From the IMG/VR virus record IMGVR_UViG_3300028769_000032, positions 1 through 30,044 of that record: DNA of 30,044 bases, one strand, 5' to 3'. The DNA is from a virus. The position numbers and the translations under genes are program-made. The notes beneath the pieces are model-generated. The model had not been told where the DNA came from. It saw only the letters and a list, made by a program, of their open reading frames with translations, and did no database searches. The stretch's first letter is position 1, and every line of letters begins with the position of its first letter. Below, piece by piece: positions 1 through 30,044 of this stretch.

Positions 1-86
1 GTGATGTAGTCACCAACATTTAAAACTTCTTGTGTTTCTTTTTTGCCATAGCGGATAATGTCCATGTACGATTTGTGCTCTTTCAT
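1..86 (-). CDS. Partial gene, N-terminus only; possible RNA ligase
   Basis: Only the first 28 codons are inside the window; the gene runs off the left edge. The start is the ATG at 86-84, preceded by AAAAGGAG and about 10 bases. The visible peptide begins MKEHKSYMDIIRYGKK and continues to VLNVGDYI. This Lys-Ser-Tyr...IIRYGK...VLNxGDYI pattern resembles the segment just before the EKxDG nucleotidyl-transfer motif in phage RNA ligases, but the active-site Lys lies outside the window, so the call is an inference from a short stretch. The gene has its own promoter with an operator-like inverted repeat (140-189), which separates it from the upstream gene. If it is an RNA ligase it would act in RNA or tRNA repair during infection. 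Confidence 0.45.
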   Translation of the reverse strand, partial: MKEHKSYMDIIRYGKKETQEVLNVGDYI

Positions 87-139
87 TCTTTACTTTTCTC
101 CTTTTAGTTTTATAATATATTTCACAGCAGATATAAAAA

Positions 140-178
140 TCACTCACTATGATATGTTGATTGTAGCACAGTGAGTGA
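140..178. promoter_or_regulatory. Operator-like inverted repeat around the -10 box
   Basis: Two perfect 9-base arms, TCACTCACT (140-148) and AGTGAGTGA (170-178), are separated by 21 bases that contain the -10 box of the leftward promoter. The right-hand arm lies in the -35/-10 spacer and the left-hand arm just beyond the predicted transcription start. This spacing of about three helical turns, centre to centre, would suit a dimeric repressor. A terminator role is less likely because the long loop holds a good -10 box. Confidence 0.5.
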
Positions 179-189
179 GAGGGTGTCAA
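160..189 (-). promoter_or_regulatory. Sigma-A-like promoter, extended -10
   Basis: On the minus strand there is TTGACA (189-184), an 18-base spacer and TACAAT (165-160), preceded by TGC to give an extended -10. It lies between the stop at 195 and the start at 86 and would drive the partial gene at the left edge. The same architecture recurs at 6070, 8114, 19498 and 21178. Confidence 0.65.
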
Positions 190-194
190 CTATT

Positions 195-602
195 TTATTT
201 CAATTCTTCCATAATCGCATCAATCTCAAGCTCAACTTTCTTATCTGCACTCAACAGTTGATGAAGTTTAGATTCCAATGCTTTAAGTTTATTCTCTTCC
301 TCTTTCTGGATGATGACATTTAGCTTGGCTTTGATATCTGTAATCCAATCCATCACATTGTATCCTGAAATATTAAATTCTTTCAGCAATCCCAATTCAC
401 AAGCTGACACTGCGTATGAATTTAGTTTGACGACAATACCAATCAATTGTTCACGATTCAATACATTCAAATTGTGTCGAATTCCATCAAGTTCAATTGA
501 ACAATTTGTAATCGGTGAAAACTTAACTGCTTTGGCTGCCAACTTCTTCTTCTCAGCCACCTGTTTCTTTAGTTCCATTACTCGCGTGTCGTTTGTGCTC
601 AT
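195..602 (-). CDS. Conserved-looking phage protein of unknown function, coiled-coil ends
   Basis: A 135-residue protein. The first 25 residues are Lys-rich and probably helical. The middle carries an INxCSIELDGIRHNLNVL stretch, and residues from about 90 on are a charged Leu/Lys/Glu-rich helix likely to form a coiled coil (IIQKEEENKLKALESKLHQL). There is no signal peptide, membrane segment or recognised catalytic motif. The start ATG at 602 overlaps the stop of the preceding gene (ATGA), with GAGGAGG seven bases upstream, so it is translationally coupled to the 599-1663 gene. It is the last gene of that unit, before the promoter at 160-189. The function is not known; coupling suggests it works with, or is made in step with, its upstream neighbour. 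Confidence 0.7.
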   Translation of the reverse strand: MSTNDTRVMELKKQVAEKKKLAAKAVKFSPITNCSIELDGIRHNLNVLNREQLIGIVVKLNSYAVSACELGLLKEFNISGYNVMDWITDIKAKLNVIIQKEEENKLKALESKLHQLLSADKKVELEIDAIMEELK

Positions 603-1663
603 TTTTTAACCTCCTCATAAAATTTGCCATTGGCAAGATATCTACGAACCTTGAATGGTTTGTATTTGTTGTAAGCTTCTTCGTAAGTAAACTCTTCATA
701 TTGTGTATTACCATAGTAACCAGTCCGTGGAATTTGTCTTTTTATACAATCTGTTTCTGGATACAATTGTATGGAGTTGTAATCTGAACTATTATACCTA
801 CTTGAGCCTTCTGGATGACTTGTGAGAAAATATCTATTCCATCTACATGCTTTGCAAATCAAGATAAACTCATCGAATGTCATAGGAATGAATTCATCTT
901 TTGAAACATCGTAAGGAGAATAAGATGTTTTACCTTCCAATTGCTCCATTAACTCAGCATAATTCTCAATACAGTTTTCATCAATTACACTTATGATTCT
1001 ACCACTAATGGATTTCATTTGAGTAAAATCCATATATTTAGTTTTATCATATCTAACATTTTCTTGTGCAAAGAAATAATGTTTCCCTTTATTCGTTTTA
1101 TAGTAGTGGTAGTGGTAATCGAATCTGCCCATATAAATCAATTCTTCATTTTGCTTAGTTTTATATTTTGCTCCAAGAATTAATTCTTTGGATTTAATAT
1201 AATTTTTCTCATGGACTATATCATTGAATTCTTTCATTTCAATGTAATCAGGTGATTCACATGGGATTAGAATCAAATCTTTACCATCCCATCCGTATAT
1301 GAATTCACCCTCTAACCCTTTGCCTTTTGTTGAAGTAGCGTTCTCGAGGATGTAAAGTAGATTAGGAATGGTTATCTCGAATTCAAAACCTCGACTGTCG
1401 AAAACTCTGCAATAGGTCTGACGATGATTCCAACCTGTGGAATATCCACCTGCCTTTTTATTCAATACAAAATTACTTGTTGGAACGTTATCAAACTCTT
1501 CATTTGGAATTTTAGAATCTCTCCAAGATTGCCATGATGTTTCTTTTCGTAGTTTATTGTTGGCATCCCAATAAATAATGTAAGCAAGTTTTTGAGTGTA
1601 AGTGTCACTACGATTTTGAAATCCTACGTTAATTCTGGTTGGTATAAAAATATTACTTTTCAT
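599..1663 (-). CDS. Conserved large-phage protein of unknown function
   Basis: A 354-residue soluble protein, rich in aromatic residues. The N-terminal 120 residues contain strings (INVGFQNRSDTYT, SWQSWRDSKI, FDNVPTSNFVLNKKAGGY, NLLYILENAT, GLEGEFIYGWDG) that I recognise from uncharacterised proteins shared by many large tailed phages; this is recollection, not a search. A second segment around residues 160-210 is Tyr/His/Lys-rich (MGRFDYHYHYYKTNKGKHYF) and could bind nucleic acid or metal, though no defined motif is seen. The start is supported by AAAGGAG upstream of the ATG at 1663. The gene overlaps the next by four bases. No transmembrane or secretion signal is visible, and no function can be assigned. 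Confidence 0.75.
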   Translation of the reverse strand: MKSNIFIPTRINVGFQNRSDTYTQKLAYIIYWDANNKLRKETSWQSWRDSKIPNEEFDNVPTSNFVLNKKAGGYSTGWNHRQTYCRVFDSRGFEFEITIPNLLYILENATSTKGKGLEGEFIYGWDGKDLILIPCESPDYIEMKEFNDIVHEKNYIKSKELILGAKYKTKQNEELIYMGRFDYHYHYYKTNKGKHYFFAQENVRYDKTKYMDFTQMKSISGRIISVIDENCIENYAELMEQLEGKTSYSPYDVSKDEFIPMTFDEFILICKACRWNRYFLTSHPEGSSRYNSSDYNSIQLYPETDCIKRQIPRTGYYGNTQYEEFTYEEAYNKYKPFKVRRYLANGKFYEEVKK

Positions 1664-1717
1664 TATTACTCCTTTCGTAATTTAGATTGTGTTGTCAATA
1701 GGTGTGAGGGAATTATT

Positions 1718-1741
1718 TTATGATATATTTTATGATATATT
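1718..1741 (-). repeat. Two tandem 12-bp units at a gene end
   Basis: Two exact copies of a 12-base unit (AATATATCATAA on the minus strand) lie head to tail. The first contains the last codons and TAA stop of the 1730-2167 reading frame. The second repeats Asn-Ile-Ser-stop in the same frame just beyond. It looks like a small slippage duplication, and either copy gives the same C-terminus. Confidence 0.7.
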
Positions 1742-2167
1742 TGAGGTGGTTTGTGGAAGTTTGGTGTGGGTTAGGACTTGTCCTTGGAGATTGGATTCGA
1801 TGAAAGTTATCAATCCATCATCAAGAGATGTGTAGGTTAATTTAAACACTTTATTGTAAGGGTCATAATATTTAAGTCCGTTCTTACAAATATCATCAAC
1901 GTTCTCACATAACGCTTTAATTCTAATTTTTACAGATTCATCATGAGATGTTTGTACTGGTAAATTTGTGTGTTTGCCTTTGATAATAATGAAAGGTACG
2001 AATGAAATTTTATCTTTTCTTGGATAAATACGAACACCTTCAACCTTATCTCTTACTCTACCAATTTCAGAATTATACATGTCTATAAGTTCTAAATGTT
2101 TGTCATATTTAGTGGTATTGTAAACAGAGTGATTTATCATATCTGAATACAACCACTTTACAAACAT
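1730..2167 (-). pseudogene. C-terminal remainder of the split LAGLIDADG endonuclease
   Basis: This 145-residue frame is open from an internal ATG but lies in exactly the same frame as the endonuclease ending at 2210. Fourteen sense codons (reading NCSALKISGNNDCY) join the TAA at 2212-2210 to this ATG. The first 26 residues (FVKWLYSDMINHSVYNTTKYDK) match the usual end of a LAGLIDADG fold, with a Leu-Tyr helix followed by a Lys/Tyr-rich helix. The remainder is an unrecognised C-terminal extension. No convincing ribosome binding site precedes the ATG at 2167, so independent translation would be poor. I therefore read it as the downstream half of one gene, 1730-2776, interrupted by one nonsense codon. 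Alternatives are stop-codon readthrough or a separately made short protein. Confidence 0.65.
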
Positions 2168-2209
2168 ATAACAATCGTTATTTCCCGATATTTTTAACGC
2201 ACTACAATT

Positions 2210-2776
2210 TTAATTTTTCTTATAGCTAATAGAAGAGCCTACATTTAATTCTGATTTCAAGAAATTTTTGATTTGGAACAAAGTGTCTCTACAAGGATGA
2301 GTATATGCTATTCCGGTTCTAAATCGTAAACCACCTTTACCATCATCTCCATAGAAACATGTAATACTACCGTCTGTATCTAAGAATCCAAGTAAAAATG
2401 CTTTCATATATTCTTCTGGAATGTTTTTATACACTCTATTTGGTTTAAATTCCAATAATCCATATTTCTCAAAGGTTGGAGTGAAATAGCTTGATAAATT
2501 TATTCTATGAGACTCAATAACAGATACAATTTCAGGACGAGTATTGTTCACTGGTATACGACTTGCTATCGAATGATTTGGTTGTAGCATATTGTTAAAA
2601 AATTCTATGATATACTTTTCTGTACTCCCAACTGTCATTCTTCTTTTACTTTCTTCACACGAACCATCGCCAAGAAGATATCCAATTAGATATGCCTCAT
2701 CGTGATTTGATATTTCGGTAAAATCTTTAACCGTATATGTTTTATTATTTTCCATTTTAACATTTATAAATGTCAT
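2210..2776 (-). CDS. LAGLIDADG homing endonuclease, N-terminal part before an in-frame stop
   Basis: A 188-residue frame with two LAGLIDADG motifs: YLIGYLLGDGS at about residues 29-39 and FLLGFLDTDGSI at about 127-138. Each ends in the acidic residue expected to bind the catalytic metal, so the frame holds both catalytic helices. Such proteins cut a specific DNA site and spread their own gene. The frame stops at TAA (2212-2210) within the second alpha-beta repeat, yet the reading frame continues open as the rest of the fold (1730-2167). The start is set by AAAGGAG five bases before the ATG at 2776. The gene is free-standing, directly downstream of the ribonucleotide reductase gene, a common target of phage homing elements. 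A stable RNA hairpin lies just upstream. The truncated form may be inactive. Confidence 0.85.
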   Translation of the reverse strand: MTFINVKMENNKTYTVKDFTEISNHDEAYLIGYLLGDGSCEESKRRMTVGSTEKYIIEFFNNMLQPNHSIASRIPVNNTRPEIVSVIESHRINLSSYFTPTFEKYGLLEFKPNRVYKNIPEEYMKAFLLGFLDTDGSITCFYGDDGKGGLRFRTGIAYTHPCRDTLFQIKNFLKSELNVGSSISYKKN

Positions 2777-2785
2777 ACAATCTCC

Positions 2786-2795
2786 TTTTATAATA
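2786..2795 (-). promoter_or_regulatory. Recurring leader motif TATTATAAAA
   Basis: The minus strand reads TATTATAAAA immediately before the ribosome binding site of the homing endonuclease. The identical decamer occurs in the leaders at 108-117, 6066-6075 and 19447-19456, with a 9/10 match at 21155-21164. Only the 6066 copy coincides with a -10 box of the main promoter type. It could be the core of a second, phage-specific promoter class or simply AT-rich leader sequence. Confidence 0.35.
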
Positions 2796-2796
2796 C

Positions 2797-2828
2797 CCTA
2801 AAAGATAACCATTTGGCTACCCTTTAGG
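2797..2828 (-). ncRNA. 14-bp intergenic mRNA hairpin
   Basis: In minus-strand RNA the arms CCUAAAGGGUAGCC (2828-2815) and GGUUAUCUUUUAGG (2810-2797) pair over all 14 positions around an AAAU loop. Three of the pairs are G-U, so the structure forms only in RNA of this strand. It begins about ten bases after the reductase stop codon and ends just before the endonuclease ribosome binding site. There is no U-tract after it, so it is more likely a processing, stability or translation-control element than an intrinsic terminator. Confidence 0.5.
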
Positions 2829-2838
2829 ATTAGTTTAT

Positions 2839-5190
2839 TTACTTAACTGGACAACTTCCGCCGACACAATCTGATTCAATAATTTCAAACTCTTCACCTT
2901 TTTCATACTTTTGCAAAACTTCTTGTTTAAATTTAGGAGTGATTTTCAACATTGCATCATATTCCTCTTGTGTGAGAGATTCATATGGAAGCAACTCATA
3001 CATCGAATCTGTTAGAGGCAAGAAACTCAGTCCAATAATGGAGTCCCAGTTTTCCCAAACCCATTCCTCCACCGCTTCCCACTCGTCATCACGAACTGTC
3101 ACCGTACAGCTCACATTATGATTCGAGTATTCATCCATAAACATCTTATAATTTTCAAGTTGTTCGATTGCCGTAACCTCATACTTTGTCTTGCCTTTAG
3201 GACTTCTCATAGGAAATTCAAATACAATGGTTGTGGCATTTTCTTTTGTTTGACCAACCTCTGGATTCCATCTGAATCCCATCTCCTTCATAGCTTCAGC
3301 AAGAGGGTCGTTTACAGAAATTCGGATGCGCCTAGTGTATAATTCACTATGTTGGTAGTGTATACCTGACGACACTCCTGCGAGTAGACTAATTGTGCCA
3401 GATGGTTTATTGGTGCAATGCAATACCGGAGGGTTTAACCCAAGTTCTTTTGCGTATCTTTCAGATTCATCAATTGTAATTTTTCTAAGTTTATTAAGAA
3501 TTGCACGTTGATTGCCATCGGTGAGTTTTAATTCGTTTACAAAATCCTGCCATCCTGTAATAGAACAGCCAATCAATCTATCACGTTTATTAATCAAGTC
3601 CCAACTATGCAATTCAAAATCTACCATAGTCATACGATAACCCATACGAGCAGAAAGTCTTTGAGCTTCATATAGTCCATCTTCATCTAAAATTCCATCT
3701 TTAACAAACATAATAGGAACAATCTCAGTTAAATTACACATGCCACGACTATCCAACAAAATTTCAGTGCAAGCATTTACGCCTTTGAAGTTAGGTCTTC
3801 TTTTAATAGCGTGTTCTGCGTTGACCCAAGCTGGTTCTCCTGAGTATCGCATAGTCTTCATTTGCCAATTCAATTTCTCTCTTGTGGGTTTTGCATAATA
3901 CATAATGGAATTATTACTCATTTGGCGATGAATAATTTCTTCATTGATAATCCATTTTCCATTTTCCAACTTGTATAAGTTGGTTTTTGCATTAGTCACA
4001 TCTTCATCATCTTCGTCAAACAATATGACCTCTGCCGTTCTGCGTACACCTCCGCTTACAACATTCTCGCCTAATATATTTGCAATATCCATAGCATCAA
4101 TTGGTTGTAGTTTTGTTTTATTTCCAAACTTACCTTTTGATTGTTTGAATACCATTGAAATCTTATTTAGCATCTTTCTCATACTTTCGTGACCAGATGA
4201 GTATCCGCCGAAAGTTTTTAAAATTTGCCCCTTCTCACGAATATTATCATAGTCAATAAGGATTGTGTCAATGTTGCTATATATATTCCGTGAATGGATT
4301 TCAATAAAGAATCTTAAAGCTTCCACCCAGCCTTCTTTGCTGTCTGAGATTGTAATTGTTGCGATGTTATTTTGGAATGTAAGTTCAGTATTTTCTTTGC
4401 GTTTACCTTTTGGAATAGGTGTGTAGTAAGCATCAATAATTTCGATATCATTTCTAACAGGTGGTAGTTTTTCTACGTCTGTTTTCCCAATTCTAAATCC
4501 TTTACCTGCACCAATCAACAAAAGATAGAATGCTTCATGGTATGCTTCAAGCTCATCCAATACAATGAATGCACAATTAAAGTTTGACATAGGATATTTT
4601 CTACTTACTTCTGTATTCGCAACCCACAGACTTCTTCCTGATGGAAATTGTCTGAGGTTGTAAATATTATCAAACAATTTTTCGGCTTCAACAATAGATG
4701 TATTTGGAGCTAAACCACAATTGTACTCTACAACCCTAGCTACAGTCTCCCACCACATTTCTCTGCGTTTGAGTTCTGGTAAAAAACGACTATATGTTCT
4801 CACATAAGTAAATTCACTCATTGCTGTGGGGAATGGATTAGGTTTGTGTTTATACTTTGAAATGAAATCCTTAGATAGAAATTTATATGGAGATTTCAAA
4901 CTGCGTTCATCATTTTTCTTGTCACGATATTTAATATAAGCACGAGCAACCTTAAAATGCCCCATATTAGCTAAAGCTTCTTCAATGCAATCTTGTAGAA
5001 CTTCTATCCCAATTGGAACACTTTCACTTTCCTCATCAAACAACATCAAAACTTCATCTTCCACATCTTCCGCAATTTCTCTTGCTTGTTCTTCTGTAAA
5101 CTCAAATTCCATCAAAGCTTTCATCACAGCGTAAACGATTTTATCTCCTGAATATTCAACTACTTCACCCGAACGTTTAATTACCTGCAT
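2839..5190 (-). CDS. nrdJ: Adenosylcobalamin-dependent (class II) ribonucleoside-triphosphate reductase
   Basis: A 783-residue monomeric class II reductase that makes dNTPs from NTPs using coenzyme B12. An ATP-cone allosteric domain occupies about residues 1-95. The catalytic motif NACTE gives the radical Cys474 and Glu476. Cys206 (SNFNCAF) and Cys485 (GMCNL) are the expected redox pair, and the C-terminal CVGGSC gives the swivel pair Cys775/Cys780. The spacings 474-485 (11) and 775-780 (5) equal those known for the Lactobacillus leichmannii enzyme (408-419 and 731-736). The segment LPLTDSMYELLPYESLT is typical of this family. No NrdB-type radical subunit gene is in the window, consistent with class II. 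The ribosome binding site is weak (AGGG about six bases from the ATG). A homing endonuclease gene follows. Confidence 0.93.
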   Translation of the reverse strand: MQVIKRSGEVVEYSGDKIVYAVMKALMEFEFTEEQAREIAEDVEDEVLMLFDEESESVPIGIEVLQDCIEEALANMGHFKVARAYIKYRDKKNDERSLKSPYKFLSKDFISKYKHKPNPFPTAMSEFTYVRTYSRFLPELKRREMWWETVARVVEYNCGLAPNTSIVEAEKLFDNIYNLRQFPSGRSLWVANTEVSRKYPMSNFNCAFIVLDELEAYHEAFYLLLIGAGKGFRIGKTDVEKLPPVRNDIEIIDAYYTPIPKGKRKENTELTFQNNIATITISDSKEGWVEALRFFIEIHSRNIYSNIDTILIDYDNIREKGQILKTFGGYSSGHESMRKMLNKISMVFKQSKGKFGNKTKLQPIDAMDIANILGENVVSGGVRRTAEVILFDEDDEDVTNAKTNLYKLENGKWIINEEIIHRQMSNNSIMYYAKPTREKLNWQMKTMRYSGEPAWVNAEHAIKRRPNFKGVNACTEILLDSRGMCNLTEIVPIMFVKDGILDEDGLYEAQRLSARMGYRMTMVDFELHSWDLINKRDRLIGCSITGWQDFVNELKLTDGNQRAILNKLRKITIDESERYAKELGLNPPVLHCTNKPSGTISLLAGVSSGIHYQHSELYTRRIRISVNDPLAEAMKEMGFRWNPEVGQTKENATTIVFEFPMRSPKGKTKYEVTAIEQLENYKMFMDEYSNHNVSCTVTVRDDEWEAVEEWVWENWDSIIGLSFLPLTDSMYELLPYESLTQEEYDAMLKITPKFKQEVLQKYEKGEEFEIIESDCVGGSCPVK

Positions 5191-5226
5191 AACACCCTAA
5201 CCCTTTCTCAATTAAATCCCAACGTC

Positions 5227-5472
5227 CTACTCCATTGTTTCCTTGCTTAGCTCATCAATATTATTTTTCAAATAGTCTGTAACCTTTTGATATCCTTTGG
5301 TGTTATTACTTTCATCAAATCCACGAAATTTAACACGAGCAGGATAAGCATTTTTAACTTTACCATCTTCCACATCTAAACAGATAGCCCATCCGAACAC
5401 ATGGAGTGTTTGGTTGATTAACCAAAGTAAGCCACAGTTTCTAAATTCGTCCCAAGTCTTTTCAGTGACCAT
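5227..5472 (-). CDS. Small conserved phage protein (FR-GLLWLIN-LH-FGW type)
   Basis: An 81-residue protein with the pattern WDEFRNCGLLWLINQTLHVF followed by GWAICLDVED and YPARVKFRGF. I recognise this arrangement from small uncharacterised proteins common in phages and prophages of many hosts. It has no membrane segment or catalytic motif. Its ATG overlaps the upstream stop by one base (TAATG), and GAGGGG serves as ribosome binding site. It sits between two other small genes and the reductase in a unit probably started by the promoter at 6070-6099. Function unknown. Confidence 0.75.
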   Translation of the reverse strand: MVTEKTWDEFRNCGLLWLINQTLHVFGWAICLDVEDGKVKNAYPARVKFRGFDESNNTKGYQKVTDYLKNNIDELSKETME

Positions 5473-5696
5473 TATTTCCCCTCCATCATCTCAACCAACA
5501 ACCTAACAGCCTTCTCACAATTAATCCCATTTTTACCCACAAAACAACCATCCAGAATAATAGCCTCAATTTGCTCTCTAAGCAACTTTTTCTCAATCAC
5601 TTGTCTAATCTTAAACGCTTGCTCATGAGCGCTAAACGGGGTTGTTTCAGCGTAGCCACGGCTGAGTTTAGGTGGAACCATATATTCTGTACTCAT
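5472..5696 (-). CDS. Hypothetical protein, 74 residues
   Basis: A small, soluble, mostly helical protein. The N-terminus (MSTEYMVPPKLSRGYAET) is probably disordered. Residues 22-45 (HEQAFKIRQVIEKKLLREQI) look like a charged amphipathic helix. The C-terminus has a single Cys pair (DGCFVGKNGINCEKA) too far apart to form a zinc finger. The ATG overlaps the preceding stop by four bases (ATGA), which argues for a real, coupled gene. It is not recognised as a known family. Confidence 0.65.
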   Translation of the reverse strand: MSTEYMVPPKLSRGYAETTPFSAHEQAFKIRQVIEKKLLREQIEAIILDGCFVGKNGINCEKAVRLLVEMMEGK

Positions 5697-6040
5697 CCAA
5701 TCTCTCCTTTACATTTATCACAAACATATTCCCTGACTTCCCTTTTGCCACCACATCTCTCGCAAGTATAACTTGCTTTAATTTCGGCAGCTCGTATACA
5801 GTTATCAACGACACGATTAATTATATCATTTTCTGAAAGTGTGTGATAAAATCTCAAATTATTAAATTTACTTTTTACTTGGATACAAATAATTTGACAA
5901 TAGGTAGGAAGTGATTTGTTAATTACCTCAATTTCCTCACATAAATACCAAATCAAGTCATACCAACCTTGAGGACATTCATATAAATTTTTGTTAAGGA
6001 TATTTGGAAATCTAATGTTTAATTCGTCGTATGTTTTCAT
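5693..6040 (-). CDS. Phage zinc-ribbon protein of unknown function
   Basis: A 115-residue protein whose C-terminus is a four-Cys zinc ribbon: Cys93-x2-Cys96 and Cys107-x2-Cys110 (YTCERCGGK and YVCDKCKGE). The preceding segment VKSKFNNLRFYHT with a following AAEIKASYTCE is the signature I recall from a widespread family of uncharacterised phage proteins (KFG-LRFY...AE-S-TCE-CG). The start ATG at 6040 has AAGGAG about eight bases upstream, and the promoter at 6070-6099 lies just ahead, so this is the first gene of the unit leading to the ribonucleotide reductase. It is likely a nucleic-acid or protein-binding accessory factor, but the target is unknown. Confidence 0.7.
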   Translation of the reverse strand: MKTYDELNIRFPNILNKNLYECPQGWYDLIWYLCEEIEVINKSLPTYCQIICIQVKSKFNNLRFYHTLSENDIINRVVDNCIRAAEIKASYTCERCGGKREVREYVCDKCKGEIG

Positions 6041-6069
6041 TGTTGTGTCTCCTTGGATGGGATAGTTTT

Positions 6070-6099
6070 ATAATATCATGTTGAGTGGTTGGTTGTCAA
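6070..6099 (-). promoter_or_regulatory. Sigma-A-like promoter, extended -10
   Basis: Minus strand TTGACA (6099-6094), an 18-base spacer and TATTAT (6075-6070), preceded by TGA to give TGATATTAT. It lies right after the ligase stop codon at 6110 and about 30 bases before the zinc-ribbon gene. It would drive that gene, the two small genes and the class II reductase. Confidence 0.75.
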
Positions 6100-6109
6100 T
6101 GGAGACTGG

Positions 6110-8050
6110 TTATTTAATCATTTCAAGAAATTCATTTTCCGTGATGATTTTAACTCCAAGTTGATTTGCCTTGACACTTTTAGAACTTTGCGATGGATTA
6201 TTACAAATCAAATAATCAGTTGTCTTGCTAACTCCACTTCCAATCTTTCCACCCAATGAAACAATTTTACTTTCTAACTCTTTGCGATTCTTAAAATGTT
6301 CAACATCACCTGTAATTACAAAAGTTTTATCATTGAGGATGTCAGATTCGGTTTGTTGTTTGGGTTGAGTCATTACAAGGTCAACACAAAGCAATGCGAT
6401 AGTTTTCTCCATTGATTCATTCCAATGGACATATTCATTCAGTGAATTACCTGCCGAATCTCCAATCAAATGATAATAGGTGTATTTATCGCTACTTAGA
6501 AGATTGTCTATATTTTCAAAATACTCTGCCAATTTCCTACTTGCAGTCTTTCCAATCTGAGGAATGGACAAACCATATAACACTCTATCTAATGGTTGGG
6601 TCTTGGACTTTTCAATTTCAGCAATCAAACTGTCAACTTTCTTTTTACCAAATCCATCAAGTTTATAAAGTGTTTCTCGATTATTTGGAATATTATAAAT
6701 ATCAGATACACTTGATAATACACTCAATCCATTCTTCAATTTAATCTCCATAATCTTCTTGATACTTTCTTCACTAAATCCTTGAATATCCATTGCATTA
6801 CGACTACAGAAGTGAACCAACCTACCAAGGACTTGTTTCTCACATTGATAATTTGTGCAGAATTGATGTACTCCTTGATGAACTAATGTTGAGCCACAGA
6901 ATGGACAATTCAATACTTTTTCAAATGTGCCTGAACAGGTTTCGTTGTCTGTTAGCTGTGGTATAATTTGGTTCTTCTTAGTGACCAAAATTGTATCACC
7001 AACTCCCAATTCCAACCCTTTGATATAATCATAGTTATGGACGCTTGCTTTCTCAACCATTGTATTATCAATTTCAACTGGTTCAAATAAAGCAGTATAA
7101 GATAGCTGTCCAGATTTTCCTACGTCTACAAGGATATCAAGTAGAGTCGTTGTGACTGATTCATCAAAAAACTTATACGCGATTGCATTATTAAAGTGAT
7201 GTGAAGTTTTTCCTAATGACAATCCATAGCCAATATCATTATGAGCAAGAACCAATCCATCTGTATCATATGATAAGCCACCCCTATTATTCGTCATACG
7301 TTCAACTTCTTGTGCAAGATTATCTTTTGTAACCAATACATGTTCAACAACATTAAATCCTTCTTTTGCTAACTCATTCAATTCTTCCATCTTGGTATCA
7401 AACTCACATTCAAGAGTTCCAAATGCAATAAATCTAATTTCTCTATCTGCTACAATTTTAGAATCTAACATACTTGAAGTAGCATTAGCAAGATTTCTTG
7501 CGTTTGCATATTTATCATCATCTTGAAGGCGAGAGTTTATTTCTCCCAATTTCTCACGGTACATCATTCCTTCGCCAACAACTTGAATGTGGCTGAATGA
7601 TTTTACTTCTTTGGGAATCCCAATAATACTAATTGCATTGTGCGTAATATCCTGCCCTTCATTGGTTGCAGAACTCCCTCTGGTTGCAAGATATTTTAAT
7701 CTCACATCGTAATTAGCAATCTGTGTGCCACCGTCTAATTTACGCATTAGAACACCTTCTCGATTGCCCAACCATTTAATTAAATCATCAATTGATTTAG
7801 TTTTTCCAAGTGATAGTAATGGAGTTGAATGTTTAATCTTAGGAAGATTGCTCGCTACAGTATATCCTGCGTGTTGCGTTGGAGAGTTTGAATAGATAAT
7901 ACCAGTTTCTTGTTCGAGTTTAACAAGTCGGTCAAAATCTGAGTCCCACTCACTGTCACTCATGAGTGAATGACCAGTATTGTAATAACTTCGTGATGCA
8001 TCGTTTAAAGATTCGATTAAATTTTTAATGACGGTTTCTTTCGTATGCAT
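6110..8050 (-). CDS. ligA: NAD-dependent DNA ligase
   Basis: A 646-residue, apparently complete LigA, which seals nicks in duplex DNA using NAD+. In order: domain Ia with SYYNTGHSLMSDSEWD near residues 21-36 (NMN-binding region); the adenylation motif MRKLDGG, in which Lys104 is the nucleophile (KxDG); LATRGSSATNEGQDIT, the counterpart of the conserved RGDGxxGEDIT strand; the OB domain around 310-385; a four-Cys zinc finger (CPFCGS...FCTNYQCEKQ); helix-hairpin-helix repeats; and a C-terminal BRCT domain (KTFVITGDV...GGKIGSGVSKTTDYLI). The length is close to the bacterial norm of about 670. It has its own promoter (8114-8143) and GGAGG before the ATG. It is likely used to join Okazaki fragments in phage replication. 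Confidence 0.95.
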   Translation of the reverse strand: MHTKETVIKNLIESLNDASRSYYNTGHSLMSDSEWDSDFDRLVKLEQETGIIYSNSPTQHAGYTVASNLPKIKHSTPLLSLGKTKSIDDLIKWLGNREGVLMRKLDGGTQIANYDVRLKYLATRGSSATNEGQDITHNAISIIGIPKEVKSFSHIQVVGEGMMYREKLGEINSRLQDDDKYANARNLANATSSMLDSKIVADREIRFIAFGTLECEFDTKMEELNELAKEGFNVVEHVLVTKDNLAQEVERMTNNRGGLSYDTDGLVLAHNDIGYGLSLGKTSHHFNNAIAYKFFDESVTTTLLDILVDVGKSGQLSYTALFEPVEIDNTMVEKASVHNYDYIKGLELGVGDTILVTKKNQIIPQLTDNETCSGTFEKVLNCPFCGSTLVHQGVHQFCTNYQCEKQVLGRLVHFCSRNAMDIQGFSEESIKKIMEIKLKNGLSVLSSVSDIYNIPNNRETLYKLDGFGKKKVDSLIAEIEKSKTQPLDRVLYGLSIPQIGKTASRKLAEYFENIDNLLSSDKYTYYHLIGDSAGNSLNEYVHWNESMEKTIALLCVDLVMTQPKQQTESDILNDKTFVITGDVEHFKNRKELESKIVSLGGKIGSGVSKTTDYLICNNPSQSSKSVKANQLGVKIITENEFLEMIK

Positions 8051-8079
8051 TTCAATTCCTCCTTATAATAAAATAATAT

Positions 8080-8113
8080 GAGCCTACTCGAAGTTTTATT
8101 CCCTCGTAAGCCC
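8080..8113 (-). other. Imperfect inverted repeat at the ligA promoter/leader
   Basis: In minus-strand RNA, GGGCUUAC can pair with GUAGGCUC, and CGAGG with CUUCG, over a short loop, partly through G-U pairs. The left arm begins immediately after the -10 box, so part of it may lie upstream of the transcription start. It could be an operator half-site pair or a leader hairpin, and the evidence is weak. Confidence 0.3.
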
Positions 8114-8143
8114 ATATTATCATAGTTGCATATGTGGTGTCAA
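8114..8143 (-). promoter_or_regulatory. Sigma-A-like promoter of ligA
   Basis: Minus strand TTGACA (8143-8138), an 18-base spacer and TAATAT (8119-8114), preceded by TGA. The -35 box overlaps the last codon and stop of the RecU-like gene. It marks the end of the replication operon and the start of the ligase unit. Confidence 0.72.
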
Positions 8144-8658
8144 GTGATTTGGTGGATTAATTTCGCAATATCATAAGAATAATTTACCTTCTTCAATTTC
8201 TGCTCAATCAACACGCCACCATGTTCAATAATATCATTTTCATTTATGGATTTCTTAGTCGTTGATTTATAAAACTTGTAAAAATCCACAATGTTCAACC
8301 AATACGTTTTTTCAATCTCCGCAAAGTTAAACATGAATCCAGCTTTAACACCAGTGGTTTGTGATGCTTTGAGTAGACCATTGATTTGTGAGATTTTAAT
8401 ATTCTTACCAGATTGACCTTTTTCAGTTTGAAAGCTGAAGGCTGTGGATTTGGATGATTTGAGTTCGAGGGGATAAAAGATTCCATTTGTGAAGAAGAAA
8501 CAATCATAATCGTTTGTAATTGAAAAACGAAGTCCGTTTCCTTCTGTATCTCCGAAGCTTGAAGCAGGGTCGCGCAATCTGTAGTAGTAGCAGTCTGGTA
8601 CGGATTCTATTGATTTTTTAATTGCGAGTTCAAAAATTTTGCCCGAATTCATTGCCAT
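8140..8658 (-). CDS. RecU-like Holliday junction resolvase
   Basis: A 172-residue PD-(D/E)XK nuclease close in length to RecU, which cuts four-way junctions during recombination. The N-terminal NSGKIFELAI provides the conserved Gly and Glu10. The core is NDYDCFFFTNGIFYPLELKS, with Asp52, Glu65 and Lys67 as the D-(x)n-ExK metal site. SSKSTAFSF after it matches the K-T-SFPL stretch of RecU. Gln91 in a helix and KAGFMFNFAEIEKTYWL at about 104-120 correspond to the RecU GGIAFLIVRF-type strand. The ATG directly follows the upstream stop (TAAATG), with GAGAGG as ribosome binding site. It lies next to an ERCC4 nuclease gene at the end of the replication operon, consistent with late recombination steps. 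Confidence 0.8.
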   Translation of the reverse strand: MAMNSGKIFELAIKKSIESVPDCYYYRLRDPASSFGDTEGNGLRFSITNDYDCFFFTNGIFYPLELKSSKSTAFSFQTEKGQSGKNIKISQINGLLKASQTTGVKAGFMFNFAEIEKTYWLNIVDFYKFYKSTTKKSINENDIIEHGGVLIEQKLKKVNYSYDIAKLIHQIT

Positions 8659-9198
8659 TTATTTAACCTCTCCATTCTTTAATAGCTCTCTCAAGAAATA
8701 ATAAAAGTATGCATAGATATAGACTGGGAAAGCTTCGTCACTTACAAATTTAAAAGCCACATCATATCTATGTTCAAAACTCATAATGCTGGCTATAAAA
8801 GATTTTCTATCGTATTGAGCCTTATATTTACCCTGAAAAAGATTATCCCATGTATCTGCAATAGCTATAGTCATCTTCCCATTAAACATAGCCAACTCTT
8901 CTTCAAAACGGGCACGATTTTTTGTCATATTTTGAGAAATTTCATCAAGACTATTTTTACGTTCCACGACAATATCTTTATCAAAATACAAATCACTCAT
9001 AATTCCATATTCAGGCATTGCCTCAAGGTAGAAACTATAATCACCTTGAGACAATGTAATATCTTTATATTTGCAACGACTTTTATGGTCACACCATTCT
9101 TTAACATGAGTAGATTTCTCACGTTTATCAATCAATATTATAATACTACCGCATATTTTCTTGATTTCGTCATCTGTAAACTTTCTGTATTTAATCAT
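8659..9198 (-). CDS. ERCC4/XPF-type nuclease
   Basis: A 179-residue protein made almost entirely of an ERCC4 nuclease domain, which cuts branched or flapped DNA. Visible motifs: IILIDKREKS with Asp24, then LSQGDYSFYL (GD-Y/F), and the hallmark VVERKNSLDEI with Glu79-Arg80-Lys81 and Asp85 (ERKxxxD). The following NRARFEEEL helix is also typical. There is no helix-hairpin-helix domain, unlike full XPF/Mus81, so it would act as a single-domain phage enzyme or with a partner. The gene lies ten bases after the polymerase gene and abuts the RecU-like gene, so a role in processing recombination or replication intermediates is inferred. Confidence 0.82.
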   Translation of the reverse strand: MIKYRKFTDDEIKKICGSIIILIDKREKSTHVKEWCDHKSRCKYKDITLSQGDYSFYLEAMPEYGIMSDLYFDKDIVVERKNSLDEISQNMTKNRARFEEELAMFNGKMTIAIADTWDNLFQGKYKAQYDRKSFIASIMSFEHRYDVAFKFVSDEAFPVYIYAYFYYFLRELLKNGEVK

Positions 9199-9208
9199 TA
9201 ATCCTCCA

Positions 9209-12200
9209 TTATTTGCGAATAACTTCCCATTTTTTCAGAATCAATTCTACTTCATCAATATTAACCCATTGACCATCAATTTTGCGCTTACGTTTTTCTT
9301 CAGCAATTTCATTTGTAACAATGATATCGCCAACTACAAATTCATTATTATCAAAAGCTTTACCTCTGACTTTAATTTTTTCTGTACCACCTTTAGCGAG
9401 TCGGTGTAATGTGATGAATTTGTTGCTAAAGGATTGTTCAATGATAGTCACAATTGCATATGAGTCTGGAAGCTCTGATACGAGAGTTTGTGCATAACCG
9501 AGATATTCAAGTTCGTGTTGGACTTTTTGTTGTACGCCAATATCTTTGTCGGGAATAGTTTCTGAAATAGATTTGATGATGCTCGTTGTGTCAACTAATT
9601 TGTATTGCTTCTCAGTTTGTGTTGAAAATTGCTCTATTATTGATTTGTATTCAGGATTAATTTTTTCTTTTGACATTTGTTTCTTGCCATAAAACGTATT
9701 AAACACTTCTACGGTTTTTAACAACTTTTTTGCTTTACCAAATTCATCGAAGAATCCAAGCAATATTAAAATTTCAAGTTGTCTTGAATTTACAGAGCAA
9801 CCTTTGATATCTACCAATAGCTCTGCAAAAGATTCATATTGATTATCTTTTAGTGAATACAACTCTTGTGCAATCAATTCGTTTAGATGTTTAATGCTAC
9901 TCATACCTTTGTAAATTGTGTTTGTTTCTTTGTTGATAGAGTAATCAGCTTCGGAGTGCCTAAATTTTATGGACTCAACCTTAATATCAGTAAACCCATT
10001 TATAAACTCAAAAACCCTCGTTGTTTTATCTTGATTGCTTTTGCATACATTTAGTGCAGTAGCAACAAATTCAAGTGTATAATAATGTCTCAAATAAGCA
10101 CACATCAAGCCTATGGCGGAATATGGTACAGAATGGTTTGATGAAAACAAATATGAGCTGGCATCTTCAATTACTTGAATAAATGATTTTACAATTTCTT
10201 CCGCTTCTGATTTAGACGTATTGTATTGTTCTTGCATTGTTTTTACAAATCCATCAATAATCCGTGGCATAAACTCTTCTGTTCCGGTCTTTTTTGCAAA
10301 ACCTCTTCTAACAATATCCGCCTCGCCCATTGTAAAACCACAGAATTTATTTAGGAATTCAATGATTTGTTCCTGAAAAACTAATCTACCTAATGTTGGA
10401 GATAAAAATTTATCTAATGCTTCATGACCATTTTCGTAAAACTCACCTTTTGCCAAAGAATATCTGTAACTTTCTCCAGCCGGACGTATCGCTCCGTTGC
10501 CGATAGATAATAAATCTACCAATTTCACATTTGGATTAAGTTGTTTGATTTTTTCAATGGTTCCTTTTGAAAACAATTGCTTATAATACGCATACGCAGA
10601 ATCAGATTCCCACTGGAATATTTGAATACTACTTTTCATTATTTCATCATATAAGCTTTGGTCTTCCATATCAAAATTATCCATTGTTAATCTTGGGATT
10701 CCTGCGAGGGCACAAGTTTTATTAATTACCTCAATATTGTCCAATCCAAGGATATCAAGTTTTACAAAATTTAATCCGTCCACTTCTTTCATGTTGACTT
10801 GTGCTACTGGATAATCACACGTAGAAAGAGTAAATGTTCCAAGTATATCATCTAATGGCATTGGGGAAACGATTGTTGCTGATGGGTGGGTTCCAATTGA
10901 CACAACAACCCCGATAAGCAAATCAACGTATTCAAAGATTTCGGGATACTCATTTCTCCATTTATCTTCCTGCGTTTCTATTGTAGAACACATTTCACCT
11001 ACAGTTCCTAAATCAATATTAAATGTTCTGCACACATCTCTTATTGCCCCTTTGATTGCTATGGTATTAAACGTTACAATCTCCGCACAGTATAATCCAT
11101 GTTTATTATAAACATATTGCTTAACCCAATCCCGTTGTGATGGAGGCCAATCCGTATCCACATCAGCCAAGCTAATTTTATTAGGTGAAAAGAGCCTTTC
11201 AAAGTTCATATTAAACTTTAAACTGTCAACGTCCGTAATGTTTAATAGATATGCGTTAAGTGACCCCGAAATACTTCCACGAGAGGGGCCGGGGAATATC
11301 CCCTCTTTTCTACCCGCAGATTTAATATCCTCTTCAAGCAACATATAATCTATTACACCAAGTTTTTTCATAACGCCAAATTCATAGTTTAGACGATTTT
11401 TATAATCTTCTGTGTTTGGATATTTATCAATTCCTCTTTCATAAAATCCCTCTAATACTTTAGCTTTAAATACTTTATTTGGATTTTTATATAACTTAGG
11501 ATATTTATACGACCTATCCAATGAAAATGATTCAATTGATTCTGCGATAACATTTGTGTTCTGGATTGCCTCAATTACAACATCCATTGGCAAGGAGTTT
11601 TGATTTGTAAATGCTTTAACTAATTCATCGTAGGTCTTAAATGATAAATCCCACCCTGCTTCATTTTCAAATAGAATTGATTTTGATTTCTGCAAAACAT
11701 CTCTTCCTTTTAGATGCTTTGCGTTTAATGCGTGAGTATCTGTACAGGCCACCAATGGAATTCCAGTTTGCCTATGGACTTCATAAAGTTTCTGGTTATA
11801 AAGAATTTGTGAATCAACTTTGTGGTGCTGTATCTCTAAATAACAGCGATGTTTATTTTTTTTCATAAATTCAATAAAGTCTCTTTCTAATTCAGCGTCT
11901 TCTGAGTTTAAGATTCCGCCCAAACATGCCGTTGAAATTATGACGTTATCACTAAATGATTTTAACTCCTCATACGTGATACGAGGTGCAAAGTAAAAAT
12001 GACCATCTTTTCTATTACATGCTAAATCTGCTGAAAAAGCTGTGTTTAATTCTTTTACAGCGTCCCAGTTCTTAGCAATGAGCAGAACGTGATAGTTATC
12101 TCTCTTTTTTTCTTCTGTGGATAAAGTCACGTAGCCTTCAATTGCGTGGATGTACTTTATGCCAACTTCATCACAATATTGTTTTTTATTTACCCACGAA

Positions 12201-12349
12201 AGAAAGTTACCGTGTTCGCTAAAGGCAATTGATGTCATGCCCGATTCTTTCGCCAATTTGATGTAATCCTTGTAATGTGTAACTGAATCAATTGTTGTAA
12301 ATGCATTGCTCAACATGGAGTGAAGATGCAATACTGTGTAGTTTTTCAT
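9209..12349 (-). CDS. dnaE: DNA polymerase III alpha subunit (DnaE type, C-family)
   Basis: A 1046-residue replicative polymerase. The N-terminal PHP domain keeps nearly all metal ligands: His8/His10 (LHLHS), EHGN at 45-48, Glu71, His87, Cys142, His175/176 and Asp204-x-His206. This suggests intrinsic proofreading, with one Asp-to-Glu change. The palm has PGPSRGSISGSLNAYLLNIT followed by LADVDTDW, giving catalytic Asp398 and Asp400, and VKLDILGLD giving Asp532. These correspond to Asp401, Asp403 and Asp555 of E. coli DnaE. The fingers include a QEQIIEFLNKFCGFTMGEAD segment, and a tandem HhH and OB-like C-terminus follow. No separate proofreading exonuclease is in the window. The start overlaps the homing endonuclease stop by four bases. 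SPbeta-type phages also carry a DnaE-like polymerase. Confidence 0.95.
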   Translation of the reverse strand: MKNYTVLHLHSMLSNAFTTIDSVTHYKDYIKLAKESGMTSIAFSEHGNFLSWVNKKQYCDEVGIKYIHAIEGYVTLSTEEKKRDNYHVLLIAKNWDAVKELNTAFSADLACNRKDGHFYFAPRITYEELKSFSDNVIISTACLGGILNSEDAELERDFIEFMKKNKHRCYLEIQHHKVDSQILYNQKLYEVHRQTGIPLVACTDTHALNAKHLKGRDVLQKSKSILFENEAGWDLSFKTYDELVKAFTNQNSLPMDVVIEAIQNTNVIAESIESFSLDRSYKYPKLYKNPNKVFKAKVLEGFYERGIDKYPNTEDYKNRLNYEFGVMKKLGVIDYMLLEEDIKSAGRKEGIFPGPSRGSISGSLNAYLLNITDVDSLKFNMNFERLFSPNKISLADVDTDWPPSQRDWVKQYVYNKHGLYCAEIVTFNTIAIKGAIRDVCRTFNIDLGTVGEMCSTIETQEDKWRNEYPEIFEYVDLLIGVVVSIGTHPSATIVSPMPLDDILGTFTLSTCDYPVAQVNMKEVDGLNFVKLDILGLDNIEVINKTCALAGIPRLTMDNFDMEDQSLYDEIMKSSIQIFQWESDSAYAYYKQLFSKGTIEKIKQLNPNVKLVDLLSIGNGAIRPAGESYRYSLAKGEFYENGHEALDKFLSPTLGRLVFQEQIIEFLNKFCGFTMGEADIVRRGFAKKTGTEEFMPRIIDGFVKTMQEQYNTSKSEAEEIVKSFIQVIEDASSYLFSSNHSVPYSAIGLMCAYLRHYYTLEFVATALNVCKSNQDKTTRVFEFINGFTDIKVESIKFRHSEADYSINKETNTIYKGMSSIKHLNELIAQELYSLKDNQYESFAELLVDIKGCSVNSRQLEILILLGFFDEFGKAKKLLKTVEVFNTFYGKKQMSKEKINPEYKSIIEQFSTQTEKQYKLVDTTSIIKSISETIPDKDIGVQQKVQHELEYLGYAQTLVSELPDSYAIVTIIEQSFSNKFITLHRLAKGGTEKIKVRGKAFDNNEFVVGDIIVTNEIAEEKRKRKIDGQWVNIDEVELILKKWEVIRK

Positions 12350-13128
12350 GCGTTCATCTCCAATCCATATTTTTCAAACAAGTGTTTTTGCGGCGACATA
12401 TCTCCGTACAATTCTAACTCAGTTTTTAATCTCGCTACAACTGCATCATCAAAATCTTTAAATGTGCCTAAGTTTAATCTCTTTTTATCATGCACAATAT
12501 AAGCCTTATATCTACTTTCTAATTTGACCCAAGACACACCAACTACGCCAGATGTATTACTTTTCTTTTTGTTTAAATTTTTCATATTTTCAGAGTGTGA
12601 AACTATTCGTAGATTTATTTTTCTATTATCCCACGGTTGACGATTGATGTGGTCAACATCGTCTAATTTATCTCCAAACCTTCCAAGAATTAAACTGTGT
12701 AATAAAATGTATTTATTTTTGCCATCAACTACATCGTATCTCGTTCTTAAATATCCGTCTTTATGTTTGTGCCATGTGTATGGTTTGATTATATCATAAT
12801 CTTCTTCATCTATAAAATATTCGTAACCACACATTGTTTTCATTGTTATATATCCATCTGTATACAGTGGCTCACAAAATGACCTTTTGGTGTGCATACA
12901 TTTAAAACAAACATTGGATACATTATAAACCAAAGAATGTTCTCCTACTATATTTTCGTATCCACAATCGCAAACGGTTTTCCATACACTGGTTTCTGAA
13001 TTCGATTTTTTATACATCCCAATAAATTCAATTACCGTCTTTGAGCCTATCTTGCATCCAATAAAATTCTTAAATCCATCAGACAGAATGTTTGATGTCT
13101 TATTGCTTTCGTCATATACCTTTTTCAT
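12346..13128 (-). CDS. HNH homing endonuclease with AP2 DNA-binding domain
   Basis: A 260-residue free-standing homing endonuclease. The N-terminal part has a Cys-x-Cys-Gly plus Cys-x2-Cys zinc-binding region (TVCDCGYEN and NVCFKCMHT). The centre is an HNH nuclease (LLHSLILGR then DDVDHINRQPWDNRKINLR). The C-terminus is an AP2-like DNA-binding domain (GVVGVSWVKLESRYKAYIV...LGTFKDFDDAV). I place the start at the ATG at 13128 because GGAGG sits five bases before it; a frame extension of nine residues upstream has no such signal. The gene sits between the Fe-S nuclease and polymerase genes and overlaps the polymerase start (ATGA), so it is integrated into the operon. DNA polymerase genes are frequent targets of such elements. 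Confidence 0.9.
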   Translation of the reverse strand: MKKVYDESNKTSNILSDGFKNFIGCKIGSKTVIEFIGMYKKSNSETSVWKTVCDCGYENIVGEHSLVYNVSNVCFKCMHTKRSFCEPLYTDGYITMKTMCGYEYFIDEEDYDIIKPYTWHKHKDGYLRTRYDVVDGKNKYILLHSLILGRFGDKLDDVDHINRQPWDNRKINLRIVSHSENMKNLNKKKSNTSGVVGVSWVKLESRYKAYIVHDKKRLNLGTFKDFDDAVVARLKTELELYGDMSPQKHLFEKYGLEMNA

Positions 13129-13138
13129 TTTTCCTCCA

Positions 13139-14155
13139 TTATTCCACCATCTCACTCAAATACTTTTTATAATATGGACACTTATGACTATGATTGCACA
13201 ATTGACCGCAATAAAAAGATGTTGATTTATCAATAACAACCGGACTCCAATCTGATTCATCGGTATTCTTTGCATTAATTGCATTAACTGTATCTACAAT
13301 ATATTGTTTAGTTTCTGCAATTGCTTCATCTGTCAACTCATATTCAATAATACAATCATGCATTGTAAAAGCGTCTTGAACGACCTGTGGTAGTCCTGAG
13401 ATGCTATTTTCTGCAATTGCCTTATCAATCATCATATCAATCTCAAAGTCGTCATATGAGTCAGGAAATTGATTTTTAATAGGCTTCTCCATTTTAGCAA
13501 CCCATTTACCTCTGTTGCATAATGTGCGTTTTACTTTTTTATTCTTCTGTACAAAATCCACATACATATATTTCAACATCATCCATGCTACCTTGCGAGG
13601 GATATAACCTTCAGATTGTTTTGCTAATGCATATACTACAAGTTGTCTTCCTGCATGATGAAGCTTTTCGCCTTTAAATTCGCTACTCGTTTTCCAGTCA
13701 AATACATCTGCGTATTCACCGTCATAGAAAGTTGCGTCACTGAATCCATATATCCACAATCCCGGCTCAACTTCAAATAGAATTTCTTCCTCTGTTTTTA
13801 ACTCCATATCCATTTTTTTATATGTCTCAGCAAAATGTTTAATATCGGCAATCCATGAATCTGCAATCTTCTGGTTAGGAAAATCAAAGCCCAAAATATC
13901 TGCTTCCATCAACCCATCTTCTATGACCGACTTCAAACATGATTCATCTTTTTCTCCATTATAAATTGACTCAAGGGCATCATGTAATTTATTCCCCATC
14001 ATAGAATAAATGTTTGGTCGCCCTCTATCTTTTGGTTCTTGCACATAAGTTTTATAATATGAATACTGGCAAGTATCAAATGCATTGAGCCTACTGATTG
14101 AGTATAATGGGATTTTCTTATCCCGTAATTCTTTAACCTTTTCTTTAATTTTCAT
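13139..14155 (-). CDS. Fe-S PD-(D/E)XK nuclease (RecB/Cas4 family)
   Basis: A 338-residue nuclease of the RecB/Cas4/AddB type. In order: Cys29 (FDTCQYSYY), His58 (GNKLHDALE), Asp140 (GFSDATF), the motif Asp153-Trp-Lys155 (VFDWKTS), Gln171-x3-Tyr175 (QLVVY), and three C-terminal cysteines at 316, 320 and 326 (FYCGQLCNHSHKCPYY). One N-terminal plus three C-terminal cysteines is the arrangement that binds a 4Fe-4S cluster in this family. All catalytic residues are present, so it should be an active exo- or endonuclease on single-stranded or end DNA. It lies between the primase and polymerase genes in the replication operon, suggesting end processing or recombination-dependent replication. Confidence 0.88.
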   Translation of the reverse strand: MKIKEKVKELRDKKIPLYSISRLNAFDTCQYSYYKTYVQEPKDRGRPNIYSMMGNKLHDALESIYNGEKDESCLKSVIEDGLMEADILGFDFPNQKIADSWIADIKHFAETYKKMDMELKTEEEILFEVEPGLWIYGFSDATFYDGEYADVFDWKTSSEFKGEKLHHAGRQLVVYALAKQSEGYIPRKVAWMMLKYMYVDFVQKNKKVKRTLCNRGKWVAKMEKPIKNQFPDSYDDFEIDMMIDKAIAENSISGLPQVVQDAFTMHDCIIEYELTDEAIAETKQYIVDTVNAINAKNTDESDWSPVVIDKSTSFYCGQLCNHSHKCPYYKKYLSEMVE

Positions 14156-14164
14156 ACCTTCTCC

Positions 14165-15199
14165 TTATAACCAAACTATGTGGTTGTTGTATAATTCTTT
14201 AAACGCCATTTTGCCTAAATCTGTTGGAGCCATTTTGCTTCCACTTTTTAGAATTTCATTATATCTATCAAATATATATCCTACTTGATATTGTTGAAAT
14301 ACATTTTGAGCTTGTAATTTTTCTGCCTCTGAACGAATTTTATCTTCAGTTAAACCTTCGTCAAACATGAGAATATATTTTTCAGCGTTTAATGATTTTA
14401 AATATCTTTGATGATATGAACTAATATTGCTACCACCAACAGATGCTCCAGTTTTATAACCCATACTATCAAGTTGTTGTGGAAGTTTTTCACTCTCGCC
14501 TATCATACAAATTTTCTTATTTTGTATATCAGAATAATTTAAACTATATCCATATATTGCTTTGCTTTTTGCAAATGGAATTATGGGCAACCATTTACTG
14601 ATATCTGCATCAGGAAACTGTGTATTTATTCTGCCCATGACTCCGACAATTTCTTCATTATGATTATACCAAGGCACACTCACTCTCATTGTGGTGGAAT
14701 CATATCCTACATTGTATTTAATTTGTGTATCAATTGATATACCATCTCTCAAGAATAACATATTCGGAGACATTTTAAAATCATTCATAATTTCATCTGG
14801 ATAAGTTTGTAAATCAATATCTTTAATTGAATTCTTAGATTGTATCTTTTTATAATATGCCCCGAATGGAAGATATCTTTCTATGGGAACAAGAGCATCA
14901 TCAGACAATCCTAACGTTGAGTACATATATTTTAATACATTTCTGAATGATGTGTTTAATTTATTTTGAATCAGTGAAATTATATCGCCAGATAATCCGG
15001 TAGAAAAACATGTGAATGGAATATTTTCTGAGCCATATTTTATAACTACACTTGTTGGATTTCTGTCATAGTCTCGACTGCATCTAATTTCTTGTCGTGA
15101 TGAATTCCTTTTTATATTACAGAAATCAACAGAATGTAGTAATTGCTCTATTTTATCCGGTTCATCTTTTAAATATTCCTTTAGAGCAATTACATCCAT
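14165..15199 (-). CDS. DnaG-type primase, degenerate zinc and TOPRIM motifs
   Basis: A 344-residue primase-like protein that would make RNA primers for the phage replisome. The N-terminus resembles the CHC2 zinc-binding domain: Cys27, Cys40 and FTCFSTGLSGDII at 62-74, the counterpart of F-x-C-F-x-C-G-x-x-G-D-(V/I)-I. The fourth ligand position is Thr67 rather than Cys. The central part has RVSVPWYN and GVMGRINTQ, as in the RNA polymerase domain of DnaG. The TOPRIM-like part has ICMIGESEKLPQQLDSMG, where an IVEGExD motif is expected, and YILMFDEGLTEDK, where FDxDxAG is expected. It is shorter than DnaG and lacks the helicase-interacting C-terminus. The gene is next to the helicase gene, which supports the call. 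Confidence 0.78.
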   Translation of the reverse strand: MDVIALKEYLKDEPDKIEQLLHSVDFCNIKRNSSRQEIRCSRDYDRNPTSVVIKYGSENIPFTCFSTGLSGDIISLIQNKLNTSFRNVLKYMYSTLGLSDDALVPIERYLPFGAYYKKIQSKNSIKDIDLQTYPDEIMNDFKMSPNMLFLRDGISIDTQIKYNVGYDSTTMRVSVPWYNHNEEIVGVMGRINTQFPDADISKWLPIIPFAKSKAIYGYSLNYSDIQNKKICMIGESEKLPQQLDSMGYKTGASVGGSNISSYHQRYLKSLNAEKYILMFDEGLTEDKIRSEAEKLQAQNVFQQYQVGYIFDRYNEILKSGSKMAPTDLGKMAFKELYNNHIVWL

Positions 15200-15208
15200 T
15201 AGTCACCT

Positions 15209-16684
15209 CTATTTGCTAAAAGCCCTATCATGATAAGGATTGCAAAATCCAATTTCAGTCCATTTATTCCACTGACCATCAAACTTGAATACCAAGGCTT
15301 GATTCGCCTCATCATTGCGAGTCTTTGTGTGAAAGAAAAGTTTATACTTCTTATTGCGGTCAAGTTCCACTATTTCACGAACATTTGTATATTTGCCATG
15401 TTCATCTCTTTTTAGATTATGTGGTTTGATATCATATTTATCACCATCAAATTCATCTTCCCATACATCCCTGAACATGATAATTTCAGAAAATACTTCT
15501 GCAATTTGTTTACCATTAGCAAGACATTGTAAATCAAGAAATCTCTTATTCATCATATGCAATGCTAATTGTAGTGTGACAATGCAAGCAACATTTTCCT
15601 TTGATACGGCTTGAAATAACTTCTTTGAATCAGATAGCAAACTTTCCCATGCCGATTTATTATTATCTTCTGCGAGTTTCATTGTATCATAGATTACCAA
15701 GTCAAGTCCAAGTTTACTTTGTTTTTTTATAACCTTTGTGGTCTTTTCAATATTATAATCAAATGTCTTGACAAACTTCAACTTCGGCTTATACTCTCTA
15801 TTGATAATTTCTTGTGCTTCTTTGATTTTAACTATATCCTCATCCGTGAATGTGCCAGTTTTTAGTTTCTTGCGTGTGAGATTATAATAATCCAACCGTC
15901 TTACTAATACATGAATGAGCAGAAGCAGTTTATAAACCTTATTCTGTTGCTCGTTGGATATAATCATGACATTGCCACCAGATTCTACTATGGGAATAGC
16001 ATACACATCCATTATAACAGACGATTTACCTCCATTGGTATAAGAACATACAGCAGTAATATCTGCACGAGGAACGCCCAATGTGAGCCTATTCAAACGT
16101 GGAGCATATTTACCATATCCAATACCCATCTCTTCACCACGTTTACATGATTCCAGAAATTCATCATCAATTCCTAAATCTTCAATTTCAACGTCCATTG
16201 TTTTAGCAATGATAGAGTCATTCAGAATGTATTCATAATAATCAAATACTTCCTGTGTGGTCATTTTGTTGAATTTATCCATATTACTGATAACATTAAA
16301 TCCCTTATCATGCAATGTTAGTAGAAAATTGTTCTTAGATAAATTATCATAATATGCATCTGCATTAGTGGCATCAACAATTGAAATCATTTCATTAATT
16401 GAATTCCAACCACCTCTGCGTTCATAACCATTTTTTAATACCGGATTAGAAACCGTAAAAGCCGCAATACTTGCATCATCAAATGAGCGATACCCATTCT
16501 TAAATAATTCCATCCCCAATGAATAGTAAAATATTCCATCTTCTGTGAGGAATGTTTTATTTGCCACTACATCTGTATAATCTCCATATTTTTCTGGGTC
16601 TGAGAATAGACATGCTATAAAATTACCTTCCATGATATTCCTATTTGATACAAGTTCACTTGGATATAAATCTAATGTTTTCAT
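15209..16684 (-). CDS. DnaB-type replicative DNA helicase
   Basis: A 491-residue RecA-fold hexameric helicase. The N-terminal 150 residues are helical, as in DnaB (MEGNFIACLFSDPE). The P-loop is VCSYTNGGKSS at about 212-222, with Lys220; like DnaB it lacks the first Gly of a classical Walker A. DLVIYDTMKL is Walker B. CIVTLQLALHM followed by NGKQIAEVFSEIIMFRD matches the DnaB strand with the Q-L sensor and the conserved IxxxADxIxxL-type helix. The start overlaps the preceding stop by one base (TAATG). It lies between an unknown gene and the primase gene in the replication operon. It would unwind DNA at the phage fork; loader and origin are not evident here. Confidence 0.88.
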   Translation of the reverse strand: MKTLDLYPSELVSNRNIMEGNFIACLFSDPEKYGDYTDVVANKTFLTEDGIFYYSLGMELFKNGYRSFDDASIAAFTVSNPVLKNGYERRGGWNSINEMISIVDATNADAYYDNLSKNNFLLTLHDKGFNVISNMDKFNKMTTQEVFDYYEYILNDSIIAKTMDVEIEDLGIDDEFLESCKRGEEMGIGYGKYAPRLNRLTLGVPRADITAVCSYTNGGKSSVIMDVYAIPIVESGGNVMIISNEQQNKVYKLLLLIHVLVRRLDYYNLTRKKLKTGTFTDEDIVKIKEAQEIINREYKPKLKFVKTFDYNIEKTTKVIKKQSKLGLDLVIYDTMKLAEDNNKSAWESLLSDSKKLFQAVSKENVACIVTLQLALHMMNKRFLDLQCLANGKQIAEVFSEIIMFRDVWEDEFDGDKYDIKPHNLKRDEHGKYTNVREIVELDRNKKYKLFFHTKTRNDEANQALVFKFDGQWNKWTEIGFCNPYHDRAFSK

Positions 16685-17169
16685 TAATCCTCCAGAAAAA
16701 TTGATATATCTTTGCGTTGATTTGTTGCTGTAGATTTTATATTTGCATTGATTATGTCTAATTCCACATAATTCCCATCGGTTGATTTGGGTTCAATTAT
16801 TTTCACAGTTGATATGTTATTTTTGATTATGGCTATTATATAGGAAGTTTTTTGAAATATATTATTAAACTCTTTTGTGTTAGCATAATCAAAACTTGCT
16901 TTATTTTGGCGTATACATTCATATATTAAATTTTCTGGATACTCTAAGGATTTTAGTTTTGAAATAAACATAGGTGGGACAATCCCATTATCAAATATCA
17001 TCTCAGAAACTAAATTGATTAAGTGGCTTTTAGATTCCTTATCCTTTTTCCATTCATTATACACGGACTCATCTTTAAAATACTTACTTAGTTTTCCAAC
17101 TTGCCCTTTAAAGAAGATATCATTTGTACCAGATTCACCCGTTATATAACACTTAACTTTTCGTGCCAT
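16684..17169 (-). CDS. Hypothetical replication-operon protein
   Basis: A 161-residue soluble protein not recognised as a known family. It is Lys/Asn/Ile-rich and begins MARKVKCYITGESGTNDIFF, which resembles the start of a short zinc- or nucleic-acid-binding domain. However, there is only one Cys in that part and one near residue 105, so no zinc finger. The centre is predicted mainly helical. Its position directly before the helicase gene, with a one-base overlap, makes a helicase loader or replication accessory factor a reasonable guess but nothing more. Expression is probably controlled by the structure at 17176-17213: the ribosome binding site AAAGGGG can pair with the 3' arm of the terminator just upstream. 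Confidence 0.7.
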   Translation of the reverse strand: MARKVKCYITGESGTNDIFFKGQVGKLSKYFKDESVYNEWKKDKESKSHLINLVSEMIFDNGIVPPMFISKLKSLEYPENLIYECIRQNKASFDYANTKEFNNIFQKTSYIIAIIKNNISTVKIIEPKSTDGNYVELDIINANIKSTATNQRKDISIFLED

Positions 17170-17175
17170 TATTAC

Positions 17176-17213
17176 ACCCCTTTGTTAAAAAGAAAAGGGG
17201 CAATTAAGCCCCT
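17176..17213 (-). terminator. Intrinsic terminator that can alternatively mask the next ribosome binding site
   Basis: Minus-strand RNA has AGGGGC (17213-17208), loop UUAAUU, GCCCCU (17201-17196) and then a U-rich tract (to 17187): a classical rho-independent terminator directly after the ATPase stop. The 3' arm continues as CCCCUUU, which can instead pair perfectly with AAAGGGG, the ribosome binding site of the next gene (about 17182-17176). The two hairpins are mutually exclusive. Either form would lower expression of the downstream genes relative to the SSB-like and ATPase genes. Confidence 0.75.
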
Positions 17214-17217
17214 ATCA

Positions 17218-18282
17218 CTATTCTTTTAGAACTGCTACGATTGCTGACAATCCCTCTGTGCTTAGTTCTGTTGCATTTTTGAAGTTTTTAATTCCGTGTT
17301 TAGCCATGATTGCTTTAATTCGTTCCTTTGCATCTTCTTCAGCGTTTGGAAACTTTTGTTGAATAAATGTAACCATTTCTTCATTTTTTCCATCTTCTGA
17401 TTCTGCTACGGTTTCTGCAATAGAAGCTTCTTTCGCAAGTTCGGCTTTTTCTTTTGCATCTTGCGCTTTCTTTTTATCAAACTCTTTGTCAGAAAAATCT
17501 TTGCCCAGTGAATTTTTAATACCTTCTTCAACCGCTTTGAAATAATTCATTGCTCCGTATTCAACACGATTTGGGATATTATCAAAACGTGAACCTGCAT
17601 CAATAAATCCATCTGAACGGAAATACATATAACGTTCTGTATCTTTAAGCATACTTTCTTCAATAACTTTTTCAGTTACGATATTACACACAACGTCTGC
17701 TTTATAAGCAAATACGTTATAGTAATCAGCAGAAAGGTTAGATGTGATAATGCTATACGGGTCGCCATCAGTCTTTTGTTTAATCTCACGGAACTTGTTA
17801 TGACCAATCATAAAGAGTCCAGATTTTACACGTTTAAGTCGAGTAAGTTGTTCAGTAAGGAGCATAGATAGACGCTCTCGCCCTTTACCATATCCTCCAA
17901 AAGCCTCGTTAATTGACTTGCAATCCGTTTGTTTTTCAACTTTATGCATTCTGATAACTTCTTTGATTGCCATATTCACAAGTTCATCAATAGTATCAAT
18001 GGCAATCATTTTAAATTCATTGTCATCAGGATTTTTAACAAGCTCATCAACAATCGCTACAAACTCTTTCCATGTCATAGGATTTTCATAAACCAAACCA
18101 TCAATTGCATGGAATCCATCTTCATCTCCCAATGAAATCAGCAGAAGTTTGTCAATGTCTCCATAAACGTCTTTTGCAAGATTTGCCATTAGAGTTGATT
18201 TACCAATTTTCCGTTCTCCAATAATAAGATGACAATAATTCTCAAGATTCACCTTAACAGTATTCTTTTTTCCCAGTGCCAT
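17218..18282 (-). CDS. RecA-fold ATPase, Sak4-like phage recombinase
   Basis: A 354-residue P-loop ATPase of the phage Sak4/AAA_24 type, thought to promote single-strand annealing or strand exchange with the phage SSB. Walker A is GERKIGKST at residues 22-30 and Walker B is FKMIAIDTIDE with Asp96. GLFMIGHNKFREIKQK at about 160-175 is the usual sensor strand with a conserved His. The ATPase core ends near residue 245. The rest is a Lys/Glu/Ala-rich helical linker, followed by a C-terminal domain of about 50 residues (MVTFIQQKFPNAEED...) resembling a small helical DNA-binding fold. The gene directly follows the SSB-like gene, the arrangement typical of Sak4. GGAGG precedes its ATG. A terminator follows. 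Confidence 0.8.
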   Translation of the reverse strand: MALGKKNTVKVNLENYCHLIIGERKIGKSTLMANLAKDVYGDIDKLLLISLGDEDGFHAIDGLVYENPMTWKEFVAIVDELVKNPDDNEFKMIAIDTIDELVNMAIKEVIRMHKVEKQTDCKSINEAFGGYGKGRERLSMLLTEQLTRLKRVKSGLFMIGHNKFREIKQKTDGDPYSIITSNLSADYYNVFAYKADVVCNIVTEKVIEESMLKDTERYMYFRSDGFIDAGSRFDNIPNRVEYGAMNYFKAVEEGIKNSLGKDFSDKEFDKKKAQDAKEKAELAKEASIAETVAESEDGKNEEMVTFIQQKFPNAEEDAKERIKAIMAKHGIKNFKNATELSTEGLSAIVAVLKE

Positions 18283-18314
18283 TGTTTACCTCCATAGGTT
18301 TAAGTGAGTGTCTA

Positions 18315-19415
18315 TTAAAACAAATCCTCATCATCGTCATCCATTTCAAACAATTGAACTCCAGTTTCTTCTTTCACTTGTGTTACAGTTTTAGTTTCAG
18401 ATGTTGTATAAATTTGTGCTCTGAATTCTTCTTCTGACAATCCGCTATCAACTGCTCCATCTGTGAATGCTCCCTCAATCAGTGGTTTAGAGAGTCGGAA
18501 TTCAATTTTATTACCACCTACAGGTTTTGTTTTGGGTTTAAAATCTTCAATCTTAGAAATTCCCAATTCAACTTGTTCTCGTTGACTATCTGTAAGCATA
18601 TCTTCAGTAAATTCCACTTCTTCTGCACCACGGAATGCATTGATTTCCCATGGAATATGGCAGAATGAATCTCCAGAAATCTTGAAGATGTTTTTAAGAT
18701 AATTCAATCGTTTCACATGGTCGGGATTATTAACATCTACTTTGGATGCATTGATTACAAAATTCATTGGCATAAACTTACTGCCAGTATCTTTGTCAAT
18801 GTATTGTGAAACATACCCTGCAACATCAATAAGCTTGTCTTCTTCAAATCTATCTTCTGTCATAGAATCTGCGTTGAAGAATACATCTACCGTACATTGG
18901 AATCGTGGTTTTTCGTCTTCATTCGCAAGTTTGATAAACTTAGGATTGAATTTCTGATAAGTTTTTCCTCCACCTGATTCAACTTTAAAATCACCGCCAA
19001 TATAAATCTTCTTGCCTGCGTGCTTTGGAAATTCTTCTTTGAGATACTGAACCATATCATATTCATGTAGAAAAACTTTTTCTTCGCCAAGATTAACTTT
19101 TAGAAGCTTAAAATCTGCAACCATGTTAATGATTTTTTGGTCATTGCGGTCTTTCCAAGGAATCTCAAGTTTGGAACCTTTTTTGTCTCCTTCATTTTTA
19201 CTGAATGAAGAAATCTTGCCTTTGCTATCCACTGTTGAACAACTGAAAATTTCTGCAAATTGACCATTAGATTTGTCAACATTCATGCCAAACTTCATTT
19301 TTGTAAGATTCCATTTTCCGTCTTTACTTTTTGATTCTTCAAAGAATTTCATTTTGCTTTCCGCTTTAGGAATAAAAATCTCTCCCACAAAATTAAACTT
19401 GTTGTTAAATGCCAT
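18315..19415 (-). CDS. Single-stranded DNA-binding-like protein with acidic C-terminal tail
   Basis: A 366-residue protein, first gene of the replication operon. It has an extended, beta-rich composition with basic patches, and ends in FEMDDDDEDLF: a run of acidic residues closed by a hydrophobic aromatic residue. This is the hallmark by which SSB, T7 gp2.5 and T4 gp32 recruit partners. A Gly/Lys stretch around residue 150 (KVESGGGKTYQKFNPKFI) and several aromatic strands fit an OB-fold, although the family is not certain from motifs alone. The position before a Sak4-like ATPase supports an ssDNA-binding role. The promoter at 19498-19527 and a leader of about 75 bases precede it. GAGGAG is the ribosome binding site. 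Confidence 0.65.
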   Translation of the reverse strand: MAFNNKFNFVGEIFIPKAESKMKFFEESKSKDGKWNLTKMKFGMNVDKSNGQFAEIFSCSTVDSKGKISSFSKNEGDKKGSKLEIPWKDRNDQKIINMVADFKLLKVNLGEEKVFLHEYDMVQYLKEEFPKHAGKKIYIGGDFKVESGGGKTYQKFNPKFIKLANEDEKPRFQCTVDVFFNADSMTEDRFEEDKLIDVAGYVSQYIDKDTGSKFMPMNFVINASKVDVNNPDHVKRLNYLKNIFKISGDSFCHIPWEINAFRGAEEVEFTEDMLTDSQREQVELGISKIEDFKPKTKPVGGNKIEFRLSKPLIEGAFTDGAVDSGLSEEEFRAQIYTTSETKTVTQVKEETGVQLFEMDDDDEDLF

Positions 19416-19497
19416 AACTTTTAAATCTCCTCTTCATCTCTTCATATTTTATAATACATTACTGCCAACTAAACCCTTACCAAATCCCAACTTCCCA

Positions 19498-19527
19498 ATC
19501 ATACCACAATCCCAATCCTATTGTCAA
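19498..19527 (-). promoter_or_regulatory. Sigma-A-like promoter of the replication operon
   Basis: Minus strand TTGACA (19527-19522), an 18-base spacer and TATGAT (19503-19498), preceded by TGG for an extended -10. It is the only good promoter seen ahead of the contiguous run of genes from 19415 down to 8140, so it probably drives the whole replication operon. Confidence 0.75.
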
Positions 19528-19536
19528 TCAATCCAC

Positions 19537-19559
19537 AAAAGAATATTATTCCTATTCTT
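19537..19559 (-). terminator. Weak terminator-like hairpin
   Basis: Minus strand AAGAATA (19559-19553) and TATTCTT (19545-19539) form a perfect seven-pair AT-rich stem with a seven-base loop, ending in TTTT. It overlaps the stop codon of the 71-residue gene and lies just upstream of the replication promoter. The low GC content makes it weak. Confidence 0.45.
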
Positions 19560-19767
19560 CATCCTCAATCTCAACCAATTCAGCAATTGAAACCAATTCA
19601 AATACTCTCGTTTCCAACTCACCACTCAATTGAATGCCCAGTTTCTTTTTAGCACTTGAAGCAAGAATCCCTTCTACTACGATTCCTTGGACTGTTGTTC
19701 CACGAATTTGACTACCCTCTTCAATAAACTTTCCATCGACCATAAATCCTTTTGCAAATGTTAGCAT
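19552..19767 (-). CDS. Hypothetical small acidic protein
   Basis: A 71-residue protein starting MLTFAKGFMVDGKFIEEGSQ. I choose the ATG at 19767 because GGAGG lies eight bases before it; a five-residue longer frame starts inside the ribosome binding site. The sequence is beta-rich (RGTTVQGIVVEGI, KLGIQLSGELETRVFELV) and ends in an acidic tail (EIEDEE). It is the last gene of the unit beginning at the 21178 promoter, just before the replication promoter. It is not recognised as a known family. A small partner-binding protein is possible, but the sequence offers no proof. Confidence 0.65.
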   Translation of the reverse strand: MLTFAKGFMVDGKFIEEGSQIRGTTVQGIVVEGILASSAKKKLGIQLSGELETRVFELVSIAELVEIEDEE

Positions 19768-19803
19768 TTGTAAATCCTCCATTTTCTCATTTTATATTTT
19801 GTA

Positions 19804-20229
19804 TTACATTGAAACCTTTTCAATATCTTTCGTAGCTTTCATAGCTTTCTCATTCAACTCATTAACAGCTTTAGCCAATTCACCAACCGTAATTCCATTC
19901 GCTTCAATCTGAAAATTATTAATCGTACTATTAAACCCTGTAGATTTTAATACTCGTGGTTCAACTGAGCAATCAATATTAACACACGGAACGAATGTTA
20001 GTGCTTCAGCAACTGCATAACTACCGTCTGGGTTGCGTTGTTGGGTCGTAACTTGAACAAGACAATCATTTCCTACGTTACACACTTTACTCGATTTCAT
20101 CCAGCCTTGACTCTGTGAGGATGCTTTACATAGAAGTTTAAAAGTATCGCCATCACCATACACAACCAAATCTGAAATATTTGCTTTAGCACCTTTAACT
20201 TCGGTAATTCCCAAATCTTTATCTGTCAT
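19804..20229 (-). CDS. Hypothetical protein, 141 residues
   Basis: The start is placed at the ATG at 20229, where TTGGAG lies six bases upstream and the preceding gene ends one base before. The longer frame from 20250 would overlap that gene. The first 90 residues look beta-rich with four scattered cysteines (LLCKASS, VCNVGNDC, FVPCVNIDC). The last 35 residues form a helix (TVGELAKAVNELNEKAMKAT) that could oligomerise. There is no signal peptide and no membrane segment. It is not recognised. The context is a unit of small accessory genes between the two membrane proteins and the replication operon. Confidence 0.65.
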   Translation of the reverse strand: MTDKDLGITEVKGAKANISDLVVYGDGDTFKLLCKASSQSQGWMKSSKVCNVGNDCLVQVTTQQRNPDGSYAVAEALTFVPCVNIDCSVEPRVLKSTGFNSTINNFQIEANGITVGELAKAVNELNEKAMKATKDIEKVSM

Positions 20230-20230
20230 A

Positions 20231-20449
20231 TTATTCTCCAATCTTTTCAATTGTACAAGTCATAGGTGAAAAATTCAAATAATCATTTACCAAGCCTTCT
20301 GTAAAAGTGTGTCCAAGCAATGTCCTATGAACAGCAAGTAATACTTCATCCAATCTATTATTTGGAATACTTGTAGTTGTTTCAGTTTGAAAATATGATT
20401 CTTCGTTTCCATCCATGAAATCTTCAAGTTTGATTGTAACTTTAATCAT
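20231..20449 (-). CDS. Hypothetical protein, 72 residues
   Basis: A small acidic protein beginning MIKVTIKLEDFMDGNEESYF, with a middle helix (RLDEVLLAVHRTLLGHTF) and a short beta-like end (SPMTCTIEKIGE). It has no motif that I recognise. The gene has AAGGAGA upstream of its ATG, and its last codons supply the ribosome binding site of the next gene (one base between stop and start), so the two are coupled. Confidence 0.62.
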   Translation of the reverse strand: MIKVTIKLEDFMDGNEESYFQTETTTSIPNNRLDEVLLAVHRTLLGHTFTEGLVNDYLNFSPMTCTIEKIGE

Positions 20450-20463
20450 TTAGTTTAATCTCC

Positions 20464-20916
20464 TTATCTCACAAACTTCCTATAAGCCAACGTTCCCAAT
20501 GTTCCAATCAAAGCAATAACTATCACAAATGAAAATATATTTGCCATTCCAGTTAGAAACGGATGTTCATTTACTGGTTGTTGAAATGGAGCAACTTGAC
20601 CCGTTCCAGTATTCACAATTACAGGTTTCTGATTATAATTTCCAAACAGCATTTGATACATAAGCATATCCTGAAAGAATGAATTATGTTGAACATAATG
20701 AACTTCTTTGTGAATCACAGGTGATGTAGTTACAGGTTTTGCAATTGGTTTAGCTACTGTTTTAGTGTCCTGAATTGTAGTTTTAACCACAGGTTTAGCC
20801 GTTTGAGTTTTAGTCAGTGTAACTTTTGGTTTACTATATGATGCTGGTTTCGATGAAAATGACTTCGTTGATGTTGAATGATAAGACGAATGATGTGACG
20901 ATGAACTTCTAGCCAT
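20464..20916 (-). CDS. Ser/Thr/Lys-rich protein with C-terminal membrane anchor
   Basis: A 150-residue protein. Residues 1-30 are almost all Ser, His and Tyr (MARSSSSHHSSYHSTST). Residues 30-70 are a Lys/Thr/Pro-rich low-complexity stretch with imperfect K-P-V/I-T repeats. A single hydrophobic segment near 126-146 (FSFVIVIALIGTLGTLAYRK) ends in a basic tail, as in a tail-anchored protein with the N-terminus in the cytoplasm. It lies next to another small membrane-protein gene, also with a Ser-rich start, after the promoter at 21178. The function is unknown; it could be a membrane tether or an inner-membrane host-takeover factor. Confidence 0.65.
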   Translation of the reverse strand: MARSSSSHHSSYHSTSTKSFSSKPASYSKPKVTLTKTQTAKPVVKTTIQDTKTVAKPIAKPVTTSPVIHKEVHYVQHNSFFQDMLMYQMLFGNYNQKPVIVNTGTGQVAPFQQPVNEHPFLTGMANIFSFVIVIALIGTLGTLAYRKFVR

Positions 20917-20928
20917 TATTGTTCTCCT

Positions 20929-21132
20929 TTAATTTTTCGCTATAATAACTGCGCCAACCAACACGATTCCCAAAACAACCAATACTACCAACGTACTAAT
21001 CCAAATAGGACTCAATACCCATAGCCATGACCATGCAATACAACCAAGTAGTTTAAGAGTTATAAATACAATAGTAAGCAATCCTACAAAACCAATTCCA
21101 CCTGAACTTGTTGAACTTGATGTTTTAGACAT
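20929..21132 (-). CDS. Small two-helix membrane protein
   Basis: A 67-residue protein. A Ser/Thr/Gly-rich start (MSKTSSSTSSGGIGFVG) is followed by two likely transmembrane helices, roughly residues 14-35 and 39-64, the second very Val/Ile/Leu-rich, ending AKN. It is the first gene after the promoter at 21178-21206 and has AAAGGAG upstream of the ATG. Two-helix proteins of this size can be holins, but there is no lysis cassette here, so I do not make that call. The neighbouring downstream gene is also a membrane protein, and the two may work together. Confidence 0.65.
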   Translation of the reverse strand: MSKTSSSTSSGGIGFVGLLTIVFITLKLLGCIAWSWLWVLSPIWISTLVVLVVLGIVLVGAVIIAKN

Positions 21133-21177
21133 TTTACTCTCCTTTTAATTTAAGTTTTATAATTACCCTACCAACCC

Positions 21178-21206
21178 ATCTTATCATTTCGCCAATCCAG
21201 TGTCAA
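21178..21206 (-). promoter_or_regulatory. Sigma-A-like promoter, extended -10
   Basis: Minus strand TTGACA (21206-21201), a 17-base spacer and TAAGAT (21183-21178), preceded by TGA. It lies in the gap between the zinc-finger-like gene at 21211 and the small membrane-protein gene, and would drive the five small genes down to 19552. Confidence 0.7.
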
Positions 21207-21210
21207 CAAA

Positions 21211-21543
21211 TTATCCCATATTCTTTTCAAAACATTTTACACAACACTTCTCTCCACAATTATATTCTCTCAAGTCATCAATATTAACTTGAATTTCACC
21301 ACATACATCACAAACACCACGCAATATGTGTAATTCTTTTTGACTAAATGTATCAAGTGGATATTTAATACCCCAATCCCTTTCCATTTCCATAAACTCA
21401 ACTTTATTCGCTTTCGTGTCAATCAAACACCCAACTCCATCAAATGTACAGAATGAGCGAGTTGATTTTTGAGAGTCATCCCACATGTGATTAATGTGCC
21501 ATCCTGCTTGTTTCATGTCATTGTAGAATTGTTTAGCGTTCAT
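21211..21543 (-). CDS. Hypothetical protein with C-terminal four-Cys zinc motif
   Basis: A 110-residue protein. The first 75 residues form a mixed alpha-beta region (MNAKQFYNDMKQAGWHINHM) without known motifs. The C-terminal third has CDVCGE, then CGEKCCVKCFEKN, giving a likely Cys2-Cys2 zinc-binding site. The ATG overlaps the stop of the HAD nucleotidase gene (ATGA), so it is coupled to it. A promoter for the next unit follows at once. Function unknown; binding of nucleic acid or protein through the zinc site is an inference. Confidence 0.65.
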   Translation of the reverse strand: MNAKQFYNDMKQAGWHINHMWDDSQKSTRSFCTFDGVGCLIDTKANKVEFMEMERDWGIKYPLDTFSQKELHILRGVCDVCGEIQVNIDDLREYNCGEKCCVKCFEKNMG

Positions 21544-22124
21544 ACTGCCTCCCTAATCATATCCGCATAAATCTCAATAGTATTAATCAATTCCTCATCC
21601 CACTTAGTAGCAATTGCACCTTTCCAATCCTTATTATAAGGCATAAGTCCATTGTCCATGAATAGAATTCCGTATGGATTATCCTTTAGATTCCGAGAAT
21701 GGTCATCAACTACCAATCCTGTTAGGAAATCTTTGCCCATAGCAACCACACTATCAGTTTTAACAATCAAATGATAATCATCAAAATATTTATTAAAACC
21801 ATTTGATTCCAAGAATTTAATTTTATTAATGGCATTATTTGGATGACAGATGCTACAAATTTGAAGCGAATATTTATTTGTTGATTTTAAATAGTCCAAT
21901 ACTTCAAATACTCCGGGTTTAATACTTACATAATTCCAAAAGTCATTGGAATTAAATGCTTCTTCAATCCAAGTTTCATATACATTTAAAACATCCAATC
22001 CGTTCCATTGTCGAATCACATCTGGAAGTTCTACTTTAAAATCATGGGAATATTTGCGTCTGATTGCGAGGTTTGAATTAATGATACAATCATCCATGTC
22101 AAATGTAATTAAAATTTTACTCAC
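21540..22124 (-). CDS. HAD-family 5'(3')-deoxyribonucleotidase-like phosphatase
   Basis: A 194-residue protein that probably dephosphorylates (deoxy)nucleoside monophosphates. HAD motif I is ITFDMDDCI with Asp9 (nucleophile) and Asp11. A helical cap follows (about 20-70). LQICSICHPN at about 85-95 sits where motif II is expected, a Lys-containing segment comes next, and GLVVDDHSRNL supplies the motif III/IV acidic pair. I use the GTG start at 22124: TTGGAGG lies five bases before it, while an 11-residue longer ATG frame lacks a site and overlaps the kinase gene more. The eight-base overlap couples it to the dNMP kinase gene, so the two enzymes adjust the same nucleotide pool. Confidence 0.75.
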   Translation of the reverse strand: MSKILITFDMDDCIINSNLAIRRKYSHDFKVELPDVIRQWNGLDVLNVYETWIEEAFNSNDFWNYVSIKPGVFEVLDYLKSTNKYSLQICSICHPNNAINKIKFLESNGFNKYFDDYHLIVKTDSVVAMGKDFLTGLVVDDHSRNLKDNPYGILFMDNGLMPYNKDWKGAIATKWDEELINTIEIYADMIREAV

Positions 22125-22674
22125 GCTTACCTCCAAGTACCCTATCACAAAATTCAATAGCCACCTTCTTCAAATCAACCAAATCTCCATAATTAATCAC
22201 GGTGTAAGAAAATTTGTAATCGTCTAAAGCAGTTTCGCTTTCATGTTGTTGCTGTTCAAAAGTCAAATTAGACTCATAATTCGGACGAACAAGACGAACA
22301 TCAATTACTTTATTACTACCAAAATTAGATTTAGGAAGCTCGCATTCGTTTGGGAATCTTGTATCTGGGACGATGAAATAATCAAATTCATCAAATAGAA
22401 TTAGAATATCCTTACACATTCGATTTACATGGAAATTAACATCTCTCATTTCATTGCGAATTACATCTGTTCCAATTCGTTGGAGAACTGAACGCCAATA
22501 ATCTGTTTTTTCTCCGTTCCATCCAAGATACTCTTTACATAATGATTTGATATGTCGTGCAAATGCTGTGATTACTACACGTTGATTTTGAGATTCTAGA
22601 TATTCTTTGATGTAGTCTGCAAATTGATTTTTCCCACATCCCGCTTTTCCACTAATTAGAATTAGTTTTTTCAC
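22117..22674 (-). CDS. Deoxynucleoside monophosphate kinase
   Basis: A 185-residue phage dNMP kinase of the T4 gp1 kind, which phosphorylates dNMPs for DNA synthesis. The P-loop is ISGKAGCGKNQ at about 7-17, with Lys15 and an Asn where Ser/Thr is usual. Later signatures are RHIKSLCKEYLGW, the LQRIGTDVIRNE helix (about 65-77) and FIVPDTRFPNECE, which holds the D-x-R-F-x-N-E pattern of this family. The start codon is GTG, with AAGGAGG upstream. The frame overlaps the gene before it by 23 bases and the nucleotidase after it by eight. The pairing with a nucleotidase and, further on, a ribonucleotide reductase supports a dNTP supply role. Confidence 0.85.
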   Translation of the reverse strand: MKKLILISGKAGCGKNQFADYIKEYLESQNQRVVITAFARHIKSLCKEYLGWNGEKTDYWRSVLQRIGTDVIRNEMRDVNFHVNRMCKDILILFDEFDYFIVPDTRFPNECELPKSNFGSNKVIDVRLVRPNYESNLTFEQQQHESETALDDYKFSYTVINYGDLVDLKKVAIEFCDRVLGGKRE

Positions 22675-23005
22675 TTCCTACCTCCTTCAACACATCGTCT
22701 TTATTCAGCCCATATTTATTCAGCAAATATTGTGCAATCAAAACCATATTCTTATCATCTTGTTTCTGTTTCTTTTTGATGCCACGTTTGATTTTATTTT
22801 GTTGCTCTTTAAATTCCCATTCTCGGACAGTTTTAAACTCTGCGAAATCGTTGTCTTTAGGAATTGAAGCGCATTGATTTCCTTTTGCGTCTGGAAGTTT
22901 TACATACAAAAGTCCTTTGTCATAATCTTCATATAGAACTTCATACATAATTCCAACTTTATAATCTCCGATTTCTTTATTAAAAATTGCTACTGCGACA
23001 CACAT
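22652..23005 (-). CDS. Hypothetical protein with basic linker
   Basis: A 117-residue protein. Residues 1-55 look like a small beta domain (VGIMYEVLYEDYDKGLLYVK, SIPKDNDFAEF). A strongly basic helix, KIKRGIKKKQKQDDK, follows near 70-84 and could contact nucleic acid. A short helical end comes last (LNKYGLNKDDVLKEV). The ATG has GGAGG seven bases upstream. It overlaps its upstream neighbour by 16 bases and the dNMP kinase by 23, so it is part of a tightly coupled group. It is not recognised as a known family. Confidence 0.65.
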   Translation of the reverse strand: MCVAVAIFNKEIGDYKVGIMYEVLYEDYDKGLLYVKLPDAKGNQCASIPKDNDFAEFKTVREWEFKEQQNKIKRGIKKKQKQDDKNMVLIAQYLLNKYGLNKDDVLKEVGSEKTNSN

Positions 23006-23217
23006 TCCTTTACCTCCATCCCTTCATCAACACCCTCACAACCCTCATTTTGCGCCTCAGACAAACTTTTAACTTCTTCTTGAACTTCCATACCACAATA
23101 ACTGTATCTACTAAAATTAATACAAAACCATCTGAAATCCATAGGTGTTCGTGTTAGGTTTTCATTTTTATAAATACAATCTTTTTTATCGCATTCATTA
23201 ATACATCTCGCTAACAA
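22990..23217 (-). CDS. Small Cys-rich protein, TTG start
   Basis: A 75-residue protein with seven cysteines, five of them in the first 42 residues (CINECDKKDC, WFCINFSRYSYCG), consistent with a metal site or small zinc fold. The C-terminal half is acidic and probably disordered (EVQEEVKSLSEAQNEGCEG). The start is TTG at 23217, supported by AAGGAG seven bases upstream; no ATG lies close by in frame. Overlap with the next gene (16 bases) supports translation. No family recognised. Confidence 0.55.
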   Translation of the reverse strand: MLARCINECDKKDCIYKNENLTRTPMDFRWFCINFSRYSYCGMEVQEEVKSLSEAQNEGCEGVDEGMEVKECVSQ

Positions 23218-23251
23218 ATTTCTTCTCCTTCATCTAATATTTCTTTATCTA

Positions 23252-23803
23252 TTATATTTTACTCCTCCAACAATGTATCTCGTTAGCTTCATTATCGACA
23301 CTTACTTTATTCCATTCCAATTGAGCTGTTTTAACCAATTTAATCTTGTCTTTGTGATTGGCATATTTAATAACCTTCTCGGGAGATTTGCTATCAAACT
23401 TTGTCCCACTTTCAGATATCTGCTGATTAACCGCATCCTCAATATCACTCTTAATTCTTGCGGTATATGTGGCGTTATTGACGCAATTTTCTTGATTCTT
23501 ACAATTACCTTGTACCTGCCCAATTTCATTCAACAGGGCTTTATTTTGCTTCAAATAATCATACAATGGTTTGATAGAACAGTTCTCATTTTTGAGTGTG
23601 CGTCTGGACTGTGACATTTCGCGGATTTCTACATAGAGCTTATAAGCTTTTTGTATATCCAACCTCGACGATTCGAGAAAATGGAGTAGGTCTTGCCGAA
23701 GCTTAGTTAATTGCTCAATCTGAGCTTCATTGGATTCATAACGTTTAATTACTTCGCGTAGTTGAGTCGATACTTCTTTACATACAAGTGAACCTTGAAT
23801 CAA
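23252..23803 (-). CDS. Coiled-coil hypothetical protein, TTG start
   Basis: A 183-residue, mainly helical protein. Residues 10-85 carry heptad-like Leu/Ile spacing and many charged residues (EVIKRYESNEAQIEQLTKLR), suggesting a coiled coil. A central segment has two cysteines close together (GNCKNQENCVNN). The C-terminal part is Lys-rich, ending EIHCWRSKI. The start is TTG at 23803 with GGAGG seven bases upstream. The gene stands 16 bases after its upstream neighbour. It has no membrane segment and no motif that I recognise; an oligomeric scaffold or DNA-associated protein is possible. Confidence 0.6.
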   Translation of the reverse strand: MIQGSLVCKEVSTQLREVIKRYESNEAQIEQLTKLRQDLLHFLESSRLDIQKAYKLYVEIREMSQSRRTLKNENCSIKPLYDYLKQNKALLNEIGQVQGNCKNQENCVNNATYTARIKSDIEDAVNQQISESGTKFDSKSPEKVIKYANHKDKIKLVKTAQLEWNKVSVDNEANEIHCWRSKI

Positions 23804-23819
23804 TTTTATCCCTCCTATC

Positions 23820-24131
23820 TTAAACTAAATCCCAAAAATCTCTCAGCTTCTTCCTCAGAATAAAACTTACCACTTTAGCCTTAAAAATCAATTTCATATC
23901 CTCAATAGCTTCGGCACAATTTTCATGTGGTCTACCGAGTAAATATTTTGTATTCATGGTCTGTACATATGAAAAATCTTCAGCAATTTCCTGAATCAAA
24001 CTTGTAATAATCCTATGACCATCTTGATATTCGGTTGTGGTAGGATTATATCTTTCATCGTCATAAATGTTTCCATAAGCAACTTGTCCATCATGAACAT
24101 CTTGAATCCACCAATTTTCAAGTCTACTCAT
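23820..24131 (-). CDS. Hypothetical protein, 103 residues
   Basis: A soluble protein beginning MSRLENWWIQDVHDGQVAYG, with a middle containing TTTEYQDGHRIITSLIQEIA and a basic helical end (FKAKVVSFILRKKLRDFWD). The pattern G-x-V-x-G-N-I-Y-D-D with an Asp/Glu-rich loop suggests a compact alpha-beta domain, but I do not recognise it. The ATG overlaps the stop of the 55-residue Cys-rich gene by one base (TAATG), with GGAGG upstream inside that gene. Confidence 0.65.
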   Translation of the reverse strand: MSRLENWWIQDVHDGQVAYGNIYDDERYNPTTTEYQDGHRIITSLIQEIAEDFSYVQTMNTKYLLGRPHENCAEAIEDMKLIFKAKVVSFILRKKLRDFWDLV

Positions 24132-24298
24132 TATTCATCCTCCATTTTAATTAATTTACAACCCACAGGAATTTTAAAGAAATCAATTCGAATACTTTCA
24201 TCTGCATTGCATCTCAATGTGTCATAGCAAATTGGACAATCAAAACAAGATGTAATTAATTCATCATGTTCAAATTCAATTTTGTATTTTAATTTCAA
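24131..24298 (-). CDS. 55-residue Cys-rich protein with TTG start
   Basis: A short frame lies exactly between two coupled genes: its TTG start overlaps the preceding stop (TTGA) and its TAA overlaps the next ATG (TAATG). It encodes 55 residues, starting MKLKYKIEFEHDELITSC, with cysteines at 18, 21, 24 and 30 (SCFDCPICYDTLRC) and one more at 47. This is a compact putative zinc site. It fills an otherwise unexplained 160-base gap perfectly, which is the main reason to believe it. GGAGGTG is unusually close to the TTG (two bases after GGAGG), so initiation may depend on coupling with the upstream gene or use another rare codon slightly downstream. The function is unknown. Confidence 0.55.
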   Translation of the reverse strand: MKLKYKIEFEHDELITSCFDCPICYDTLRCNADESIRIDFFKIPVGCKLIKMEDE

Positions 24299-24522
24299 CA
24301 CCTCCCACCATAAACATCCTTAAATAACTTCCATCCCATACCATCACAAATCTGAGTATACACTATTTTATACCCACTAGCAATCATTTGCTTCTTAGAA
24401 GGCCAATCCTGAAGTTGTAATTTATTCATGCATTCAAGCAGTGAATTAATCCAACCTTCTTCTTGTTCACGTAGCCTTATTCCAGCTTCATCAATTGAGT
24501 GATTCATGTTGTTTGGTTGCAT
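24295..24522 (-). CDS. Hypothetical protein, 75 residues
   Basis: A small soluble protein (MQPNNMNHSIDEAGIRLREQ...), mostly helical, with DWPSKKQMIASGYKIVYTQI in the middle and a C-terminal GWKLFKDVYGGRC. Two internal cysteines plus one at the last residue do not make a clear metal site. The start ATG at 24522 has AGGAG about seven bases upstream. It is the first gene after the recombinase gene and overlaps the Cys-rich small gene by four bases. Not recognised; a small regulator is one possibility, without evidence. Confidence 0.6.
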   Translation of the reverse strand: MQPNNMNHSIDEAGIRLREQEEGWINSLLECMNKLQLQDWPSKKQMIASGYKIVYTQICDGMGWKLFKDVYGGRC

Positions 24523-24582
24523 TTGTTGTCTCCTAATTTACAATCAGATTCGCACTCTCTGGTTACAATTAATCCGATGGGG

Positions 24583-25425
24583 TTATTTTAAGAAATCTAT
24601 ACTCTTTTCTTTCAGTCTTGATTCCGCAATATGGATATAGATTTTACTCGTGGCTGGATTGGAGTGTCCTAGGATTTCACCAATTGTAATGATATCTGCT
24701 CCATTCATTGCGTATGCGCTGGCGGTTGAGTGTCTACATGTGTGATTGGAAAAATCAGCATGACCAAGTTGCTTGAAGTATTTTTTAGTCGTTTTTGTCA
24801 GCGAAGTTCGTCCCAATCGTCCTCCATCTTTATTTGTAAATAACGCCATTTCATTTCTTTTAGCTTTTCTTACTTTTAGATATTCATTAATTGTAGTTTG
24901 TGTACTTGCAGGAACTGGTACAGAACGTGGCTTTCCGCCTTTGCCAATTACATGTAAACAACCATTTTTAATTGACATTAAATCAAGTCCAAGTAGTTCA
25001 TGTGAACGCAACCCACAGTTTAACAACACGGATACAATCGCAGAGTCACGAGCTTTATCTGATGCCAATTCATTCATTTTGCTCATTTCATCTGTGGTGA
25101 GATATTTTATTTGTTTCTCTGGTTCTCTGCGAATTCCTAATTCTATTGCTGGATTTTCTTTTATCATCTTTTCAATAACCATGATGTTAAACATGCGAGT
25201 GATAGATGCTTTCCTTCTGTTAAATGTACCTGCGGTTTTACATCTGTCTTTCAGGAAATTTTTAATATCTTGTCGTGTAATTTCAAGGGGAGATTTTTTA
25301 GTATACTCAAATAAGTAATAAACATCTTGTGTATAAGCTTGTACAGTTGCTTGACTACATTCTTCTTCTTCAAGATATTTAATTAGAATTTGAGCTTCTT
25401 TAGGTAATTTATATTCCATAGACAT
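24583..25425 (-). CDS. Tyrosine recombinase (XerC/D-like integrase family)
   Basis: A 280-residue site-specific recombinase. The N-terminal core-binding domain covers about 8-95 (ATVQAYTQDVYYLFEYT... FNRRKASITRMFN). The catalytic domain holds all expected residues: Arg140 (LLNCGLRSHELLGLDL), Lys162 in the beta-hairpin (VIGKGGKPRSVPV), His228-x2-Arg231 (SNHTCRHSTAS), His254 (GEILGHSNPATS) and Tyr263 (KIYIHI), so it should be active. The length is that of Xer-type enzymes without an arm-binding domain. The ATG has AAAGGAG upstream. A 37-base perfect inverted repeat with loxP-like arms lies 23 bases ahead of the start (25448-25484), a plausible site of action. It may resolve genome multimers, circularise the genome or integrate it; no excision partner is visible. 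Confidence 0.92.
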   Translation of the reverse strand: MSMEYKLPKEAQILIKYLEEEECSQATVQAYTQDVYYLFEYTKKSPLEITRQDIKNFLKDRCKTAGTFNRRKASITRMFNIMVIEKMIKENPAIELGIRREPEKQIKYLTTDEMSKMNELASDKARDSAIVSVLLNCGLRSHELLGLDLMSIKNGCLHVIGKGGKPRSVPVPASTQTTINEYLKVRKAKRNEMALFTNKDGGRLGRTSLTKTTKKYFKQLGHADFSNHTCRHSTASAYAMNGADIITIGEILGHSNPATSKIYIHIAESRLKEKSIDFLK

Positions 25426-25447
25426 GTTCTCATCTCCTTTATGTATT

Positions 25448-25484
25448 GTTGACTTGGTATAATTTGATTATATACCAAGTCAAC
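25448..25484. repeat. 37-bp loxP-like inverted repeat upstream of the tyrosine recombinase
   Basis: Perfect 14-base arms GTTGACTTGGTATA (25448-25461) and TATACCAAGTCAAC (25471-25484) flank a nine-base asymmetric spacer, ATTTGATTA. Tyrosine recombinase core sites have this form: two inverted arms of 11-14 bases around a short, asymmetric spacer. The inner 13 bases match the loxP arm ATAACTTCGTATA at 10 of 13 positions, including the terminal GTATA. There is no U-tract after it, so it is not a terminator. A possible promoter lies partly inside, so a dual role as operator is possible. Confidence 0.6.
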
Positions 25485-25495
25485 TTGAATTACAA
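25467..25495 (-). promoter_or_regulatory. Possible recombinase promoter within the inverted repeat
   Basis: Minus strand TTGTAA (25495-25490), a 17-base spacer and a perfect TATAAT (25472-25467). The -10 box spans the junction of the spacer and right arm of the loxP-like repeat, and the predicted start lies in the left arm. Anything bound to the repeat would block it, which would give autoregulation. The -35 box is poor. Confidence 0.4.
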
Positions 25496-25503
25496 GTGGT
25501 TAT

Positions 25504-26691
25504 TTATATTTTCACCACTCTGTCTAAGTCTCCAACATAAAAATTATCAACCTTAAACTTTAATAGCTCTTTAAATTTCAACATTGGGATTTTTTCATTT
25601 GGAAATAATACACTCCCATCAGTTAATTTTGAGTGTGTCATCATAATACCCAACTTTGTTTCTGGATATGATTCTGCAAATCTATTATAATCCATAGTTA
25701 CATTATTTGAAAAATTCTTCAAGTCAAAATATCCATAACGTAGAGTTTCTTGAAATTCATTGGGTTGATTGGTTTCATCGAATAAATCGAATCCTAAATC
25801 TTTAGCACAAGATACTTCATGTTGCATATATCCCTTACCATGCCGTGTGTGATAGGTTCTTGTAACATAAATAATTTCAATATCCTTTTCGCCATTAATC
25901 TTATTTAACAACATTTCAACATTTTCTGAATTAGTTTTAGAAGCTGTCAAATGAGGCATGAATTCATTTCTATCCCAGTCCAACATTAATCCTTGAGCAC
26001 CTTCAAATACAAGATTGTTAAACTTGTTCATTATATTAGCTTCATTCACAATATTACAACTATCAAATATTTTCTCCAAATCCATTTTAAAGTTTTGAAT
26101 CAATTCCTCACCGTATACGTTGTCTAATTTAGATGTGTAATAGTGATTGTGTTGAATTTCTCTTAGCAGAGTTAATAATTCACCTTGTAGATAAGATTGA
26201 TATAAGTCTTCAATTGTAAAATGTCTGTATTCTTGTCCTCGGATAATGGACTCAAATAGTCCATAACCACAACTGCCATGATTTACACTTGTTAGCTGTC
26301 TTTCTCTTTCAATTTTCTCATTCAACATTCTGTCCCAAGGCAAAATAACTTTGCAGTCTAAATCAATATAAAGCAGATTCAACATGTCCGATACATCAAC
26401 CTTAAATATTTCTGCAAGTTTTTCTGCTTCAATTATGAGATGAATCGGTTCTACTACAAATGTAGATGCAAGCAATGTATATATATGATTTTGTAACATT
26501 CCAGCACCAAATGTTTTAAATACATGTCTGATTCCATTTCTTTCTACTGTATGCCCGGCTTGAGCCGTTGAATTATGACGCACCGCCAACCCACTGCCTT
26601 TATTTTTTAAATTGCTACACAAATAATCAACCGTAAATCCCTTACCTTCATCTCCATACATACTCCCTATAACAATTTTTATATTTTTCAT
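25504..26691 (-). CDS. purA: Atypical adenylosuccinate synthetase (PurA family)
   Basis: A 395-residue enzyme of the family that joins Asp to IMP using GTP. The start is the ATG at 26691, with AAAGGAG six bases upstream. The N-terminal loop is IGSMYGDEGKG, which keeps the catalytic Asp; AQAGHT keeps the catalytic His. Other segments differ from bacterial PurA: RHNSTAQAGHT replaces R-x-x-G-G-x-N-A-G-H-T, HGSCGYGLFES stands where GTTGRGIGPAY is usual, NEFQETLRYGYFD replaces the TTGRPRRCGWFD loop, and THSKLTDG stands near the usual TKLD guanine motif. The phage PurZ enzymes that make 2-aminoadenine carry Ser or Gly in place of that Asp, so this is closer to true PurA. It may raise ATP/dATP supply or use an unusual substrate. 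Confidence 0.85.
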   Translation of the reverse strand: MKNIKIVIGSMYGDEGKGFTVDYLCSNLKNKGSGLAVRHNSTAQAGHTVERNGIRHVFKTFGAGMLQNHIYTLLASTFVVEPIHLIIEAEKLAEIFKVDVSDMLNLLYIDLDCKVILPWDRMLNEKIERERQLTSVNHGSCGYGLFESIIRGQEYRHFTIEDLYQSYLQGELLTLLREIQHNHYYTSKLDNVYGEELIQNFKMDLEKIFDSCNIVNEANIMNKFNNLVFEGAQGLMLDWDRNEFMPHLTASKTNSENVEMLLNKINGEKDIEIIYVTRTYHTRHGKGYMQHEVSCAKDLGFDLFDETNQPNEFQETLRYGYFDLKNFSNNVTMDYNRFAESYPETKLGIMMTHSKLTDGSVLFPNEKIPMLKFKELLKFKVDNFYVGDLDRVVKI

Positions 26692-26716
26692 GATTATCTC
26701 CTTTGATTTTGATACA

Positions 26717-26752
26717 AAATGGCTTGAATACAGTTTTATACTCAAGCCATTT
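26717..26752 (-). terminator. Terminator-like hairpin between the VWA and purA genes
   Basis: Minus-strand arms AAATGGCTTGA (26752-26742) and TCAAGCCATTT (26727-26717) are perfect 11-base complements, extended by four more pairs (two of them G-U) around a short AAAACU loop. UUUU follows partly within the stem end. It starts four bases after the VWA stop. The short U-tract makes it a partial terminator or a 3'-end stabiliser; no promoter is seen before purA, so some readthrough is likely. Confidence 0.55.
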
Positions 26753-26756
26753 AATA

Positions 26757-27671
26757 CTAAAACCTTACAAGTTTAGAGTCGTTCGTGCTATTGCCTACAA
26801 CCGTCACACTCTTAACTGAACTTGCAATTTGTTTTGCTTTGTCCGTACCGATAGTTTTAATGATATCCGCTTCATCCATTCCTTTAAGTTTCATACATAG
26901 AGCAATCAACACTTCAGGGATGGTATCAACATCCTCAACAAGAATCAATCTATCACCAAGCAAATCTTTCCAATCTTGCTCAACAGCATTTCCATCCCAA
27001 CCCATTCGAGAAGTCATATGAATATGGAATACTTCATACTTTTTACTTACCATTGAGAAGATGTCTTTTGTTGAAACAGTTTCATCATCTTGCCCAATGA
27101 CAGATTTAATTTCTGAATTTGTGAGACTACTTGGAAGTCCATCATTTCCAATAGTAATCATAATACCCTTTTTATTTCGTTTCTCCAAAGCATCCGTTAC
27201 GGTGTGTTTAGAAGCATAATACCACCCAAGAGGATAGCTTTCACTTCCATTTCCGCCGCCGCCTTGCTCAAAATAGATTTCTTTAAGTTGCTCTGCAATT
27301 TTAATGTCAGATTCAAATTGAGTTACTTGAAGTGGCGCAGAATCACATTCTACATCGCCAATACCCATAATCATAATTTGCGGGTCTTTTACAATATCCT
27401 TTTCAAAGATTGTAGATGCAAATGTTCCAATGCCTGTTGCAATAGTTTTGAGCAAATGACTCATACTTCCAGTTACATCCAATCCAATGATAATTGGTGT
27501 TGTTTCAAGCTGATGAACATTGTCACGACTTTCTCTGAATTCAAACTTTGCAGGATTAAACACATCTTTAAGATTTTGTGAAGTGTAAATTTGTGCTGTT
27601 GATTTGCTATCAACCTTTGTTGTTGTTCTGTAACTTGTCCATGCTTGTGAACTCGATGCTGAACCACCCAT
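26757..27671 (-). CDS. VWA-domain protein
   Basis: A 304-residue protein with a von Willebrand A domain, a metal-dependent binding fold. I place the start at the ATG at 27671 (AGGAGG seven bases upstream, inside the last codons of the J-domain gene); a ten-residue longer frame has no such site. The first 50 residues, starting MGGSASSSQAWTSYRTTTKV, are Ser/Thr-rich and precede the domain. The MIDAS motif is IIGLDVTGSMSH (Asp65-x-Thr-Gly-Ser69). Further conserved segments are QIMIMGIGDVECDSAPLQVT, GGGGNGSESY and ITIGNDGLPSS. It is coupled to the J-domain/kinase-like gene with one base between them, which implies joint function, perhaps a chaperone-like complex. There is no signal peptide. Confidence 0.85.
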   Translation of the reverse strand: MGGSASSSQAWTSYRTTTKVDSKSTAQIYTSQNLKDVFNPAKFEFRESRDNVHQLETTPIIIGLDVTGSMSHLLKTIATGIGTFASTIFEKDIVKDPQIMIMGIGDVECDSAPLQVTQFESDIKIAEQLKEIYFEQGGGGNGSESYPLGWYYASKHTVTDALEKRNKKGIMITIGNDGLPSSLTNSEIKSVIGQDDETVSTKDIFSMVSKKYEVFHIHMTSRMGWDGNAVEQDWKDLLGDRLILVEDVDTIPEVLIALCMKLKGMDEADIIKTIGTDKAKQIASSVKSVTVVGNSTNDSKLVRF

Positions 27672-27672
27672 T

Positions 27673-28707
27673 TTAATTTCCTCCTGTTTTGTACATATCA
27701 TCTTCAGATATGTTTAATGTGATAAACTTCCGTTGCCCAAATCCTTCCATCATTGCCTTTTCCCATGAGTTATATTCATCTATTGAGGATTTCATTGAAG
27801 CCTTATTAAACCAATTTGCAATAGCTTTCGGTAAATTATCTTTATTTGATTCTGTATAAATAATTGAGCCACCATTTAATTTTCTGCCAATATCTTTGAT
27901 TGAATCCAAATCAGTTTTATTAGTTGATATTTTATTCGCCTTAGTATCCACATCCATAATACCATATACATCTGTGACTGTCCCTATCATCTTTTCACCT
28001 TGCTTGGTGCAATACCACCAACCTCCGTTTAAAATGATAGAATGAAACTGTGGTGACACAAAACAATTGTCTATATTGATGCCGTTGTGAACCAACCCAT
28101 TAAACTCTAAGATGCTTGTAATATTAGATAATCTTGTTGTGACCCATGCGGTATGTTTAATATCCAATTTGTCAAGAAATGATTTGAGCAATCCTAATCT
28201 GTGGACATCGTCTGTTTTATGCAATTCCAACACATACCAATCATTTGTTTCGTATGCATTTCTGATAGTTGGCATGAACTTTGAATTGATTTCTTCCAGC
28301 TCTTTTGTAGGGTACTTAATACTTTTAATTCTTACCATAGCATTATTATATAGGTCTTTGTGTGCCTTGTCAACAAGATATGTGATATGATTTCTGCCAA
28401 TTAAAACTTTCCCCAATTCAAAATCAATCGTTTCTCGATATTTATAAGTGATTGATTTACCTTTCAGTGGAGTCAACATCAACTCCTTAACCGAAGAAAT
28501 TGCATTTACAACTCCAATTGATTCCAAAGCTAATTGATAAAATTCATTAAGCTTGGTCATCAAATCAGTATTTCCGCCCTTGTCTGGATGTGCAATAATT
28601 GCCAATTTCTTAAATTCTTTCTTCAATTCTTGCTCTGTAGCTCCATTAAAGACTTCTGAATATTTTTTAGAATTTAAAAATTTTAAAATCATTCCATCAT
28701 TCATCAT
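27673..28707 (-). CDS. J-domain protein fused to a pseudokinase-like domain
   Basis: A 344-residue protein. Residues 12-65 form a DnaJ-type J domain with the essential His-Pro-Asp at 40-42 (IAHPDKGG), which would stimulate an Hsp70. From about residue 95 the sequence follows a protein-kinase fold: GRNHITYLV and MVRIKSI fit the N-lobe strands. LVHNGINIDNCFV has His207 and Asn214 at catalytic-loop spacing but Gly209 in place of the catalytic Asp. LNGGWWY has Asn227 where the DFG Asp should be. Both catalytic Asp residues are therefore missing, so it is probably a pseudokinase; this fold call is my inference. It lacks the Gly/Phe and zinc domains of DnaJ. The VWA gene follows by one base. The ATG has AAGGAG upstream. 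Confidence 0.8.
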   Translation of the reverse strand: MMNDGMILKFLNSKKYSEVFNGATEQELKKEFKKLAIIAHPDKGGNTDLMTKLNEFYQLALESIGVVNAISSVKELMLTPLKGKSITYKYRETIDFELGKVLIGRNHITYLVDKAHKDLYNNAMVRIKSIKYPTKELEEINSKFMPTIRNAYETNDWYVLELHKTDDVHRLGLLKSFLDKLDIKHTAWVTTRLSNITSILEFNGLVHNGINIDNCFVSPQFHSIILNGGWWYCTKQGEKMIGTVTDVYGIMDVDTKANKISTNKTDLDSIKDIGRKLNGGSIIYTESNKDNLPKAIANWFNKASMKSSIDEYNSWEKAMMEGFGQRKFITLNISEDDMYKTGGN

Positions 28708-28716
28708 TTCATCTCC

Positions 28717-29181
28717 TTATTTATAATATCTATAAAAACTTTCAACCATATCGTCTTTCGTTTCACTTCCATCATACAAAACAAACACTTTTATTAATTG
28801 CCCACCTTTGGTTTCGATGGCTTTATCAATCTTGCTTCGTGTTCTTCCTAGATAATATGAATCATCTAGAAATAAACATTTTGCATTTATCATATTTTTA
28901 TCCACAAAATTATGCTCTGATATTTCACCATCGTCTCTTAATCCACCCTCAACACAAATAAGATTTTTCATATCAGGATTAAAGTATGAGAACACAGAAC
29001 CAAAACCTCCAGACACGACAACATAATCTATTTGATTCTCTTTGATTATATAATTGATATACTCTCTTGTCAATTGAATAATATCTTTATTTCTAAAAGA
29101 TTCATCTAAATTATCAAAGAAAATTTCTCCGCCTTTATGTTGTTTTAGCATAGCATCTACAATGTTATCTATTTTATTCAT
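28717..29181 (-). CDS. Phosphoribosyltransferase-like protein
   Basis: A 154-residue protein with the look of a type I phosphoribosyltransferase fold. A strand-loop, IDYVVVSGGFGSVF (about 51-64), is followed by CLFLDDSYYLGRTRSKID at 102-119. There Asp106-Asp107 and Gly-Arg-Thr at 112-114 match the PRPP-binding pattern (hydrophobic strand, two acidic residues, then G-x-T). The next strand, QLIKVFVLYDGS, also fits. There is no recognisable base-specificity hood, so the substrate is unknown. It lies between the wall hydrolase gene and the J-domain gene with gaps of about ten bases. It may salvage nucleobases, or act on a nucleotide in connection with the J/VWA pair. Moderately sure of the fold, not of activity. 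Confidence 0.55.
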   Translation of the reverse strand: MNKIDNIVDAMLKQHKGGEIFFDNLDESFRNKDIIQLTREYINYIIKENQIDYVVVSGGFGSVFSYFNPDMKNLICVEGGLRDDGEISEHNFVDKNMINAKCLFLDDSYYLGRTRSKIDKAIETKGGQLIKVFVLYDGSETKDDMVESFYRYYK

Positions 29182-29192
29182 AATAACCTCGA

Positions 29193-29807
29193 TTATTTCT
29201 CCTTATAATATTCATGAATTCCATCACTAAATTGTAATTCTAAATTATTCCTAAAAAATGATGACTCACAGTCATATGTTTTGAAATATGTCGCATTATG
29301 AACATGTGGATTTCCCAATACTTCATTAACAGCTTGAATTGTTTCTTTTGTAATTTGAACTTTGTAATATCTTTTATCACTGAGAGGTGAAAATTGCCAC
29401 ACCTTACCTCTGTGCATGAAAATTATATCGTGGAGTGTGCACGGATAGTTCCCAGGCTCTTTAAGTCTATTAATAATACACTGTGCCACATTTTTCTTTT
29501 GTTCTAAATTTCCACCAGTTGCTTCAGCTTCAACCATACGAATCAAAATTTGATAATCTTCATAGGGAATGTGATATTCAAATTGATTGCCACCACGATT
29601 TATCTTTAGAGACACTCCTCCTGACCTCTGTGGCTGAATTACAGCGACTTTTTTATCATCCTTAATGGGAATATCAAAGAATGATTTCTTAATGTCTGCG
29701 ATTGATTTTAGCGGTTTGAAATGTAGGTCGATTTTGTGATGTTTGATTGGGTGAATGAGAATACATAAAGCAATGACTATCATTGCTAATACAATTTTTG
29801 GCTCCAT
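29193..29807 (-). CDS. SleB-type cell wall hydrolase with N-terminal membrane anchor
   Basis: A 204-residue protein. Residues 4-20 (KIVLAMIVIALCILIHP) form an uncleaved signal anchor or signal peptide, followed by a linker of about 60 residues. The domain from about 80 has ILIRMVEAEATGG, with the conserved Glu pair of the SleB/CwlJ hydrolase_2 family (Glu93/Glu95), NVAQCIINRLKEP, VWQFSPLSDKRY and NATYFKTYD. These are all signatures of spore-cortex or peptidoglycan lytic enzymes. It would act outside the membrane on peptidoglycan. Its place among non-structural genes rather than in a lysis or tail module is unusual. AAGGAG precedes the ATG. A six-base-arm hairpin lies in the leader. Confidence 0.82.
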   Translation of the reverse strand: MEPKIVLAMIVIALCILIHPIKHHKIDLHFKPLKSIADIKKSFFDIPIKDDKKVAVIQPQRSGGVSLKINRGGNQFEYHIPYEDYQILIRMVEAEATGGNLEQKKNVAQCIINRLKEPGNYPCTLHDIIFMHRGKVWQFSPLSDKRYYKVQITKETIQAVNEVLGNPHVHNATYFKTYDCESSFFRNNLELQFSDGIHEYYKEK

Positions 29808-29824
29808 AATTTCTCCTTAGTTGT

Positions 29825-29839
29825 ACTGTCCATGACAGT
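29825..29839. repeat. Short perfect inverted repeat in a gene leader
   Basis: ACTGTC (29825-29830) and GACAGT (29834-29839) flank three bases, about ten bases before the ribosome binding site of the wall hydrolase gene. It could form a small RNA hairpin or be a regulator site. It is short enough to be chance. Confidence 0.25.
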
Positions 29840-29873
29840 CAAATTTAGTTTTAGTTAATCTTTGTCAATCTAA

Positions 29874-30044
29874 TCAATCACCAAGATTAATAACACTTCT
29901 ACACAAGTACGAATATTCAACCGCACAACTAACAATTGAATCAAATCCAGATGAATGACCTCTGCTATATGCACTGTTGTAAATTGACTTTGCTTGATTT
30001 ACATTAAATCCACATTCATCTTGAATTGCAAGAATCAAATCTTT
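29874..30044 (-). CDS. Partial gene, C-terminus only; unknown phage protein
   Basis: The last 56 residues of a gene that enters from the right edge, ending at the TGA at 29876-29874. The visible part reads KDLILAIQDECGFNVNQAKS and continues IYNSAYSRGHSSGFDSIVS, then a Cys- and Tyr-containing helix (CAVEYSYLCRSVI). The AYSRGHSSGF pattern resembles the C-terminal helices of small phage proteins with A-Y-x-R-G-H-S-x-G, of unknown role. The frame is open without interruption to the edge and the stop is followed by a gap with the next gene's leader, so it is likely real. Function cannot be assigned. Confidence 0.55.
   Translation of the reverse strand, partial: KDLILAIQDECGFNVNQAKSIYNSAYSRGHSSGFDSIVSCAVEYSYLCRSVINLGD

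Follow-up and report, generated by a model that had tools for sequence, protein, structure and literature searches.

Genes at the locus

The window, by which we mean the whole stretch of viral DNA that was analysed (30,044 nucleotides, 30 kb), carries phage replication genes and an integrase-family gene. Three of its minus-strand genes are considered here. The first, at 27673–28707 (344 aa), encodes a J domain followed by a predicted pseudokinase, and is defined by its open reading frame, a DnaJ match and an AlphaFold2 model. The second, at 26757–27671 (304 aa), encodes a VWA protein, recognised by a PHROG match and by the VWA/integrin-I fold of its model. The third, at 25504–26691 (395 aa), encodes a PurA-like protein of the adenylosuccinate synthetase family (Pfam PF00709, 3.1e-36). 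The reading frames leave a single base between the J and VWA genes, as the original prediction had stated. In addition, the AGGAGG Shine-Dalgarno sequence of the VWA gene (27680–27685, minus strand) is located within the last codons of the J gene, a position that suggests translational coupling of the two. A longer VWA start at 27701 in the list of reading frames was rejected as spurious, because the ATG at 27671 follows AGGAGG and aligns with the nearly invariant M1 of the family.

Other genes of the window were seen in passing. A tyrosine-recombinase family protein is encoded at 24583–25425 (Phage_integrase, 3.5e-30). Upstream of the J gene, a 154-aa reading frame at 28717–29181 contains a PRPP-binding-like motif, LDDSYYLGRT, and looks phosphoribosyltransferase-like by eye; no homologue of it was found in any other fetched locus. 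The reading frames at 2210–2776 and 12346–13155, which adjoin RNR-like and DNA polymerase III-like genes, resemble homing endonucleases (by eye only).

A three-gene cassette in phages and bacteria

No relative was recovered when viral contigs were scanned with each window protein as a single sequence, and queries had to be built from alignments. The VWA alignment gathered 80 viral and 80 bacterial loci and the J-kinase alignment 69 viral loci, to which phage records were added. Loci gathered in this way favour relatives of the window protein, so the fractions given here are not population frequencies. The J-pseudokinase gene lies directly upstream of the VWA gene in 84 of 171 VWA loci from viral contigs, phages and bacterial genomes (56 of 88 non-redundant VWA clusters at 70% identity), with a median gap of 21 nt. 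A PurA-like gene is near the VWA gene in 157 of the 171 loci (80/88 clusters), always on the same strand and at a median gap of 12 nt. Four loci (L088–L090, L096) came from the J-kinase query only, and each has the VWA gene downstream. Both J-kinase and VWA genes are present in 189 Mycobacterium phage records, one Mycolicibacterium record and one uncultured record, and every phage group that carries the J-kinase also carries the VWA gene; phages of Rhizobium (10 records) and Vibrio (6), together with one gut phage, have the VWA gene without the J-kinase. As a control, viral loci were collected by their J domains only, and none of these 65 contained a VWA, PurA-like, Nudix or NADAR gene.

The original prediction treated the J-kinase and VWA genes as a pair. 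They do occur together, far from rarely, and the pairing holds; as a unit the pair was incomplete, since it is part of a cassette of three genes with the PurA-like enzyme. Gene order across these loci shows that J-pseudokinase – VWA – PurA-like enzyme is conserved in phages and bacteria. About half of the VWA–PurA loci lack the J-pseudokinase, which is therefore not obligatory. In Vibrio, Rhizobium and gut phages its place is taken by a Met-rich protein. Among loci without the J gene, a Met-rich protein (for example MNRFFRRVDGVVWDLMSG...) was seen upstream at L002 4217–4930, L003 3774–4568 and L004 4391–4999, and in L047, L055 and L078. Another protein, 111 aa long and coiled-coil-like (MEEDLKPRFIESLQRNNDQIREDRA...), precedes the VWA gene at L195 4662–4997 and in about 30 Bacteroidota loci (Chryseobacterium/Flavobacterium); it has no convincing family match.

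All three genes were found in Bacillota, Pseudomonadota, Acidobacteriota, one cyanobacterial MAG and cultured phages such as Bixzunavirus, and Bacteroidota have the VWA and PurA-like genes without the J gene. The three-gene loci on bacterial chromosomes are surrounded by ordinary genes, and a Nudix gene is usually found upstream of them or in divergent orientation. On a plasmid of Agrobacterium vitis the genes overlap and follow the order Nudix / J-pseudokinase – VWA – adenylosuccinate synthetase. In the J-pseudokinase tree, phage and bacterial copies cluster, with 4 changes between them versus about 20 by shuffling, and the window copy belongs to a supported group made up of viral contigs and Bacillota. 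Within the family that holds the Massilia genome, a full-length J-pseudokinase is limited to that genome among 195, so the cassette is patchy; the other 14 matches are partial (43–57 bits), cover the kinase region only and resemble ordinary kinases. One locus, on the megaplasmid of Methylorubrum extorquens AM1 (L276), has a J-pseudokinase, but its VWA match is weak and confined to an overlapping frame. This locus may be a broken cassette and was excluded from the evidence.

A phage-only distribution is rejected by these bacterial copies. The original prediction had left room for a role in host takeover or anti-defence. With the cassette also present in bacterial chromosomes and plasmids, a phage-only takeover role is weakened, and such a role is no longer the default. 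The same distribution bears on a function as virion-assembly chaperone, as proposed for jumbo-phage DnaJ and MoxR–vWA proteins thought to aid assembly (PMC7824862). The cassette is found among non-phage genes in bacteria, its partner is a metabolic enzyme rather than a structural gene, and few structural families are among the neighbours, all of which make this explanation very improbable. Membership of the MoxR–VWA pairs was rejected as well, as no MoxR AAA+ ATPase recurs among neighbours within two genes.

Bixzunavirus (mycobacteriophage cluster C) offers a close comparison. In Dietrick, gp249, gp250 and gp252 are homologous to the window genes and have the same order, sharing the J-like HPD region, the VWA protein and the PurA-like enzyme. 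Unlike the window, Dietrick has an 88-aa gene between the VWA and PurA-like genes. The three are annotated as "serine/threonine kinase", hypothetical protein and "PurA-like adenylosuccinate synthetase". The kinase label was given to gp249 though its HRD Asp is Ala (HGA) and its DFG site reads IDW. In the open-access papers searched, no published function of the Dietrick cassette genes was found.

The J domain and the pseudokinase

The J domain spans residues ~4–65 (28513–28698, minus strand), with the HPD motif at 28582–28590. Pfam DnaJ matches residues 20–51 with an E-value of 2.5e-5 and 24.8 bits, just below the gathering score of 27.8, and the family profile of the J-pseudokinase matches solved J domains at about 1e-9. 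In the model, helices 25–39 and 47–63 form the J-domain hairpin. The predicted J domain with an intact HPD (H40-P41-D42) is thus borne out by profile and model alike. In the family alignment, the HPD columns hold H in 62/62, P in 59/62 and D in 61/62; in some Bacillota copies the aligned position shows no HPD, a poorer fit to an adaptor.

The kinase fold follows at residues ~76–343 (27679–28482, minus strand), placed by structural and family alignment. The AlphaFold2 model, built from 62 relatives, has a mean pLDDT of 92.8. Its residues 79–334 match NIK best in the PDB (Z 19.9, rmsd 2.8 over 229 residues), with many other kinases scoring near these values. The model therefore has the kinase fold that had been expected after the J domain, and sequence and model together uphold the fusion. 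At the HRD site the window protein reads H207-N-G209, where G209 replaces the Asp; His207, Gly209 and Asn214 are as first described. The DFG site reads NGGWW (G228-G-W-W). Here the reported loss of the Asp stands, and whether Asn227 or Gly228 is the exact replacement depends on the alignment. The VAIK Lys has no aligned counterpart, and N122 occupies the aligned position of the α-C Glu. Catalysis by the kinase domain is ruled out by its sequence, so that we regard it as a pseudokinase and reject the label "active Ser/Thr kinase". Among the 62 relatives, the DFG Asp is lost in 60, with GGW nearly fixed, the HRD Asp is lost in 52 and survives in 10, and the position of the α-C Glu is mostly Asn. 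Because the lost sites recur across relatives, the dead kinase is a family trait and not the outcome of decay in the window genome. The HPD is retained while the kinase site is dead, which argues that the J module is under selection.

Only one J–kinase copy with an intact catalytic site was found, in a single phage lineage. The 485-kb uncultured jumbo phage LR745208 (L005/L089) has the same J–kinase–VWA order, and its kinase gene at 4968–6002 (Pfam Pkinase 7e-29) retains HGD and DFG. The many PADLOC matches of this kinase (PD-T4-6/Mad6) were discarded as reflecting a generic kinase domain. A Thg1-like gene lies downstream at 9434–10327.

This active copy would suit a signalling module derived from VWA–kinase systems, in which the pseudokinase would be an allosteric partner or decoy in a TerY-type phosphorylation pathway and the active form would be preserved in one jumbo phage. 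TerY-type sets and HSP70/DnaJ/vWA conflict systems also have a VWA gene beside a kinase-fold protein and a chaperone theme, with sets of kinase, PP2C and VWA genes among them (PMC7159879). The cassette differs in that its kinase is dead and fused to a J domain, and its VWA protein is missed by the Pfam VWA models. In addition, PP2C phosphatase is not among the families found at least twice in 133 neighbours within two genes, and the active form is confined to one phage lineage in our sample. With the DFG Asp absent in 60/62, a signalling module of this kind is unlikely. The comparison with tellurite-resistance systems made in the original prediction fails on the features tested, namely the kinase and PP2C, and membership of a TerY triad is rejected on the same two features.

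Two further comparisons concern the J domain. The top Foldseek hits of the model are the human J-PKA fusion (8fe5, 4wb7). In DNAJB1–PRKACA of fibrolamellar carcinoma, the J domain is likewise N-terminal to a kinase fold; this is a cancer fusion of somatic origin whose kinase is active, and its likeness to the window protein is architectural only. A phage J protein that binds DnaK has a precedent in Rki of phage RB43, which, like the window protein, has a phage-encoded J domain and acts on host DnaK (PMC3486835). The abstract of that paper presents Rki as a stand-alone J-domain protein and mentions neither a kinase fold nor VWA/PurA partners, unlike the window protein. The window J protein may recruit DnaK in a similar manner.

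The VWA protein

The VWA protein belongs to phrog_2971, the closest PHROG, whose function is unknown (3.1e-42). No Pfam or NCBIfam model covers the family, and 0/60 of its members match any Pfam model. The model (pLDDT 91.9) confirms the proposed VWA/integrin-I fold, with a Foldseek probability of 1.0 and a TM-score of up to 0.68 on target length among the matches listed. The first MIDAS motif, D65-V-T67-G-S69 (27465–27479, minus strand), has D, T and S in 60/60 members. The metal site had been called a complete MIDAS, which overstates it. DxTxS is invariant; GGGGNxxESY occupies the usual Thr loop and is non-canonical, and the third-loop Asp, kept in 59/60 members, is Asn176 in the window protein with Asp177 adjacent. 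VWA proteins acting as Mg2+-dependent peptide-binding co-chaperones have been described (PMC7159879, PMC9503650), and by analogy the VWA protein of the cassette may bind peptides.

The VWA gene of Mycobacterium phage FoxtrotP1 (L275 2501–4285), annotated as hypothetical, carries an intein-like in-frame insertion of ~256 aa, which is shared by the VWA genes of Pinkcreek and Quasimodo. The insertion begins with CNTPDAPVW, ends with ASSN before a Cys, and is located just before the conserved MIDAS loop GDE.

The PurA-like enzyme

The window enzyme scores 106.7 bits against the PurA equivalog model (cut-off 402) and 47.8 bits against the PurZ model NF038379 (cut-off 300). On the latter score, a PurZ role in 2-aminoadenine synthesis for a Z-genome was rejected. 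PurA has a catalytic Asp and His, and its TTGRRRR loop binds aspartate. We compared 149 cassette enzymes with ten true PurAs from bacterial genomes. The Asp and Lys of GDEGKG and the catalytic His are kept in 148/149. In the aspartate loop, Thr is replaced by Gln and one Arg is deleted in all 149, the TKLD Lys is lost in every one, and the cassette enzymes have new invariant residues of their own. They thus share the PF00709 family and the catalytic Asp and His with PurA and phage PurZ, but not the TTGRRRR loop and the TKLD Lys, and score far under both cut-offs. A separate true PurA coexists in 11 of 12 bacterial genomes tested (526–639 bits; one fragment at 261), so the cassette enzyme is a paralogue. 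It is natural to infer that its substrate or product would differ from that of PurA. Because the aspartate-binding loop is lost and the catalytic Asp and His are kept, the enzyme probably couples a purine nucleotide to a different amine or amino acid, or has some other nucleotide as its substrate.

NAD+-related neighbours

Bacterial copies of the cassette often have NadM or an NrtR-like regulator of the Nudix type beside them. Among the 28 Nudix neighbours, NF050029, the NrtR model, matches 22 with E<1e-10, although the single score inspected lies below the curated cut-off; six match NadM-type NMN adenylyltransferase models. No NrtR Nudix-HTH regulator was seen in the 30-kb window. NrtR-family regulators can govern unrelated pathways, such as arabinose use (PMC4666351). 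In Bacteroidota loci, where the J gene is absent, the further neighbours are NADAR, macro, Sir2, NAMPT, PRPP-synthase-like and KptA genes, of which NADAR, macro, Sir2, NAMPT and KptA were verified by Pfam. NAD-linked neighbours other than NrtR and NadM are mostly in loci without the J-pseudokinase. These neighbours suggest that the function of the cassette may be linked to NAD+ or ADP-ribose.

They also bear on a counter-defence role, in which the phage cassette would counter defences of the NADase or deaminase type by restoring or protecting purine/NAD pools or by removing ADP-ribose signals, and the J-pseudokinase and VWA protein would be accessory chaperones. NADAR, macro, NAMPT and KptA near VWA genes would suit such a role, and phages use related enzymes to counter NAD+ depletion (NARP1, PMC12774641) and to act on ADP-ribose signals (PMC9503650). 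However, the cassette accompanies an NrtR-like regulator near housekeeping genes of bacterial chromosomes and on the Agrobacterium plasmid, PADLOC families match no window protein, and NAD neighbours are few in phage loci with the J gene. We therefore regard counter-defence as doubtful, if the strongest of the alternatives.

Proposed mechanism and significance

We favor, with a probability of roughly 0.4, a model in which the J-pseudokinase and the VWA protein together make up an adaptor that recruits DnaK and through which the PurA-like enzyme is matured or regulated, as part of a response linked to NAD+/ADP-ribose. Gene order by itself suggests that the three proteins may contact each other. 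The pseudokinase domain would be a protein-binding scaffold, the J domain would bring host DnaK, and the VWA protein would grip a client peptide via its metal-site loop. Together with DnaK, which would be the sole ATPase of the assembly, they would fold, assemble or switch the PurA-like enzyme or its target. The output of the enzyme would belong to a stress response linked to NAD+/ADP-ribose, as its NrtR-like, NadM, NAMPT, NADAR and macro neighbours hint. Bacteria would turn this response on when NAD+ metabolism is disturbed, and phages would carry the cassette to keep nucleotide supply or signalling favourable during infection. More tentatively, the cassette could represent an undescribed NAD+/ADP-ribose-linked response system found in bacteria and phages alike. 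In it, a VWA protein and a pseudokinase that recruits DnaK would control a PurA-like ligase, and the ligase would make a novel purine nucleotide that is a signal or a protected cofactor precursor.

The cassette is widespread but apparently undescribed; no description of it was found in the open-access papers searched. Pfam and NCBIfam lack a model for its VWA protein, and annotations label the J–pseudokinase a hypothetical protein, except in Bixzunavirus, where the label is kinase. We regard the cassette as a variant of VWA–kinase-type modules and chaperone modules, around which there may plausibly be a new enzyme system. The Bixzunavirus phages of M. smegmatis are tractable material for its study. 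In the divergent PurA-like enzyme, the loss of the aspartate loop predicts a new product. The J-domain–pseudokinases are a natural family with GGWW fixed in place of DFG and one lineage with an intact kinase, so that the path between an active kinase and a chaperone adaptor can be tested.
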